Shown here: positions 1 to 58,469 of the stretch, one piece after another | How positions within the stretch are numbered: position 1 is the first letter of the stretch | Layout of the letters: each line of letters starts with the position of its first letter | Made by a program: the position numbers and the translations under genes | NCBI GenBank assembly: GCA_037379885.1 | Contig: JARRJC010000007.1 | Span: forward strand, 1 to 58,469 | Source of the DNA: Limibacillus sp. | GTDB taxonomy: Bacteria; Pseudomonadota; Alphaproteobacteria; Kiloniellales; CECT-8803 | Length of the DNA stretch: 58,469 nucleotides | Direction: 5' to 3' | The notes under the pieces: generated by a model | The model's input: only the letters and a program-made list of their open reading frames with translations | The model's database searches: none | Told to the model about the DNA's origin: nothing

Positions 1-1
1 G

Positions 2-1009
2 ATCCTCAATGGTCTGGACAAGGGCAGCGCCTACGCGTTGATCGCGCTTGGCCTGACCCTGATCTTCGGCACGCTGGGCGTGGTGAATTTCGCGCACGGC
101 GCGCTCTTCATGCTGGGCGCGTTCTGCGCTGTTGCGCTCAACAAGCTCTTGTCCCTGCAAAAGGTCGTCCTCAGTGAAACCGAGACCACGGCATGGGGCA
201 CGCCGGTCGAGATCCGTACCCCCTACGTGGAAGCTTGGTTCGGTGACCTCGGCAGGCTGCTGGTCGACTACTCGGTCCCGGTCTCCATCCTGGTCGCCAT
301 TCCCTTCATGCTGATCGTGGGCGTGGTCATGGAGCGCGGCCTGATCAAGCATTTCTATAAGCGCCCGCACGCCGAACAGATCCTGGTGACCTTCGGGCTC
401 GCCATCGTGCTGCAGGAGATCATCAAGGCCTGGTTCGGGGCCAATCCGATCCCGCAGCCGGCGCCCGAGGATCTTCGTGGAATGGTCGATTTCGGGGTCA
501 TCATCGGCATCGATGCAGGCAACGTGGTCTATCCGCTCTGGCGTCTCATCTACTTCCTGTTCGCCGCCGTGATCGTCGGCTCGGTCTTCGCATTCCTCCA
601 GTTCACGACCTTCGGCATGGTGGTGCGCGCGGGCATGGCCGACCGGGAGACGGTCGGGCTCCTTGGCATAGACATCGACAAGCGCTTCACCCTGATGTTC
701 GGATTGGCGGCCGTGGTCGCCGGTCTCGCAGGGGTGATGTACACGCCGATCCTCAGCCCCGATTACCACTTGGGCATGGACTTCCTGGTCTTGAGCTTCG
801 TGGTCGTCGTGGTCGGCGGCATGGGCTCTCTGCCCGGCGCGGTCGCAGCGGGTTTCCTGCTCGGCATTCTGCAGTCCTTCGCCTCCATGAACGAGGTGAA
901 GGAGATTTTCCCCGGCATCGACCAGATCATCATTTACCTGATCGCCGTCGTCATTCTTCTGGCAAGGCCGCGCGGTTTGATGGGCCGCAAGGGCGTGATG
1001 GAGACCTAA
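2..1009 (+). CDS. livH: LivH-type branched-chain amino acid ABC transporter permease (5' end cut by window)
   Basis: Inner-membrane permease of a LIV-type (HAAT family) ABC importer. The open frame runs from the first bases of the window, reading ILNGLDKGSAYALIALGLTL, the usual LivH amino end, so only a few N-terminal residues are missing. The family hallmark GTLGVVNFAHGALFMLGA is present, followed by several hydrophobic membrane segments and a C-terminal GGMGSLPGAVAAGFLLG motif. Between the first and second membrane regions there is an extra hydrophilic stretch of about 45 residues (rich in E, T and aromatic residues) that is not in E. coli LivH. It is followed after 3 bases by livM, so it is part of a livHMGF operon whose binding protein gene probably lies to the left. 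The exact substrate (branched-chain amino acids, amides or urea) cannot be told from the permease. Confidence 0.9.
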   Translation: MLNGLDKGSAYALIALGLTLIFGTLGVVNFAHGALFMLGAFCAVALNKLLSLQKVVLSETETTAWGTPVEIRTPYVEAWFGDLGRLLVDYSVPVSILVAIPFMLIVGVVMERGLIKHFYKRPHAEQILVTFGLAIVLQEIIKAWFGANPIPQPAPEDLRGMVDFGVIIGIDAGNVVYPLWRLIYFLFAAVIVGSVFAFLQFTTFGMVVRAGMADRETVGLLGIDIDKRFTLMFGLAAVVAGLAGVMYTPILSPDYHLGMDFLVLSFVVVVVGGMGSLPGAVAAGFLLGILQSFASMNEVKEIFPGIDQIIIYLIAVVILLARPRGLMGRKGVMET

Positions 1010-1012
1010 GTC

Positions 1013-2197
1013 ATGATCGAAAAGTATTCAGCAACCAACGACCGGCTCCTATTGATCGCCTTCATCGTGCTTACGCTGGCCGGGCCGATCATCCTGGCGC
1101 CCTTCGGCGCGGGCTATCCCGATCTTCTGCAGAAGTTCGCCATCTACGGCATCTTCGCGATCGGCTTCAACATCCTCTTCGGCCTGACCGGATATCTCTC
1201 TTTCGGTCACGCGGCCTTTCTGGGTGTCGGCTCCTATGCGGCGGTCTGGTGTTTCAAGCTTCTGTCGATGAACGTGATCCCGGGCGTGATCTTCGCGGTG
1301 ATCATGGGCGGGCTCTTCTCCGCCCTGATCGGCTTCATATCGCTGCGCCGTTCGGGCATCTACTTCTCGATCCTGACGCTGGCCTTCGCTCAGATGAGCT
1401 ATAACCTGGCCTACTCGGTCCTGACACCGATCACCAACGGCGAGACCGGGCTGCAGATCACGCTCGACGACCCGCGCGTGCTCGACGGACAGCTGGGCCA
1501 GGGCGAATTGCCGCTTTCCAACATTTTCGGGCTGCCGATGCAGGAGACCTGGGAAACCAGCTTCTTGGGCATGACCTTCCACTTCAACGCGGGCTTCTAC
1601 TTCTGCGCCCTGATCCTGATCGTCGCCTTCTACATCTCCATGCGGATTTTCCGCTCGCCCTTCGGCATGATGCTGCGCGCGGTCAAGTCCAACCAGAACA
1701 GGCTCAGCTACACCGGCTTCAACACGCGTCCCTACACGCTTGCGGCCTTCGTGATATCCGGCATGTACGCCGGTCTCGCCGGCGGCCTGCTGGCGGCGAC
1801 GGATCCGCTCGCGGGCGCCGAGCGCATGCAGTGGACGGCCTCGGGCGAGGTCGTGCTCATGACCATCCTGGGCGGTGCCGGCACCTTGATCGGGCCGGTT
1901 CTGGGCGCGGGCCTCATCAAGTACTTCGAGAACATCTTCTCCTCCTTCAACGATCAGATGCTGGAGGCTTTCTTCGGCTTCCTGCCGGAGTCGGTGACCA
2001 GCGCCCTGGTCTGGGTCTCGAGCGCCTTCGTGGGCGAAGGCTGGCATCTGACGCTGGGCGTGATCTTCATGGCCATCGTGATCTTCCTGCCGGGCGGGCT
2101 GATGGAAGGAGTGATGAGGATCATGCGCTTGATCCGTTCCAAGGGTTCGGGCTCCGGAGGAGGTTCGTCCTCCACCGCTGAGCAACCGGCCGAGTAA
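1013..2197 (+). CDS. livM: LivM-type branched-chain amino acid ABC transporter permease
   Basis: Second inner-membrane permease of the LIV-type importer, 394 residues. It has the LivM signature [20 protein letters not shown] near residue 58, a central periplasmic loop around residues 150-190, the motif [18 protein letters not shown] that contacts the ATPases, and [13 protein letters not shown] near residue 285. The last 15 residues form a Ser/Gly-rich hydrophilic tail. It starts 3 bases after livH and is followed 12 bases later by livG, so all four genes are very likely one transcript. The tail is longer than in enterobacterial LivM but unlikely to change function. Substrate remains unassigned. 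Confidence 0.93.
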
Positions 2198-2209
2198 GGG
2201 GAGGGGATC

Positions 2210-2965
2210 ATGTCCATTCTCACGGTACGCAACGTCAACAAGAACTTCGGTGGCCTGAAAGCCCTGAACGAGGTCAACCTCGAGGTCCAGGAAGGCAGCG
2301 TTCACGCCATCATCGGGCCCAACGGCGCGGGCAAATCGACTCTGCTCAATTGCTTCATCGGGCGGCTCGATCCGGACACGGGCACCGTGGATTTCGACGG
2401 CACGTCGCTCCTGGGCTTGAAGCCGCACCAGATCAATCAGGCGGGCGTCAGCCGCGTCTTCCAGACGCCCGAGATCTTCGGCGACCTGACGCTGCTGGAA
2501 AACGTGATGATCCCGGCCTTCGCGCGGCGTGACGGTTCCTTCAAGCTCAACGGCTGGAACCCGGTGCGCGATGAAGACGATGTGCGCGACGACGCCATGA
2601 GCATGCTGAAGGAATTGGGGCTGGCCAACCTCGCCATGAATACCGCCGGGCAGCTCTCGCGCGGCGACAAGCGGCGTCTGGAATTGGCCATGTGCCTGGT
2701 GCAGAAGCCCAAGCTCCTGCTGCTCGACGAGCCGACGGCCGGCATGGCGCGCGCCGACACCAACCGCACCATCGATCTCTTGAAGACCATCGCGGGCCGT
2801 GGGATTACCATGGTGGTGATCGAACACGACATGCACGTGGTCTTCTCCCTGGCGGAGCGCATCTCCGTTCTTGCTCAGGGAACCATCATCGCCGAGGACG
2901 TGCCCGAGAAGATCAAGGGCAATCCGAAGGTGCAGGAAGCCTATCTGGGAGGAGCGCACCTATGA
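2210..2965 (+). CDS. livG: LivG-type ABC transporter ATP-binding protein
   Basis: Cytoplasmic ATPase of the LIV-type importer, 251 residues. Walker A GPNGAGKSTLLN is near residue 36, the signature motif appears as LSRGDKRRLELAM (R in place of the second G of LSGG), Walker B is LLLLDEPTAGM, and the switch histidine is in VVIEHDMHVVF. The C-terminal sequence with VPEKIKGNPKVQEAYLGG is typical of LivG. A good ribosome binding site (AAGGGGAGGGG) precedes the ATG. The gene ends by overlapping the livF start by 4 bases (ATGA), which points to translational coupling. Confidence 0.93.
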   Translation: MSILTVRNVNKNFGGLKALNEVNLEVQEGSVHAIIGPNGAGKSTLLNCFIGRLDPDTGTVDFDGTSLLGLKPHQINQAGVSRVFQTPEIFGDLTLLENVMIPAFARRDGSFKLNGWNPVRDEDDVRDDAMSMLKELGLANLAMNTAGQLSRGDKRRLELAMCLVQKPKLLLLDEPTAGMARADTNRTIDLLKTIAGRGITMVVIEHDMHVVFSLAERISVLAQGTIIAEDVPEKIKGNPKVQEAYLGGAHL

Positions 2966-3747
2966 GCCAGGCAGAAAAGCAAGACAGCGAGGTTCAGCCG
3001 CATTCTTCCCGCGTGCCGCCGAAGCGCGCGCAGGGCGGCTCGACCGCCTACGTTTCGGTGTGGGACCTGCACGCCTATTACGGCGAGAGCTACATCGTCC
3101 AGGGCGTCTCCTTCGACGTCCGTGAGGGAGAGATCGTGGCGCTGCTGGGCCGTAACGGCGCCGGCAAGACCTCGACGCTGCGCGCGCTGGCGCGGGTCGA
3201 CGATCCCGCCCTCAAGCACGGTGAGGTGTGGCTCGATCACAAGCCGCTCCATAACATGCGCGCCCATGAAGCGGCGCAGAACGGCATCGGGCTGGTGCCC
3301 GAAGACCGCCGCATCATCGCCGGCCTGACGGTCGAGGAGAACCTGCAACTCGCGCAGATCGCACCGCCCAAGGGCTGGTCGATCGATCGCATCTATGAGC
3401 TTTTCCCGCGTCTGGCCGAGCGCCGCCGGCAGGAGGGCACCACAATGTCGGGCGGCGAGCAGCAAATGCTGGCCATCGCCCGCGCCCTGGCCCGCGACGT
3501 CAAGCTGCTGCTGCTGGACGAGCCCTATGAGGGCCTCGCGCCCGTGATCGTGCAGGAGATCGAGAAGACCTTGGTCAAGATCAAGGAACTCGGCATGACC
3601 ACCATCATCGTCGAACAGAATGCCATCGCCGCCCTCAACCTCGCCGACCGCGCGATTATTCTGGACATGGGGCAGGTGGTCTACGACGGCACGGCGCAAG
3701 AGGTGCTGGACGACGCCGAGCTGCGTCAGGAGTACCTGGCGATCTGA
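2962..3747 (+). CDS. livF: LivF-type ABC transporter ATP-binding protein
   Basis: Second cytoplasmic ATPase of the importer, 261 residues from the ATG that overlaps the livG stop. Residues 1-30 are a hydrophilic extension absent from short LivF proteins. Walker A is LGRNGAGKTSTL, the signature is MSGGEQQMLAIARAL, Walker B is LLLLDEPYEGLAP, and the His switch position is a Gln in IIVEQNAIAAL, as usual in LivF. The open frame extends upstream inside livG, but homology starts only after the ATGA overlap, so I place the start here. It closes the livHMGF operon. Confidence 0.93.
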   Translation: MSQAEKQDSEVQPHSSRVPPKRAQGGSTAYVSVWDLHAYYGESYIVQGVSFDVREGEIVALLGRNGAGKTSTLRALARVDDPALKHGEVWLDHKPLHNMRAHEAAQNGIGLVPEDRRIIAGLTVEENLQLAQIAPPKGWSIDRIYELFPRLAERRRQEGTTMSGGEQQMLAIARALARDVKLLLLDEPYEGLAPVIVQEIEKTLVKIKELGMTTIIVEQNAIAALNLADRAIILDMGQVVYDGTAQEVLDDAELRQEYLAI

Positions 3748-3751
3748 TTCC

Positions 3752-3803
3752 CGGCGGCGGGCTCTCAAGAGGGGCGCAAGACCCTGAAGAGAACCGCCGT
3801 TTT
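3752..3803 (+). terminator. Possible weak terminator after livF
   Basis: Just after the livF stop, CGGCGG at 3752-3757 can pair with CCGCCG at 3794-3799, with an inner CTCT/AGAG pairing and a short T run directly after the right arm. The stem is interrupted, so this is a weak call. Confidence 0.35.
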
Positions 3804-3826
3804 CCGGCAAGGGGGTTCACGCCGGA

Positions 3827-5086
3827 ATGCGCATTCTTCTGGCTTGTTGGGGTACCTTTGGCGAGGTGCGTCCGTACCTTTGGTTGTCCCGCGAGCTGAT
3901 GCAGGCGGGGCACCGGGTCACCGTCGCCGGACCCGCTATCTTCTCAAGGACCTTCGATCAGGTCGCTGAAAACTACCTTCCCCTGCCGCCTGAGCTGGGC
4001 GCTCGGTCCCATGACCCTGCGTTCCTGGGCCGTCTCTTCGACGCCCGGCAAGGACTTGAGCAGTTGCTGTCCGAGCTTTTGGACCCGGCGGCCGCCGCGC
4101 AGCGCGAAGCCGTCGCCCGGCTGCTGGCCGGTGCGGAGTCCCAGGCGACCCCCTTTGAGCGCGCCTTCGTCAGCTGGACCGCCTGTGGCGCCTTCGTCGC
4201 CTGCCGGGAAGCGGGCCTGCCGACGGTTCAGTGCCATCTCTATCCCCAGTCCCTGTTTCCTGCAGAAGACCTGCCGGTCTTCATGCGCTGGCCGCGCCTT
4301 ACCGGGCGGCTGCAAGGTGGGGGCGCCTCACGGGCATCGGCCTCTCAATTGCGAGCGGCGATCCACCGCTATGCCCAAGCGCTCATGCCCGCGCTGACGG
4401 CCCTCCAGGTTTCAGCAGGCTGGCCGCCGGAGAGCCGCGGCCCCTTGCCCTTGGCCGCGCCCTGGCCCCGTCTGGCGCTCTTCCCGGAGAGCTTCCTCAA
4501 GCGACCGGAGCCGGGCGTGAGCCATCTCGCCAACCATTGGGCAAGCCGAACCGGAACGCCGCCACCCGCGGTGTCCCGCTTTCTCGACGAGGGACCTCCG
4601 CCCGTCGTCGTCAGCCTGGGTTCGGTCTCCGCAGGCGCCCCCAAAGCGCTGCTGGCGGAGCTTGCTCAGGCGCTGGAGCATCTCGGGGAGCGCGCGGTGC
4701 TGCTCCTCGGACTGCTTCAGCAGGGGGTGGAGCGTCGTTCCGGATCGCTGTTGCTGGCCGGCGACGTCTGGCCCACCACGGTGCTGCCGCGCGCGAAGGC
4801 GGTGGTGCATCACGCTGGCATGGGCAGCCTGCAGGAAGCCTTGGCGCAGGGGCTTCCCGCCTTGGCCTTGCCGCGCGGCTTCGACCAGCTCGACAACGCG
4901 CAGCGGTTGGTGCGGCTGGGCCTCGGTCTGCATCTGCCGCCCGCGCTCCAGAGCGGCGCCGTCCTGCGCGACAGCCTGGATGCCTTGCGGTCGGACGAGG
5001 CCTTGGCGAGCCGGGCCGAGACCTGGGCTCGCGAGCGTCGTCTGGAACAGGGTGTGACGCCGGAAGAGGCCCTGGCGCTCGTCTAG
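3827..5086 (+). CDS. UGT/MGT-like glycosyltransferase (GT1 type)
   Basis: Likely a GT-B fold glycosyltransferase, 419 residues. The N-terminal half opens with MRILLACWGTFGEVRPYLW, the loop used for acceptor binding in this family (compare GTRGDVQP in GT28/GT1 enzymes). The C-terminal half has a donor-sugar motif: VVSLGSVSAG near residue 262, then VVHHAGMGSLQEALAQGLP near 328 and FDQLDNAQRLVRLGLG near 350. The pattern resembles macrolide or sterol/polyketide glucosyltransferases of family GT1. No acceptor can be inferred. Neighbours do not form an obvious biosynthetic cluster. It stands alone, 80 bases after livF, with the next gene 63 bases downstream in the same direction. Confidence 0.75.
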   Translation: MRILLACWGTFGEVRPYLWLSRELMQAGHRVTVAGPAIFSRTFDQVAENYLPLPPELGARSHDPAFLGRLFDARQGLEQLLSELLDPAAAAQREAVARLLAGAESQATPFERAFVSWTACGAFVACREAGLPTVQCHLYPQSLFPAEDLPVFMRWPRLTGRLQGGGASRASASQLRAAIHRYAQALMPALTALQVSAGWPPESRGPLPLAAPWPRLALFPESFLKRPEPGVSHLANHWASRTGTPPPAVSRFLDEGPPPVVVSLGSVSAGAPKALLAELAQALEHLGERAVLLLGLLQQGVERRSGSLLLAGDVWPTTVLPRAKAVVHHAGMGSLQEALAQGLPALALPRGFDQLDNAQRLVRLGLGLHLPPALQSGAVLRDSLDALRSDEALASRAETWARERRLEQGVTPEEALALV

Positions 5087-5149
5087 GCAGTCTGGTCGCC
5101 GCCGTGCGAAGCTGTCCGGGTGATTTGGCAAAGCAGGGAGGAAAGCGCC

Positions 5150-5731
5150 ATGGCCCGCCACACCCCCGTCACCCCGGACAGGCTGAGCGAGGCGCAGGCC
5201 GCCTTCTGGCGCGAGGTCACCGAGGGCGACCGGAAGCGCGTCAAGAAGCCGGAGGACTTTCTGGACGAGAACGGGAGCCTCAGGGGGCCTTTCGGACCCT
5301 GGCTGCACCTGCCCGAAACGGCGCTCTCCGTCCTTCAGGTAAGCAGCGCGCTGCGCTTCAAGGGACGTTTGCCTGCCCGGCAGCGGGAGATCGCCATACT
5401 CTGCGTGGCGGCGCACTGGCGCGCCGATTACGTGTGGCGTTCGCACGAGGCCTTCTCGCTGAAAGAGGGGATCGGCCCGGACTCCATCGCAGCGATCAAG
5501 GAGGGCCGCCCGCCCGCAGAGCCCGACGAAAGGGTCATATTCGATGTGGCATGGCCGCTGCTCACCCGGGGCCGGGTGCCCGGCGAAGCCTTCGACGCTG
5601 CGAAGCAGGCGCTGGGAGAATCTCTTCTGGTGGAGTTGGTGCTGCTGGTCGGCCAGTACAGTCTCGTCGCCATGACTGTCGGGGCCTTCGAGGTTCCCGC
5701 CGCACCGGGCGCCGAACCGGTGTTTACTTGA
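5150..5731 (+). CDS. Carboxymuconolactone decarboxylase-like protein
   Basis: Small all-helical protein of 193 residues in the carboxymuconolactone decarboxylase/AhpD superfamily. The diagnostic region is LPARQREIAILCVAAHWRAD followed by YVWRSHEAFSLKEGIGPDSI, and the C-terminal helix has LLVELVLLVGQYSLVAMTVG. The redox CxxC pair of AhpD is absent, so peroxidase activity is unlikely and a decarboxylase-like or unknown hydrolytic role is more probable. A GGAGGAAAG ribosome binding site precedes the ATG at 5150; the in-frame GTG 30 bases upstream is less likely. The following gene encodes a glutathione transferase in the same direction, which may hint at an aromatic or xenobiotic pathway but is not proof. 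Confidence 0.75.
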   Translation: MARHTPVTPDRLSEAQAAFWREVTEGDRKRVKKPEDFLDENGSLRGPFGPWLHLPETALSVLQVSSALRFKGRLPARQREIAILCVAAHWRADYVWRSHEAFSLKEGIGPDSIAAIKEGRPPAEPDERVIFDVAWPLLTRGRVPGEAFDAAKQALGESLLVELVLLVGQYSLVAMTVGAFEVPAAPGAEPVFT

Positions 5732-5804
5732 TAAACCCTGGAAGCCCGCGTCTATCGGGCTACACTCTTGGCCGGGAGAAACTCTTGAATTCAGGGAGAC
5801 AGAA

Positions 5805-6437
5805 ATGAGCAAACCCGTCCTTTACGGCTTCGATGGAAGCACCTACGTCCGCACGGTGCGCATGGTCCTGCACGACAAAGGCGCCGACTACGATCAGGTT
5901 CCGGTCAACGTGCTGGAGGGCGAGCCCAAGCAGCCCGAGCATCTGGAGCGCAATCCCTTCGGCAAGGTCCCGGTGCTGGATCATGACGGCATGCGGATCC
6001 TGGAGACCTGCGCCATCGCGCCCTATCTGGACGAGGTGCTGGAGGGGCCGTCCCTGACACCCGATAACGCCAGGGACCGCGCGCGGATGCGCAGCGCCAT
6101 GGGCATCATCGATTCCTACGGCTACGGGGCCCTGGTCGGTGTCGCGGGCTATCACCTCTTCCCCGATTTCATCGGCGGCCAGAACGAGGAGATGCGCAAG
6201 GACTGCATCGCCAAGTCCAAGCTGGTGCTGACCGAGCTCATGAAGATCCGCGGCGACGATCCCTATATCGCCGGGGTCAATCCCTCGCTCGCCGACTACT
6301 ACCTGGCCCCGATCTGCTTTTATGTGAGCCTCACGCCCGATGCGGAGGCCGTCTTCGGCGTGCCGGGCTTCGCGGACTGGTGGAACCGGGTGCAGGAGTT
6401 GGAGAGCTACAAGCGCACCGAACCCGATCTCGGCTGA
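5805..6437 (+). CDS. Glutathione S-transferase family protein
   Basis: Cytosolic GST-fold protein of 210 residues. The N-terminal thioredoxin-like half contains YGFDGSTYVRTVRMVLHDKG, where Ser/Thr early in the domain is the candidate catalytic residue, and NPFGKVPVLDHDGMRILETC, the glutathione-binding cis-Pro and ET motif. The all-helical C-terminal half contains PYIAGVNPSLADYYLAP with the conserved N-capping Asp. A GGGAGAC ribosome binding site precedes the ATG. It probably conjugates or isomerises small electrophiles with glutathione; the substrate is unknown. Confidence 0.88.
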   Translation: MSKPVLYGFDGSTYVRTVRMVLHDKGADYDQVPVNVLEGEPKQPEHLERNPFGKVPVLDHDGMRILETCAIAPYLDEVLEGPSLTPDNARDRARMRSAMGIIDSYGYGALVGVAGYHLFPDFIGGQNEEMRKDCIAKSKLVLTELMKIRGDDPYIAGVNPSLADYYLAPICFYVSLTPDAEAVFGVPGFADWWNRVQELESYKRTEPDLG

Positions 6438-6491
6438 GCGGTCCCTCGGTGTGAGCCTTGGAGCTTAGCGTAGAGTTGGGCGGCCGGCGGG

Positions 6492-7133
6492 TTACTCGCC
6501 TGCCGCCGCCTCGGGCTCCCGCAGGTGGCGCATCTCACCCCAGGCTTGGCGCAGGATATGGAAGGCCGACCAGGAAAAGAGCCCGGCCATCAGCCCCGCC
6601 ACGATCAAGTCGGGCCAGGCCGTGCCGCTGATCCAGACGCCGAGCGCCGCCGCCATCACCGCAAGGTTGCCGATGGCGTCGTTGCGGCTGCAGAGCCAGA
6701 CCGAGCGCACGTTCGCATCGCCGTCGCGGTGGGGCAGCAGCAGCCAGACGGACCCGAGATTCGCCGCCAAGGCCAGAAAGCCGATTGCACCCATGACCTC
6801 GGCGTGCGGCGTTTCCAGCACGAAGACGTCATAGGCTGTCGAGCCGAAGATCCAAAGCCCCATCACCGCCAGACTGACGCCCTTCAAAAGCGCAACCGAG
6901 GCGCGTAGGCGAAGGGACTTCCCGATGACAAAAAGGCTGAGGGCGTAGGTCGCCGTGTCTGCGAAAAAGTCCAGGGCGTCGGCCTGCAAGGCGCGCGATC
7001 CGGCGAGCGCACCAGCGGACATCTCCACGACGAACATGATGCCGTTGATCGCGATCACGGCGAGCAGTGCGCGACGGTAGGCCTTCGACAGTCCGTCGAA
7101 GTTCATCGTCTGTCCACAGCAGTCTCCGCTCAT
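6492..7133 (-). CDS. Short cation diffusion facilitator (CDF) family transporter
   Basis: Inner-membrane metal cation exporter of 213 residues with six predicted membrane helices and no C-terminal cytosolic domain, whereas typical CDF proteins have about 300 residues. In helix 2 the metal site reads D55-F-F-A-D59, the DxxxD form known from YiiP. In helix 5 it reads C148-S-R-N-D152, so the usual first His is Cys. The N-terminus has a Cys pair (DCCG). These features suggest a soft metal such as zinc, cadmium or cobalt, which is inference. It faces the GST gene tail to tail. A long imperfect hairpin lies 50-115 bases upstream of its start. Confidence 0.82.
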   Translation of the reverse strand: MSGDCCGQTMNFDGLSKAYRRALLAVIAINGIMFVVEMSAGALAGSRALQADALDFFADTATYALSLFVIGKSLRLRASVALLKGVSLAVMGLWIFGSTAYDVFVLETPHAEVMGAIGFLALAANLGSVWLLLPHRDGDANVRSVWLCSRNDAIGNLAVMAAALGVWISGTAWPDLIVAGLMAGLFSWSAFHILRQAWGEMRHLREPEAAAGE

Positions 7134-7181
7134 CCCTTTTCCTTTACTAGATCGTTGACGGGGCGATCATACCACTCATGA

Positions 7182-7248
7182 CCTGAGGCCTGCCGGCGGC
7201 AGTTGCAAGGGCGAATGCTGCACTTAGCCGCATCCGCCGGCCCTCAGG
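7182..7248. repeat. Bulged inverted repeat upstream of the CDF gene
   Basis: The left arm CCTGAGG-CCT-GCCGGCGG (7182-7199) pairs over 15 bases with CCGCCGGCCCTCAGG (7234-7248), leaving a 3-base bulge and a 34-base loop. It lies in the presumed leader of the CDF transporter gene, and there is no T run on either side, so it is not a classic terminator. It could be a regulatory leader structure or a protein site. Confidence 0.5.
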
Positions 7249-7385
7249 TTTATCCAGACCATAACCCATCTGGGGAATGCGCCCGACGCCGGGACCTTGC
7301 ATATTCGAGCATGTACGCTGTGGAGAGATTAGGGGGGCCTTCTTCTCTCCGGACTCCTTGGGGGCCAGGGTGTCAAAAAGCGTCT

Positions 7386-7425
7386 AGGGGCCGGCAGGCA
7401 GCCAAAGAGCGAGCCACCGGCCCCT
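7386..7425 (-). terminator. Probable terminator of the LuxR-type gene
   Basis: AGGGGCCGG (7386-7394) and CCGGCCCCT (7417-7425) form a 9-bp stem 18 bases beyond the stop codon of the minus-strand regulator. Read on the minus strand, the right-hand side continues into AGACGCTTTTT. The 22-base loop is long, so confidence is moderate. Confidence 0.45.
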
Positions 7426-7442
7426 TACCTTTCTTCAGCGGA

Positions 7443-8603
7443 TCATTTAGCCAGCGGCAACCGTGTTGCCAGCGCCAGGCGGATTACGTCCGAGCGGCTG
7501 CGGCAATTGAGCTTGGACAGGACCGACTTGATCTGTCTGCGCACAGTCTCTTCGGCGACCTGCCGCCGCTCCGCGATCTCCTTGGTCGAGGCGCCGCGGA
7601 CCAGCAGCTGGGTCACCTCGTTCTCTGCCTCCGTCAAAAGGCCCATGGCCGTGATTCCTTCGGCGGTCAGCCCGTCGCTGTCTTCCGGGTCCACAAGGAA
7701 GACGAGAGCGCTCCGGAAGTCGGGTTCCAATTCCGCGAGCGGGTCGGCCACCGCGCTTACCGTGACGAGGTAGGCCGGACCTCCACCGCGCCGTTCGACC
7801 GTCAGGACGCCCTGGGCGTGGATACCTTCACCCAAAGCGGTCGCGAGCGCGTCCGAGCAGGCTTTGCGCAGCGCCCGGTTGGCCGGCTCCTGGATCGCCG
7901 ACAGATGATTGCGGCTATCGCGGAAGAGCGAATCCTTGGCCGCCAGGATCTTCGAGGCCTTTGCGTTGGAATGGATGATCTCTGCCTTGCGGTCGACCAG
8001 CAGCGCACCGATGCCCAGATGGTCCAGCGCACCCAAGGTGGCGTTGAAGCGTTCCCTCAGCCGGTCGAAGACCCTCATCATGCGGATCGATTGGCTGATG
8101 ATGGGCGCGGTGAGCGTGATGAGCGCGGAGTCCGCTTCATTGATTTGCGGTTTTTCGTGGGAGGTGTAGAGGATCAGGACCTCGTGACCCGGACCGTAGT
8201 CGTTCAGTTTCATGCCGAGACGTTCGGCCATGTCGATCCGCTCTTTCAGAAAGCGCCGCATCCTGCTTTCAGGAAGCGCGCTGCCCCGTGGGATCTTCAG
8301 CATCTCCCACTCCGTGAGCAACGTGTGGGCGTTGCTGGCGAGGATCGCCTCGTCGTAGACCGCTTCTTGGTCCAGCACCCCGTCTTCCTGCATCAGCGCG
8401 AAGAGGTCCTGCCATTGATCCCGGATCGCGCGGCCCAGTCCAAGACCCTGAGGAACGCCAGTGATGAGGTCGCTGGCTCCGATCGCGGCGCTCTTCAGGC
8501 CGAACCCCTCGGTCATGAGGTCGCAGACCTCATGCCATCGCGTTGCATCGGCGGCGGCGTCGAGGGCGCGGGCTACGACTTTCAAGGCGGCGTCTTGAGA
8601 CAT
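7443..8603 (-). CDS. LuxR-family transcriptional regulator
   Basis: DNA-binding regulator of 386 residues. The C-terminal 60 residues are a clear LuxR/GerE helix-turn-helix: LTEAENEVTQLLVRGASTKE then IAERRQVAEETVRRQIKSVL and LNCRSRSDVIRLAL. The first 320 residues show no autoinducer-binding or receiver signature that I recognise; a middle stretch (IGALLVDRKAEIIHSNAKAS) looks PAS-like, as in other stand-alone alphaproteobacterial LuxR proteins. I chose the ATG at 8603, preceded by CAAGGAATC, because the upstream in-frame extension to 8729 lacks homology-like sequence. No target is obvious. It is divergent from the short transcription unit at 8774-8985. Confidence 0.85.
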   Translation of the reverse strand: MSQDAALKVVARALDAAADATRWHEVCDLMTEGFGLKSAAIGASDLITGVPQGLGLGRAIRDQWQDLFALMQEDGVLDQEAVYDEAILASNAHTLLTEWEMLKIPRGSALPESRMRRFLKERIDMAERLGMKLNDYGPGHEVLILYTSHEKPQINEADSALITLTAPIISQSIRMMRVFDRLRERFNATLGALDHLGIGALLVDRKAEIIHSNAKASKILAAKDSLFRDSRNHLSAIQEPANRALRKACSDALATALGEGIHAQGVLTVERRGGGPAYLVTVSAVADPLAELEPDFRSALVFLVDPEDSDGLTAEGITAMGLLTEAENEVTQLLVRGASTKEIAERRQVAEETVRRQIKSVLSKLNCRSRSDVIRLALATRLPLAK

Positions 8604-8773
8604 GATTCCTTGGGGCCTCTCCCTTGCATTCGGCGACGCTGTACGGGCGTAACCGCTCTCCATTCGCGTATAACGTCTTGATTTTCTCAAGGTCATGAAA
8701 CAAGGGCCCAGCGGTGGTTTGCAAGGCATTTGATGAATTCCATGGCAGTCAGCGCCTTGGGAAAGGGAAAGGC

Positions 8774-8923
8774 ATGCTGTCTCAGTTCCTTTTGCCGCGG
8801 GGCGCGCTGAGTTCTATTATGGTGCTTAGCTCCTTCTTATTAGGGGAGCGAAAGCTGATCGGCGCCAGGGATGCGACCGAACGACATCAGCGACACTATG
8901 GCCTAGGCGGAAAGGAGGTTTAG
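8774..8923 (+). CDS. Candidate small ORF, 49 residues, unknown
   Basis: An ATG preceded by GGGAAAGGGAAAGG opens a 49-codon frame with a hydrophobic stretch (residues 4-24, FLLPRGALSSIMVLSSFLLG) and a charged second half rich in R, H and E. Its stop codon TAG is directly followed by the ATG of a 7-codon frame, which has a perfect AAAGGAGGT Shine-Dalgarno inside the end of this ORF, and then a strong terminator. No family is recognised. The unit may encode a micro-protein or be a small RNA with incidental reading frames. Confidence 0.35.
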   Translation: MLSQFLLPRGALSSIMVLSSFLLGERKLIGARDATERHQRHYGLGGKEV

Positions 8924-8947
8924 ATGCTTCCGCCCGACCAGAAATAG
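8924..8947 (+). other. Seven-codon ORF with perfect Shine-Dalgarno next to a terminator
   Basis: The sequence AAAGGAGGT at 8911-8919 is fully complementary to the 16S rRNA tail and lies 4 bases before the ATG at 8924. The frame encodes MLPPDQK and its TAG overlaps the first bases of the terminator stem. A very strong ribosome site serving so short a frame at a terminator is suggestive of a leader peptide or ribosome-dependent control, but nothing downstream is an obvious target. Confidence 0.35.
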
Positions 8948-8985
8948 CCCCGCCAGGGAGGCCCCTTGGCGGGGCTTTTCTTTTT
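8946..8985 (+). terminator. Strong Rho-independent terminator
   Basis: AGCCCCGCCA (8946-8955) and TGGCGGGGCT (8967-8976) are a perfect 10-bp stem with an 11-base loop, followed by TTTCTTTTT. It ends the short plus-strand unit that starts after 8730 and insulates the dioxygenase gene downstream. Confidence 0.88.
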
Positions 8986-9117
8986 GGCGGCACAGGCGTG
9001 GGCCTGCGGCAGATTCCGCTTTACGCGGTTGGCGCGACAGGCGCAGCGTTTGTTTTGAGAAGAGAGTTGGTCCTCGCATGTTGCGTTATTGGACCCTCGG
9101 ATCGGAGGTTAGGCGCA

Positions 9118-10326
9118 ATGGCATCGTCCCATGAAACTTTGTCCGAGGGCGCGGACGCCGCCGCAACCCGTCCTGCAATGCTGGACCTCGCGGCTTACCC
9201 CCCGAATCAGCGCCTGCGGGGCCTTGATGCGACCGCCGATAACGTGACGCTGACCTGGGAGGATGCTGCGGAAGTCACGCTTCCCGCCATCTGGTTCCGG
9301 GACAACTGCCCCTGTCCCTCCTGCCGCCATGAACAAACGCTGGAGCGGCGCTACCTGTTTTTGGACGACCAGCCCCCGCGCGTGGAGAAGGCCGCTCTGA
9401 TTGGGGAGGGGCACCTCCAGCTTCTCTACGCGGACGGTCACGCATCCGAGTTCGACGCCGGTTGGCTGCGCCACCATGCGCTTGATCTGCCGGGGTCTCA
9501 TGAGAACGATCCGCCGCTCTGGGGCGCCGGGCATGAGATCGCGAGGCTTTCCCACGAGCAGGTGATGGACAGCGAGGCCGGCCTGTCCGAGTGGCTCGGC
9601 GTCATCCTGCGCGACGGTCTGGCGATCCTGGAGGGCATGCCGGCCGAACCCGGCGAGATGGTGAAGGTGGTGCGCCGGGTGCAGGAGCCGAAGCCGACCA
9701 ACTTCGGGCCGACCTTCGAGGTCATGACGCATCCCAAGCCGGTCTCCAGCGCCTACACCGCCATGGGGCTGGAGCCGCATGCCGACCTGATCAACTATGC
9801 CGTCCCGCCGGACTTTCAGGTCCTGGCCTGCCTGAAGAACGACGCCAAGGGAGGCGGGTCGATCTTCGTCAACGCCCATGCTGTGGCAAAGGCCCTGAAC
9901 GAGACCTCGCCCGGCGCTTTCGAGATCCTCTCGCAGACGCCGGTGGAGTTCCGCTTCCACGACGAGAGCTGCGATATCCGCCACCAGGCCCCGGTCATCG
10001 AGCTGGACCGGGGCGGGCAGGTGCGCCGCCTTCGCTTCAACAACTGGCTGCGCGGCACGCTGGTGGCGCCCGGTTGGCGGGCCGCAGCCTGGTATGCCGC
10101 CTACGCGGAACTCTGGTCGCTGGTGCGCGATCCGCGCTTCCGGGTTACGCCGAGGCTGAAAGCGGGCGAGATGGTGGTCTTCGACAACGTGCGGGTGCTT
10201 CATGGGCGCGAGGCCTACGACCCGGCGAGCGGTGGCCGGCATCTTCAGGGCTGCTACATGGACCGCGACTGGGTCCTCAGCCGGCTGCGGCTGTCGGAAC
10301 GGACGACGGGACGCTCGACGGTCTGA
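9118..10326 (+). CDS. Gamma-butyrobetaine / trimethyllysine dioxygenase-like enzyme (TauD superfamily)
   Basis: Fe(II)/2-oxoglutarate dioxygenase of 402 residues with the two-part build of carnitine-pathway enzymes. The N-terminal DUF971-like domain carries the zinc site DNCPCPSCRHEQTLERR (residues 62-78). The C-terminal TauD domain has the iron-binding HxD in GLEPHADLINYAVPP (near residue 220), and the distal His in VRVLHGREAYDP, followed by RHLQGCYMDRDW with the 2-oxoglutarate Arg. Family members hydroxylate gamma-butyrobetaine to L-carnitine or trimethyllysine; choosing between them needs a phylogeny. The ATG at 9118 follows GGAGGTTAGGCGCA. The betaine-related genes 35 kb away give a loose functional echo. 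Confidence 0.85.
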   Translation: MASSHETLSEGADAAATRPAMLDLAAYPPNQRLRGLDATADNVTLTWEDAAEVTLPAIWFRDNCPCPSCRHEQTLERRYLFLDDQPPRVEKAALIGEGHLQLLYADGHASEFDAGWLRHHALDLPGSHENDPPLWGAGHEIARLSHEQVMDSEAGLSEWLGVILRDGLAILEGMPAEPGEMVKVVRRVQEPKPTNFGPTFEVMTHPKPVSSAYTAMGLEPHADLINYAVPPDFQVLACLKNDAKGGGSIFVNAHAVAKALNETSPGAFEILSQTPVEFRFHDESCDIRHQAPVIELDRGGQVRRLRFNNWLRGTLVAPGWRAAAWYAAYAELWSLVRDPRFRVTPRLKAGEMVVFDNVRVLHGREAYDPASGGRHLQGCYMDRDWVLSRLRLSERTTGRSTV

Positions 10327-10328
10327 CC

Positions 10329-11078
10329 TCAGCCTTCCGGGCCAGGCGCTTCTTCACCCTGGGCGATCTCAAGGATCAGCTTTCGGACCAGGGCGCTGAC
10401 GAACTCCTCCGGGCTGTCCACAGAGAGGGCGAAGGAGCCGGTCCCCACGATCACGTCGTTCTCGTAGTGGTCCAGGAGCGGACTGCCGCCGGGTCCCGTG
10501 AGCCCGCCGCTTCGGTAGTTGAGAGCGAGCGCGTTGACGACGACGCCGGCGTTCAGAGCCTCTTGCCGCACGGCCGAAAGGGAAAGCCCCCCGCGCTGGC
10601 CCGCATCGCCCGAAACGTCGATCACCAGGCGCTCGCCGAAGAACGCGTTCTCCTCCATCCACCTCTGGCAGAAGGCGATGGCGTTGCTGATCGAGTTCCA
10701 GCCCACCGCTTTTCGGGGCGCGGCCAGGACCTCCAGCGCAAAGGCCTCGGCGTCCTCGGCCGAGGCGATCCGGGTCCAGCCGACGATCGGGTTCATGGAG
10801 TCCGCGCCGCCCCATTCCATCAGCGCGATCGCAATGGAGCCGCGATAGCCCGAGCTTATCAACTCGACCACATCCGGATGGGTAATGGCGGTCGCGTACG
10901 CTTGTCTTTGGAAGACGAACTCATCCTCTTCGATCGAGCCCGATCCATCGACGGCGAGGCAAAGCTCGACATCGACCCGTGTAAGCCCGTCCTGAGCGGC
11001 GGCAGAGCGCGCCGCCGACAGGAAGACCACGAGCGCGAGGACCGCAAAAGGCCAGCATGGGAATCCGCGAACTGTCAT
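10329..11078 (-). CDS. DUF1194 (von Willebrand factor A-like) secreted protein
   Basis: Predicted exported protein of 249 residues. From the ATG at 11078 it starts with an Arg plus a hydrophobic core (WPFAVLALVVFLSAARSAAA) and a signal peptidase site near AAAQ. The mature part reads VDVELCLAVDGSGSIEEDEF, an intact MIDAS DxSGS-type metal site of VWA domains, with VIDVSGDAGQRGG near the middle. The whole matches the DUF1194 family, common in marine alphaproteobacteria and of unknown role. An upstream in-frame GTG at 11141 would bury the signal peptide, so it is rejected. The gene ends 2 bases from the dioxygenase stop, tail to tail. Confidence 0.82.
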   Translation of the reverse strand: MTVRGFPCWPFAVLALVVFLSAARSAAAQDGLTRVDVELCLAVDGSGSIEEDEFVFQRQAYATAITHPDVVELISSGYRGSIAIALMEWGGADSMNPIVGWTRIASAEDAEAFALEVLAAPRKAVGWNSISNAIAFCQRWMEENAFFGERLVIDVSGDAGQRGGLSLSAVRQEALNAGVVVNALALNYRSGGLTGPGGSPLLDHYENDVIVGTGSFALSVDSPEEFVSALVRKLILEIAQGEEAPGPEG

Positions 11079-11252
11079 GGCGAAGGGACCTTTCTTCGTC
11101 CTAGGCAAGGCGGGCGCCTTCTCGATTAGAAAATGGGTCACTTTTCCGCCGGGTCAAAAGAGAGGCGGGCGAATTCGGACGTCCTTTGCCTGAGCGGTGC
11201 GACGCTATAAACTCATGAGAGTATGGAAACCGGCAGGAAACAGGTTCAGACC

Positions 11253-11723
11253 ATGATCAAAGGACTGCATCACGCGGCCTACCGCTGCCGCGACTCAGAG
11301 GAGACGCGGCGCTTCTATGAGGACTTCCTGGGTCTTCCCCTGGCGCGCGCCTTTGAGATACGGCAGACCAAGACCGGCCGGGAGACCAAGGTCCTGCATT
11401 CCTTCTACCGGATGGGTGACGGCTCCAACATCGCCTTCTTCGAAGCCCCGGGAAGTCCCTTCGACTTCAAGGAGCAGCACGACTTCGACCTGCACATCGC
11501 CCTGGAGGTCGACATGCAGACGCTGGAGGCCATGCGCGAGAAGGGTCTGGATGAGGGGCGCCACGTCCGCGGGCCCGCCGATCACGGCTTCATCCGGTCG
11601 ATCTATTTCCGCGACCCGAATGGCTATGTCGTCGAGCTGACCGCTAAAACCGGCGAGGGCGAGGAAGCCGAAGAGGATGCGCGGGCGGCCCTGGACTCCT
11701 GGCAAGCCGATAAGAGCGCCTAG
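11253..11723 (+). CDS. VOC (glyoxalase/bleomycin resistance) family protein
   Basis: Metal-dependent vicinal oxygen chelate protein of 156 residues. It starts GLHHAAYRCRDSEETRRFYE, with the first metal His, and has DFDLHIALEVDMQTLEAM in the second repeat and YFRDPNGYVVELTAKTGEGE with the final metal Glu. The two beta-alpha-beta-beta-beta modules are complete. The substrate could be a dioxygenase-type catechol or a lactoylglutathione-like compound; nothing here decides. An in-frame ATG at 11223 would add ten hydrophilic residues; the domain starts right after 11253, so that start is preferred but not certain. Its stop overlaps by 4 bases the end of the convergent nuclease-like gene. Confidence 0.82.
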   Translation: MIKGLHHAAYRCRDSEETRRFYEDFLGLPLARAFEIRQTKTGRETKVLHSFYRMGDGSNIAFFEAPGSPFDFKEQHDFDLHIALEVDMQTLEAMREKGLDEGRHVRGPADHGFIRSIYFRDPNGYVVELTAKTGEGEEAEEDARAALDSWQADKSA

Positions 11724-12154
11724 CGAATCCGGCAGTAGCCCGGCAGGGGAAGACGGCGGGAGGCGGCTGTCTCATCCGCTGCGTAGAGACCGCCGGAGTG
11801 GCGCGGGCAATCCCGCGCCAGGCCGATCTGGATCAAGCGGCGCGCCAAGTCCTCTTCTCCTGAAAAACACCGCGCAACCACGCGCCTGTGGGAGCGCTCG
11901 CCGCTGTCGATGCAGGTGATCTCGCGCCGCTCCGCCAGGGCGCGCAGGGCCGCCGTCGCCTCGGCGCCGCCCGGCTCGTCGCGCTCCGGCGCGCTGACGC
12001 CCATCAGCCGGATGCGGCGCCCGTCGGCCAGATCCAGCGTATCGCCGTCGATGACCTTCACGACCTCGCCTGAAAAGCGCGCTTGCTGGCCCCAACCCAG
12101 CCCGATGGGCAAAGCGAGCAAGAGAACCAGGACCAGGAGCAAGACGGCACGCAT
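11720..12154 (-). CDS. Secreted staphylococcal nuclease (SNase)-like protein
   Basis: Small exported protein of 144 residues with an N-terminal signal peptide (LLLVLVLLLALPIGLGWG). The SNase/thermonuclease fold is shown by VVKVIDGDTLDLADGRRIRL and MGVSAPERDEPGGAEATAAL, then RRVVARCF with the second catalytic Arg. In active enzymes the middle motif is normally DAPE after the strand; here the Asp is Ser (VSAPE), which would remove one calcium ligand while the Glu and both Arg remain. Cysteines near residues 80, 95, 114 and 141 could form disulfides. Activity is therefore uncertain. It may belong with the RraA-like gene upstream, same strand, 84 bases away. Confidence 0.78.
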   Translation of the reverse strand: MRAVLLLVLVLLLALPIGLGWGQQARFSGEVVKVIDGDTLDLADGRRIRLMGVSAPERDEPGGAEATAALRALAERREITCIDSGERSHRRVVARCFSGEEDLARRLIQIGLARDCPRHSGGLYAADETAASRRLPLPGYCRIR

Positions 12155-12238
12155 GCCGCCATCTTAAAGCAAGAGAGAAATTAAATAGAGCCCGTATTAA
12201 GGGAACTTCTTTCTTTTTCCCTCTGCCCACGCGATCCC

Positions 12239-12946
12239 CTATTCCTGACCGGCCTTCCAGGCTTCGTAGCGCTTGCGGGTCTCTTCGTTGGGCGGATAGA
12301 GGCCGGGCAGGGCGACACCGCGCTCGACCTCGGACAGAAGCCAGCCCTCCAGTCGCTCCTGCTCGACGCCGGCCTCGACCACCGGTCCGACCATCGCCTG
12401 GGGTATCACCACGGCACCGTCCGCGTCCGCCACGATCACATCGCCGGGGAAGACCGCGACGCCGCCACAGCCGATCGGCTCCTGCCAGCCGACGAAGGTG
12501 AGACCCGCAATGGAGGGCGGGGCGGAGACGCCGCGCGCCCAGACCGGCAGACCGGCCGCCAGCACGCCTTCGCCGTCGCGCATCACGCCGTCGGTGACGA
12601 GTCCCGCGACACCCCGTTTTGCCATGCGGCTGACCAGGATGTCGCCGAAGACTCCGGCCTCCTGATTGCCCATGCCGTCGATGACGGCGATGCAGCCCTC
12701 AGGCATCTCCTCGATCGCCGCCCGGGTGGAGCGGGGTGAACTCCAGCTTTCCGGCGTCGCCAGATCCTCGCGCATGGGCACGAACCTGAGGGTGAAGGCC
12801 TCCCCGACAAGGCGCGCGTCGCCGGCCCGGAGCGGCTTGGGGCCGCGCATCCAGCTGTTGCGCACACCCTTCTTCAAAAGCACCGTGGTGAGGGTCGCCG
12901 TGGTGATTTTCCGAAGGGACTCTTTCTGCTCGGCCGTAAGCGTCAT
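12239..12946 (-). CDS. RraA-like family protein (possible HMG aldolase)
   Basis: Protein of 235 residues in the RraA / class II 4-hydroxy-4-methyl-2-oxoglutarate aldolase superfamily. The characteristic stretch GNQEAGVFGDILVSRMAKRG is followed by GLVTDGVMRDGEGV, where Arg-Asp binds pyruvate and the divalent metal in aldolases, and later VIVADADGAVVIPQAMV. Because the aldolase-type Asp and Arg are kept, an oxaloacetate decarboxylase/aldolase role is more plausible than RNase E inhibition. Residues 1-40 contain RKITTATLTTVLLKKGVRNS, as in the fungal and alphaproteobacterial branch. It is transcribed toward the SNase-like gene. Confidence 0.85.
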   Translation of the reverse strand: MTLTAEQKESLRKITTATLTTVLLKKGVRNSWMRGPKPLRAGDARLVGEAFTLRFVPMREDLATPESWSSPRSTRAAIEEMPEGCIAVIDGMGNQEAGVFGDILVSRMAKRGVAGLVTDGVMRDGEGVLAAGLPVWARGVSAPPSIAGLTFVGWQEPIGCGGVAVFPGDVIVADADGAVVIPQAMVGPVVEAGVEQERLEGWLLSEVERGVALPGLYPPNEETRKRYEAWKAGQE

Positions 12947-13127
12947 AACCTCTCTCCTGCTGCTTGCAAGTTACTGAATAGCGGTCGTTTTCTGCCCTAA
13001 AGCGTCATGCCTTTTGTGCATTGCTGCCTTGCCGCGGGACAGCTTGTGCGGGCTGTTCGGCGAGATCATATTCCGGTCAGTCCTCACCGCCGGTGGGATC
13101 GGAACCAGCTTACTATGGAGACAAGCC

Positions 13128-13208
13128 ATGCAGGCGCTCAGCAACAACGTGGGTCTCTCCTTCGTTCTGGCCATTGTTATCCTCTGCGCCATTTCTCTCG
13201 TGGCCTGA
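13128..13208 (+). CDS. 26-residue single-span membrane micro-protein
   Basis: An ATG preceded by TATGGAGACAAGCC opens a 26-codon frame: MQALSNN followed by 18 almost wholly hydrophobic residues (VGLSFVLAIVILCAISLV). That is a textbook small single-pass membrane peptide. A perfect hairpin terminator begins 46 bases after its stop, and a gap of nearly 180 bases upstream can hold a promoter. The composition is not what random GC-rich sequence gives. No family is recognised; similar tiny proteins often modulate membrane transporters or sensors. Confidence 0.6.
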   Translation: MQALSNNVGLSFVLAIVILCAISLVA

Positions 13209-13254
13209 AGCGAAACGATGGATCGGACGATTTAGATGACTTATCGAAATCGCT

Positions 13255-13282
13255 GAAAGCCCCGCCGAAATGCGGGGCTTTC
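13255..13282 (+). terminator. Terminator after the 26-residue ORF
   Basis: GAAAGCCCCGC (13255-13265) and GCGGGGCTTTC (13272-13282) are perfectly complementary over 11 bp with a 6-base loop. The distal T run is inside and just after the stem, so it can work in both directions, also serving the convergent EamA gene. Confidence 0.8.
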
Positions 13283-13329
13283 TTGCGTCTGGGCCTTGAG
13301 GTCCGGAATGAACCGCCCCGTCCCGCCTG

Positions 13330-14271
13330 TCACTTGGCCATGCCCCGCTTGCGCTCCCGCAGCGATATGTAGACACCGCTTCCCGTCACGACGGCAATCC
13401 CTATCCAGGTCCAGCTATCGGGGAAATCTCCGAAGAAGAAATAGCCGACAAGGGTCATGGTGACGATCTCGCTATAGCCGAAGGGTGCGAGCAGCGAGGC
13501 CTCTCCCCAGTCATAAGCCTTGATGACGCAGAGATGCCCGACCGCTGCGATCAGGCCCATGGAGGCCATCAAGGCCAGGTCCGTCAGGGTGGGCGTCTTC
13601 CAGAACCAGGGCAGAAGAAGGGTCATGAGCAGCGCGCCGAGCAATGCGGTGAAGGCGAGGGTGACCAGGGCCGGCGAGGTCCCCGAAAGCCGCCGGGTGG
13701 CGAGCAGGTAGAAGGCGAACGTCGTGCCCCCGGCAAGCGCCAGCAGCGCGCCGAGGTCGAAGACGCCCAGACCCGGCCGGATGATGATCAAGACACCCAG
13801 GAACCCGACGCCGACGGCGGAAAAGCGCCGCACGCCGACCTGCTCGCCGAGCAGCCAGGGCGAGAGCGCGGTCACGATGAGGGGCGCCACGAAGACCAAG
13901 GCAAGGGCGTCTGCCAGCGGCATGCGTGCGATGGCGGCGAAGAAGAGAGCCGTTGATCCTAGAAGCAACCCGCCGCGCACGATCTGCGCCGTCATTCTCG
14001 GCGGGGCCAGACCGCGCGGCCCGAAGCGGAGCAACACCAGCGGCGCGATCAGGAAGAAGTGAAAGAAGTAGCGGGCCCAGACGATCTGCACCAGATCGTA
14101 GCGCTCGCTGAGCGCCTTGGCGGTCGCGTCCATGAAGGGGACGATCATCATGGCGAGCAGCAGCAGGCCGATGGCGGCGAGGGGCCGGTCTGCCTGGCCG
14201 CGCCGTTGGGCCGCATCCGGGCCTGTGCCGGGTGTCGGCGCCAGGCGCGCGTTTGGGGGAGTGGAGGCCAT
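13330..14271 (-). CDS. DMT superfamily permease (EamA type)
   Basis: Inner-membrane protein of 313 residues with ten predicted helices forming two EamA repeats. The first repeat opens at LAAIGLLLLAMMIVPFMDAT with the conserved ALSERYDLVQIVWARYFFHF stretch, and the second ends VGYFFFGDFPDSWTWIGIAV. Such proteins export or import small metabolites such as amino acids or nucleotide precursors. Residues 1-32 are a hydrophilic Pro/Ala/Arg-rich tail. It converges on the 26-residue ORF. Confidence 0.88.
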   Translation of the reverse strand: MASTPPNARLAPTPGTGPDAAQRRGQADRPLAAIGLLLLAMMIVPFMDATAKALSERYDLVQIVWARYFFHFFLIAPLVLLRFGPRGLAPPRMTAQIVRGGLLLGSTALFFAAIARMPLADALALVFVAPLIVTALSPWLLGEQVGVRRFSAVGVGFLGVLIIIRPGLGVFDLGALLALAGGTTFAFYLLATRRLSGTSPALVTLAFTALLGALLMTLLLPWFWKTPTLTDLALMASMGLIAAVGHLCVIKAYDWGEASLLAPFGYSEIVTMTLVGYFFFGDFPDSWTWIGIAVVTGSGVYISLRERKRGMAK

Positions 14272-14457
14272 GACGAAGGGGTTTCCTTTGCCGGAGGCGA
14301 AGAGGATCAGCGCTCGCGAAGGCGACCTTCATACGTCAGAAACCCCTCCTGGGCAAAGGGGTGTGACGGCTTGGCGTTTCGCGGCCTCGTTCACTCAATG
14401 CTAATAAAATACTGCTATCAGCCAAGGTGATACTGAAAGGAGTGGGCCGCAAACGTC

Positions 14458-14634
14458 ATGCGAGACTTCCGTAGTGCCTATGCCGTTGTGTTCGGCATCT
14501 GTGTCTTTCTGCTGACAGCCGTCATGTTGCCGGTCCATGCCGGAGTCGATTGGCGTTTTGCTTTGCCGGGCGGCGCCGTCGCCGGTGTCTGCCTGACCGG
14601 CCTGTTCCTTCTGCTCGCGCCGAAGAACCGCTAG
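14458..14634 (+). CDS. 58-residue two-helix membrane protein
   Basis: A frame too short for usual cut-offs. ATG at 14458 follows GAAAGGAGTGGGCCGC. It encodes MRDFRSAY, a first hydrophobic helix (VVFGICVFLLTAVML), a short periplasmic loop with PVHAGVDWRF, a second helix (GGAVAGVCLTGLFLLLA) and a basic end PKNR. The positive residues at both ends agree with an inside-inside two-span protein. The codon pattern is coherent. Function unknown; it stands alone and converges on the unknown gene at 14658-15182. Confidence 0.6.
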   Translation: MRDFRSAYAVVFGICVFLLTAVMLPVHAGVDWRFALPGGAVAGVCLTGLFLLLAPKNR

Positions 14635-14657
14635 CCGGGTCTCGCCCCCTTCTTTTC

Positions 14658-15182
14658 CTAGTTGCTCTCGGCCACCTGCGCTGCGCGGGGCGCTTCCGGC
14701 TCGATGCCTTGGGCTTGCGCCTCGGCGTCGCTAATCAGCGGCTGGCCGCTCTTGTAGATCTGCAACATCACGGCATGGAGCGAGCTGGCCCAAGTGGCGA
14801 CCACTTGACGCTCATCGAGCAGCCCTGTCTGCCCATCCCAGTAGCCGCTGTTGGCGAGCTTGATGAAGGGCTCGGTGAAGACGCCCCGGCGGTCATCGGC
14901 TGGGCTATAGATATAGAATGTCTTAAGGGTTTGCGTGACGGGCCCAGCGACCATGGGAAGCATGCCGTTCTGGCCGTTCTCGCGCCAGCCGATCACCGGG
15001 ATCGCGGTCAGGTACTGGCGCCAGTTTTCACGCGTCCATTCCCGTACGTCCACGAAGTGCGGCTCTTCGTCCGGCCGGGTCTGGCCACTCAGCATCTCCC
15101 GTACGAATCCGGTGATCGCGTCCTTGACGCGCAGGGCGACCATCAAGGTATCCGGATTGGCTGGTACGACGATATCGGACAT
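14658..15182 (-). CDS. Unknown protein, 174 residues
   Basis: I do not recognise this family. The protein has no signal peptide or membrane helix, begins MSDIVVPANPDTLMVALRVK, and has a Trp/Tyr-rich middle (VREWTRENWRQYLTAIPVIG and FYIYSPADDRRGVFTEPF). The last 25 residues are Ala/Glu-rich and probably disordered. The ATG at 15182 follows CAGGGGTCGCTATTCC, with GGGG placed suitably. It has a free-standing promoter gap of about 100 bases on its upstream side. Consistent codon use over 525 bases supports a real gene. Confidence 0.6.
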   Translation of the reverse strand: MSDIVVPANPDTLMVALRVKDAITGFVREMLSGQTRPDEEPHFVDVREWTRENWRQYLTAIPVIGWRENGQNGMLPMVAGPVTQTLKTFYIYSPADDRRGVFTEPFIKLANSGYWDGQTGLLDERQVVATWASSLHAVMLQIYKSGQPLISDAEAQAQGIEPEAPRAAQVAESN

Positions 15183-15286
15183 GGAATAGCGACCCCTGGT
15201 TTGTTCCTAGTGGGTCTCTTCTACTCCAATAAGATTAAAAAAGGCCATATCTTCTTCAAGTAAGGGATTTGGCGGCTTTTTATGGC

Positions 15287-15511
15287 CTAATCCGCGGGGC
15301 CTGCAGCGGGTTCGATGGAGAGGATATCCCGGAGCCCTTCTTCAGCCGCTATCAAGCTCTTGCTGTTTTCGATAAGGCCAACCGATAGGGCAGCGCCGCC
15401 CGCGGCGAGGACGATCACCAAGGCGATCAAGGTCCTGTTCACCGCAACCTCTGACCGCCTGAAACTGCGCCGCAGCGCGCCGACGGGCTGTTGAAGGCGT
15501 TCGCTTCGCAT
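15287..15511 (-). CDS. 74-residue single-span membrane protein, unknown
   Basis: Small protein with a basic N-terminal region (four Arg in RRSFRRSEVAVNR), one membrane helix (TLIALVIVLAAGGAALSVGL, residues 28-47) and an acidic C-terminal tail. Charge placement predicts the basic end inside. GGGAGGG lies 7 bases before the ATG. Directly in front of that ribosome site is a 9-bp hairpin. No family recognised. Confidence 0.55.
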   Translation of the reverse strand: MRSERLQQPVGALRRSFRRSEVAVNRTLIALVIVLAAGGAALSVGLIENSKSLIAAEEGLRDILSIEPAAGPAD

Positions 15512-15523
15512 GGCCGCCCTCCC

Positions 15524-15550
15524 TTGGGCCTAAAGCCTTATTAGGCCCAA
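15524..15550 (-). promoter_or_regulatory. Leader hairpin in front of the 74-residue ORF
   Basis: TTGGGCCTA (15524-15532) and TAGGCCCAA (15542-15550) form a perfect 9-bp stem with a 9-base loop. On the minus strand the stem ends immediately before the GGGAGGG ribosome site, so it could affect translation of the gene starting at 15511. AT-rich sequence with promoter-like composition lies just behind it. Confidence 0.45.
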
Positions 15551-15650
15551 TATATAGTAGGTTTCAGCAAAAGAGGATATTAAATTTTATATATCTCTCA
15601 TAGAGGGCTAGCAAACCTATCCTTCTGGGAGTCTGGCGGCGGGCCTAAAG

Positions 15651-16217
15651 CTAGGTCTGGCGTGCGGGACTGAGGCTGCTGTTCGGCTCCTTCAGAGTTT
15701 CCGGCGCGCCGCGCAGGCTGTCGAGCAGCGATTGGGAGATGCGCCCGTCCACCGGAAGGCCGGCATCGGACTGGTAGGCGCCGATCGCCGCGCGCGTCGC
15801 CGGGCCGACGATTCCGTCCACGGTCGTCTGATAGTAGCCACGCTCGGCCAGTTCGCGCTGCACCTCGACGACCAGCGGATCGCTGCTGGGCTGCTGGGCG
15901 TAGGCCTTGGGGCTGGCGAACTTCATATGATCCAGAAGTTCCTTGGAGGCGCGTCCGGTGACCTTGAGGTCCGCAGTCCTTTGGTAGGCGCGGATCGCGG
16001 CGCGGGTGCGCGGCCCCATGACGCCGTCGACGGCGCCGGGACGGTAGCCAAGTTCGATGAGCTCTTCCTGGATTCCCACCACGGTGGCCCGCGCCATGCC
16101 GGGCGACATCTGTTCAAGGGTCGTCTCCCGCTGGCTTTGGGCCAGGGAAGAGTGCGGCGCCGCCGCCACAGCGGCCAGCGCAAGGACGATCATGAGAGGT
16201 AGCAGTCGAGCGCGCAT
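15651..16217 (-). CDS. Exported protein with two peptidoglycan-binding domains
   Basis: Protein of 188 residues. The N-terminus (MRARLLPLMIVLALAAVAAA) is a signal peptide. Two PG_binding_1 modules follow: IQEELIELGYRPGAVDGVMG with PRTRAAIRAYQ, and VQRELAERGYYQTTVDGIVG with PATRAAIGAYQ. Each is about 60 residues and they are separated by an Ala/Gln/Pro linker. There is no catalytic domain, so it likely tethers to the cell wall or is a partner of a wall hydrolase. The C-terminal 18 residues are Ser/Pro-rich. Upstream is the flavin reductase gene on the same strand. Confidence 0.85.
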   Translation of the reverse strand: MRARLLPLMIVLALAAVAAAPHSSLAQSQRETTLEQMSPGMARATVVGIQEELIELGYRPGAVDGVMGPRTRAAIRAYQRTADLKVTGRASKELLDHMKFASPKAYAQQPSSDPLVVEVQRELAERGYYQTTVDGIVGPATRAAIGAYQSDAGLPVDGRISQSLLDSLRGAPETLKEPNSSLSPARQT

Positions 16218-16314
16218 CCGGCTTGCCCTCCTAGGTCAATGACGAGCTTCGCAGTCTATTCGGGTGTTCTACGACGAGATTTGACCGGGTATCCCCGCAA
16301 GTTCTCCATGACGA

Positions 16315-16941
16315 TCATGAAGGCCTGTCCATCGAGAAGACCTCGCGCACCACGGCGTAATCCATGTATCCCAGCCGGGCCAGCGGCTGATAGCGGGTGA
16401 CGTCGACAAGCCCCTTTTCGTTCAGGACGCTTTCGTCGATGTGGAAGGCGACCACCTGGCCCAGCACCATGAAGTTACCCGCCTCGGGGTCGTCGCTCGG
16501 CAACTCGATGGTTTCCAGATAGCGGCATTCCATGTGAATGGGCGAGGCCTTGACCCGGGGCGGCGCCACAAGCCTGGAGGGCACCATCTCGAGGTCGGCC
16601 AGGGCCGCCTCGTCGACAGCGCGGGCGACCGGGGCGGAGGTCTTGTTCATCGCCTCGCGCAGGTCCCAGGTCGCGAGATTGCAGACGAATTCCCCTGTCG
16701 TCTCCGCATTGTGCTGGCTGTCCTTCAGACCGCTGGCCCGTGACCGCCCGTTGGGTGCGAAGAAGACGATGGGCGGGCTGTCGGCCAGCGCGTTGAAAAA
16801 GCTGTAGGGTGCCAGGTTCACCACGCCGTCTTCGTCCAGGGTCGTGATCCAGCCGATCGGGCGCGGCGCCACGATGGCCTTGAAGGGATTATGCGGCAGC
16901 CCTTGTTCCTTGTGCTGGCCCGGCTCGAAGAACAGCGTCAT
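16315..16941 (-). CDS. Flavin reductase-like FMN-binding protein
   Basis: Split-barrel flavoprotein of 208 residues. It begins MTLFFEPGQHKEQGLPHNPF, with VAPRPIGWITTLDEDGVVNL and APYSFFNALADSPPIVFFAP marking the FMN-binding barrel, and ECRYLETIELP in the second half. The ATG at 16941 is 8 bases after AAAAGGA; another ATG 9 bases upstream overlaps that ribosome site, so the downstream one is chosen. Such proteins reduce FMN with NAD(P)H or serve as short-chain flavoreductases for two-component monooxygenases; no monooxygenase is adjacent. Confidence 0.85.
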   Translation of the reverse strand: MTLFFEPGQHKEQGLPHNPFKAIVAPRPIGWITTLDEDGVVNLAPYSFFNALADSPPIVFFAPNGRSRASGLKDSQHNAETTGEFVCNLATWDLREAMNKTSAPVARAVDEAALADLEMVPSRLVAPPRVKASPIHMECRYLETIELPSDDPEAGNFMVLGQVVAFHIDESVLNEKGLVDVTRYQPLARLGYMDYAVVREVFSMDRPS

Positions 16942-16984
16942 CGGGTGCATCCTTTTCGGTTGGGAGAGGAATCGGAAGAAAAGA

Positions 16985-17332
16985 CTAGCGCAGTCTGCAT
17001 TGCGCGGCGGCCTGATATCCACCTTGCAGTTCGCCCGTTTCGTTGAAAAAGCCAACGGCCGAAGCGCCGCCTGTCTGCGGCCAGCGGAACACGACGAAGC
17101 CCTTCGCCAGATCAAGCCGGATCACGTAGTGCCCCTTGTCCTGAAGGGTGGCCGCGCGATCGCCAAAAATGGCGAGGCTGCCCGCGATCCTGGTTTCCGC
17201 GCCGTCCACGGTCAGGGAAAAGGGCTGACCCACTTTCAGCCAGCTGCACCCAAAGGTCCTGGCTTGAGCCCAGCCGTCCCCCGCCAGCAGCAGTCCCGCG
17301 GCGAGCGCCATCATGCCGAACATCCCTCTCAT
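16985..17332 (-). CDS. Small exported protein, unknown
   Basis: Predicted periplasmic protein of 115 residues. The start at 17332 follows AAAGGGAGGGACGAC and gives a signal peptide (MRGMFGMMALAAGLLLAG) with cleavage near WAQA. The mature domain of about 90 residues contains two Cys, one at each end (FGCSWLKVG and AAAQCRLR), which may form a disulfide. No family was recognised. It sits upstream of the flavin reductase gene, same strand, 43 bases apart, and divergent from the large helicase-like gene. Confidence 0.6.
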   Translation of the reverse strand: MRGMFGMMALAAGLLLAGDGWAQARTFGCSWLKVGQPFSLTVDGAETRIAGSLAIFGDRAATLQDKGHYVIRLDLAKGFVVFRWPQTGGASAVGFFNETGELQGGYQAAAQCRLR

Positions 17333-17473
17333 GTCGTCCCTCCCTTTCTCCATTCTCTCTCCTTCGAACACTATAGGGCGCGAGGGGCCGCGGGAAACCC
17401 ACGCACGATTTAGAGAGTTTTAAGCTAATTGCGCGAAGCTTCCCCGAAACACCTTCGAGGGGAGAACGACCGA

Positions 17474-20400
17474 ATGGCGGCACAGCAGCGGGCTCGCAAC
17501 GCCAACGCGCGCGGAGACTTCGCGGCGCTTCGCGACCGGGTTTGCGCGCAGCCGGAAGCGGACAGCGTGCTTGAGATCGCGTTGGCGCCGGCTGCGCCCG
17601 GCCAACTGCTCGACCATCTCATGGACGACGGCCGCTGTGTCTTCGCAGCGGCGCCAGAGCCCACCTTGCGCGAACTGATCGACTATCACGCCACGACGGA
17701 GAACGTGGCCCCTGAAGACGTGCCGCTGGCGGAGTTGAAGCCGCCCCCAGCGGATGTCTGGGCGCGCTACTGCGCGGGACGCGAGAAGGCCGAGGGGGCG
17801 CAGGACAGCGGCTGGACCAAGAAGGGCGACTGCCTGGTGCTCCAGAGCCTGGTCTTTCCCCAGACATTCCGGCAGGAGATGCGGGTTCTGGCCGCGATCA
17901 GCGAAGATTCCGCTTTGGCCGCCGGGCGCGGGCTCTACCTCGCTTTCGGCGCCTTGAGCGCCGTCGGGGAGGCGGCGGCCGAGCCTTTCCTTCTGCTGCC
18001 CGTTGCCCTGGAGCGCCCGAAGGCGAACGAGACGCGGCTTCACTGGCGTGAAACCCCACCCTTCGTCAATCCAAACGTGATCGACCTCTTGGGCGAAGCC
18101 GACGCCGCGAAGCTCCCGGCCCTGGGCGACCGTCCGGAGATCGAAGCATTTCTCCAGGCCGCCGACGAGGTGGTCGCCCGCAACCCGGACCTGAAGTTGG
18201 AGAAGGGGCTGTCGCTCCGCTGCATGGCGCTGGCGGATGCCTGGTCCTTGCGCGACCTGCGCCGCGCCGCCTGGGAAATGTCCGACGATCTTGGCGGATC
18301 AGCCGCTCTTCGCCTGCTTTCCGGTGACGACAAGGAGGCAGGCGGCGAACTCCCGCCTGCCGGGGCGGATGTCTTGGACGAGACGCTTGAGACCCCGCTG
18401 CCCTTTGACGCAGGGCAGGGCACCTTGATCGCAGCGGCGATGGCCGGCAGGCCGGTCCTGGCGCTCGGCTCGCCCGAAACCGGTAAGACCCACGCCGCCG
18501 CCGCGCTGGCCGCTGCTTTCCTGGGAGACGGGAAGACGGTGCTCTATCTCTCCGGGCAGTCCCGGTCCCGCCAGCTCTTCGCAGAGCGCCTGCGCGAGGC
18601 CGCCCTTGGCGGTCACCTTCTGGCGCTCGAACCCGACGGGCTGACCGTTGCCTCTCTGTCGGCTGCCTTGACGGGCCCTGACAAGGCTCCCGAGGGTGAA
18701 GACGCAGAGTCGGCTCTGCTGGCGGCGCGTGAGGCTCTGGAGCCCTTGCGAAAGGAACTTCAGAGCCTGCAGGCCGCGAACGAAAGCCCGCTGGGCGCCC
18801 TCGCGCTCAAGGTCAACAACATCCTCTTCGAGCTGGGCCGTCTGAAACTCGAGCATCCGCGCCTTCAAAGGGTGCTGCCCGAGGCCCCCGGCTTCGACCC
18901 GCTGGCCATTGACGACAAGAAGCGCCGGGCCGCCAAGGAGCGGCTGCTGGCAACGGAGGCGGCGGTCGCGAAGGTTTCCGCCGGGCGCCCGCTGGCACAG
19001 CATCCCTGGGCGGGAGTGACGGAACTGAGCCTGGCCGATGAGGAGCCGCGCAAGGCTTTCCTGGAGAAGACGGAGACCTTGCGAGACGCTCTCAAAGCCC
19101 TCTCCAAGGCCCTGAACCGCGACGTCGCGGCTCTCGACAAGTCGATCCCATTGAATGACGAGCTGCTCGCCGATCTGCGCAGCCTTGCGCACGACCGCGA
19201 AGCGCTGGAAGCGGAGCGTGAGCGGATCCTCGCTGCGGCGGGACTGGCCGGGCGCGTGCTGGACGGTTTGCGCATCAAAGCCAGTAACGAGCCTGCCGCG
19301 ATCCTGGCGGTGGAGAAAATGGTGGCCTTCGCCAAGGAGCCTCCAGAGGTTCTGGATCAGGTTCCGCGCTCTCTTCTGACCGAGTATGACCTTGACGACC
19401 GTCTGGAGGCGATCGAGCCGGACCTGATGCGGCTGGTCGAAGCGGCGGAGCTTCTGTCCAGCAGTTTCGATCTGGAGAAACTAAGGGCGCTGGGCCAGGA
19501 GCGGTTGCGCGAGATGGCCCAGGTCTTGCGCAAACGCGGGCTCTTCAAGTCGAGTGATTCACAATGGCGCGCGGCGCGCAGCGACCTCAAGAAGGTGCGC
19601 CGCCTGAAGGGCCGGGCGGCCGATGCGCTGATGCCGGACCTTCTGGAGGCGGCCGCGCAGTTCTTCGATGACGAGGCGGCCTTCTTCGAGGAGTCGGAGG
19701 CCGGGCATCTGCTGGGTGAGGACTTGGAGAGCGCGGCCTTCTGGCATGCTGCCTTCAAGGAGGGACGGGATTGGGTCACGCGGGTCGAGGAGGCCTTCGA
19801 CAGCGGCTTTGCCCGTCAGGTGCAGATCGGTCCGGCGCTGATCGCCCTCGAGTTGCCGGAACTGGCGAAGATCGCCGAGACCGAGCAGGACGAAGCCTTC
19901 GCCGATCTCCGCTGGACGGCCGGGCAGCTGGCCGCCGCCGATCGGGACTGGGGCTTTGCCAAGGCCTCGGCTTGGAGCGGGTATCTCGGAAGCAGGATTT
20001 CGGCGGAGAACGCGAGGCACTTCAGCCGGGTGAAGTGTAAGGAGCCGGTCGACCTCTTGGCCCTGGCCAGCGGGCTCGCCACCGAGCTCGCCAACTACGA
20101 CGCTGCCTGGGACAGCTTTATCAAGGCCGCGAACCTGCGGCAGTCCTTCTGGCTGCCCGGCGATGAAAAGACCGTCGCCAAACGCCTTCAGCGCGTGGAG
20201 CACGCCCTGTCCGATCCCGAGAGTCTGACGGAGTGGGTGGCTCTGATGACGCTGCTCAACAAGGACCGGGAACCGGGCGTGGTTGAGATCATGAAGGCGG
20301 TGGTCGCCGGAGCCGTGCCGAAGGCCGGTGCTTGCGACCTCTATGACCTGCTGCTCTTCCAGGGGCTCGCCAAGGCGGCGGAGGAGCAGTTCCCCCAGAT

Positions 20401-21811
20401 CGGGAAGTATGACGCTGAGGCGCGCGAAGCCCTTCTAGCCGACTATCTGGCCGCCGAGGCGGCGCTGCGTGAGGCGCTTGCGAAGGTGACCGCGCAGGCT
20501 TGGACGAAGAAGCGCTCAAGTTCCCCGAACGTCCCGGAGGCGCCTTCCGAGGGTTCGCTGGAGGCTTTCTTCGCCAAGCTGCTGGAGGGTGAGGCTAGCG
20601 CCGCTTGGCCCTGCATGGCGATGACCCCGGATATGGCGGCCCGTTTGCTGCCGGCCAAGGCGCAGCTGTTCGATCTGGTGATCCTGGACGACGCCGATTG
20701 CGTGGGAGAGCGCGCGATGCTGCCGGGACTCTTGCGCGCGAAACAACTCGCCGCCTTTGCCGATCCCCTGCCGCAGGGCGACCCCTATTGGCCGGGCGTG
20801 ACGGCTCTGCTGCGCGAGGCTCTGCCGAGGGTGGAGTTCTCCCGCCATTACGGCGCCCTGCCGGACGCGCTGGCCTTGCCGATCGCCAAGCTTGCCCCCT
20901 TCGATGCGATTGACCTCTCGATCCAGCGCCGGGACCCCGAGAGCGCTCCGGCGCTGTTGCTGCGCAACGAGTGGTGCGAGGGCGCCCGCAACCTGGATCC
21001 GCAGCGCGAGGCGAAGGCCGTCGCCGCCGCCGTCGTTGCCTACATGAAGCTCGGTCTACCGGAGAGCCTGGCCGTGGTCACGCTGGACGAGGCGCAGGCA
21101 CAGCGCATCGAACAGCACCTGGATCTGGCTTTTGAGGAGCAGCCCGATCTGGCCGCGCACCTCGCTGGTCCGAAAGAGGGTGGGGAGCCGCTGGTCATCG
21201 CGCCGCTGTCCGAGCTTCCCGCCCTGACCCGGGATGTGATCATCCTGTCGCCCGCCATCGACAAGACGGGTTTGGCCGCTTCGACCTTGGAGCGCCTGCC
21301 GGGCCTGCTGCTGAGGCACCGGGGACGGCTGGAGATCTTCTGCGGCCTGGAGCCCAAAGCCGTGGCGGCCGCTGGGGGCAAGGAGCCTCTCGGCGAACTC
21401 CTGGCCTTGCTGGTGGCGCGCGGCGCCTCGCTTTCCGGTGGCGATCAGGCCCTGCCGAAGCGCGAGCTCGGCCGCCTGGAGCGTTCGATCGACAGGGCTC
21501 TCTCCCTGAAGGGCCTTCAGGTGCGCCCGGACCTCGTCGATCCGAGGGGCTTCTTCCTGATCGAAGAGGGAAAGGCGCCTTTCACGCCTCTGCTGCGCCT
21601 GCGTCTGGATAGGGGCGAGGGGCAGAAGCGCGCAAGTCTTCGCGACCGGGAGCTGCCGGTGCAGGCGCGAGAGCGAGCGATTGGCTGGACCTCGGGTTTC
21701 CTGACGGCCGGCTGCTGGAGCCGTGACCCCCAAAAGGCCCTCGACCGCCTTGCCGAGCAGGTTCTTGAGGTCGCCCGGCAATCCCGGGTCGGCGAGAAGC
21801 GCCAGGCTTGA
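17474..21811 (+). CDS. Large DUF4011-type SF1 helicase/nuclease-like protein with eroded catalytic motifs
   Basis: Protein of 1445 residues; ATG 17474 follows GAGGGGAGAACGACC. The N-terminal part resembles DUF4011: ARYLA-like RGLYLAFGALSAVGE then FLLLPVALERPKANETRLHW and VNPNVIDLL. A P-loop LGSPETGKTH (residues 331-340) is followed by a long, mainly helical insertion of about 700 residues. The Walker B region reads FDLVILDDADCVGER (1066-1080), with Asp where SF1 enzymes have the catalytic Glu. The next motif, normally GDPKQLPP, is ADPLPQGDP, and the usual TRA(R)-type motif VI near 1280 is LERLPGLLLRHRGRLEIF. The last 100 residues resemble the Vsr/MTES_1575-like nuclease of such helicases (AIGWTSGFLTAGCWSRDPQK), but the ExD/ExK position is LRLRLD. 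I infer a folded but probably inactive relative. It lies 160 bases before ftsZ, same strand. Confidence 0.7.
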   Translation: MAAQQRARNANARGDFAALRDRVCAQPEADSVLEIALAPAAPGQLLDHLMDDGRCVFAAAPEPTLRELIDYHATTENVAPEDVPLAELKPPPADVWARYCAGREKAEGAQDSGWTKKGDCLVLQSLVFPQTFRQEMRVLAAISEDSALAAGRGLYLAFGALSAVGEAAAEPFLLLPVALERPKANETRLHWRETPPFVNPNVIDLLGEADAAKLPALGDRPEIEAFLQAADEVVARNPDLKLEKGLSLRCMALADAWSLRDLRRAAWEMSDDLGGSAALRLLSGDDKEAGGELPPAGADVLDETLETPLPFDAGQGTLIAAAMAGRPVLALGSPETGKTHAAAALAAAFLGDGKTVLYLSGQSRSRQLFAERLREAALGGHLLALEPDGLTVASLSAALTGPDKAPEGEDAESALLAAREALEPLRKELQSLQAANESPLGALALKVNNILFELGRLKLEHPRLQRVLPEAPGFDPLAIDDKKRRAAKERLLATEAAVAKVSAGRPLAQHPWAGVTELSLADEEPRKAFLEKTETLRDALKALSKALNRDVAALDKSIPLNDELLADLRSLAHDREALEAERERILAAAGLAGRVLDGLRIKASNEPAAILAVEKMVAFAKEPPEVLDQVPRSLLTEYDLDDRLEAIEPDLMRLVEAAELLSSSFDLEKLRALGQERLREMAQVLRKRGLFKSSDSQWRAARSDLKKVRRLKGRAADALMPDLLEAAAQFFDDEAAFFEESEAGHLLGEDLESAAFWHAAFKEGRDWVTRVEEAFDSGFARQVQIGPALIALELPELAKIAETEQDEAFADLRWTAGQLAAADRDWGFAKASAWSGYLGSRISAENARHFSRVKCKEPVDLLALASGLATELANYDAAWDSFIKAANLRQSFWLPGDEKTVAKRLQRVEHALSDPESLTEWVALMTLLNKDREPGVVEIMKAVVAGAVPKAGACDLYDLLLFQGLAKAAEEQFPQIGKYDAEAREALLADYLAAEAALREALAKVTAQAWTKKRSSSPNVPEAPSEGSLEAFFAKLLEGEASAAWPCMAMTPDMAARLLPAKAQLFDLVILDDADCVGERAMLPGLLRAKQLAAFADPLPQGDPYWPGVTALLREALPRVEFSRHYGALPDALALPIAKLAPFDAIDLSIQRRDPESAPALLLRNEWCEGARNLDPQREAKAVAAAVVAYMKLGLPESLAVVTLDEAQAQRIEQHLDLAFEEQPDLAAHLAGPKEGGEPLVIAPLSELPALTRDVIILSPAIDKTGLAASTLERLPGLLLRHRGRLEIFCGLEPKAVAAAGGKEPLGELLALLVARGASLSGGDQALPKRELGRLERSIDRALSLKGLQVRPDLVDPRGFFLIEEGKAPFTPLLRLRLDRGEGQKRASLRDRELPVQARERAIGWTSGFLTAGCWSRDPQKALDRLAEQVLEVARQSRVGEKRQA

Positions 21812-21874
21812 GGAAAGCGGCATGCGAGAGGCGCTTTTCCCAAGGGGTCGGGAAGTAGTTGAAGAGCATTTTCA

Positions 21875-21890
21875 TTAAACCGTTCTTAAC
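21875..21890 (+). promoter_or_regulatory. CtrA binding site upstream of ftsZ
   Basis: TTAA-ACCGTTC-TTAAC is an exact match to the CtrA full-site consensus TTAA-N7-TTAAC. It is 82-97 bases upstream of the ftsZ ATG, in the only gap between the helicase-like gene and ftsZ. In Caulobacter CtrA binds such sites and controls ftsZ. Confidence 0.7.
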
Positions 21891-21971
21891 CTCCCCCGTG
21901 CGAGAGTTGGGACAAGCGGAACAAGTGAGGCCCGAGAATCGGGCCCGTAAGAGGAAAAGGGGTGTCTGCAA

Positions 21972-23990
21972 ATGTCGCAGCACGATTACGAGCAAAAACC
22001 GAATATCACCGTCGTCGGTGTCGGCGGCGCGGGTGGGAACGCGGTCAACAACATGATCGAATCCAACCTTGAGGGTGTGGATTTCGTGGTCGCCAATACC
22101 GATGCCCAGGCGCTGAAACACTCGCTCTGTCAAAATCGCGTTCAGCTCGGCAGCGGGCTCGGCGCGGGTGCTGTGGCCGACGTCGGACGTCAGGCCGCCG
22201 AAGACTCCGCTGAGGACATCCGCAAATGCCTTGAAGGCGCGAACATGGCCTTCATCACCGCCGGCATGGGTGGCGGTACCGGCACCGGGGCTGCGCCGGT
22301 CGTCGCGCGCATCGCCAAGGAGATGGGCATCCTGACCATCGGCGTGGTGACCAAGCCGTTCCACTTCGAGGGCAGCCACCGCATGCGCTCCGCCGAAAAG
22401 GGCATTGAGACCCTGGAAGGCAACGTCGACACCATGATCATGATCCCGAACCAGAACCTGTTCCGGGTCTGCGATGCCAACACGACCTTCGCCGACGCCT
22501 TCAAGATGGCCGACGGCGTGCTGCACTCCGGCGTGCGCAGCGTCACCGATCTGATCGTGATGCCCGGCCTCATCAACCTCGACTTCGCCGATATCCGCTC
22601 GGTCATGCACAACATGGGTAAGGCCATGATGGGCATGGGCGAGGGCAGCGGCGAGGAGCGCGCCACCAAGGCCGCGCAGGCCGCCATCACCAACCCCTTG
22701 CTCGACGACGTGTCCATGCAGGGCGCCCAGGGTGTGCTGATCAACATCACCGGCGGCATGGACATGACCCTCTTCGAGGTCGACGAGGTCGCCAACCGCA
22801 TTCGCGAAGAGGTGGACCCCGAGGCTCAGATCATCTTCGGCTCCGCCTTCGACGAGACGATGGAAGGCTCCCTGCGCGTCTCCGTGGTCGCGACCGGGTT
22901 CGACCGCGAGGCGCACCTGCGCCGCCAGAAGGCGATGGAGGAAGAGGCCGCAAAACGCAAAGAGGCCGGCAGCAGCCGACCCTTCACCGTGGTCGCGGGC
23001 GATAAGAAGGAAGAAGAGAGCCTTGCCGCTCCTGAAACGGCGGCCGCTGAAGGCGACGCCGCTCCCGATTGGCTGAAGCCGGTTTCCGACGACGAGACCC
23101 CTGGCAACGCTCTCGCGAATCTCGACACGCCGGAGCCCGAGGCTGACGCCGAGGAGCACGACGTCCCAGAGCCGGAGAACGCGGAGCGCGAGGCTTCACA
23201 CTCTGCCGACGAAGAGCCCGGCGATAGCGAGCCCGCGGAAGAAGAAGACGCGCTCGCCGAGCCCGTGGCCGCTGAGGCCGCGCCCGCTGAGCCCGAACAG
23301 GCATCGGACGAGGACCAGGGGTCGGATGGCGTCGAGCCTGAGAGCGAGCCGGTCGTCGCCGCCGCCTCCGGCGAGATCGACAAAGACCTGGTCGAGGATG
23401 TCACCAACTGGATCACCAAGGCCTACATCGAAGACGATGCCTCGGCTCCTGACGCTTCGAGCGAGCAGGTCTCCGCAGAGGCGGCCGACGCCGGGTCCGA
23501 TGATGTCGCGGCGAGCCTTTCCAAGATCTGGAATGAGACCGGCGCTTCGAAGAAAAGCGAGACCAAGGCGGTCAACGGTCACAATGGCCACAACGGCTCC
23601 TCCAACGGTGTCGATGTCTCCAGCATCTTCCTGGACGGCTCCGCCGATGGTGGCGATCAGGCCGAAGCCGAGGCCGACGGCCACACCGGCGACGGCCACG
23701 CGGATGACCACCAGGCGGACGACGATCTGGAGAAGGATGAAGTCGCCGCCCGGTCCAGCCAGCGCGATGACGACGACCAGCATCCTGGTGGATCGGACAG
23801 CCTGAATGACAGCGACGACGTCTCGATCGAGGAGGACGAAGAAGAGGAGGCCGAGGTGCCTCAGCGCGCTTCGGGGTTCTTCAGCGGGCTGCGCCGCGGC
23901 TTCAATAAGCCGACCCGTGACGAGCAGACCGGCAAGGCCGTGCTCGAACGGCTGCGCGGCTGCCAGCGCGTGAACACCGGGGAGGCTTAA
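21972..23990 (+). CDS. ftsZ: Divergent FtsZ (orphan, long acidic C-terminal region)
   Basis: Tubulin-like GTPase of 672 residues. Residues 11-312 form the core: [15 protein letters not shown], the tubulin signature [10 protein letters not shown] (100-109) and the catalytic T7 loop NLDFAD (202-207). Just before the T3 loop it reads [10 protein letters not shown], four residues shorter than ordinary FtsZ (E. coli SGITKGLGAG). Residues 320-630 are a long Asp/Glu/Ala/Ser-rich linker, and the end ([20 protein letters not shown] and on) is basic and lacks the usual C-terminal peptide of the IPAFLRR type that binds FtsA and other partners. There is no ftsQ, ftsA or mur gene nearby. It is probably a second, non-canonical FtsZ rather than the main division protein. 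A CtrA site precedes it and a perfect terminator follows. Confidence 0.88.
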
Positions 23991-24022
23991 GTCCGCCCCG
24001 CCGACCGCTCCTGATGATAGGG

Positions 24023-24049
24023 AAAAGGCCCCGGAAACCGGGGCCTTTT
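24023..24049 (+). terminator. Rho-independent terminator of ftsZ
   Basis: AAAAGGCCCCGG (24023-24034) and CCGGGGCCTTTT (24038-24049) are a perfect 12-bp stem closing an AAA triloop, followed by TCTTGTT. It lies 33 bases after the ftsZ stop and could also serve the convergent receiver gene. Confidence 0.92.
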
Positions 24050-24087
24050 TCTTGTTCCTGTCCTGGGAGAAAGCGTTGGAGCCTCAC

Positions 24088-24801
24088 CTAGCGCGGCTTC
24101 AGCGCGCTGCGCACCTCGTCGATGAAGACATCGAGACTGAAGGGCTTGGCGAGGAACTTGACGCGGCCATCCTTCATCAGGTCGCCAGCCGCCTTTTCGT
24201 CGAAATACCCGGACATCAGGATGATGCGCATGTGAGGGCGGAGGAGGCGGATCCGGTGCGCCAGGCTCGCGCCGTCGAGGGACGGCATGGAGATGTCGGA
24301 GACCAGTAGGTCGAAGCTGCCTGGCGCCTTGGAGAAGGCCTGCCAAGCCTCTTCGCCGCTCTCGGTGCTGACGACATAGTATCCGGCCTGCTCGAGAGTG
24401 AGGCGCACGGAGTTGCGCATCATCGGATCGTCGTCCGCCAGCAGCACCCGTTTTCCGGACTCAGCCTTCTTGATTCCTTCCGCGGCTCCGCCTTCGGGTT
24501 CGACGGCGGCGGGTTTGGGCATGAGGCGGCGCAGGATATGGGCCGAAGCTTCCGCTTCGCGCCTCAAGCTGTCGCGCGAAGGGGCATCGCCCCCTGAGGG
24601 CTTCTGGTCCTGTTTTTGTGGAGATGGAGAGGCGCCTGAGGGAGCTGATTTGCCTGAAGCTGGCACAGCTCTATCCGATCCGACGGCATGCAAAAAGCGG
24701 CCGGTAGTGCTTTTCTCGTCGGTTGAGCGGACTTGCCCCGGACGCTTCTTGCCGGGTTCTTCCTCGTCGCTCATGCCGGGAACCGCACCTTGAAACGGCA
24801 C
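24088..24801 (-). CDS. Single-receiver response regulator with disordered N-terminal region
   Basis: Protein of 237 residues. The first 115 are Pro/Ser/Lys/Glu-rich and probably unfolded. The last 120 form a receiver domain: RVLLADDDPMMRN with the acidic triad, LLVSDISMPSLDG with the phosphoryl Asp, IILMSGYFDEKAA with the Ser switch, and KFLAKPFSLDVF with the Lys. There is no output domain, so it acts by protein contact. The last part resembles receivers attached to the alphaproteobacterial kinase CckA. A GTG start at 24801 is favoured by GGAGGGGG 8 bases upstream; the ATG at 24774 is the alternative. A CtrA full site sits 46 bases upstream, suggesting a cell-cycle link. Confidence 0.82.
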   Translation of the reverse strand: MPFQGAVPGMSDEEEPGKKRPGQVRSTDEKSTTGRFLHAVGSDRAVPASGKSAPSGASPSPQKQDQKPSGGDAPSRDSLRREAEASAHILRRLMPKPAAVEPEGGAAEGIKKAESGKRVLLADDDPMMRNSVRLTLEQAGYYVVSTESGEEAWQAFSKAPGSFDLLVSDISMPSLDGASLAHRIRLLRPHMRIILMSGYFDEKAAGDLMKDGRVKFLAKPFSLDVFIDEVRSALKPR

Positions 24802-24846
24802 ATTTACCCCCTCCGTAGACCCATCGACAGGATCGGCTAGCAGGGA

Positions 24847-24862
24847 TTAACAAAGTCTTAAC
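24847..24862 (-). promoter_or_regulatory. CtrA binding site upstream of the receiver gene
   Basis: TTAA-CAAAGTC-TTAAC matches TTAA-N7-TTAAC exactly. It lies in the 200-base gap upstream of the receiver protein's start at 24801 and downstream of the CBS gene. Confidence 0.65.
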
Positions 24863-25004
24863 GGATAACAATGATACGCCTGTTCAGCGTGAATAACTAT
24901 GACCTAACAACGAACAGGCAGGGCGAATATTTGACGGTCGCCCCTTTGGCGGTTCCATCCCGAAATATTCTCAAAAGAAGGAAGCAGGAGAGTCTTGGGC
25001 GCCC

Positions 25005-25454
25005 TCAGCCGACGCCGTATCCGGTGTCGAAGATCAACTGGTCGCGCTGCCGTACGTCTTCTTCCAGCTCCGACAGCACCGCGCCGTAGAGATCCCGAAT
25101 CGATACGATCCCCACGATCTCGCCCTCCGCAGTCACAACCGGCAGATGGCGGAAACCCTTCTCGGTCATGATCTGAAGGGCGGCGAGGGCCGGCGCGTCC
25201 GGCTGGACGCACATGGGGTCAGCGGTCATGACATCGCGCAGCGGCGTATTGACCAGGTCCTTCTTGGCCTTCACCAGCCGGTGCAGCACGTCGCGCTCGG
25301 TGAAGATGCCGGCGAGGCGGCCTTCCTCGGCAATCAGTACCGCGCCGATCTTACGGTCCGTCATCAGGTCGATGGCGCTGCTAACTCTGTCGTCAGGCTT
25401 CAGGAAGCTGATATCTTGGTCGCTGACGATGTCCGGCACGATGCGTCTTTGCAT
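25005..25454 (-). CDS. CBS-pair domain protein
   Basis: Protein of 149 residues made of two CBS motifs. The first covers ISFLKPDDRVSSAIDLMTDR through VLIAEEGRLAGIFTERDVLH, and the second VMTADPMCVQPDAPALAALQ through HLPVVTAEGEIVGIVSIRDL. Nucleotide-binding Asp residues of CBS modules are kept in each GIFTERD/GIVSIRD turn. It probably senses adenine nucleotides and acts by binding partners; no catalytic domain is present. The ATG at 25454 follows GGGAGTCGCAACC. Gene stands alone between the receiver and rhomboid genes, all on the minus strand. Confidence 0.88.
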   Translation of the reverse strand: MQRRIVPDIVSDQDISFLKPDDRVSSAIDLMTDRKIGAVLIAEEGRLAGIFTERDVLHRLVKAKKDLVNTPLRDVMTADPMCVQPDAPALAALQIMTEKGFRHLPVVTAEGEIVGIVSIRDLYGAVLSELEEDVRQRDQLIFDTGYGVG

Positions 25455-25562
25455 GGTTGCGACTCCCAGGGTCGTTCCAAATTCCCGCTTTTCTTGTTCT
25501 TGGCGTTAAGTGTCACGTCCAAGAGACGGCAGGTCAAGAAGTCAGACTCAAGGTGCTTGGGC

Positions 25563-26258
25563 TCAACTCCGGCCCTGACGCCGGGCGCGCCGTGTCCAGG
25601 CCCGCAGCGGCCAGAAGGCCAGAAAGCCCAGCGCGAAGCCGCCGATGTGGGCCTGCCAGGCGATCTGCGCGCCCCCGAGGAATTCCCCGAAGCCCGCGAT
25701 TCCCGTGGCCAGATTGAGCGCCAGCAGGACGACGGCGAGCAGCAGACCGCGCTGCGCCACCAGCGACTTGCCCGAGGCCAGCATCAACTGCACCACCACG
25801 CCCATCATGGCGTAGACCGCCGCCGACGCGCCGACCATGGCGATGGGGCTGTCGCCTTCCGCGAGGCTCTGCAGGACAGCGCCGGAAACCGCGCCCAGGG
25901 CAAAAACCCCAAGCATCGCCTTCAATCCGAAGATCCGCTCCACCAAGGCCCCAAAGGCCAGCAGCATTCCGCTGTTGATGAAAAGGTGCATCCAGTCGCC
26001 GTGCAGGAAGGCATGGGTCAAGAGGGTAAAGCCCGACCAGGGCGAGACGCTGTATTGCCCGCTGCCGATCAGCGACCAGAAGTAGACGGGGCTGAAGGCG
26101 AAGCGGCGGAAAAACCACTGCTCGATATCGCCGCCGAGGAGGCTGCTCGCCGCATGAACCAGAACGAGGAAGACGCAGAGCCATATGATGCCCGGCGGCG
26201 CATTGAAGATGGGTTCGCGGGGCGCTGGCCCGGGAGAACTGGGGTCAGGAGTACTCAT
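25563..26258 (-). CDS. Rhomboid family intramembrane serine protease
   Basis: Membrane protein of 231 residues with six predicted helices. HGDWMHLFINSGMLLAFGAL holds the helix-2 His/Asn motif, MVGASAAVYAMMGVVV has the catalytic Ser in GAS, and IAWQAHIGGFALGFLAFWPL carries the catalytic His. The Ser-His dyad is complete, so it should be active. The first 25 residues are a Pro-rich cytoplasmic lead. It likely cleaves membrane-tethered protein substrates that cannot be guessed from the context. It is divergent from the pyrophosphatase gene. Confidence 0.88.
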   Translation of the reverse strand: MSTPDPSSPGPAPREPIFNAPPGIIWLCVFLVLVHAASSLLGGDIEQWFFRRFAFSPVYFWSLIGSGQYSVSPWSGFTLLTHAFLHGDWMHLFINSGMLLAFGALVERIFGLKAMLGVFALGAVSGAVLQSLAEGDSPIAMVGASAAVYAMMGVVVQLMLASGKSLVAQRGLLLAVVLLALNLATGIAGFGEFLGGAQIAWQAHIGGFALGFLAFWPLRAWTRRARRQGRS

Positions 26259-26448
26259 GGGGTGGAGTTGTAGGGACTTCCAACCGCGCTTTCCAGGCGG
26301 GCTTGTGCAAAAATGGGGAATTCACTGCACGGACCGCATTTTTCTTGCAGGCCATGTTGCAGTGCAGCATTATCGCGCCGCAGGCTGAAGGGCGCTCGCG
26401 TCGCAAGCAGGATCGCCCGCGACAACAGGCTTTAGGGAAGAGACGGAC

Positions 26449-26991
26449 ATGAATATCGACAAAATTGCGGTGGGGGAGAACCCTCCCTGGGACATCAACG
26501 TCATCATCGAGGTGCCGATCGGCGCTGCTCCGGTGAAGTACGAGATGGATAAGGATTCCGGCGCGCTTTACGTCGACCGTTTTCTGCATACGGCCATGTT
26601 CTATCCCTGCAACTACGGTTTCGTGCCTCACACCCTGGCCGACGACGGCGATCCGGTGGATGTGCTGGTGGCGGGGCCGGTGCCGGTGATCCCTGGCGCG
26701 GTGTTGCGCGCGCGCCCGGTCGGCGTCCTGGTGATGGAGGATGAAAAGGGGCTGGACGAGAAGATCCTCGCCGTGCCGGTCGACGAGCTGCACCCCTGGT
26801 ATTCCGATGTCAGTTCCTACCGCAACCTGCCGCAGATCGTGCTCGACCAGATCAGCCACTTCTTCGCTCACTACAAGGACCTGGAGAGCGGAAAGTGGGT
26901 CAAGATCAAACGCTGGGGCGAAGCCGAGGAGGCCTCGCGCTTCATCGAGCAGGCGATGGCCGCGGAGAAGAAGGCCAAGCTAGGCAGCTGA
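26449..26991 (+). CDS. ppa: Inorganic pyrophosphatase
   Basis: Cytosolic soluble pyrophosphatase, family I, 180 residues. Active-site features are YEMDKDSGALYVDRFLHTAM, YPCNYGFVPHTLADDGDPVD with the metal-binding Asp set, and VLVMEDEKGLDEKILAVPVD. It hydrolyses pyrophosphate from biosynthetic reactions. The length equals that of the alphaproteobacterial enzymes. A GGGAAGAGACGGAC segment precedes the ATG. Its last 12 bases overlap the end of znuB on the opposite strand. Confidence 0.95.
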   Translation: MNIDKIAVGENPPWDINVIIEVPIGAAPVKYEMDKDSGALYVDRFLHTAMFYPCNYGFVPHTLADDGDPVDVLVAGPVPVIPGAVLRARPVGVLVMEDEKGLDEKILAVPVDELHPWYSDVSSYRNLPQIVLDQISHFFAHYKDLESGKWVKIKRWGEAEEASRFIEQAMAAEKKAKLGS

Positions 26992-27780
26992 CCGCCTGAA
27001 GCTCCCCCCGATCATGGCCATGACGAAGAGCAGGGCCGCCGCCACCACGACCGAGGGGCCGCTGGGCGTATCGAACTGGTAGGACCCGGCCAGGCCGGCC
27101 ACCACGGCCAAAGCCGCCAGCAGGGTCGCGCCTCCGGCCATCTGTTCGGGCGTCGTCGCCAGGCGGCGCGCGGCCGCCGCCGGAATGATCAGCAGCGAGG
27201 TGATCAGTAGGACTCCAACCACCTTCATGGCGACGGCGATCGTGATGGCCGTCAGCAGGATCAGGGTCAGGCGGAGCCTCAGCACCGGTAGCCCTTCGGC
27301 CGCCGCCAGTTCCTCATGCAGCGTGATCAGGATCAGCCGCCGCCAGGTGAGCCAGAGGGTCAGGAGCACCAGCGCCGCGACGCCGAAGATGTAGACGATG
27401 TCGAGCGGCCTGACGGCGAGCAAATCGCCGAAGAGATAGGCGAAGAGATCCACGCGCACGTCCCGCATGAAGCTGAGCACCACGAGCCCGAGGGCGAGGC
27501 CCGAATGGGCCAGGATGCCGAGCAGCGTGTCGCTGGCCAGCAGCTTCTGCCGCTGGAGCATGACCAGCAGCAGCGCCAGCGAGATGCTGGCGAAGGCCAC
27601 GCCCAAGGTGGGATCTATCCCGAGCAGCAGGCCCAGCGCAACGCCGAGCAGCGCGTTGTGCGCCAGGCTGTCGCCGAAGTAGGCCATGCGCCGCCAGACC
27701 ACGAAGCAGCCGAGCGGCCCGGCCATGGCCGCCACGCCCAGTCCGGCGAGCAGCGCGCGCAGCAGGAAGTCGTCCAGCAT
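26980..27780 (-). CDS. znuB: Zinc ABC transporter permease ZnuB
   Basis: Inner-membrane permease of the high-affinity zinc importer, 266 residues, ABC-3 family. The start (DDFLLRALLAGLGVAAMAGP) and the motif GCFVVWRRMAYFGDSLAHNA are standard, with VKVVGVLLITSLLIIPAAAA at the interface helix. It begins on the A of the overlapping TGATG with the znuC stop, so the two are translationally coupled. It ends inside the last codons of the convergent ppa gene. Confidence 0.93.
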   Translation of the reverse strand: MLDDFLLRALLAGLGVAAMAGPLGCFVVWRRMAYFGDSLAHNALLGVALGLLLGIDPTLGVAFASISLALLLVMLQRQKLLASDTLLGILAHSGLALGLVVLSFMRDVRVDLFAYLFGDLLAVRPLDIVYIFGVAALVLLTLWLTWRRLILITLHEELAAAEGLPVLRLRLTLILLTAITIAVAMKVVGVLLITSLLIIPAAAARRLATTPEQMAGGATLLAALAVVAGLAGSYQFDTPSGPSVVVAAALLFVMAMIGGSFRRSAA

Positions 27781-28589
27781 CAGTTCTTTCCTCCCGCTTC
27801 GTGGGAGTGGCCCTCGTGGCCCTCGCCGTGGTGGTGATGATGCTCGACCACATCGCCGGAGAGATCATGGTGGTGGTCGTGTTCGTGGCTGTAGACCGCC
27901 ATGACGCGGGCCGCGCGGGCGCCGAAGAGTTGCAGGTATTCCGGATGGCGGCTCACGGCTTCAGGTTCCCCGGAACAGCAGATGTGTTGGTTGAGGCAGA
28001 CCACGCGGTCGGTGGCGGCCATCACCACGTGCAGGTCGTGAGAGATCATCAGGATGCCGCAGCCGTGGGTCTTGCGGAGCTCGGCGATGCGCTCGAACAG
28101 CTCCAACTGGCCGGAGAAGTCCACCTGCTGGGTCGGCTCGTCGAGCACCAGCAGATCGGGGTCGCGCAGGAGCGCGCGGGCCAGCAGCACGCGCTGGAAC
28201 TGTCCACCGGAAAGCGCATGGATGGGCCTCTCCAGGACGCCGGGCGCGCCGACCTGCTCCAGCGCCTCAAGCATCCTGTCCTCGCTCGCCCTCTTGGGAA
28301 GGGAGAGGAAGCGCGCCACCGAAAGCGGCAGGATCGGATCGACCGAGAAACGCTGCGGCAGGTAGCCGATCGTGATCCCCGGCGCGCGGGCGATGCTGCC
28401 TTCCTCGGGCGAGAGGAGGCCGAGCACGAGACGCGCAAGCGTGGACTTCCCCGCGCCGTTCGGCCCGATCACCGTGACAATCTCGCCGCGGTGAATGTCG
28501 AGCGTCAGGTCGCTCAGCACCCGCTGCCCGCCAAGCGAGACGGCGGCCTTCTTTAGACTGACGAGGGGAGGGATGTCCGCTTCGGTCAT
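27780..28589 (-). CDS. znuC: Zinc ABC transporter ATP-binding protein ZnuC with His-rich tail
   Basis: Cytoplasmic ATPase of the zinc importer, 269 residues. It has Walker A IGPNGAGKSTLARL, the signature LSGGQFQRVLLARALL, Walker B LLVLDEPTQQVD and the switch His in ISHDLHVVM. The last 35 residues are unusual: the tail after VMAVYS contains about 13 histidines with Asp/Glu in runs such as HEHDHHHD and EHHHHHGEGHEGHSH. Such a tail suits zinc binding on the cytoplasmic side, which is inference. It follows zur by 10 bases and couples to znuB. Confidence 0.93.
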   Translation of the reverse strand: MTEADIPPLVSLKKAAVSLGGQRVLSDLTLDIHRGEIVTVIGPNGAGKSTLARLVLGLLSPEEGSIARAPGITIGYLPQRFSVDPILPLSVARFLSLPKRASEDRMLEALEQVGAPGVLERPIHALSGGQFQRVLLARALLRDPDLLVLDEPTQQVDFSGQLELFERIAELRKTHGCGILMISHDLHVVMAATDRVVCLNQHICCSGEPEAVSRHPEYLQLFGARAARVMAVYSHEHDHHHDLSGDVVEHHHHHGEGHEGHSHEAGGKN

Positions 28590-28599
28590 GGCCGGCGCC

Positions 28600-29106
28600 T
28601 CAGGCGGCGTCGCGGCAGCGCGGGCAAAGGCCCTTGATCTCCACCACGCTCTTCTCCGCCTCGAAATCCAGGTTGGAGAGCGCAGCCCCGATGGCGGCCT
28701 CGATGCGCGGATCGCTGAGTTCGGCGGCCGCGCCGCAGTCGCGGCAGATCAGGAACTGACCGCTGTGGTCCTGCGCGGGGACGGGGCAGCCGACGTAGGC
28801 GTTGAGGCTTTCAATCCGGTGGATCAAGCCCTGATCCAGAAGAAACTCCAAGGCCCGGTAGACGGTTGGCGGGGCAACGCGTCCGCGCTTGGCCGACAGC
28901 GCGGCCAGTATGTCGTAGGCGCCGACCGGGGCGTGCCGTTCCCAAACCAGCGCCAGGACCTCGCGCCGGATCTCGGTGAGGCGCTGCCCGCGCTTTTCGC
29001 AGAGCGCGGCAGCCTCCCCCAAAGCGCCGCTGCGGCAGCGCTCATGATCGTGGGTCTGCTTGCCGAACGCCGCCGCCGAAGTGTTGAAGCTCGCCACCGC
29101 ATCCAT
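28600..29106 (-). CDS. zur: Zinc uptake regulator Zur (Fur family)
   Basis: Zinc-sensing repressor of 168 residues. The winged-helix region is GQRLTEIRREVLALVWERHA then VAPPTVYRALEFLLDQGLIH, with the recognition helix PPTVYRALEFL. The dimer domain has the structural zinc cysteines FLICRDCG and GLCPRCRDAA. The ATG at 29106 is chosen because the frame upstream crosses the palindromic operator; GGCGAAAGG stands directly before it. It is the first gene of zur-znuC-znuB and shares a control region with znuA, implying autoregulation. Confidence 0.9.
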   Translation of the reverse strand: MDAVASFNTSAAAFGKQTHDHERCRSGALGEAAALCEKRGQRLTEIRREVLALVWERHAPVGAYDILAALSAKRGRVAPPTVYRALEFLLDQGLIHRIESLNAYVGCPVPAQDHSGQFLICRDCGAAAELSDPRIEAAIGAALSNLDFEAEKSVVEIKGLCPRCRDAA

Positions 29107-29147
29107 CCTTTCGCCGCTCGGGCTGACTCTTATGGCTTGATCTATAT

Positions 29148-29164
29148 ATGTTATATCATAACAT
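29148..29164. promoter_or_regulatory. Zur operator between zur and znuA
   Basis: ATGTTAT-ATC-ATAACAT is a perfect 7+7 palindrome with a 3-base spacer, the classic shape of Zur/Fur-family boxes (TGTTATA-type). It is 32 bases before the znuA start and 42 bases before the zur start, and covers the expected promoter zone for both. Confidence 0.85.
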
Positions 29165-29195
29165 GCCAACCGATCGATCACCAAGGAGCAAGACG

Positions 29196-30182
29196 ATGTC
29201 CGGAGCAGGGGTGGCAAGACGGCTTTCAGCGGCGTTCGCGCTGCTTCTGGGTGTCTTTCTAGTACCGTTACCGCAGGCCTTTGCGCAGGCGCCGAAGGTG
29301 GTGGCTTCGCTCTTGCCCGTCCACAGCCTGGCCGCCCAGATCATGGAGGGGGCGGGCGAGCCGGTGCTTCTGGTCGAAGGGAGCGCTTCACCGCACAACT
29401 ATCAGCTTCGCCCCTCGGATGCCGCCTTGCTTCAGGGTGCCGACCTGATTGTCTGGGTCGGCCCGGTCATGGAGGGCTTCCTGGTTCGCCCGCTCGACGC
29501 GCTCAGCCAACCCGGAAAGCAGCTTGAGCTGCTGTCGCTGGACGGGCTGCTGCTGACGGAAGCAGACCACCAGCACGCGCATGAGGATGCGCATGAACAT
29601 GAGCATGCGCAGGAGCACGAACATGAGCAGGAGCACGAACATGCGGGCGCCGACGATCCAGAGCATCTTGAGGTCGATGGGCACATCTGGCTCGCGCCGG
29701 AGAACGCCGCCGTCATTCTGAAGGGCATCGCCGCGCGCCTGATCGAGCTGGACCCCGCCAGAGAGGGTCTCTACCGGGACAACCTGGCGGCTTCGCTGGC
29801 GCGCTTGAGCGCGCTGGATCACGAGCTCGCCGCGCGCCTGGAGGGACTGAACCAGCCCTTCGTGGTCTTCCATGACGCCTATGGCGGCTTCGTTCAGCAT
29901 TATGGCCTTGCGCAAGTGGGGGTCGTCACGCTGTCGCCCGACCGTGCGCCGGGCGCGGGCCATCTTTCCGAACTGCGCGCCCTGATCGAGGCGCGGGAGG
30001 TCGCTTGCCTCTTCGCCGAACCGCAGTTCAGCCCGGCCATCCTGGAGAGCTTGCGCCAGGATCTGGAGGTAAGGGTCGGGGCTCTCGACCCGCTCGGCGC
30101 GGGGCTGCAGCCGGGACCCGAGGCCCACGCAGCACTGCTCGAAGCTTTGGCGGCTTCGCTGCTGGACTGCCTTTCCAGCTAG
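29196..30182 (+). CDS. znuA: Periplasmic zinc-binding protein ZnuA
   Basis: Periplasmic substrate-binding protein of the zinc ABC importer, 328 residues. The ATG at 29196 follows AAGGAGCAAGACG and gives a signal peptide (RRLSAAFALLLGVFLVPLPQ) cut near AFAQA. Zinc ligands are expected in VVASLLPVHSLAAQIM and GSASPHNYQLRPSD, and in the C-terminal domain (FHDAYGGFVQHY). A charged loop at about residues 125-150 has repeated HE and HEHEQ units encoded by short direct repeats, the typical zinc-acquisition loop. It is regulated through the upstream Zur palindrome. Confidence 0.94.
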   Translation: MSGAGVARRLSAAFALLLGVFLVPLPQAFAQAPKVVASLLPVHSLAAQIMEGAGEPVLLVEGSASPHNYQLRPSDAALLQGADLIVWVGPVMEGFLVRPLDALSQPGKQLELLSLDGLLLTEADHQHAHEDAHEHEHAQEHEHEQEHEHAGADDPEHLEVDGHIWLAPENAAVILKGIAARLIELDPAREGLYRDNLAASLARLSALDHELAARLEGLNQPFVVFHDAYGGFVQHYGLAQVGVVTLSPDRAPGAGHLSELRALIEAREVACLFAEPQFSPAILESLRQDLEVRVGALDPLGAGLQPGPEAHAALLEALAASLLDCLSS

Positions 30183-30195
30183 GCGTCGAAACGAA

Positions 30196-30228
30196 GGGGG
30201 CGCTGTCCCGCGACAGGACAGCGCCCCC
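30196..30228. terminator. Bidirectional terminator between znuA and phoX-like gene
   Basis: GGGGGCGCTGTCC (30196-30208) and GGACAGCGCCCCC (30216-30228) are perfectly complementary over 13 bp with a 7-base loop, between convergent genes. There is no strong T run on either side, so it may act in both directions with help. Confidence 0.75.
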
Positions 30229-30253
30229 GGTTCTGCTTCCCGAAGGATCCGGA

Positions 30254-32239
30254 TCAGCCGATCTCGCCGCCGTCCTCGCGGGTCACCACCAGCACCGAGG
30301 GGCGCGGGGGCATGCCTTCCTGGAAGTCCGGCCAGCGGGTGGCCGGGTCGTCGAAGGTGGAGGCGCGGCCGAAGGGCTCCCAGTTCTTCACGCCCGCATC
30401 GCCCGGATGCTGCACGGCCAGGAACAGGGTCTTGCCGTCGGGTGTGAACTTCGGTCCGCACATCTCAGCGCCGATCGGGCAGCGGAAGAAGTTGAAGGAG
30501 GAGCCGCGCAGCTCGCCCTCGGTCTCCATCGCCCAGAGGCCGTCGTTGCGGTTGGAGCCGCCGGCCTTGTTGCCGTCGGTCGAGACCCAGAGCCGGCCCT
30601 TGGGGTCCACAGCGCAGTTGTCCGGCGCCACGAACCAACCGTTCCGGCTGGTCGCCTTGCCCCACATGGCGCTGGCATCCTCGACGGGATCGCCGCAGAG
30701 AACCAGGATGTCCCAGGTCGCTTCCGTGGCGGCGTGGTCCATGTCGGGCGTGGTGATCTCGATGATGTGCCCGGGGCTCTTCGCGCGCGGGTTTGCGGCG
30801 TTGACGTCGCCTTCCTCGCGCTTGGAGTTGTTGGTCAGCATCACGTAGACCTTGCCGGTGAGCGGGTTGGGCTCGACGTCCTCCGGCCGGTCCATCGGCG
30901 TCGCCCCCAGGAGATCGGCGGCCCGCCGGGTCTCGATCAGGACATCGGCCTGACTCTCGAAGCCGTTGGAGGGGGTCAGCGGCCCTTCGCCGAAAGTGAG
31001 CGGCATCCAGACCACCTTGCCGCCCTCTTCGAACTTGGCGACGTAGAGCACGCCGTCATCCAACAGATCGCGGTTTGCTTCCCGGTCGTCCAGGTTCACG
31101 CGGCCGTTGGAGACGAACTTGTAGGTGTAGTCGAAGCGCTGGTCGTCGCCCATGTAGACGACGACGCGGCCGTCCTTGTTGACAAGGGTCTCCGCGCCCT
31201 CGTGCTTGAAGCGGCCCATGGCGGTGCGCTTGACCGGCGTGGAGGAGGGGTCGAGGGGATCGACCTCGACCACCCAGCCGAAGCGATTGGGCTCGTTCGG
31301 CTCCTTGGAGACGTCGAAGCGGTCGTAGTACTTCGACCAGGAGTACCAGCCGCCCGGCACGCCGTAGCGCTTGTGGTTCGCGGCCTCCGCGTGGCCTTCG
31401 GGAAGTTCGCCGCCGAAGTAGCCGTGGAAGTTCTCTTCCGCCATCAGGTAGGTGCCCCAGGGCGTGACGCCGCCCGCGCAGTTGTTCCAGGTGCCCAGCA
31501 CCCGCTTGCCGCTGGCATCCGACGAGGTCTTGACGCGGGGATGCCCGGCTACGGGCCCGGAAAGCATCATCTCCGTGCCGTTCGCGGTGATGCGCCGGGC
31601 GTACTTGGAGCCCTCGATCACCCTCCAGGCGCCATTATCCTTCTTCACCTCGATGATGGAGCCGCCGTGGGCCGCCATCTCGATGTCGGCCAGTTCCTTG
31701 GTCGCGTTGGTGAAGTCCTCGTCGTACTCGCCGACGCCGGGGAACATCAGCTCGCCGTTGGTGTACTCCTGATTCACGACCAGCAGGCCGTGGTCGGAGG
31801 CGTTGGAGCCGTAAGGCAGCGGAATGTAGCCGATGTAGTCGTTGTTGTAGCCGAACTGCTTGGCCTGGGCCGCCGCGCTCTGGTTCATGGGATCGAAGTC
31901 CGGGGCGTCGGCCAGGACCTTGTCGCCCCAGCGGATCAGGACGTCGGCCCGATAGCCCGGCGCGACCGCGTGGGTCTCGCTCAGCATCGCCTTGATCTCT
32001 TCGAAGTCGAAGCTGCCCTTCATGGAGGCCTTGGCTTCCTCGGCCAGGAGGGCGGCCGCGGGACCGGCCACGGCGCTGATCGCCGTCATGGCCAGGGCGC
32101 CGCGCATCACCTCGCGGCGGCCATAGCGGCGGTTGATCACGTCGCCCAGGGTCGGGGTCGTGGAGGGGTTGGAGGGGATATCCTCCGACTCTTCATAGGT
32201 CATGCTGTCGCGCTGATGGCGGCCTTCGCTCTGGCTCAT
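30254..32239 (-). CDS. PhoX-family alkaline phosphatase (DUF839)
   Basis: Secreted phosphatase of 661 residues. The ATG at 32239 follows GGGAGATTTCT. A Tat signal lies at residues 35-70 (INRRYGRREVMRGALAMTAI). The mature protein shows PhoX hallmarks such as GWVVEVDPLDPSSTPVKRTA, MGRFKHEGAETLVNKDGRVV and GDDQRFDYTYKFVS, with the acidic metal-binding loops LYVAKFEEGGKVVWMPL and NPLTGKVYVMLTNNSKREEG. It releases phosphate from organic esters in the periplasm using iron and calcium. A Pho box was not found by eye, so regulation by phosphate is only expected from the family. Confidence 0.9.
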   Translation of the reverse strand: MSQSEGRHQRDSMTYEESEDIPSNPSTTPTLGDVINRRYGRREVMRGALAMTAISAVAGPAAALLAEEAKASMKGSFDFEEIKAMLSETHAVAPGYRADVLIRWGDKVLADAPDFDPMNQSAAAQAKQFGYNNDYIGYIPLPYGSNASDHGLLVVNQEYTNGELMFPGVGEYDEDFTNATKELADIEMAAHGGSIIEVKKDNGAWRVIEGSKYARRITANGTEMMLSGPVAGHPRVKTSSDASGKRVLGTWNNCAGGVTPWGTYLMAEENFHGYFGGELPEGHAEAANHKRYGVPGGWYSWSKYYDRFDVSKEPNEPNRFGWVVEVDPLDPSSTPVKRTAMGRFKHEGAETLVNKDGRVVVYMGDDQRFDYTYKFVSNGRVNLDDREANRDLLDDGVLYVAKFEEGGKVVWMPLTFGEGPLTPSNGFESQADVLIETRRAADLLGATPMDRPEDVEPNPLTGKVYVMLTNNSKREEGDVNAANPRAKSPGHIIEITTPDMDHAATEATWDILVLCGDPVEDASAMWGKATSRNGWFVAPDNCAVDPKGRLWVSTDGNKAGGSNRNDGLWAMETEGELRGSSFNFFRCPIGAEMCGPKFTPDGKTLFLAVQHPGDAGVKNWEPFGRASTFDDPATRWPDFQEGMPPRPSVLVVTREDGGEIG

Positions 32240-32391
32240 AGAAATCTCCCTTGCCTTACAGCTCTGGTGAAACGGCGTGTCGTAGCGAAGCGGCGCTTCG
32301 CCCACGCATCACCCGGCTTATAGGAAGAGGGCGTTACCGTTGCATGTCGCGCGGGTTGCAAGACAGTGATCGCGCGAAGGCTAATGCACGA

Positions 32392-33840
32392 TCAAGCGCT
32401 TTTCTTGATCTTCTCGTAGCCTTCCAGGGCGCGGCGCCGGGCCTGGGCGTGATCGACGATCGGCCGGGGATAGCTGTCGTCCAGAACGACTCCGGCTTTC
32501 TCGAGCACGGCCTCATCGGCCTCCCAGGGTCTGTGGATCACCTCGTCCGGCAGGTCCTTCAGCTCCGGCACCCAGCGGCGCACGTAATCGCCCTTGGGGT
32601 CGAACTTCTCGCCCTGGGAGATGGGGTTGAAAATGCGGAAGTAGGGCGCTGCGTCGGCCCCGGACCCGGCAACCCACTGCCAGCTCGCGGCGTTGTTCGC
32701 CAGATCGGCGTCGACCAGCGTGTCCCAGAACCAGCGTTCGCCCTCGCGCCAGTGGATCAGCAGGTCCTTGATCAGGAAGGAGGCGACGATCATGCGCACC
32801 CGATTGTGGACATAGCCGCTCGACCAGAGCTCGCGCATCCCGGCGTCGACGATGGGATAGCCGGTGCGCCCGCGCTGCCAGGCGCGCAGCCCCGCCTCGT
32901 TCTCGGCCCAGGGAAAGCCGTCGAAGTTCTCCTTCCAGTTCTCGTCCGGCAGGCTCGGCCAGTTGAACAGCAGGTTGTAGGAGAAGTCTCGCCAGCCGAC
33001 CTCGCGCAGGAAGGACCAGGCCGAGGACTCGGTGCGCTTGTCGCCGTTGCGCTCGGCTGCGAGCCGCGTTGCGTGCCAGACCTGGCGCGGCGAAAGCTCG
33101 CCCCAGTGCAGGTGAGGGGAGATGCGCGAGACGAAGGGCTTGTCGGGCCGGTTCCGGCCGTCCTTGTAGTCTGCCAAGGCTTCGTCCAGGAAATCCGCAA
33201 GCCGCGCTTGCGCCCCGGCTTCGCCGGGCGTCCAGGCCTCCCGCAGGCCGCCGGCCCAATCGGGCTTATCAGGAAGCAGCTTCCAGTCCTCCAGCCGGTC
33301 GGAGCGGGGCAGCGTCTCCGGCGCCGTGATCTGCGTCGGCGCCTTCAGCGGCGCTTGATCCCGGTACTGCGCGGAGAGCGCCTTCCAGAAAGGCGTGAAG
33401 ACCTTGTAGGGCTCGCCTGCACCTGTCTTCAACTCCCAGGGTTCGACCAGCAGAGAGCCGTTGAAGGACTCCACCTCCAAGCCCTTCGCCTTCAAGTCGC
33501 TCTTGATCGCCTTGTCGCGGGCGATGGCGAAGGGCTCGTAGCAGCGATTCCAGAAGGCCGCTCCCGCTCCGGCTTCCTCGGCCACTTCCGGCAGGATCTT
33601 CTCGGCACACCCCTTCCTCAGGATCAAGCGTCCGCCGAGTCCCTCGATCGATTTGGAGAGAGCGGCCAGCGAATGGTGCAGCCACCAGCGGCTCGCCCCG
33701 CCCCAAGCCCATTCGCCGGCGGTTTCGTCGTCGAGGATGAAGAGCGCCACAAGACCCTCTCGCCGGGCCAGCGCCGCTGTCAGCGCGGGATTGTCGGTGA
33801 GCCGGAGGTCCTGACGGAACCAGAGGAGGCTTGGGGCCAT
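32392..33840 (-). CDS. phrB: Deoxyribodipyrimidine photolyase, class I
   Basis: Light-dependent DNA repair enzyme of 482 residues. The N-terminal antenna domain starts SLLWFRQDLRLTDNPALTAA. The FAD domain contains WGELSPRQVWHATRL, FLREVGWRDFSYNLLF, GRTGYPIVDAGMRELWSSGY, RMIVASFLIKDLLIHWREGE and DLANNAASWQWVAGSGADAA, including the conserved tryptophans and the FAD-binding WREGE and DLANN motifs. The start ATG at 33840 is where homology begins; an upstream in-frame ATG at 33894 adds 18 unrelated residues. It should revert cyclobutane pyrimidine dimers and fits the repair theme of the next cluster. Confidence 0.92.
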   Translation of the reverse strand: MAPSLLWFRQDLRLTDNPALTAALARREGLVALFILDDETAGEWAWGGASRWWLHHSLAALSKSIEGLGGRLILRKGCAEKILPEVAEEAGAGAAFWNRCYEPFAIARDKAIKSDLKAKGLEVESFNGSLLVEPWELKTGAGEPYKVFTPFWKALSAQYRDQAPLKAPTQITAPETLPRSDRLEDWKLLPDKPDWAGGLREAWTPGEAGAQARLADFLDEALADYKDGRNRPDKPFVSRISPHLHWGELSPRQVWHATRLAAERNGDKRTESSAWSFLREVGWRDFSYNLLFNWPSLPDENWKENFDGFPWAENEAGLRAWQRGRTGYPIVDAGMRELWSSGYVHNRVRMIVASFLIKDLLIHWREGERWFWDTLVDADLANNAASWQWVAGSGADAAPYFRIFNPISQGEKFDPKGDYVRRWVPELKDLPDEVIHRPWEADEAVLEKAGVVLDDSYPRPIVDHAQARRRALEGYEKIKKSA

Positions 33841-34060
33841 GAATGTCAATTCCCATTCTTTTAGAGGTTGTTTATTTAGGTAAAACGCAATCAAAAAGGG
33901 CTTTAATTACGTATGATATCGGCGTTTGGATCACTCTGCCTTCGATCACAATTTATTTATTTTTCAATAGCTTGTCTCTCCTCGTCTGACGTCTAGCTCT
34001 TGAGCGAAGCCGCGCGGAGGTCCGCGCCGCTGCAGACGTTGAGATAAAGGGAGAGTTTCC

Positions 34061-34573
34061 ATGATCAAGTTCGTTTCCCGCACGCTTGCCGTGCTCGCCA
34101 CGGTCGGCATCGTTTCCGCCGTTCAGCCGGCCGCTGCGAGCGGCCCCGCCAAGCCCGGCCGCGACATCGTCGAAACCGCGGTCCAGGCCGATGACTTCAA
34201 CACCCTGGTCGCCGCCGTCCAGGCCGCCGGTCTGGTCGAGACGCTTCAGGGCGAAGGCCCCTTCACCGTTTTCGCCCCGACCGATGCCGCCTTCGCCGCG
34301 CTGCCCGCAGGGACGGTCGAGAACCTGCTGAAGCCCGAGAACAAGGACCAGCTCGTCGCCATCCTGACCTACCACGTGGTCGCCGGTGAGGTGCCGTCCT
34401 CGGCCGTGGCCAACAAGCAGACCGAGGCCAAGACCGTTGAAGGCTCCATGATCAAGGTGAACGGTCTGGGGTCCGGCGTGATGATCAACGACGCCAACGT
34501 CGTGCGCGCCGACATCATCACCGACAACGGCCTGATCCACGTGATCGACAAGGTCCTGATCCCGGGCATGTAA
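34061..34573 (+). CDS. Secreted fasciclin-domain protein
   Basis: Protein of 170 residues with a signal peptide ([20 protein letters not shown], cut near AAASG) and one FAS1 domain: [56 protein letters not shown] and [15 protein letters not shown]. Single FAS1 proteins are common extracytoplasmic adhesion or matrix components. A GGGAGAG site precedes the ATG. It is followed by a clear terminator and is a single-gene unit. Confidence 0.92.
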
Positions 34574-34600
34574 GTCCGCATCCCTTCGGATCGGTCAAAG

Positions 34601-34638
34601 GGCCGGCGGCGCTGAAAGGCTCCGCCGGCCTTTTCTTT
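34601..34638 (+). terminator. Rho-independent terminator of the fasciclin gene
   Basis: GGCCGGCGG (34601-34609) pairs with CCGCCGGCC (34622-34630), 9 bp, then TTTTCTTT. The T run overlaps the stop codon of the convergent phosphoesterase gene. Confidence 0.85.
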
Positions 34639-35323
34639 ACGCCAGAGCCTCCAGTGGCAGACTCGCCACCCTCTTTCGCCCCAGCAGGTGCGCGCGCAGC
34701 CCCTGCGGGAACAGGGGGGCGAAGGCGGGATCGCCGGCGTCCAACCCGCCGGTCAGACTGCCGAAGGCGGGCAGGATCATGCGCCGCCCGTCCTCCAGAA
34801 AGGCACGGAAGCTCATGCGCCGTCCGCGCACGCGGATCGCCGCCTTGGGGTGATAGTGCCCGGACACCTCGCCGTCGCAGAGCCGCGCTTCTGCCTCGTG
34901 CCGGAAAACGAGAGGGCCCAGCACCAGCTCCTCCAGGACCCTGCCGCCCCAGGGGCCGCTCGGATCCGGGTCGTGGTTGCCCGCGATCCAGGTCCAGTCG
35001 TAGCGCGCGGTGAAGTCGGCCAGCCGGGCGGCGCTCTCCGGGTCGAGCCGCGCTGCCGCCTGCCGGTCATGGAAGGAGTCTCCCAGGCAGATCACGCGCT
35101 CGACCTTCACCCCGGCCAGGACGGCGTCCAGGCGTTCGAGGGTGGCGCGGCTGTCGTAGGGCGGAAGGAACTGGCCCTTGCGGGCGAAGCTGCTCGCCTT
35201 TTCCAGGTGCAGATCGGCCACGGCGAGCAGGGCGCGCTCCGGCCACAGCAGCGCGCCCGAGGGCAGCAGCTCCAGTGCGGCGCCGTTTAGCTTGAGGCCT
35301 GTGCTCTCCATCGGTTCCGTCAT
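34637..35323 (-). CDS. pdeM: Ligase-associated DNA damage response phosphoesterase PdeM
   Basis: Calcineurin-like metallophosphoesterase of 228 residues. The metal-site blocks are VADLHLEKASSFARKG, VERVICLGDSFHDRQAA, WIAGNHDPDPSGPWGG and VSGHYHPKAAIRVRG (D-x-H, GD, GNHD, GHxHP). It matches the family linked with DNA ligase/Lhr clusters. Its ATG overlaps the helicase stop by one base (TGATG), so it is translationally coupled to the helicase gene; a second ATG lies 12 bases downstream. It likely handles damaged DNA ends. Confidence 0.9.
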   Translation of the reverse strand: MTEPMESTGLKLNGAALELLPSGALLWPERALLAVADLHLEKASSFARKGQFLPPYDSRATLERLDAVLAGVKVERVICLGDSFHDRQAAARLDPESAARLADFTARYDWTWIAGNHDPDPSGPWGGRVLEELVLGPLVFRHEAEARLCDGEVSGHYHPKAAIRVRGRRMSFRAFLEDGRRMILPAFGSLTGGLDAGDPAFAPLFPQGLRAHLLGRKRVASLPLEALA

Positions 35324-37803
35324 CAAAGCGGCAGGCCGGCTTGGTCCTCGCCTTCGGTGGCTTCGCGGATCAGTGACTGGACGCCCTCGTCCAGCAGCTC
35401 GTCGAGCGCCGAACCATAGACCTGCTCGCGGCCGATCTCCAGCAGCACCGGCACGGCGAGCGGCGATATCTTCTCCAGCCGCCGGTGACGGATCCGTCCC
35501 TTGATGCGCGCCAGCATGTCGGAGAGGCGGCGGATGTCGGTCAGGCCGCCCGCCGCGTCCGCCCAGGTCGCCCGCAGCAAGACGTGATCCGGCTGGTACT
35601 TGCGCAGCACGTCGTAGATCAGGTCGGAGTTGACGGTCAGTTGCCGCCCGCTCTTCTCCTGGCCCGGCGCCTTGCGCTCGATCAGCCCGGCAATCACGCC
35701 GACGTTGCGGAAGGTCCGGCGCAGCATGGAGGAGTCGGCCATCCATTCCTCGAGATCGTCGCCCAGCATGTCCTGATCGAAGAGCGCGTCCAGGTCCTTG
35801 GCGGGCTTCAGGCTCCAGACCGCGATCACGTAATCGGTGGCGACGAAGCCGAGGGGGGAGAGGCCGAAGCGCTCCATGCGCTTGGTCAAAAGCATGCCGA
35901 GCGTCTGGTGCGCGTTGCGGCCCTCGAAGCTGTAGGCGACCAGGAACTCCTTGTCGGCGCGCGGAAAGCTCTCCACCAGCAGGCCGTCCCGGTCGGGCAG
36001 GAGGGAGCGCCAGCGCTGAAGCCTCAGCCACTCCTGCACCGTCGCCGGCAGGTCCCCCCAACTGCCGGGGTCCTGAAGGATCGCCCGCACCCGGTCGGCG
36101 AGGTAGGTGGAGAGCGGCAGCCTGCCGCCCGCGTAGGCCGGCACCTTGGGCTCGCCCGTGCCGCCGCGCGCGACCTCCGCGACCGTCTCGCGCACGCCGA
36201 GGAAGCGCAGCAACTGTCCGGCGAAGACGAAGGTGTCGCCGGGCTGGAGGCCCTGCACGAAGTACTCCTCGATCTCCCCCAGGACCTTGCCGCGATGCAG
36301 GCGCACCTTCATCAGGGGTTGCTCGACGATGGTGCCGACATTCATGCGGAAGCGTTGGGCGTGGCGCGCGTTGGTCAGGCGCCAGAGCCCATCCGGTCCC
36401 TGGCGCAGCCGTTGGAAGCGGTCGTAGGACTTGAGCGCGTAGCCGCCGGTCGCCACGAAGTCGAGGACCGCGTCGAAGTCCGCCCGGCTGAGCGCGCGGT
36501 AGGGCGCGGCGGTCACCACCTCGGCATAGAGCGCGGCGGCGTCGAGCGGCTGGGCGCAAGCGGCGCCCCAAATGTGCTGGGCCAGAACGTCGAGGCCGCC
36601 CGTCTTGGGCGGATCGCCGTCCAGTTCGTGGCGGCGCACGCCCTCCAGCGCCGCGCGGCACTCCAGCACCTCGAAGCGGTTGCCGGGCACCAGCAACGCC
36701 TTGGAGGGGGCGTCCAGGCGGTGGTTGGCCCGGCCGATCCGTTGCAGCAGCCGCGAGACCCCCTTGGGCGCGCCGACCTGGATCACCAGGTCGATCGCGC
36801 CCCAGTCGATGCCGAGATCGAGGGAGGAGGTGGCGACCACGGCGTCCAGGCTGCCCCGCGCCATGGCCGCTTCCACCTTGCGGCGCTGCTCGGCGGCGAG
36901 GCTGCCGTGGTGCAGCGCGATGGCCAGCTTCGCCTCGTTCCTGCGCCAGAGTTCCTGGAACACCAGTTCGGCCTGGGCGCGGGTGTTGACGAAGATCAGC
37001 GTGGTGCCCTCACTCTTCTGCTGGGCGCAGAGCCGTTCGTAGACTTCGCCGAGGGCGTGGAGCGCCATGTGGCCGGACCAGGGCAGATACTCGCGGGTCG
37101 CCAGGATCTCGATCTCGGGCTCGGCGCCCGGCTCCCCCTCGATCCGGGAGACGCGGGGGTCGGCGGGATCGCCGCTGGGCGAGACCCAGGCGGTGAGCGC
37201 TTCCGGATCGTGCACCGTCGCCGAAAGCCCGACGCGGCGGAGCGCGGGATTGATCGCCTGCAGCCGCGAGAGGCAGAGCGCCAGTTGGTCGCCGCGCTTG
37301 CTTCCCGCGAGCGCGTGCAGCTCGTCCAGCACCACGCAGCGCAGGGTCCCGAAGAGCTCTTCGGCGTCGTGATAGGACAGCAGGAGGGCGAGGGACTCCG
37401 GCGTGGTCAGAAGAATGTTGGGCGGCCGGCGGCGCTGGCGCTGGCGCTTGGCCTGGGGCGTGTCTCCAGTGCGGGTCTCGCAGGCGATCTCAAGGCCCAT
37501 CTCCTCGATCGGCGTCAGCAGGTTGCGGTGGATGTCGACCGCCAGCGCCTTCAAGGGTGAAAGGTAGAGCGTGTGCAGCCCGGGCCGGGGCGCGGCGCTG
37601 AGCTCGACCAGGGAGGGCAGGAAGCCCGCCAGGGTCTTGCCGCCGCCGGTGGGGGCGACCAGCAGCGCCGACTGCCCGGTCTTGGCCGCCTCCACCATCG
37701 CCAGCTGATGGCGGCGCGGCGCCCAGCCGCGCGCCTCGAACCAGCGCTCGAAGACCTCCGGCAGCCCGGGGCTGCTTTGCGGATCGAAGGAAAGGGCGGT
37801 CAT
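35323..37803 (-). CDS. Ligase-associated DNA damage response helicase (Lhr type)
   Basis: Superfamily 2 DEXH helicase of 826 residues. Motifs are visible in order: Q motif/PRRHQLAM, motif I VAPTGGGKTLAG, Ia LYLSPLKALAVD, II VVLDELHALAGSKRGDQL, III GLSATVHD, IV LIFVNTRAQAELVF, V VVATSSLDLGIDW and VI LLQRIGRANHRLDAPSK. Beyond the core is a winged helix and the DUF1998-free Lhr C-terminal region (about residues 430-810). The length matches the ligase-associated branch. The ATG at 37803 is preferred over in-frame upstream starts because the domain begins soon after it. Together with the phosphoesterase, exonuclease and ligase it forms a conserved repair module. Confidence 0.92.
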   Translation of the reverse strand: MTALSFDPQSSPGLPEVFERWFEARGWAPRRHQLAMVEAAKTGQSALLVAPTGGGKTLAGFLPSLVELSAAPRPGLHTLYLSPLKALAVDIHRNLLTPIEEMGLEIACETRTGDTPQAKRQRQRRRPPNILLTTPESLALLLSYHDAEELFGTLRCVVLDELHALAGSKRGDQLALCLSRLQAINPALRRVGLSATVHDPEALTAWVSPSGDPADPRVSRIEGEPGAEPEIEILATREYLPWSGHMALHALGEVYERLCAQQKSEGTTLIFVNTRAQAELVFQELWRRNEAKLAIALHHGSLAAEQRRKVEAAMARGSLDAVVATSSLDLGIDWGAIDLVIQVGAPKGVSRLLQRIGRANHRLDAPSKALLVPGNRFEVLECRAALEGVRRHELDGDPPKTGGLDVLAQHIWGAACAQPLDAAALYAEVVTAAPYRALSRADFDAVLDFVATGGYALKSYDRFQRLRQGPDGLWRLTNARHAQRFRMNVGTIVEQPLMKVRLHRGKVLGEIEEYFVQGLQPGDTFVFAGQLLRFLGVRETVAEVARGGTGEPKVPAYAGGRLPLSTYLADRVRAILQDPGSWGDLPATVQEWLRLQRWRSLLPDRDGLLVESFPRADKEFLVAYSFEGRNAHQTLGMLLTKRMERFGLSPLGFVATDYVIAVWSLKPAKDLDALFDQDMLGDDLEEWMADSSMLRRTFRNVGVIAGLIERKAPGQEKSGRQLTVNSDLIYDVLRKYQPDHVLLRATWADAAGGLTDIRRLSDMLARIKGRIRHRRLEKISPLAVPVLLEIGREQVYGSALDELLDEGVQSLIREATEGEDQAGLPL

Positions 37804-37819
37804 GTCACGGGATATGGCG

Positions 37820-38242
37820 TCAGGCGACAACGCTATCCAGCGCGCGGCGCAGACTTGAGACGCGCGCCTCCAGCGCCTCGCCCTCATAGGACTCCGGCGG
37901 TTGGACGCCCCAGACCGGACCGGGCCAGGCGGGGTCATCCTCGAAGCGCGCTATGACGTGAATGTGGAGTTGCGGCACCATGTTGCCGAGGGCGGCGACG
38001 TTCATCTTCGTAGGTTTAAAAATCTCTTTCATCACCTTGGAAAGACTCTGTATTTCCCGTGCGACCTCTTGAAGGCTGGGCGGCGTCAGGTCATCCAGGT
38101 CGCGCAGGCCGGGCAGGCGCGGGACAAGGATCAGCCAGGGGTAGGTCGCGTCGTTCATCAGCAAGACCCGCGACAGCGGCCAATCGGTGACGAGGGCGCA
38201 GTCGGCGGCGAGCTTTTCGTGCAGGATGAATTCTTGGCTCAT
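37820..38242 (-). CDS. HIT-domain protein in the ligase-associated repair cluster
   Basis: Histidine triad family protein of 140 residues. The core triad segment is MVPQLHIHVIARFEDDPAWP: nucleophile His and last His are kept, and the first position of the usual HxHxH is Gln. The WPGPVWG ending is typical of one proteobacterial HIT branch. HIT proteins hydrolyse nucleotide-P(alpha) bonds, for example AMP conjugates or Ap4A. It is 16 bases upstream of the helicase gene in the same direction and divergent from the exonuclease-ligase pair, so a role in clearing 5'-adenylates made by the ligase is possible, by analogy with aprataxin; this is inference. Confidence 0.85.
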   Translation of the reverse strand: MSQEFILHEKLAADCALVTDWPLSRVLLMNDATYPWLILVPRLPGLRDLDDLTPPSLQEVAREIQSLSKVMKEIFKPTKMNVAALGNMVPQLHIHVIARFEDDPAWPGPVWGVQPPESYEGEALEARVSSLRRALDSVVA

Positions 38243-38291
38243 GGTTCCGAGAGCCTAGCCCAGGGAGCGCTCAAGCGCCATATTGCGGGGC

Positions 38292-39320
38292 ATGACGACG
38301 CGCGCCCCTCATCCCGAGACATGGTTGGAAGTCCGGCCCCAGGGACTCTACTGCAAGCCGGGCGGCTTCTACGTCGATCCGGCCCGCCCGGTCGAGCGGG
38401 CCGTCGTGACCCACGGCCATGCCGACCACGCCCGGCCCAACAACGCCAAGGTGCTGGCGACGCCGGAGACCCTCGCCATCATGAAGGCCCGCTACCGGGA
38501 TGCGGCGGGCAAGAGTCTCCAGCCGCTTGCCTATGGCGAGGTCCAGAAGGTCGGAGAGGTCGATGTCGCCTTCGCGCCAGCCGGGCACGTGCTGGGCAGC
38601 GCCCAGGCCGTGCTGAGCTACAAGGGCGCGCGCTGCGTCGTCTCCGGCGACTACAAGCGCCGGGCGGACCCGACCTGCGCGGCCTTCGAGCCGGTTGCCT
38701 GCGATGTCTTCATCACCGAGGCGACCTTCGGCCTGCCGGTCTTCCGGCACCCGGATGATAAGGAAGAAATATCGAAGATTTTCAAATCTTTGGAGCTGTT
38801 TCCTGAGAGAGCGCATCTGGTGGGGGCCTATGGGCTCGGCAAGGCCCAGAGGGTGATCGCGCTGTTGCGGCAGGCCGGATACCAGCGCCCCATCTACCTG
38901 CACGGCGCGCTTCAGGCGCTCTGCGAACTCTATCAGGCCGAGGGCGTGGCGCTGGGCCAACTTGAACCGGTCGCCGGACGCGAGGCGGTGGAGCTGGCGG
39001 GGGCGATCGTCATGGCCCCGCCCTCCGCCCTGGCCGACCGCTGGTCGCGGCGTCTGCCGGATGCGGTCACGGCCATGGCCTCGGGCTGGATGCGGGTACG
39101 CCAGCGGGCGCGTCAGCGCGGCGTGGAACTGCCGCTGATCATCTCGGACCATGCCGACTGGGATGAACTGACCGCGACGCTGGAGGAGGTGGCTGCGCCG
39201 GAGGTCTGGGTCACCCACGGCAACGAGGAGGCGCTGGTCCACTGGGCCTCACAGAAGGGCTTCCGGGCGCGCGCCCTCTCCCTGATCGGACGCGGAGAAG
39301 AGGAGCAGGAGAGCGAATGA
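38292..39320 (+). CDS. Ligase-associated DNA exonuclease (metallo-beta-lactamase fold)
   Basis: Exonuclease-like protein of 342 residues in the MBL/beta-CASP group. Metal ligands appear in AVVTHGHADHARP, the canonical HxHxDH, with FAPAGHVLGSAQ, VVSGDYKRRADPT, and the C-terminal LIISDHADWDEL. GLPVFRHPD is family-typical. The ATG at 38292 is preferred to the TTG 9 bases upstream. The stop overlaps the ligase ATG by 4 bases, showing coupled translation. It is the third component of the ligase repair module. Confidence 0.93.
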   Translation: MTTRAPHPETWLEVRPQGLYCKPGGFYVDPARPVERAVVTHGHADHARPNNAKVLATPETLAIMKARYRDAAGKSLQPLAYGEVQKVGEVDVAFAPAGHVLGSAQAVLSYKGARCVVSGDYKRRADPTCAAFEPVACDVFITEATFGLPVFRHPDDKEEISKIFKSLELFPERAHLVGAYGLGKAQRVIALLRQAGYQRPIYLHGALQALCELYQAEGVALGQLEPVAGREAVELAGAIVMAPPSALADRWSRRLPDAVTAMASGWMRVRQRARQRGVELPLIISDHADWDELTATLEEVAAPEVWVTHGNEEALVHWASQKGFRARALSLIGRGEEEQESE

Positions 39321-40894
39321 GGAACTTCGCGCAACTGCTTGAAAGATTGGTCTTTACGCCCTCGCGCAATGCGAAGCTGGCGCTTCTTGAGGATTACTTC
39401 GCCCGCGTGCCGGACCCGGACCGGGGCTACGGTCTCGCGGCGCTGACCGGCGGGCTCGGCTTCAAGAACGCGAAGGCCGGCGCCATCCGGAGCCTGGTGG
39501 AGGAACGGGTCGATCCCGTGCTCTTCGGCTGGTCCTACGATTACGTCGGCGACCTTGCCGAGACGGCGGCCCTGATCTGGCCGGCCAAGGGCCGCGCGAA
39601 CCGGACCCCCGCCCTGAGCGAACTGGTCGAAGCCCTGGACAGCGCCAAGCGCAGCGAGGTGCCCGCCCTGCTTGAGCGCTGGCTCGACAGTTTGGCCGCC
39701 GAGGAGCGTTTTGCGCTTCTGAAGCTCATCACCGGCGGCCTGCGGGTCGGCGTCTCGGAACGGCTGGCCAAGACGGCCTTGGCCCGGCTGGGTGGGCGCG
39801 ACGTTGCGGAGGTGGAGGAGGTCTGGCACGGGCTGAGCGCGCCCTACGAAAGTCTCTTTGCCTGGCTGGAGGGCAAGGGCCCGCGCCCCGAGATCGACCC
39901 GCGCGCGGCCTTCCGCCCCATGATGCTGGCCAATCCGGCGGAGGAGGCCGACTTCGCCAAGCTGGAGCCGCGGGACTACCGGGCGGAGTGGAAGTGGGAT
40001 GGCATCCGTGTTCAGCTCTCCGCCGGACCCAAGGGCGTGCATCTCTTCTCTCGGACAGGCGAGGAGATCGGTCCGGCCTTCCCGGACATCCTGGACTCAG
40101 CGCAGGGTTTGGATGCGGTTCTGGACGGGGAGCTGCTGGTGCTGCGGGAAGAGGAGGGGGAGGTGGCCCCCTTCAACGACCTGCAACAGCGGCTGAACCG
40201 CAAGTCGGTGACCCGCAAGCTCCTGGAGGCGCATCCGGCGCACATCCGGGCCTACGACATCCTGATCGAGGGGGAGGAAGACCTGCGCGCGCTCAGCTTC
40301 GATCAGCGCCGGGGTCGGCTGGAAAAGTGGTTCCAGCGCCACCGGCCTCAGCGCCTCGACCTCTCGCCCCTGATCGCCTTCGACAGTTGGGAGACCCTGG
40401 CGGAGTTGCGCGAGGGCGCGCGCGACAACGCCATCGAAGGGCTGATGCTCAAACGCGGCGACAGCGGCTATGTGGCGGGGCGGCCCAAGGGCCCCTGGTT
40501 CAAGTGGAAGCGTGATCCCCTGACCGCCGACGCCGTGCTGCTCTACGCCCAGCGCGGGCACGGCAAGCGCTCTTCCTTCTATTCCGACTACACCTTCGGG
40601 GTCTGGCGCGGGGAGGACCTGGTGCCGGTTGGCAAGGCCTACTTCGGTTTCACCGATGCGGAGCTGAAGCGGATCGACAAGTGGGTCCGGGACAACACCG
40701 TGGAGCGCTATGGGCCGGTGCGCGCGGTCAAGCCGGGTCTGGTGCTGGAGGTGGCCTTCGACGCGCTGCACCGCTCGACCCGCCACAAGTCGGGCGTCGC
40801 CATGCGCTTTCCCAGGGTGCACCGCATCCGCTGGGACAAACCCGTGGCCGAAGCCGACCGCCTGGAGACCCTGGAAAAGCTCATTCAGGAGTAG
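39317..40894 (+). CDS. ATP-dependent DNA ligase of the ligase-associated repair module
   Basis: ATP-dependent ligase of 525 residues. The adenylation motif is EWKWDGIRVQLSA, with the nucleophile Lys followed by motif Ia, then VLDGELLVLREEEGEVAPFN, IEGLMLKRGDSGYVAGRPKG and WFKWKRDPLTADAVLLY (motifs III-V), and an OB domain toward the end (VGKAYFGFTDAELKRIDKWV). The N-terminal 190 residues are the DNA-binding domain typical of bacterial LigB/LigC-like forms associated with Lhr. It seals nicks with ATP and pairs with the exonuclease gene by ATGA overlap. Confidence 0.94.
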   Translation: MRNFAQLLERLVFTPSRNAKLALLEDYFARVPDPDRGYGLAALTGGLGFKNAKAGAIRSLVEERVDPVLFGWSYDYVGDLAETAALIWPAKGRANRTPALSELVEALDSAKRSEVPALLERWLDSLAAEERFALLKLITGGLRVGVSERLAKTALARLGGRDVAEVEEVWHGLSAPYESLFAWLEGKGPRPEIDPRAAFRPMMLANPAEEADFAKLEPRDYRAEWKWDGIRVQLSAGPKGVHLFSRTGEEIGPAFPDILDSAQGLDAVLDGELLVLREEEGEVAPFNDLQQRLNRKSVTRKLLEAHPAHIRAYDILIEGEEDLRALSFDQRRGRLEKWFQRHRPQRLDLSPLIAFDSWETLAELREGARDNAIEGLMLKRGDSGYVAGRPKGPWFKWKRDPLTADAVLLYAQRGHGKRSSFYSDYTFGVWRGEDLVPVGKAYFGFTDAELKRIDKWVRDNTVERYGPVRAVKPGLVLEVAFDALHRSTRHKSGVAMRFPRVHRIRWDKPVAEADRLETLEKLIQE

Positions 40895-41001
40895 GGGGCG
40901 AGATTTTCCGTCGCGGGTCCCTGACGCGCGGGCACAAGTTTTGCTAGCATCGGGCCAAAGGCAATGCCGCCCATCCTTCCAACGACCCCGCGCGAGGTCC
41001 G

Positions 41002-42333
41002 ATGCTCAGTGTCATAAGGCCGGTTGCTACCCTGATGCTGGGCGTCCTGCTGTTGCTCGTCGGGCACTCGCTGATGGGCGTCGCCGTGCCGCTGCGGCTG
41101 GAAGCGGCGGGCTTTTCCACCCTCACCAACGGTCTGGTCGCCTCCTCCTACTTCGCCGGACTGCTGGCCGGGGCCTACTACGGGCAGAGGATCATCGTAA
41201 AGGTCGGGCACATCCGGTCCTTTGCGGGTTTCGCCGCCGTCATGACCGCAACGGTTTTGGCCCTGCCGCTCCTGTTCCATCCGGTCGCCTGGGTGCTGCT
41301 GCGCTTTGCCACCGGCGTGTGTCTGGCCGGGCTGTTCTCCACGGCCGAGAGCTGGCTCAACGAGCGCTCCGAGAACAGGACCCGCGGCCAGATGATGGCC
41401 TTCTACACCACGGTCTCCTACCTCGCGATGATCGGCGGCCAGCAGTTGATCAACATATATCCGCTCGACGGGTTGGAGGTGTTCCTGGTGGCGGGTGTCC
41501 TGACCACGCTCTGCGTGGCGCCCACCGCGCTGACGCGCGTCGCCGCGCCGAACCTGGAGGCGGTGCAGCCCATGTCCGTGGTGGAGCTTTACCGCGCTTC
41601 GCCCTTGAGCGTCATCGGCTCGGCTTCATCAGGTTTGATGCAGGGCGGCATCTGGGGCCTGGCGGCGGTCTATGCGCGGCGCGTCGGCTTCGACACGCTT
41701 GAGGTCTCCCTCTTCATTGGCGCCGTGACGCTGGGCGGGCTGCTGCTGCAGTGGCCCATAGGGCGCTATTCGGACCGCTACGACCGCCGCAGCATTCTGG
41801 TCATCGTGCTGATCTTGGTGGTGATCGCCTGCAGCGCCGGGGTTGGACTGGCGTTCCTCGGCGACTATCTGCCGCCCACCACGGTGCTGCTGGTGGCCGC
41901 CATGATGGGTGGCGGCACGGCGGCGATCTATCCGCTCTCCGTCGCGCAGGCCTTCGACTACCTGCCGCGCGAGAAGTACGTGGCGGGCTCCTCGGCCCTG
42001 CTGCTGTCATACTCGGCGGGGGCGACGGTGGGGCCGATCCTGACGGCGCTCCTGATGGATTTCATCGGGGACGAGACCTACTTCGGCAACGTCGCCGTCT
42101 TGGCGCTCCTGCTGGCGCTCTTCGTGCGCCATCGCATGAAGGTGCGTGAGGCCCTGCCGGTGGTCGAGCAGGGGGCCATGGTGGCGACGCCGCCGCTCGC
42201 CCCGGTGGTCCCGGAACTGGACCCGCGCGTCGATCCGGTGGAAAGGGACGAGGCGCCTGCAGCCATGCCTCCGGACAGCGGTCAGCAGAACGGCGAAGCC
42301 GGGGTCGAGGCGCGCGGTCAGGGGCCGTCCTGA
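41002..42333 (+). CDS. Major facilitator superfamily permease
   Basis: Inner-membrane transporter of 443 residues with twelve predicted helices. The cytoplasmic loop 2-3 motif reads YYGQRIIVKVGHIRSFAGF, and the second half shows GRYSDRYDRRSILVIVL and YVAGSSALLLSYSAGATVGP. The overall pattern is of the YcaD/MFS drug or metabolite group. The last 55 residues form a hydrophilic Pro/Glu-rich tail. Substrate unknown. It sits between the ligase and choXWV, same strand, with a 107-base gap on its left and a 149-base gap on its right, so it is likely its own unit. Confidence 0.88.
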   Translation: MLSVIRPVATLMLGVLLLLVGHSLMGVAVPLRLEAAGFSTLTNGLVASSYFAGLLAGAYYGQRIIVKVGHIRSFAGFAAVMTATVLALPLLFHPVAWVLLRFATGVCLAGLFSTAESWLNERSENRTRGQMMAFYTTVSYLAMIGGQQLINIYPLDGLEVFLVAGVLTTLCVAPTALTRVAAPNLEAVQPMSVVELYRASPLSVIGSASSGLMQGGIWGLAAVYARRVGFDTLEVSLFIGAVTLGGLLLQWPIGRYSDRYDRRSILVIVLILVVIACSAGVGLAFLGDYLPPTTVLLVAAMMGGGTAAIYPLSVAQAFDYLPREKYVAGSSALLLSYSAGATVGPILTALLMDFIGDETYFGNVAVLALLLALFVRHRMKVREALPVVEQGAMVATPPLAPVVPELDPRVDPVERDEAPAAMPPDSGQQNGEAGVEARGQGPS

Positions 42334-42482
42334 CGCCCCTGCTGACCGGCCTGCCGACGCCCCTCTTCGCCGCCCTTGCGTTTTTGCTGGAATGCCCCGG
42401 TGCGGCTGCTATCGTTGAGCCCGCATTCAAGCGGAAGGAGCCGCCCCGTCCGAGGGCGGCCAAGCACAACAACGGGAGCTTC

Positions 42483-43421
42483 ATGACCATGCTTCGTAAG
42501 ACGACATTCTCCGCCGTTCTGGCCGCGGCCTTCGCCGCCAGCGGCGCGCAAGCGGCCGTGCCGGAATCCTGCCAGACCGTCCGCTTCTCGGACGTCGGCT
42601 GGACCGACATCACCGCCACCACCGCCGCCACCTCCGTGGTGCTGGAGGGGCTGGGCTATACGCCGCAGACCGAGTTGCTCTCGGTTCCGGTCACCTACGC
42701 CAGCCTCAAGAACGGCGACATCGATATCTTCCTGGGCAACTGGATGCCCTCCATGGCCGCCGACGTTCAGCCGTTCCTGGACGACGGCTCGGTCGAGAGC
42801 ATCGGCATCAACCTGGAAGGGGCGGGCTACGGCCTCGTCGTGCCGCAGTACGTGGCCGACGCCGGCGTCACCTCGCTCGAGCAGCTCGGCGATCACCCCG
42901 ACAAGTTCGAGGAAAAGATCTACGGCATCGAGCCCGGCAACGACGGCAACCGCATCGTGCTGGAAATGATCGAAGACCCCGCCAACAATCTGGACGGCTT
43001 CGAGCTGGTCGAGTCGAGCGAGCAGGGCATGCTGGCCCAGGCCGAGCGCGCCATGCGCAACGAGGAGTGGATCGCCTTCCTCGGCTGGACTCCGCACCCC
43101 ATCATGGGCCGCATGGAGCTGCACTACCTGGGCGGCATGGGCGATACCGGTTTCGGCCCGGCGACGGTCCACACCAACGTGCGCGCTGGTTACACCAGTG
43201 AATGCGAAAACGTCGGTAAGCTTTTGAATAATCTGACGTTCACCCTGCCCATGGAAGGCGCGATCATGGACGCCATCCTGACCGACGGGAAGAACGAGAT
43301 CGTCGCCGCCACCGAGTGGCTGAAGGCCAATCCCGGCGTGCTGGACGGCTGGCTGGAAGGCGTCACCACGGTCGACGGTGAGCCCGGACTGCCCGCAGTG
43401 AAGGCGCACTTGGGCCTCTGA
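42483..43421 (+). CDS. choX: Choline ABC transporter substrate-binding protein ChoX
   Basis: Periplasmic choline-binding protein of 312 residues. The ATG at 42483, after GGGAGCTTC, opens a signal peptide (MLRKTTFSAVLAAAFAASGA) cut near AQAAV. The mature domain has VRFSDVGWTDITATTAATSV, IDIFLGNWMPSMAADVQPFL and IAFLGWTPHPIMGRMELHYL, with aromatic residues for quaternary ammonium binding, as in ChoX of rhizobia. It is first in choXWV. A strong hairpin separates it from choW. Glycine betaine or carnitine are the less likely ligands. Confidence 0.93.
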   Translation: MTMLRKTTFSAVLAAAFAASGAQAAVPESCQTVRFSDVGWTDITATTAATSVVLEGLGYTPQTELLSVPVTYASLKNGDIDIFLGNWMPSMAADVQPFLDDGSVESIGINLEGAGYGLVVPQYVADAGVTSLEQLGDHPDKFEEKIYGIEPGNDGNRIVLEMIEDPANNLDGFELVESSEQGMLAQAERAMRNEEWIAFLGWTPHPIMGRMELHYLGGMGDTGFGPATVHTNVRAGYTSECENVGKLLNNLTFTLPMEGAIMDAILTDGKNEIVAATEWLKANPGVLDGWLEGVTTVDGEPGLPAVKAHLGL

Positions 43422-43462
43422 ACGAGGTCCCACGACAGGCTTATCAGATAGGAGACGTGCGG

Positions 43463-43493
43463 CGGCGGCGAAGCCCTTCGGGTTTGGCCGCCG
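43463..43493 (+). promoter_or_regulatory. Stem-loop between choX and choW
   Basis: CGGCGGCGAAGCCC (43463-43476) pairs with GGGTTTGGCCGCCG (43480-43493): 14 positions with one mismatch and one G-T pair, TTC loop. It has no T run, so it probably works as an mRNA-stabilising or partly terminating hairpin that lets the binding protein be made in excess over permease and ATPase. Confidence 0.7.
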
Positions 43494-43508
43494 TCCGCCG
43501 TGGAGCGC

Positions 43509-44375
43509 ATGGAAGAATGGCTGACCGAGAACAAGCTGCCGATCGGTAAAGGGATCGACAGCGCAATCCGTTTCATTCAGGACCACGCGGCCTGGGCCTT
43601 CGACATCTTCACCGAGGGCCTTGAGGTGGTGATCGAGGGCTTGATCGACGCCTTGACCTGGGTGCCGCCGCTGCTGTTGGTGGCGCTCCTGGCCGGTGGC
43701 GCCTTTGCTCTCCATCGCTCCTGGAAGTTGACGGCGGTGATCGTCGGATCGCTGCTGCTGGTCATCAACCTCGGCTACTGGGAAGCCACCATCGAGACCC
43801 TGGCGCTGATCATCTTCGCCACCGGGGTTTGCATGCTGGTGGGCGTGCCGCTCGGCATCGCCGCGGCCCACCGGCCTTGGCTCTTCACCCTGCTGCGGCC
43901 GGTCCTCGACCTCATGCAGACGATTCCGACCTTCGTCTATCTGATCCCGACCTTGATCCTTTTCGGGCTGGGGGTCGTGCCGGGCCTGATCTCCACGGTG
44001 ATCTTCGCCATCCCGGCGCCGATCCGCCTGACCCATCTCGGCATCTCTTCGGTGCCCAAGCAACTGGTGGAGGCGGGCGAGTCCTTTGGCGCGACCAAGT
44101 CGCAGCTGCTCTGGAAGGTCGAACTGCCCCATGCCCTGCCGACCATCATGGCGGGGCTCACCCAGTGCATCATGCTGTCGCTTTCCATGGTGGTGATCGC
44201 CGCCCTCGTCGGGGCCGACGGTCTGGGCAAGCCGGTGGTGCGCGCGCTGAACACCGTCAACATCGCCCAGGGTTTCGAGGCCGGGCTCGCCATCGTGATC
44301 CTGGCGATCCTGCTGGACCGCGTCTGCAAGCAGCCCGGCGAACGCCGCGCGCCGGCGAAGAAGAAGGAGGGCTGA
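43509..44375 (+). CDS. choW: Choline ABC transporter permease ChoW
   Basis: Inner-membrane permease of 288 residues from the ATG at 43509 (GTG at 43500 is possible, but GTGGAGCGC suits as ribosome site). The cytoplasmic EAA loop is LVEAGESFGATKSQLLWKVE with LPHALPTIMAGLTQ, and helices such as LIIFATGVCMLVGVPLGIAA are typical of ProW/ChoW. Part of the choXWV importer; 4 bases before choV. Confidence 0.93.
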   Translation: MEEWLTENKLPIGKGIDSAIRFIQDHAAWAFDIFTEGLEVVIEGLIDALTWVPPLLLVALLAGGAFALHRSWKLTAVIVGSLLLVINLGYWEATIETLALIIFATGVCMLVGVPLGIAAAHRPWLFTLLRPVLDLMQTIPTFVYLIPTLILFGLGVVPGLISTVIFAIPAPIRLTHLGISSVPKQLVEAGESFGATKSQLLWKVELPHALPTIMAGLTQCIMLSLSMVVIAALVGADGLGKPVVRALNTVNIAQGFEAGLAIVILAILLDRVCKQPGERRAPAKKKEG

Positions 44376-44379
44376 GATC

Positions 44380-45567
44380 ATGAGCGCCGTTTCCTTCGAA
44401 AAGGTCGACATCATCTTTGGGGACAGCCCCAAGACGGCTCTGCCCCTGCTCGACGAGGGCAAGACACGCGACGAGATCCTGGCCGCCACCGGTCAGGTGC
44501 TGGGCGTGGCCGACGCGACGCTGGAGGTCGAGGAGGGCTCGATCTGCGTCCTCATGGGCCTCTCCGGCTCCGGCAAGTCGACGCTGCTGCGCGCCGTCAA
44601 CGGCCTCAACAAGGTGACGCGCGGCCGGGTCGTGGTCCGCGCGCGCGGTCAAAAGGAAGTGGATGTCGCCAACTGTTCCGGCTCGGCCCTGCGGCAACTG
44701 CGCATGAACTCGGTCGCCATGGTGTTTCAGCAGTTCGCCCTGCTGCCCTGGCGCACGGTGGAGGAGAACGTGGGCCTGGGCCTGGAGCTGCGCGGCCTCG
44801 GCAAGGCCGAACGCCAGAGGGTCGTCAAGGACAAGCTCGAGCTGGTCGGCTTGGGGCAGTGGGCCACCAAGTACGCCCATGAGCTTTCCGGCGGCATGCA
44901 GCAGCGCGTGGGCCTCGCCCGCGCCTTTGCGACCGACGCCGACATCCTGCTGATGGACGAGCCTTTCTCCGCTTTGGACCCGCTGATCCGCGACCACCTG
45001 CAGGATGAGCTTCTTGAACTGCAAGAGCGGCTCAACAAGACCATCGTCTTCGTGTCCCACGACCTGGACGAAGCGCTGAAGCTCGGCAACAAGATCGCCA
45101 TCATGGAGGGCGGGCGCATCGTGCAGGCCGGGGAGGCGGAGGAGATCGTGCTCAATCCCGCCAGCGACTACGTGGCCGAGTTCGTCGCGCACATGAACCC
45201 CTTGAAGGTGCTGCGCGGCGGCACCCTGATGCGCGAGCTGGCCGACCTGCCGCGTGAGGGGGAGAGCCTGCTGCTTTCGTCTGAGAGCGGGCTCAAGGTG
45301 ACGCTGTCCGCCGAAGGGCGTCCGGCATCCGCTGAGAAGTCAGGCGTGCCGGTCGAGATCCTGGCCGAAGGTGCGCGGGCGGGCTGCCTGCCCTGCATCT
45401 CTCCCGAGGTGCCCATGTCCGAGATCATCGCGCTGCGCCACAGCTGCGGCCTGCCGGTTCTGATGGTCGAGGATGGGAAGCTCGTCGGCGTCTGCGATGA
45501 CGAGGCGATCTACGGCGGCATCATGCGCCAGTCCCAGGGCAGCGCCCAGAAGACCGACGCGGCCTAG
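44380..45567 (+). CDS. choV: Choline ABC transporter ATP-binding protein ChoV
   Basis: ATPase of 395 residues. Walker A is MGLSGSGKSTLLRAV, the signature is LSGGMQQRVGLARA, Walker B is ILLMDEPFSALDPL, and the Q loop is VFQQFALLPWRTV. As in ProV/ChoV there is an N-terminal extension (PKTALPLLDEGKTRDEI) and a C-terminal region (residues 280-390) resembling CBS-like sensor modules, with the ending VEDGKLVGVCDDEAIYGGIM. It closes choXWV, convergent with bmt 22 bases away. Confidence 0.94.
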   Translation: MSAVSFEKVDIIFGDSPKTALPLLDEGKTRDEILAATGQVLGVADATLEVEEGSICVLMGLSGSGKSTLLRAVNGLNKVTRGRVVVRARGQKEVDVANCSGSALRQLRMNSVAMVFQQFALLPWRTVEENVGLGLELRGLGKAERQRVVKDKLELVGLGQWATKYAHELSGGMQQRVGLARAFATDADILLMDEPFSALDPLIRDHLQDELLELQERLNKTIVFVSHDLDEALKLGNKIAIMEGGRIVQAGEAEEIVLNPASDYVAEFVAHMNPLKVLRGGTLMRELADLPREGESLLLSSESGLKVTLSAEGRPASAEKSGVPVEILAEGARAGCLPCISPEVPMSEIIALRHSCGLPVLMVEDGKLVGVCDDEAIYGGIMRQSQGSAQKTDAA

Positions 45568-45589
45568 GCTCTTACCTGCAAAACCGGGT

Positions 45590-46633
45590 CTAACCTCTTC
45601 GCCGGCGCCCGCGCTGGCCGCGGTCGCGCGTTGGACGCTCGCCCAGAGGCTGGCCGCTGCCGAGTGCCGCGCTGCCCGCCGATACCTCGCCGAGTTTGGC
45701 AACGATCGTCTCAAGGGTCGGCTTCGCGCCTTTTGCGTGGCTCTCCAAAGCGCTCTTCATCGCCCTCAGGTGGTCAGCCGTGGTGCCGCAGCATCCGCCG
45801 ATGATCCTGGCGCCGGCATCCAACGCCAGGCAGGCATAGGCGGCCATTAGCTCGGGCGTGCCGCTATAGACGATCTTGCCGCCTTCATAGCGCGGGATGC
45901 CGCAGTTGCTCTTTGCGATCAGGATGTCGTCCTCGCCGGCGGCGTCGCTCATCGAAAGCAGGGCCGTCACCAGTTCGGCGGCGCCCGTGCCGCAGTTGGC
46001 GCCATAGGCGGCGGGCCTGGCGTCAAGATTGTGCATGAGGTGAGCCACCGCCGCTGGCGTCACGCCCATCATGGTGCAGCCGTTGGTGTCGAAGGAGAGG
46101 GTGGAAACCACGGGCAGTCCGCTCTCCGCAGCGCCCGCGACAGCGGCTCTCAGTTCCTCGACGGAGGAGATGGTCTCGATCCAGATCAGGTCCGCTCCGC
46201 CAGCCGCCAGCGCCTTTGCCTGCTCGGCGAAAGCGCTCCTCGCATCGGCTTCGGAGAGCGTGCCGACCGGCTCCAGAATCTCGCCCGTGGGCCCGAGCGA
46301 ACCTGCGACCAGGACGGGGCGGTCCACGCTGTCGGCGGCGCGGCGCGCTATGGCGGCGGCGGCTTCGTTCAATTCGGCGACCCGGCCCTCGGCCTTGTGC
46401 AGCTTCAGGCGGTAGCGGTTGCCGCCGAAGGAGTTGGTCAGAATGATATCCGACCCGGCATCGACGAAGGATTTGTTGAGAGCGTAGACGCGCTCGGAGA
46501 ATTCCGGGTCGGTGTTCCAGAGTTCCGGAGCGTCGCCGCTTTCAAGTCCGGCGGCAAAAAGGTTTGTGCCCGTCGCACCGTCGGCGAGCAGCCAGGGGCG
46601 GGTGGAAAGCAGCTCGGTCAGCTTGTCAGTCAT
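45590..46633 (-). CDS. bmt: Betaine-homocysteine S-methyltransferase (Bmt)
   Basis: Zinc-dependent methyltransferase of 347 residues: LLADGATGTNLFAAGLESGD at the start, a TIM barrel with ILTNSFGGNRYRL and LVAGSLGPTGE, and the zinc cysteines in AYGANCGTGAAE and RIIGGCCGTTADHLRA. It would transfer a methyl group from glycine betaine to homocysteine, yielding methionine and dimethylglycine. The context supports this over S-methylmethionine use: choline uptake genes converge on it and a dimethylglycine-dehydrogenase-like gene precedes it on the same strand by 33 bases. The last 12 residues are Arg/Gly-rich, possibly a disordered tag. Confidence 0.87.
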   Translation of the reverse strand: MTDKLTELLSTRPWLLADGATGTNLFAAGLESGDAPELWNTDPEFSERVYALNKSFVDAGSDIILTNSFGGNRYRLKLHKAEGRVAELNEAAAAIARRAADSVDRPVLVAGSLGPTGEILEPVGTLSEADARSAFAEQAKALAAGGADLIWIETISSVEELRAAVAGAAESGLPVVSTLSFDTNGCTMMGVTPAAVAHLMHNLDARPAAYGANCGTGAAELVTALLSMSDAAGEDDILIAKSNCGIPRYEGGKIVYSGTPELMAAYACLALDAGARIIGGCCGTTADHLRAMKSALESHAKGAKPTLETIVAKLGEVSAGSAALGSGQPLGERPTRDRGQRGRRRRG

Positions 46634-46666
46634 GACGCATTCAATAACGCCGCCCAGCGGAAAAGG

Positions 46667-49087
46667 CTAGCTCCTCATCCGTTGATTTTCGGGATCGAAC
46701 AATGTCCGCGTAAAGAGTGTCGCTGGGCGACGCTCGCCCAGGATTTCGATCTCCACTTTCCGGCCCTCTTCGATGAGCCCGACGGGCAGGAACCCGAGCG
46801 CGACCGAGGTCGCGGCATGATGCGCGTAGCCGCCGGAGGTCACGAAGCCTACGACCTCACCATCTACCCAAATCGGCTCGTATCCGGCAACGTCGGCGTC
46901 CGACGCCTCCACCCGGAAGCTGCAGATGCGCCGCGCCGGGCCCTTGGCCCGCTCCTCCAGCGCGGCGGCCTTGCCGATGAAGTCGGCTGGCTTGTCGTAG
47001 GCGACGAAACGGTCGATGCCGGTTTCCGCCGGCAGGTAGTCCGGCTTGAACTCGGCCATCCAGGACCCGAAGGACTTCTCCAGGCGCAGCGACATCATGG
47101 CCCGCATGCCAAAGGGCTTCAGGCCCAGGTCCGCACCCGCCCGCGTCAGCGCCTCGTAAAGGGCGAGCTGCTGTTCGGCGGGCACGTAGATCTCATAGCC
47201 GAGATCGCCGGTGTAGGTGACCCGCTGAACCAGGGCGTCGCAGAGCCCGACCTCCAAGTGCCGCGCCGCCATGAAGGGCAGGGCTGCATGGGAGACATCG
47301 GCGCGCGCCACGCGGGACAGCAGATCGCGCGCTTTCGGTCCGGCGATCTGAAAGCCGATCCGCTTCAAGGAGACGTTATCGATGGTCACCGATCCGTCTG
47401 CCGGCAGGTTCATCTGGAACCAGCGCGAATGGAACGCCTGGGCGCTGTAGGACGCGGTCAGCTGGAAGGCTTCAGGGGCCAGGCGGGTCACGGTGAAGTC
47501 CCCGATGATCTTGCCCTTGGGGCTCAGCATGGGGGTCAGCGTGATGCGGCCCAGCTTGGGCATCCGGCCCGCCATGATCCGGTCGAGCCAGGCCTCGGCG
47601 CCGGGGCCGGAGACAAGATACTTGCCGAAGTTATGGATCTCGTTGATGCCCACGGCCTCGCGCACGGCCCGGCACTCAGCGGCCACGGTCTTAAAGGCGT
47701 TGGAGCGGCGGAAGGAGGGGACCTCGTAGGGCTCTTCTCCTTCCGGTGCGAAGTAGTTGACGTGTTCCAGGCCATAGCCCTGCCCGAAGACCGCGTTCTG
47801 AGCCTTCCAGAGCGGATAGACCGGCGTGGTGTCGAGCGGGCGCCCGGCGGGAAGCTCTTCGTTCGGGTAGGAGACGGAAAAGCGCCGCTGATAGTTCTCG
47901 ATCACCTTGTTGCGGGTATAGGCGCGCGTCACCCAGTCGCCGAAGCGTGCCACGTCCATGGCGTAGACATCGCGCGAGGCTTCGCCCTCCACCATCCATT
48001 CGGCCAGGGTCAGGCCCACGCCGCCGCCCTGGCTGAAGCCCGCCATGACGCCGCAGGCCGACCAGTAGTTCCGAAGCCCCGGCACCGGGCCGACCAGAGG
48101 GTTGCCGTCGGGCGCGAAGGTGAAGGGTCCGTTGATGATCCGCTTGATGCCCGCGCGCCCGAGACAGGGGTAGCGTTTGAAGGCGTATTCCAGGGGCTCG
48201 GCGATCCGGTCCAACTGGTCCGGCAGCAACTCGTGCCCGAAGTCCCAGGGGGTGCCGTCCACCGCCCAGGGGTCGCAGGCCTGCTCATAGATGCCGATCA
48301 CCAGCCCGCGGCCCTCCTGGCGCAGATAGCTCTCGCCCGCCGGGTCCATGACATGCGGCAGCTCGCTGCCGTGGTTGTAGACCTCCGGGATGTCCTCGGT
48401 GACCAGATACTGGTGCTCCATGGGATGCAGCGGCAGGAAGACGCCGGCCATGGCGCCCAGTTCACGCGCCCAAAGGCCGCCGGCGTTGACCACGTGCTCG
48501 GCTATCACCGTGCCCGCTTCGGTCACCACCTGCCAGGAGCCGTCGCTCTGCGGATTGAGTTCCAGCACCCGGTTTCGCAGGACGATCTCGGCGCCCTGGA
48601 GGCGGGCGGCGCGGGCGTAGGCGTGGGTCGTGCCGGAAGGATCCAGGTGGCCGTCGAGCGGATCGTAGAGCGCGCCGATCACACCCTCGGTGTTGGTGAT
48701 GGGGGAGAGCTTGGCGATCTCCTCCGGTCCGACGAGCTCGGTCTCCAGGCCCATGTAGCGGTGCTTGGCGCGCTCCTGCTTCAGGAAGTCCATGCGCTCG
48801 GGCGTGGTGGCCAGCGTCAGGCCGCCGACATGGTGCAGGCCGCAGGATTGGCCGGAAATCTCCTCAAGCTCCTTATAGAGCCGGATGGTGTAGCCCTGGA
48901 GCGCGGCCATGTTGGTATCGGCGTTGAGGGTGTGGAAGCCGCCGGCCGCGTGCCAGGTGGACCCGCTGGTCAACTCGGAGCGCTCGATCAGCTGGACATC
49001 CTTCCAGCCGAGCTTGGTCAGGTGATAGAGCACCGAGCAACCGACCACTCCGCCGCCGATCACGGCAACCCTTACGTGAGACTTCAC
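46667..49087 (-). CDS. Dimethylglycine/sarcosine dehydrogenase-like flavoprotein with GcvT domain
   Basis: Two-domain enzyme of 806 residues. The first 400 residues form an FAD oxidoreductase: RVAVIGGGVVGCSVLYHLTK, and ELTSGSTWHAAGGFHTLNAD, where His is the expected covalent FAD site. The second part is a GcvT-like folate domain: IHNFGKYLVSGPGAEAWLDR, LTYTGDLGYEIYVPAEQQLA-type VTYTGDLGYEIYVPAEQ and GFLPVGLIEEGRKVEIEILG near the end. It should oxidatively demethylate a methylated glycine and pass the one-carbon unit to tetrahydrofolate. Upstream of bmt on the same strand, so the two likely share a transcript and act in series on betaine. Exact substrate (dimethylglycine or sarcosine) is not fixed by sequence. 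Confidence 0.88.
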   Translation of the reverse strand: MKSHVRVAVIGGGVVGCSVLYHLTKLGWKDVQLIERSELTSGSTWHAAGGFHTLNADTNMAALQGYTIRLYKELEEISGQSCGLHHVGGLTLATTPERMDFLKQERAKHRYMGLETELVGPEEIAKLSPITNTEGVIGALYDPLDGHLDPSGTTHAYARAARLQGAEIVLRNRVLELNPQSDGSWQVVTEAGTVIAEHVVNAGGLWARELGAMAGVFLPLHPMEHQYLVTEDIPEVYNHGSELPHVMDPAGESYLRQEGRGLVIGIYEQACDPWAVDGTPWDFGHELLPDQLDRIAEPLEYAFKRYPCLGRAGIKRIINGPFTFAPDGNPLVGPVPGLRNYWSACGVMAGFSQGGGVGLTLAEWMVEGEASRDVYAMDVARFGDWVTRAYTRNKVIENYQRRFSVSYPNEELPAGRPLDTTPVYPLWKAQNAVFGQGYGLEHVNYFAPEGEEPYEVPSFRRSNAFKTVAAECRAVREAVGINEIHNFGKYLVSGPGAEAWLDRIMAGRMPKLGRITLTPMLSPKGKIIGDFTVTRLAPEAFQLTASYSAQAFHSRWFQMNLPADGSVTIDNVSLKRIGFQIAGPKARDLLSRVARADVSHAALPFMAARHLEVGLCDALVQRVTYTGDLGYEIYVPAEQQLALYEALTRAGADLGLKPFGMRAMMSLRLEKSFGSWMAEFKPDYLPAETGIDRFVAYDKPADFIGKAAALEERAKGPARRICSFRVEASDADVAGYEPIWVDGEVVGFVTSGGYAHHAATSVALGFLPVGLIEEGRKVEIEILGERRPATLFTRTLFDPENQRMRS

Positions 49088-49267
49088 CGCCGCTCCTCCT
49101 CATCACAGGCTGCGTGCTTTTAGGATCGGCAGAGTGCACGCAGCTGCTTTGTTTCGTCCAGCCTCGCGTTCGCTCCGCCCTGGTGTCTCTGCGGCGGGAC
49201 TGGCGCCGGGGGCGAAAGTTTGGCTAGCTAAGCTCTCCAAGCTGCTTTTCAGCAAAGGTCAAGGACC

Positions 49268-49885
49268 ATGCCGCTCGATCTCTATCTCGCCTTCGTGGTC
49301 GCCGCGTTCGTGGTGATCATCGTGCCCGGGCCGGTGGTGTCCCTGGTGATCGCCAATGCCCTGCGCCACGGCAGCGGCTATGCGCTGGTGAGTCTCGCAG
49401 GCACGCAGAGCGGCACCGCCCTGCTGCTGGCCGCCGTGGGCCTCGGCCTCTCCTTCCTGATCGGGGTCATGGCCGAGTGGTTCGACTGGGTGCGCTGGAT
49501 CGGTGCTGCCTATCTCATCTGGCTGGGCGTGCAGCGGCTGCGCGAGGGCGGGCGGCTGGAGGGTGTCGAGCCCGAACCGCGCCTGCCCTTCGGGAAGCTG
49601 TTCCTGCAAGGTTTTCTGATCTCGCTCTCCAATCCCAAGTCCATGGCCTTCCTGGCGGTCTTCCTGCCGCAGTTCATCGATCCCGGCGAAGCGGCGGGGC
49701 CGCAGATGGCGCTGCTCTGCGTCACCTTCTGGGTGATCGCGTTGCTGGGCGACGGTCTCTACGCGCTGGCGGCGGGCGGCGCGCGGCGCTGGTTTTCGAA
49801 GCCCGGGCGGCTACGCTGGATCAACCGCGTGACAGGGTCGGTCCTGATCGCCGGGGGCGCCTGGCTGGCCCTGGCGAGACGGTGA
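49268..49885 (+). CDS. LysE family amino acid exporter
   Basis: Membrane protein of 205 residues with six predicted helices. The start LYLAFVVAAFVVIIVPGPVV contains the family PGP motif, then ANALRHGSGYALVSLAGTQS, and FLISLSNPKSMAFLAVFLPQ in the middle, the standard LysE/RhtB pattern. It exports amino acids or related small molecules, perhaps products of betaine breakdown (inference). It follows AGCTGCTTTTCAGCAAAGG; next gene is 98 bases on in the same direction. Confidence 0.9.
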   Translation: MPLDLYLAFVVAAFVVIIVPGPVVSLVIANALRHGSGYALVSLAGTQSGTALLLAAVGLGLSFLIGVMAEWFDWVRWIGAAYLIWLGVQRLREGGRLEGVEPEPRLPFGKLFLQGFLISLSNPKSMAFLAVFLPQFIDPGEAAGPQMALLCVTFWVIALLGDGLYALAAGGARRWFSKPGRLRWINRVTGSVLIAGGAWLALARR

Positions 49886-49983
49886 TAGTTTCCGTCGCAG
49901 CTAGCCTATTGGAGAAACCGCAAAGGCGGTGCACTCTCCTTCCTTGAAACATCCGACAACCCCTTTTTCTTGGGAAGGTCAGC

Positions 49984-51531
49984 ATGGCCGACGAGGAACG
50001 GCGCGGCAGGCGGCGGGGCAGCCGCCGGGAGAGCAGCGGATCGCGGCGCGGTTTTCACCAGCTCCCCTGGCGGCGCGTGGAGAACCGCTTCCCGCCCATC
50101 GAAGTCCTGAGCGCCGATGAGTTGCAGGCCATTCAGGAGGCGTCGCTCACCATCCTCGAGGAAATCGGCATGGATTTCCTCCATCCCGATGCGATCGAGT
50201 ACCTGAAGCAGGCGGGCGCCGAGACCGCGGCGGGCAGTCAGCGCGTGCGCTTCGACCGTGCGCTGGTCCTGGAGCTGGTGGGCAAGGCGCCTGAGCGCTT
50301 CACCTTTCACGCCCGCAACCCGGAGAAGCATCTTGAGATCGGCGGACGCTGCATGGTCTTCGGCTCGGTGGGGAGCGCACCCAACGTGTCCGACCTGGAC
50401 GGCGGCCGGCGTGTCGGCAACTTCAAGGACTACTGCAATCTGGTCCGCCTTTGCCAGAGCCTCAACATCATCCATCTGGTCTCGGGCTATCCGGTGGAGC
50501 CGGTCGATCTCGATCCCTCGACCCGTCACCTCGACGCGGTGGCGGCCTGCGTCACGCTGACCGACAAATGCTTTCACGGCTACGCGCTGGGCCGCGAGCG
50601 GATGCTGGACGCGATCGAGATCGCGCGCATCGGACGCGGTCTGGACGAGGAGGGGCTGCTGCGCGAGCCCTCCCTCTACACCATCGTCAACACCTCCTCG
50701 CCGCTGAGGCTGGACGGCCCGATGATCGAGGGCCTGATCGAGATGGCGCGGCGCAATCAGATCGTGGCGATCACGCCCTTCACGCTCTCGGGCGCGATGG
50801 CCCCGGCGACCATCGCGGGCGCGTTGGCCCAGCAGAATGCCGAGGCGCTGGCGGGGCTGGCGCTGGTGCAGGCGGTGCGGCCCGGCGCGCCGGTGATCTA
50901 TGGCGGTTTCACCTCCAACGTGGACATGAAGAGCGGCGCCCCGGCCTTCGGTACGCCGGAGTACGTGCGCGCCGCCTTCGCGGGCGGGCAGCTCGCGCGG
51001 CTGAACCGCCTTCCCTACCGCTCCTCCAACGTCAATGCCTCCAACGCGGTCGACGCCCAGGCAGCCTATGAATCGCAGATGTCGATCTGGGGCGCCGTGA
51101 TGGGACACGTGAACCTGATGATGCACGCCGCTGGATGGATGGAGGGGGGCCTCACGGCCTCCTACGAGAAGGTCATTCTCGACGCGGAGATGCTTCAGGG
51201 CATGGCCGAGGTGCTGCAACCCCTCGACGTCAGCGAGGAGGCGCTGGGCCTCGACGCCATTCGCGAAGTGGGCCCCGGCGGGCATTACTTCGGCGCGGCC
51301 CATACGCTGAAGCGCTATGAGACGGCCTTCTACAGTCCCTTCCTCTCGGACTGGCGGAACTACGAGACCTGGAGCGAGGGCGGCGCACTCGACGCGACCC
51401 AGCGCGCGAACCTGATCTACAAGGACTTGCTTGAGAGCTACGAGCAGCCCGATCTGGATCCAGCCATCGCCGAAGAGCTTGAGAGCTTCGTGGAGCGGCG
51501 CAAGCGCGAAGGCGGCGTCAAGGCCGCCTGA
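49984..51531 (+). CDS. MttB-family (trimethylamine methyltransferase-like) protein without pyrrolysine
   Basis: Protein of 515 residues in the MttB/COG5598 family. Residues 1-38 are basic and disordered (GRRRGSRRESSGSRRG). The TIM-barrel body shows SLTILEEIGMDFLHPDAIEY, IVNTSSPLRLDGPMIEGLIE, MAPATIAGALAQQNAEALAG and REVGPGGHYFGAAHTLKRYE. The frame is unbroken with no internal TAG, so it is a non-pyrrolysine homologue, a group that includes glycine betaine methyltransferases such as MtgB. No corrinoid protein gene is near. With bmt and the dimethylglycine-dehydrogenase-like gene as neighbours, a quaternary-amine substrate is likely, which is inference. A weak GGGAAGG site precedes the ATG. Confidence 0.85.
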   Translation: MADEERRGRRRGSRRESSGSRRGFHQLPWRRVENRFPPIEVLSADELQAIQEASLTILEEIGMDFLHPDAIEYLKQAGAETAAGSQRVRFDRALVLELVGKAPERFTFHARNPEKHLEIGGRCMVFGSVGSAPNVSDLDGGRRVGNFKDYCNLVRLCQSLNIIHLVSGYPVEPVDLDPSTRHLDAVAACVTLTDKCFHGYALGRERMLDAIEIARIGRGLDEEGLLREPSLYTIVNTSSPLRLDGPMIEGLIEMARRNQIVAITPFTLSGAMAPATIAGALAQQNAEALAGLALVQAVRPGAPVIYGGFTSNVDMKSGAPAFGTPEYVRAAFAGGQLARLNRLPYRSSNVNASNAVDAQAAYESQMSIWGAVMGHVNLMMHAAGWMEGGLTASYEKVILDAEMLQGMAEVLQPLDVSEEALGLDAIREVGPGGHYFGAAHTLKRYETAFYSPFLSDWRNYETWSEGGALDATQRANLIYKDLLESYEQPDLDPAIAEELESFVERRKREGGVKAA

Positions 51532-51574
51532 GGCGGCGTTTCAGGACTGGCGGAGTTTCAAGATTGGCCGCGTG

Positions 51575-52540
51575 TCAGGACTGGCTGCCGGGCCGGGTGC
51601 CGGTCGCCGTGGCGTAAGCGGGTTCGCGCCGCTCGGCGGGATGCAGCGGGTGCTCCTTCACGCGCAGCAGATAGCGGGCGAGGAGACTTCGGTAACCGTC
51701 GATGCTCTCGCCTGCGCCCGGGGACTCTTCCGGCCGGGTGGCGCGCCAGGCGGCCGGAATGCGATACCAGGGAAGACCCGGCTGCGCGTGGTGGACGGAG
51801 TGAAGGTTGTTGTTGAGGAACAGCAGCGCGAGAGGAGCCTCGGCCTTGAGGGTCGCGGTGCGCTCGGTCACGCCGGTCGCCGCCCGGTGCTCGGCGAAGG
51901 AGCGCAGCGAGGTCAGCGAAAGTCCGGGATAGACGAAGAACAGCAGATAGGCCCAAAGGCTCATGCCGGCCACCGAGAGCACCCAATAGAGCACCAGTGC
52001 GGCGCCGAGAAGGTGCAGGGCCCAGGCCGCGAGCAGCTTGCCATCGCCGCGCAGCAGCCCGCCCGCCAATTCCGCCAGGCTCTTGGCCGTGATCACGACA
52101 GGGGCCAGAAGCAGCCTGCCGAGAAGACTGTTGTAGGCCCGCAGGAAGCCGCGCCCCGGCGCGCCGATCCGCTGCCAGGTCGCCGCGGTCACGTAGTAGC
52201 TCTCCGGATCCTCCAAGGGGTCCGTCAGCCATTCGTTGCGGTGATGCCGCAGGTGGCTCTCGCGATAGAGATCGAAGGGCAAGATCAGCCAGGGGCTGGG
52301 CAGAACCAGCAGGCGGTTGACCAGAGGCCAGGGAGTCGGGTGCCCGTGCACCACCTCGTGCTGAAGCGAGCCGTGCCAGGCGACGAAGTACCCGCCGAGA
52401 AGCAGAAGCAGAGGCCAGGGAACGAGGCTGTGGAAGAGGGTCAGGAGCGCCAGGCCGCCGTAAATTGCAATCGCCAGCGCAAGCGTCGGATACTCGACTT
52501 TGCGAAGGGAGATGGCCAATGTGGCTGGCGCGGCGGTCAT
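51575..52540 (-). CDS. Fatty acid desaturase / membrane di-iron protein
   Basis: Membrane-bound di-iron protein of 321 residues. The three His boxes are HEVVH in SLQHEVVHGHPTPW, HLRHH in YRESHLRHHRNEWL and HSVHH in NNLHSVHHAQPG, with membrane helices in between. It belongs to the FA_desaturase superfamily that includes desaturases and hydroxylases of lipids or alkanes. The head group or chain used as substrate cannot be said. It is divergent from the XRE regulator; three small palindromes lie in the shared 149-base gap. The C-terminal 25 residues are probably disordered. Confidence 0.88.
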   Translation of the reverse strand: MTAAPATLAISLRKVEYPTLALAIAIYGGLALLTLFHSLVPWPLLLLLGGYFVAWHGSLQHEVVHGHPTPWPLVNRLLVLPSPWLILPFDLYRESHLRHHRNEWLTDPLEDPESYYVTAATWQRIGAPGRGFLRAYNSLLGRLLLAPVVITAKSLAELAGGLLRGDGKLLAAWALHLLGAALVLYWVLSVAGMSLWAYLLFFVYPGLSLTSLRSFAEHRAATGVTERTATLKAEAPLALLFLNNNLHSVHHAQPGLPWYRIPAAWRATRPEESPGAGESIDGYRSLLARYLLRVKEHPLHPAERREPAYATATGTRPGSQS

Positions 52541-52622
52541 GCGGCCTCCTGGACAGTTTTAAAGAACGACGACGCAGGGTGTTGCGAAGAGTGGGTGTTG
52601 CGAATCGCAGATGTTGTACAAA

Positions 52623-52668
52623 CACCACGGCTGTGGTGAATAATCACCATAAGTGACTAAAGCAGTCA
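52623..52668. promoter_or_regulatory. Cluster of overlapping palindromes between desaturase and XRE regulator
   Basis: CACCAC-GGCT-GTGGTG (52623-52638), TGGTGA-ATAA-TCACCA (52634-52649) and TGACT-AAAGC-AGTCA (52654-52668) are perfect inverted repeats in a row. They sit 22-67 bases before the regulator's start and 83-128 bases before the desaturase start, as expected for an operator of the adjacent regulator. Confidence 0.6.
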
Positions 52669-52689
52669 AGCAGGAGTTCTGAGCCGGGC

Positions 52690-53553
52690 ATGGATAGATC
52701 CGAGACGGTCGAGCGGTTTCGCCAGCGCTTGACGCAGGTGCTGGAGGAGAGCGGGCGCACCCGCTCGGCCTTTGCCGACGATGTCGGGCTCGACCGCTCG
52801 ACGCTTTCCCAGTTGCTGTCGCCGGGCAACGAGAGGCTGCCGCGCGCCGAGACGATCCTCGCGATCGCGCGTCAGGCGCAGGTTTCGCTCGACTGGCTGC
52901 TGGGATTGAGCGAAAGCGGCACGCCGGGCAACGAGCTGGTGTCCAACGAGCCGGAGTTCGAAGCAGGGGCCAACGTGCCCCTCGATGAGCGTCTGGTGCG
53001 CTGGCACGCCGAAGTCTTGGGCAGCAAGATCCGTTACATCCCCACCAGCCTGCCGGACCTGTTGAAGGACCCGAAGGTGATTCGCTACGAGTTCGCGCCC
53101 CACGGCGACCGGGTGGAAGAGGCGCGGCTGGAACAGGCGGAGATGCGTCTTGAGTACTCCCGCCGACCGGAAACCGACATGGAGGTCTGCAGCCCGACCC
53201 AGATGCTGCGCGAGTTCGCCCTGGGCCAGGGCATCTGGGAAGGACTGCCCAAGGCCGTGCGGCGCCAGCAACTGGAGAACATCGTGGAGCGGCTGGAAGA
53301 ACTCTATCCGACCTTCCGCTGGTTCCTGTTCGACGGGTTGGCGCACTTCTCGGCCCCCTACACCATCTTCGGGGCCAAGCGCGCGGCGATTTACGTCGGC
53401 AACATGTATCTGATGCTGAACGGCACCGAACAGATCCGCGCCATGACGCGCCACTTCGACGGCTTGATCCGCGCCGCCGTGGTTCAGCCGCCGGATGTCG
53501 CGGGCCACGTCCAGGGTCTGCTCGAAGAAATGAGCAAGGGCCGGCGCGCGTGA
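52690..53553 (+). CDS. XRE-family transcriptional regulator with C-terminal sensor region
   Basis: Regulator of 287 residues. The first 75 residues are an HTH_3/Xre domain (DDVGLDRSTLSQLLSPGNER and ETILAIARQAQVSLDWLLGL). Residues 95-285 are a second folded domain I do not recognise, with FRWFLFDGLAHFSAPYTIFG and AIYVGNMYLMLNGTEQIRAM. A similar arrangement fits regulators sensing a metabolite. It overlaps the next gene by 4 bases (GTGA), forming a regulator / PhnD-like / amidase operon. Confidence 0.82.
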   Translation: MDRSETVERFRQRLTQVLEESGRTRSAFADDVGLDRSTLSQLLSPGNERLPRAETILAIARQAQVSLDWLLGLSESGTPGNELVSNEPEFEAGANVPLDERLVRWHAEVLGSKIRYIPTSLPDLLKDPKVIRYEFAPHGDRVEEARLEQAEMRLEYSRRPETDMEVCSPTQMLREFALGQGIWEGLPKAVRRQQLENIVERLEELYPTFRWFLFDGLAHFSAPYTIFGAKRAAIYVGNMYLMLNGTEQIRAMTRHFDGLIRAAVVQPPDVAGHVQGLLEEMSKGRRA

Positions 53554-54359
53554 CCCTGGCGGGCCTTCCCATGTACGACCTGCCGGAGCTGCGCGCGGCG
53601 CATGACGCCTGGTGGCTCGGGCTGCGCGGGCATCTGCGGGCGGCGGGCTTCGCAGAGCTGCCCGAGGCGCTGGACCGAAGCTTGCCTGCCCCTGCGCTCT
53701 GGCGCGATCCCGGTCTTCTGCTGGCGCAGTGTTGCGGCTACGACCTTCGGCTCGGCGATCCGCCTCCGCCCCGCTATCTCGCGACTCCGCACTACGACCT
53801 TACGGGATGCGAGGGGCCGCTCTACTGCTCCTTTCTGGTGGTGAGGTTGGAGGAGGAGGCTGAAGGTCTTGCCGACCTGCGCGGCCGCCGCGCGGCGGTC
53901 AACATGGCGGGATCGCACTCCGGTCAGAACGTCTTGCGCTACATGGTGAGCCAACTGGGGGCTGCAGGGCCCTTCTTCGGCCAGGTCCTGGAGAGCGGCG
54001 GGCATCGCGCCTCCCTGGCTGCGGTCCGGGAAGGGCGGGCGGACCTGGCCGCCATCGACTGCGTGACCTTCGGGCTGATCGCGCGCACCGCGCCGGGGGA
54101 GGTGGCGGCGCTCCGGGTGCTTGAGCGCTCTCCCGCCGTTCCGGGCCTGCCCTATGTGACCGCGCCGGGCGCGGAGGCCGCGAAGGTCGCCGCCTTGCAG
54201 TCCGCGCTTCTCGCCGCCGTGGAAGACCCCGCCCTGGCCGAGGCGCGCGCCGCCCTTGCGCTCTCGGGCTTTTCACTTCTGTCCGCGGGAGACTACGATC
54301 CCCTGGTCGAGATGGCCGGGCGCGCGGAAGCCCTCGGCCAAGCGCCTCTCCTACCCTGA
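53550..54359 (+). CDS. PhnD-like (phosphonate-binding fold) protein without signal peptide
   Basis: Protein of 269 residues with the Phosphonate-bd fold. The opening (LPMYDLPELRAAHDAWWLGL) and LLLAQCCGYDLRLG then YLATPHYDLTGCEGPLYCSF are characteristic of the PhnD-like group lacking a signal peptide, and the core has LRGRRAAVNMAGSHSGQNVL and VREGRADLAAIDCVTFGLIA. There is no signal peptide or lipobox from either possible start (GTG 53550, ATG 53571), so it is probably a cytoplasmic binder. It may pass a ligand signal to the regulator with which it overlaps by 4 bases (inference). Confidence 0.75.
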   Translation: MTLAGLPMYDLPELRAAHDAWWLGLRGHLRAAGFAELPEALDRSLPAPALWRDPGLLLAQCCGYDLRLGDPPPPRYLATPHYDLTGCEGPLYCSFLVVRLEEEAEGLADLRGRRAAVNMAGSHSGQNVLRYMVSQLGAAGPFFGQVLESGGHRASLAAVREGRADLAAIDCVTFGLIARTAPGEVAALRVLERSPAVPGLPYVTAPGAEAAKVAALQSALLAAVEDPALAEARAALALSGFSLLSAGDYDPLVEMAGRAEALGQAPLLP

Positions 54360-54387
54360 TCCTTCAATAAGGGAGCCTAGTTGCAGC

Positions 54388-55818
54388 ATGTCCGAGCCCT
54401 GGGAACTGTCGGCCATAGAAGCCAGGCGCAGAATTGGAGAGGGGACTCTTTCCCCCGTGGAACTCTGGACCTCCTGCCTCAGCCGGATCAAAGCCTGCAA
54501 CGAGACGGTCAACGCCGTCGTCACCCTGGACGAGGAGGCCGGTCTCGCCGCCGCCAAGCGCGCGGAGGAGGCCGTTTCTAGAGGGGAGCCGCTCGGCCTG
54601 CTGCACGGCTTGCCGGCGGGCGTGAAGGACCTGAATGAGACGGCCGGGCTTCGCACCACCTTCGGGTCCGAGCTCTACGCCGACTACGTTCCGGCGGAGG
54701 ATGAACTGCTGGCCGCTCGGCTGCGCGGCGCGGGGGCGGTGATCGCCGCCAAGACCAACACCCCGGAGTTCGGCGCAGGCGCCAATACCTGGAACCGGGT
54801 CTTCGGGGCGACGGGCAATCCCTATGACCCGGCGCTCACCTGCGGCGGCTCTTCGGGCGGATCGGCGGTCGCCTTGGCCTGCGGGATGATGCCCCTGGCC
54901 AGCGGGTCCGATCTGGGCGGATCCTTGCGTACGCCAGCGGGTTACTGCGGCGTCTATGGCCTGCGCCCGACGCCCCGGCTGGTGCCGGACGACGCGCCGG
55001 GCCGGGTCTTCAACCCCTTGTCCGTCGACGGCCCCATGGCGCGCAGCGTCGAGGACATTCACCTGATGCTGCGCGCGATGGCCTGCCACGACCCGCGCGA
55101 CCCCTGGAGCCTGCCCGGCGCACAGACCCTGGTCGGCGACAGTCTGGCGCCAACCGATCCCCGCAGCCTCAAGGTGGCGTTCTCCGCCGACTTGGGCTTC
55201 GCCCCGGTGAGCCGGGAGGTGCGGTCGCTCTTCGCAAAGCGCATGGAGGCCCTGGCGCCCTTGTTCGGCAGTCTGGAGCCGGCCGACCCGCCGCTGGCCG
55301 AATCGGAAAGGGTGTTTCAGGCCTTGCGCGGCGTAGGCTTCGTCGCCGCCCACCTTGAGAGACTGCGCAAGGCGCCGGAGAAGGTCGGTCCGAACGTGAC
55401 GGCGAACGTCGAGTTGGGGCTGGGGCTCAGCGCGGAGGAGATCGCGAGAGCCGAGGCGGACTGGGGCCTGCTCTACCGCCGCTTCCTGGCCTTCCGGGCA
55501 GGCTACGATCTGCTGATCGCGCCGGTCGCCGCCGTCCAGCCCTTCCCGAAGACCCAGAACGCGCCCGAGGAGATCGACGGCCTGACGCTCGACAACTATG
55601 TCTCCTGGCTCGGGCTCAGTTTTGGGATCACCTTGACGATCCACCCCTCGCTCGCCTTCCCCTGTGGCCGCGACGAGAAGGGGGTCCCCTTCGGCATCCA
55701 ATTGATCGGAACCCGCTTTGGCGACAAGCAGTTGTTGGAGATGGCGCTTGGTCTGGAAAAGGAGCTGGAAGGGGACCTTTCCCTGGGCCGACCTTCTCCA
55801 TTCCTCGGCGCGACTTAA
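54388..55818 (+). CDS. Amidase (amidase signature family)
   Basis: Hydrolase of 476 residues. The catalytic triad is visible: Lys in GLPAGVKDLNETAG, cis-Ser and nucleophile Ser in TCGGSSGGSAVALACGM and SGSDLGGSLRTPAGYC. It cleaves an amide bond to acid plus ammonia. The ATG at 54388 follows AAGGGAGCCTAG and lies 28 bases after the PhnD-like gene, so the two are likely co-transcribed. The substrate is not given by sequence. Confidence 0.92.
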   Translation: MSEPWELSAIEARRRIGEGTLSPVELWTSCLSRIKACNETVNAVVTLDEEAGLAAAKRAEEAVSRGEPLGLLHGLPAGVKDLNETAGLRTTFGSELYADYVPAEDELLAARLRGAGAVIAAKTNTPEFGAGANTWNRVFGATGNPYDPALTCGGSSGGSAVALACGMMPLASGSDLGGSLRTPAGYCGVYGLRPTPRLVPDDAPGRVFNPLSVDGPMARSVEDIHLMLRAMACHDPRDPWSLPGAQTLVGDSLAPTDPRSLKVAFSADLGFAPVSREVRSLFAKRMEALAPLFGSLEPADPPLAESERVFQALRGVGFVAAHLERLRKAPEKVGPNVTANVELGLGLSAEEIARAEADWGLLYRRFLAFRAGYDLLIAPVAAVQPFPKTQNAPEEIDGLTLDNYVSWLGLSFGITLTIHPSLAFPCGRDEKGVPFGIQLIGTRFGDKQLLEMALGLEKELEGDLSLGRPSPFLGAT

Positions 55819-55912
55819 CCGGATTCGCGTCGCGCTGGCCAGCCCCGGACCTTTCCGCCATACTGATTTTCCGAAGTCCTCAAGTCGCCTTGCAATCAAC
55901 GAAGGACGGGCC

Positions 55913-56281
55913 ATGAGCGAGTCGCTCGGCGCCCAGTTGCAGAAACTGGTCAATCGCCTGAAGGAACGCCAGATCGAGTTGAAGCAGCTCGACGCCGGAA
56001 GCGTTGAGGCGCGCGCGCCCGTGGAACTCGATCAGAGCCGCCAGGGGCGCCTTTCCCGGATGGATGCGATGCAGTCCCAGGCGATGGCCCAGGAAACCGC
56101 ACGCCGGCGGGCTCTGGAACTCCAAAAAATCGAGGCCGCGCTGACCCGGTTGCAGGACGGCGATTATGGCTATTGCGTCAAATGCGGAGAGAGCATCGGG
56201 CACAAAAGGCTCGAGTTCGACCCGGCCACGCCGCTCTGCGTCGACTGCGCCAGCGAGGCCGGAGAGGGCACGCGACACTAG
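55913..56281 (+). CDS. DksA/TraR-type zinc finger protein
   Basis: Protein of 122 residues. A helical first half (LVNRLKERQIELKQLDAGSV and RLSRMDAMQSQAMAQETARR) is followed by DGDYGYCVKCGESIGHKRLE and the C4 finger completed by CVDCASEAGE. This fits the DksA/TraR family of secondary-channel regulators of RNA polymerase, in a shorter version than DksA (about 150 residues). It may modulate transcription in stringent conditions. The ATG follows GAAGGACGGGCC. Confidence 0.88.
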   Translation: MSESLGAQLQKLVNRLKERQIELKQLDAGSVEARAPVELDQSRQGRLSRMDAMQSQAMAQETARRRALELQKIEAALTRLQDGDYGYCVKCGESIGHKRLEFDPATPLCVDCASEAGEGTRH

Positions 56282-56788
56282 CTTCCCTCTGCAGTTTTCC
56301 GAGCGAAATTACAAAGAACAACAGAGATTCTCTGGAGTTTAGGCGGCCCGATCGTCACCGAGGGATCCTACCCATTCCATTCGTCTTGGCGAGCGTAACC
56401 CGTATGGCGAGTAATCCCGTTAATACTTGGGGCCAGTATTCGTGCGGAGCATAGGCAACCTTTTCTCCTTCAACGTGGGATCATGCCAGCAGTTCAATGC
56501 ATCCGCACCACCTGGGGTAGGGTGTTAATCTTTCCTAACATCTTCATGAAATAGAGTGATTTTTTTAGGCCGCGATTGTGGCCGGGATAGTGCGGCACTA
56601 CACAAATTACGACAAAAAACTCCCTCCTTCGTAGCATCGTGTTGGGTCATTGTATCTTCACCGAAATTGCTGAGGCCGCTTTTTGACGTCTGTCGGGAAG
56701 CGGCTCACCGATTCTTGTGAATTTCCCGTGATGATCGCAGGGAAATAACCGTTTGGGGGAGGAATCGGTGCTAACAAGGAACGATGCT
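56282..56788. other. Non-coding stretch upstream of the DUF11 protein gene
   Basis: About 500 bases with lower GC than the surroundings and no convincing ORF. It contains short T-rich runs (GATTTTTTTAGG near 56560) and AT-rich sequence compatible with promoters, probably for the repeat-protein gene. I see no tRNA, terminator of good quality or repeat. TTAATCTTTCC near 56525 is not a full CtrA site. Confidence 0.6.
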
Positions 56789-58469
56789 ATGAAGATGACC
56801 GTTGTCTCGCTGCTGACCTGTTGCTCCAGATCCCTGCTGGGATATCTCGCCGCGGTGGGGATTTTCGCTACAGTGTCGCTGGCGGGTGCGGGAACGGCCC
56901 AGGCTGACGCCGACCTGTCGTTGCTTGCGGGGGCAAGCAACGCTGGGACGCGGGTCACCTACGACGGCTCGACGCTGACCGGCGGCGAGAGCGTACCGCA
57001 TGGTGAAACAGTCAAGTACTTCGTGGAGTTGCGCAACGACGGGCCGGATGCGGCCGACGGCACCACGGATCCCATCGTCATCACGCTCAACTATCCGGCT
57101 ACAGCCAGCATCGCGCCGGTTTTCGTGCCCGCCAACACGGCCTTCGACGCCGGAGCGCCGGGCGACGGCGAGGCGACCTGGACGATCAACCGCTTTACGG
57201 CGGCGACCGCCTTCGCAGGCTTGACCGTGGACATCACGCTCGCGGCCGGGTCGGGAACGCAGGCGGCTTCGATCAGTGCGCAGATCGAACCTCGCACGCA
57301 GCCTGACCCGGATTCGAGCGATGACACATATACGCTGAACTTTTTTGCTGATGATCCCCCTTCGGCCGATCTCTCGCTTTTCCAGGGCAGCGGTAACCAG
57401 GGAACGCGGGTCACCGACAGTGGAACGCGGGTCGAGGACGGCGACGGCGTGGCCAACGGCGACACGCTGGCCTTTACCGTGGAGTTGCGCAACGACGGGC
57501 CGGATCCGGCCGACGGCACCACGGACCCCATCGTCGTCACGCTCAACTATCCGGTCAGCGCCAGCATCGCGCCGGGTTTCGTGCCGCCATTTTCGGTTTT
57601 CGACGCCGGAGCGCCGGGCGACGGCGAGGCGACCTGGACGATCAACCGCAACTTGAACCCGACAGCGTTCACGGGCTTGACCGCGAACATCACGCTGGCG
57701 GGGGGCGCAGGTCCCCAGACCAACACGATCAGCGCTCAGATCGAGCCTCGCGCGCAGCTTGACCCGGACCCGAGCGATGACGTCTTCTCGGTGGAGTTCG
57801 TCTCCGATGATCCGGTGGACGCCGACCTATCGGTCTCCTCGAGCAGTTTTGAGGACCTGGACAGCGGGTCCGCGATCACCAACGGAGCCGGAATCCCCGA
57901 ACAGAGTGTCGTGGTCTACCGGGCTCTGATCGAGAACCTGGGACCGGACGACAAACCGCAGGCTGGCAACCAGGTCGAGCCCAGCTTCTCGGAGGCGATC
58001 ACGCTGGCGCTGGATGTGCCCGCCGAAATGACCTGGACAGGCCATGCGGAGGTTCTCTACAGCGAGTTGGGTCACGTGGAAGGCGGCCTAACCTTCACCA
58101 ACTTCATCGATGCCTTTGATTCGTCGACCAACACCTGGACCTTGTCCGGCCCCGTGGCCTCGGGCGAGACCATTGAAGTCATTATGCATTTCGTGGCCGA
58201 CACGCCGGCGACGAACGTGACGCTTGGCGGAGAGATCACGGATCCGGGCGCCTACGTCAACGACGCGAACGGGGCGAACGACGCCTATTCCATCACGGCG
58301 GATATCGTCGCGCAGTCGGCCGACCTCAGCGTCGCCATCGTCGAAGGTTCGATCGCGCTCCCCAAGAGCGACACCAAAAGCTTCACGGTACAGGTGACCA
58401 ACATCGGGCCCAACACCGCACGTGACATACGAGTGGGTCACCAAGCAGATCTACGGTGCCACGAGCTTC
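56789..58469 (+). CDS. Secreted DUF11-type repeat protein (3' end cut by window)
   Basis: Frame open from ATG 56789 to the window end, 560 residues visible. Residues 1-42 look like a signal peptide (LLGYLAAVGIFATVSLAGAG, cut near AQADA). The rest is tandem beta-sandwich modules of about 150 residues carrying the pattern DLS..., VELRNDGPDAADGTTDP and ITLNYP, then EATWTINR and ISAQIEPRTQPDPDSSDD. This is the DUF11 / CARDB-like extracellular repeat. Modules 1 and 2 are nearly identical in DNA and 456 bases apart. Module 3 (from about 57815) is more divergent; module 4 is cut (SVAIVEGSIALPKSDTKSF and VTNIGPNTARD). The likely role is a surface or secreted adhesin. No stop is seen. Confidence 0.8.
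   Translation, partial: MKMTVVSLLTCCSRSLLGYLAAVGIFATVSLAGAGTAQADADLSLLAGASNAGTRVTYDGSTLTGGESVPHGETVKYFVELRNDGPDAADGTTDPIVITLNYPATASIAPVFVPANTAFDAGAPGDGEATWTINRFTAATAFAGLTVDITLAAGSGTQAASISAQIEPRTQPDPDSSDDTYTLNFFADDPPSADLSLFQGSGNQGTRVTDSGTRVEDGDGVANGDTLAFTVELRNDGPDPADGTTDPIVVTLNYPVSASIAPGFVPPFSVFDAGAPGDGEATWTINRNLNPTAFTGLTANITLAGGAGPQTNTISAQIEPRAQLDPDPSDDVFSVEFVSDDPVDADLSVSSSSFEDLDSGSAITNGAGIPEQSVVVYRALIENLGPDDKPQAGNQVEPSFSEAITLALDVPAEMTWTGHAEVLYSELGHVEGGLTFTNFIDAFDSSTNTWTLSGPVASGETIEVIMHFVADTPATNVTLGGEITDPGAYVNDANGANDAYSITADIVAQSADLSVAIVEGSIALPKSDTKSFTVQVTNIGPNTARDIRVGHQADLRCHEL
56906..57811 (+). repeat. Two in-frame 456-bp tandem repeats within the DUF11 gene
   Basis: Segments of unit 1 recur exactly 456 bases later: GTGGAGTTGCGCAACGAC at 57023 and 57479, GACGCCGGAGCGCCGGGCG at 57147 and 57603, and ACGCGGGTCACC at 56948 and 57404. 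Spacing stays constant, so no gaps are needed. Repeat boundaries are approximate. Confidence 0.85.

What the first reader, a model, noticed from the sequence alone, without database searches (positions are those of the whole stretch)
17474..21811. Large helicase-nuclease relative that seems to have lost its catalytic residues
The protein keeps the overall order of DUF4011-type SF1 helicases with a C-terminal nuclease, and a usable P-loop, but the Walker B Glu is Asp (LDDAD), the Gln-containing motif after it is ADPLPQGDP, the TRA motif VI is gone, and the nuclease acidic pair is lost (LRLRLD). A folded, intact frame over 4.3 kb with correlated loss at several sites suggests a conserved pseudoenzyme doing something other than unwinding, for example acting as a DNA or division-site scaffold. 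It sits directly before an unusual ftsZ.
Basis: partly seen in the sequence, partly recalled or inferred. Interest (0 to 1): 0.65.

Follow-up and report, generated by a model that had tools for sequence, protein, structure and literature searches.

The report
Dead helicase-nuclease from antiphage family
A bacterium carries an intact gene for a very large protein descended from a virus-fighting DNA-unwinding and DNA-cutting enzyme, but nearly all the parts needed for unwinding and cutting have changed while the ATP-holding pocket survives, so it is probably a retired enzyme kept for another job.

Summary
ORF 17474-21811 (1445 aa) is a divergent homologue of Hhe-type antiphage proteins (DUF4011, Upf1-like SF1B helicase, MTES_1575/Vsr nuclease): NCBIfam Hhe E=1.3e-59, 202 bits. 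Against 93 related proteins it alone has a dead motor: DEASQ->DDADC, QLPPT->PLPQG, HYRS->HYGA, QGDERD->LPALTRD, TRAR->LRHR (75 of the 93 were fetched with patterns favouring intact motifs). The nuclease Glu is lost too, as in 17 of 88 relatives. It keeps the Q-motif Gln, P-loop and Walker B Asp (6/6 ATP-contact columns against 1/17 DNA-contact/coupling columns; sets chosen by me). The frame is intact with coding GC3; the predicted fold is still IGHMBP2/Upf1-like (Z 18.2). Best reading: an ATP-binding pseudo-helicase-nuclease under selection, used as a nucleic-acid or protein clamp. No orthologue was found, so "conserved pseudoenzyme" cannot be tested. The ftsZ link is not supported: the neighbour is a second ftsZ with its own CtrA-like box, and in the sister genus that ftsZ keeps other neighbours but has no such helicase beside it.

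The parts
17474..21811 (+). whole gene, 1445 aa pseudo-helicase-nuclease derived from the Hhe/ProA (DUF4011-SF1B-REase) family
17474..18373 (+). N-terminal DUF4011-like domain (residues 1-300), RNxLL region changed; predicted to fold mostly with high confidence
   Evidence: Pfam DUF4011 17.1 bits, cut-off 22.2; alignment; AF2 of residues 1-430, blocks between 31 and 250 mostly 85-97
18377..18421 (+). Q-motif region (residues 302-316; D312, Q315 kept)
18467..18490 (+). motif I / Walker A GSPETGKT (332-339), intact
20678..20701 (+). motif II VILDDADC (1069-1076) in place of VIFDEASQ
20759..20785 (+). motif III ADPLPQGDP (1096-1104) in place of GDxxQLPPT
20846..20857 (+). motif IV HYGA (1125-1128) in place of HYRS
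21209..21235 (+). motif V SELPALTRD (1246-1254) in place of ENVQGDERD
21299..21322 (+). motif VI PGLLLRHR (1276-1283) in place of NVLxTRAR; Arg1281 kept
21596..21610 (+). changed nuclease centre RLRLD (1375-1379) in place of GIECD
21875..21889 (+). CtrA-like box TTAA-N7-TTAA in front of ftsZ2, between it and the helicase gene
   Evidence: 2 in window, 0.01 expected; also before the sister-genus ftsZ2
21972..23990 (+). neighbour: second ftsZ; not thought to share the function

Best explanation
The gene encodes a pseudo-helicase-nuclease. An Hhe-type ancestor (DUF4011 domain, Upf1/IGHMBP2-like SF1B motor with a long helical insert, MTES_1575/Vsr-type nuclease) lost the residues for ATP hydrolysis, for coupling hydrolysis to DNA movement and for cutting, while the fold and the ATP-binding pocket were kept by selection. 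Shown: homology, motif losses, intact coding frame, kept ATP-contact residues. Predicted: the fold. Inferred: it binds ATP, hydrolyses it slowly or not at all, and acts as a nucleotide-gated clamp or scaffold for nucleic acid or a partner protein, comparable in fate to RecC, AddB or Utp25. The partner and the process are unknown; no recognisable paralogue was found in the same genome.
For: Hhe E=1.3e-59, 202 bits, whereas a same-order relative scores 1483 bits. Motif survey, canonical among scorable relatives (18 BLAST-fetched plus up to 75 pattern-fetched): II DE 93/93, III GD 93/93, IV Arg 92/92, V QG 90/90, VI [TS]R 89/89. Q keeps 65 of 143 columns conserved at 90% or more in 71 relatives (48% where it has letters; next lowest 76%, median 98%), but 6/6 ATP-contact columns against 1/17 DNA-contact/coupling columns. 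GC by codon position .745/.47/.82, similar along the gene, no stop in frame, 6-36 stops in each of the other five frames. Simulated neutral drift to 24% identity gives 7 or more stops in 12 of 12 runs (mean 13), without indels. Predicted fold: IGHMBP2 Z 18.2 over 343 residues, rmsd 4.4; Foldseek top rows are Aquarius/spliceosome, Dna2, IGHMBP2, Upf1. No second match to the protein, nor any DUF4011, AAA_12 or MTES_1575 match, in the genome.
Against: One genome only, so selection on the protein cannot be measured from orthologues. The ATP and coupling column sets were chosen after the alignment was seen; against all other conserved columns the ATP excess is only p=0.013. Recent decay is not excluded: drift to 90% identity left at least one simulated copy without a stop (20 runs, mean 2.5, minimum 0). 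The structure models used alignments of relatives with intact motors, which pulls them to the family fold, and Foldseek TM-scores are low (0.13-0.32 in the 42 rows with E<=0.001). About half of the family-conserved columns are changed in each domain, and Ala/Leu content is high (17%/15%), as in a relaxed gene. E->D in motif II and the kept motif VI Arg leave room for some ATPase activity. The Pfam searches of the genome did not see this protein itself, so an equally diverged partner would be missed.
Confidence: 0.6

Rival explanations
1. A decaying remnant of an Hhe-type defence gene, no longer functional, that happens still to be open.
For: No orthologue found; broad loss of conserved residues (65/143 kept); longest terminal branch in the tree (3.35 against a median of 0.60); single gene at a place where the sister genus has other genes; drift to 90% identity can leave no stop.
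Against: No stop in 1445 codons, where neutral drift to 24% identity gave 7 or more stops in 12 of 12 runs and to 60% identity 3 or more in 12 of 12, indels not counted; even codon-position GC along the gene; ATP-pocket residues kept while coupling residues are lost.
Confidence: 0.17
2. A divergent but still active nucleic-acid-dependent ATPase (not a processive helicase) with a rewired motor: Asp as catalytic base, motif VI Arg kept, nuclease lost.
For: P-loop, Q-motif, Walker B Asp, motif III Asp and motif VI Arg all kept; E->D is conservative; loss of the nuclease Glu with an intact motor occurs in 17 of 88 relatives.
Against: Motif III Gln, motif IV Arg and motif V QG are lost together, which none of the scorable relatives shows.
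Confidence: 0.17
3. A division-site scaffold working with the adjacent FtsZ.
For: Same strand, 160 bp apart, no sigma-70-like or terminator-like match between them.
Against: ftsZ2 has its own CtrA-like box; the syntenic sister-genus ftsZ2 lacks this neighbour but keeps others; no homologue in 13 other ftsZ stretches read.
Confidence: 0.03

Closest known systems
Hhe antiphage protein (NCBIfam NF042953; PADLOC Hhe, PDC-S37)
   Same: Order of DUF4011-like domain, split SF1B motor with helical insert, REase; best family hits; highest BLAST sums are to L105, L043, L107, L044, L120, of which L043 and L105 match Hhe and PDC-S37 strongly
   Different: 202 bits where the cut-off is 2000 (the intact relative L043, 1483 bits, is also below it); helicase motifs II-VI and nuclease Glu changed; ends right after the nuclease; alone in a housekeeping-type neighbourhood
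ProA antiphage protein (NF058533)
   Same: E=1e-46, best stretch 169-1107
   Different: 159 bits where the cut-off is 1500 (L043 1145 bits); same losses
Nuclease-Glu-less DUF4011 helicases (e.g. L055, L057, L121, L149)
   Same: Catalytic Glu of the REase replaced (17 of 88 scorable relatives)
   Different: They keep the helicase motifs (L055 has Glu for the motif III Gln)
Utp25, a eukaryotic DEAD-box-like pseudohelicase (PMC9539457; abstract and figure legend read)
   Same: Helicase fold kept, motifs dispensable
   Different: Different superfamily (SF2, recalled) and process
RecC and AddB (recalled, not read here)
   Same: SF1 helicase-nuclease homologues in bacteria that lost motor activity (RecC both activities) and bind DNA inside an active complex
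   Different: UvrD-like SF1A, with an active partner; Q is Upf1-like SF1B and no partner is known

Membership tests
Hhe (NF042953) equivalog | score at or above 2000 bits | tested here: not met
   201.8 bits, E=1.3e-59; note that intact L043 also misses it (1483 bits)
DUF4011 (PF13195) | gathering score 22.2 bits | tested here: not met
   17.1 bits, E=0.0055; relative L043 136.5 bits
DUF4011 helicase: ATP binding | Q-motif Gln, Walker A GKS/T, Walker B Asp | tested here: met
   6/6 columns, Ser/Thr counted as equal
DUF4011 helicase: motor | DE-Q, GD..QLPPT, HYRS, QGDERD, NV..[TS]R | tested here: not met
   DDADC, ADPLPQGDP, HYGA, LPALTRD, PGLLLR
MTES_1575 / Vsr-like REase (PF18741) | Pfam match; upstream Asp and E-x-D | tested here: not met
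   no Pfam match listed at E<=5; RLD in place of ECD
Upf1-like SF1B fold | two RecA domains in the IGHMBP2/Upf1 arrangement | tested here: met
   predicted model only, from an alignment of intact relatives: Z 18.2 to 4b3g, 343 residues, rmsd 4.4
RecC-like inactive subunit | works in a complex with an active motor | not testable with these tools
   no DUF4011, AAA_12 or MTES_1575 match in the genome, but a partner could be of another family or as diverged as this protein
antiphage defence system | protects cells against phages | not testable with these tools
   no defence gene seen among the 20 neighbouring ORFs scanned with Pfam

The most novel reading that the evidence does not exclude
A bacterial antiphage helicase-nuclease of the Upf1-like SF1B class has been domesticated, in one alphaproteobacterial lineage, into an ATP-switched clamp that neither moves on nucleic acid nor cuts it: a RecC-like fate reached independently in another helicase branch.
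Probability: 0.35. Interest if true: 0.65.

Novelty: new variant of a known kind. Interest (0 to 1): 0.45.

Why it matters
Bacterial pseudohelicases are few, and those I know of sit in recombination complexes (recalled). An intact, doubly dead relative of an antiphage enzyme would show that defence proteins can be turned into regulators or structural factors, and the split between kept ATP contacts and lost DNA contacts gives a direct biochemical test. It also warns that a strong Hhe profile hit need not mean an active defence system.

Tried and rejected
Misalignment: rejected. Two MAFFT runs and a profile alignment built from the first agree for motifs I, II, V, VI and the nuclease; in the profile alignment motifs III and IV of Q came out as gaps, so these two are read from MAFFT only.

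Frameshift hiding the canonical motifs: rejected; the domain profiles match frame 1 only of the three forward frames.

In some searches only the top two candidates per genome were scored.

Biases and drops: the relatives were fetched with two patterns, one an intact P-loop, the other the stretch before motif II, so rarity of dead motors is overstated for that set. The 18 relatives fetched from BLAST hits (18 of the 35 other genomes hit) do not have that bias; all 18 have DE, GD and the motif IV Arg, and one has Glu for the motif III Gln. Of the 47 other genomes hit only G072, G129 and G340, already fetched, were read for motifs; G820 was not. The 94 rows come from 93 loci, L115 giving two, one of which may be another kind of SF1 protein; one duplicate (L177, same contig as L047) was dropped, leaving 93. 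Four loci (L106, L161, L164, L184) gave only an N-terminal piece and are not in the counts; four others (L134, L162, L166, L178) are counted through a separate C-terminal piece. Of 78 eligible full-length relatives the first 70 were used, plus L044. An earlier count said 95 relatives; that was a miscount.

Tree placement of Q is not trusted: midpoint rooting fell on its own branch.

Fold of the DUF4011 domain: no PDB match at E<=0.001 (best E 0.43). The nuclease part was barely tested.

Mobile-element origin: no tRNA in the window and no clear flanking direct repeat (20 of 29 families shown, those shown all inexact; one search looked within each flank only).

CtrA box as a general feature of second ftsZ genes: only partly; an exact box was found in 5 of 13 other stretches (L091, L092, L099, L100, L101), not in the other 8.

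Literature (open-access library only): DUF4011 in 3 papers; no paper on a dead Hhe/DUF4011 helicase stood out in the listings, some of which show a capped list. Passages only were seen of PMC10250203, PMC13249269 and PMC3710099; abstract and figure legend of PMC9539457. RecC and AddB are recalled; one search gave listings only.

Full report
What is there. The frame 17429-21811 (+) is open; the ATG at 17474, preceded by a GGGGAG stretch, gives 1445 aa. NCBIfam reports the antiphage proteins Hhe (1.3e-59, 202 bits, cut-off 2000) and ProA (1e-46, 159 bits, cut-off 1500); PADLOC reports PDC-S37 (1.9e-46) and Hhe (2.4e-24). Pfam gives DUF4011 below its cut-off (17.1 against 22.2 bits) and lists no AAA_12 or MTES_1575 match. 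As a control, a same-order relative (G016, L043) scores 1483 bits for Hhe (itself below the cut-off) and matches DUF4011 1e-39, MTES_1575 1.5e-33 and AAA_12 3e-18. The protein is therefore a real but strongly diverged member of that lineage. Passages of PMC3710099 describe giant proteins that join an SF-I helicase, a Vsr-type REase (MTES_1575) and wHTH domains (overlapping DUF3320); the window protein ends after the nuclease.

Which residues changed. In a MAFFT alignment with 18 relatives and in profile alignments with 94 rows, motif I is intact (GSPETGKT). Motif II DEASQ is DDADC, motif III GDxxQLPPT is ADPLPQGDP, motif IV HYRS is HYGA, motif V QGDERD is LPALTRD, motif VI NVxxTRAR is PGLLLRHR with its Arg kept, and nuclease ECDGA is RLDRG. 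Counting 93 rows after one duplicate: Walker A 87/87, DE 93/93, motif II Gln 93/93, GD 93/93, motif III Gln 92/93 (L055 has Glu), motif IV Arg 92/92, QG 90/90 and [TS]R 89/89 are canonical; the nuclease Glu is kept in 71/88 (15/17 in the BLAST set, 56/71 in the pattern set) and the upstream nuclease Asp in 87/88. So loss of the nuclease Glu is common in this family, whereas a dead motor was seen only here. The 75 pattern-set rows were fetched with patterns that favour intact motifs; the 18 BLAST relatives were not.

Pattern of the loss. Of 143 columns conserved at 90% or more in 71 relatives, Q keeps 65 (48% of those where it has a letter; next lowest L055 76%, median 98%), while at the most variable columns it is much less apart (19% against a median of 26%). 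Six of six ground-state ATP contacts are kept (Q315, G332, G337, K338, S/T339, D1072), against 1 of 17 DNA-contact or coupling columns (Fisher p 7e-5); against all other conserved columns p is 0.013. I chose these sets from general SF1 knowledge after seeing the alignment, so the p-values are indicative only.

Is it a dead gene? Codon-position GC is .745/.47/.82 and similar along the gene, with no stop in frame and 6-36 stops in each of the other five frames. A relative's coding sequence drifting neutrally to 24% identity with the GC3 of this gene collected 7 or more stops in 12 of 12 runs (mean 13), to 60% identity 3 or more in 12 of 12 (mean 6.8), and to 90% identity a mean of 2.5 with a minimum of 0 in 20 runs, with no indels modelled. 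Long-lasting neutral decay is therefore unlikely; decay begun recently, after fast change under some selection, cannot be excluded. The terminal branch is 3.35 against a median of 0.60; the next longest belong to L057 and L055, which lack the nuclease Glu.

Fold. AlphaFold2 with an alignment of 41 relatives gives residues 296-1445 at mean pLDDT 75, pTM 0.64, with both RecA domains in an IGHMBP2/Upf1-like arrangement (Z 18.2 over 343 residues, rmsd 4.4; Foldseek E 1e-6 to 1e-5 to Aquarius, Dna2 and IGHMBP2, with low TM-scores) and a C-terminal helix-strand order compatible with the REase fold (my reading of the DSSP line). Residues 1-430 give mean pLDDT 78, without a PDB match for the DUF4011 part. 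The alignments hold relatives with intact motors, so the fold is suggested, not proven.

Surroundings. The gene sits among flavin reductase, peptidoglycan-binding, response-regulator, CBS, ABC-3 type transporter, PhoX and photolyase genes; no defence gene was seen among 20 neighbouring ORFs scanned with Pfam. The genome has no second match to the protein, no DUF4011, MTES_1575 or AAA_12 match (these models do not see the window protein either) and two ftsZ genes. The window's ftsZ has its best match outside the genome in the sister genus (76% over residues 1-313). There it keeps the response-regulator and CBS genes on one side and the small ORF homologous to 16985-17371 on the other, but an alanine-racemase/DSD1-like protein and a 2OG-oxygenase-like protein (named by me from sequence) stand where the helicase is. 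A TTAA-N7-TTAA box (CtrA site, recalled consensus) ends 83 bp before the ftsZ2 ATG; an exact box lies before 5 of 13 other ftsZ genes read, the sister one included, and none before the other ftsZ of this genome. The adjacency to ftsZ is thus most likely incidental.

Taxonomy. G202, of the same class, has a contig of the same length (2837007) as the named record BAOK01000001 'Alpha proteobacterium Mf 1.05b.01', so the class is Alphaproteobacteria by inference.

Mechanism. Inferred: ATP binding holds the two RecA domains in a closed state around nucleic acid or a partner; without hydrolysis and coupling the protein cannot move, and without the Glu it cannot cut. Which process it serves is unknown. 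RecC and AddB (recalled) and Utp25 (PMC9539457, abstract read) are the precedents for such a fate.

Verdict. An intact gene for an unusual protein: a doubly dead relative of an antiphage enzyme, known from one genome. Interest is moderate because conservation and function could not be tested.

Noticed in passing
window 21875-21889 and 24847-24861; L091 6583-6597 and 3391-3405: CtrA-like boxes (TTAA-N7-TTAA) before a second ftsZ and a response-regulator gene, in the same places in the sister genus; 2 in the window against 0.01 expected. Exact boxes before 5 of 13 other ftsZ genes read. Suggests a CtrA-controlled second FtsZ in part of the order.
   Followed up: partly
window 21972-23990; G000:C9:3174-4430: The genome has two ftsZ genes; the window copy has a long acidic C-terminal tail. 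Another 12 of 57 related genomes also show two strong FtsZ matches (some may be split contigs).
   Followed up: partly
L055, L057, L121, L122, L127, L132, L133, L134, L149, L156, L159, L160, L163, L165, L167, L172, L176: DUF4011 proteins without the nuclease Glu but with intact motors (17 of 88): the ECD of the REase is replaced, often by a GIxxDG form. A possible separate class of helicase without DNase.
   Followed up: partly
L055 (G129:C122): Partly degenerate relative: TPPGTGKS, motif III Gln->Glu, nuclease Glu lost; second lowest in conserved-column retention (76%).
   Followed up: no
window 15651-16217 (-): Small protein with two peptidoglycan-binding stretches and a signal-like N-terminus near the second ftsZ.
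   Followed up: no
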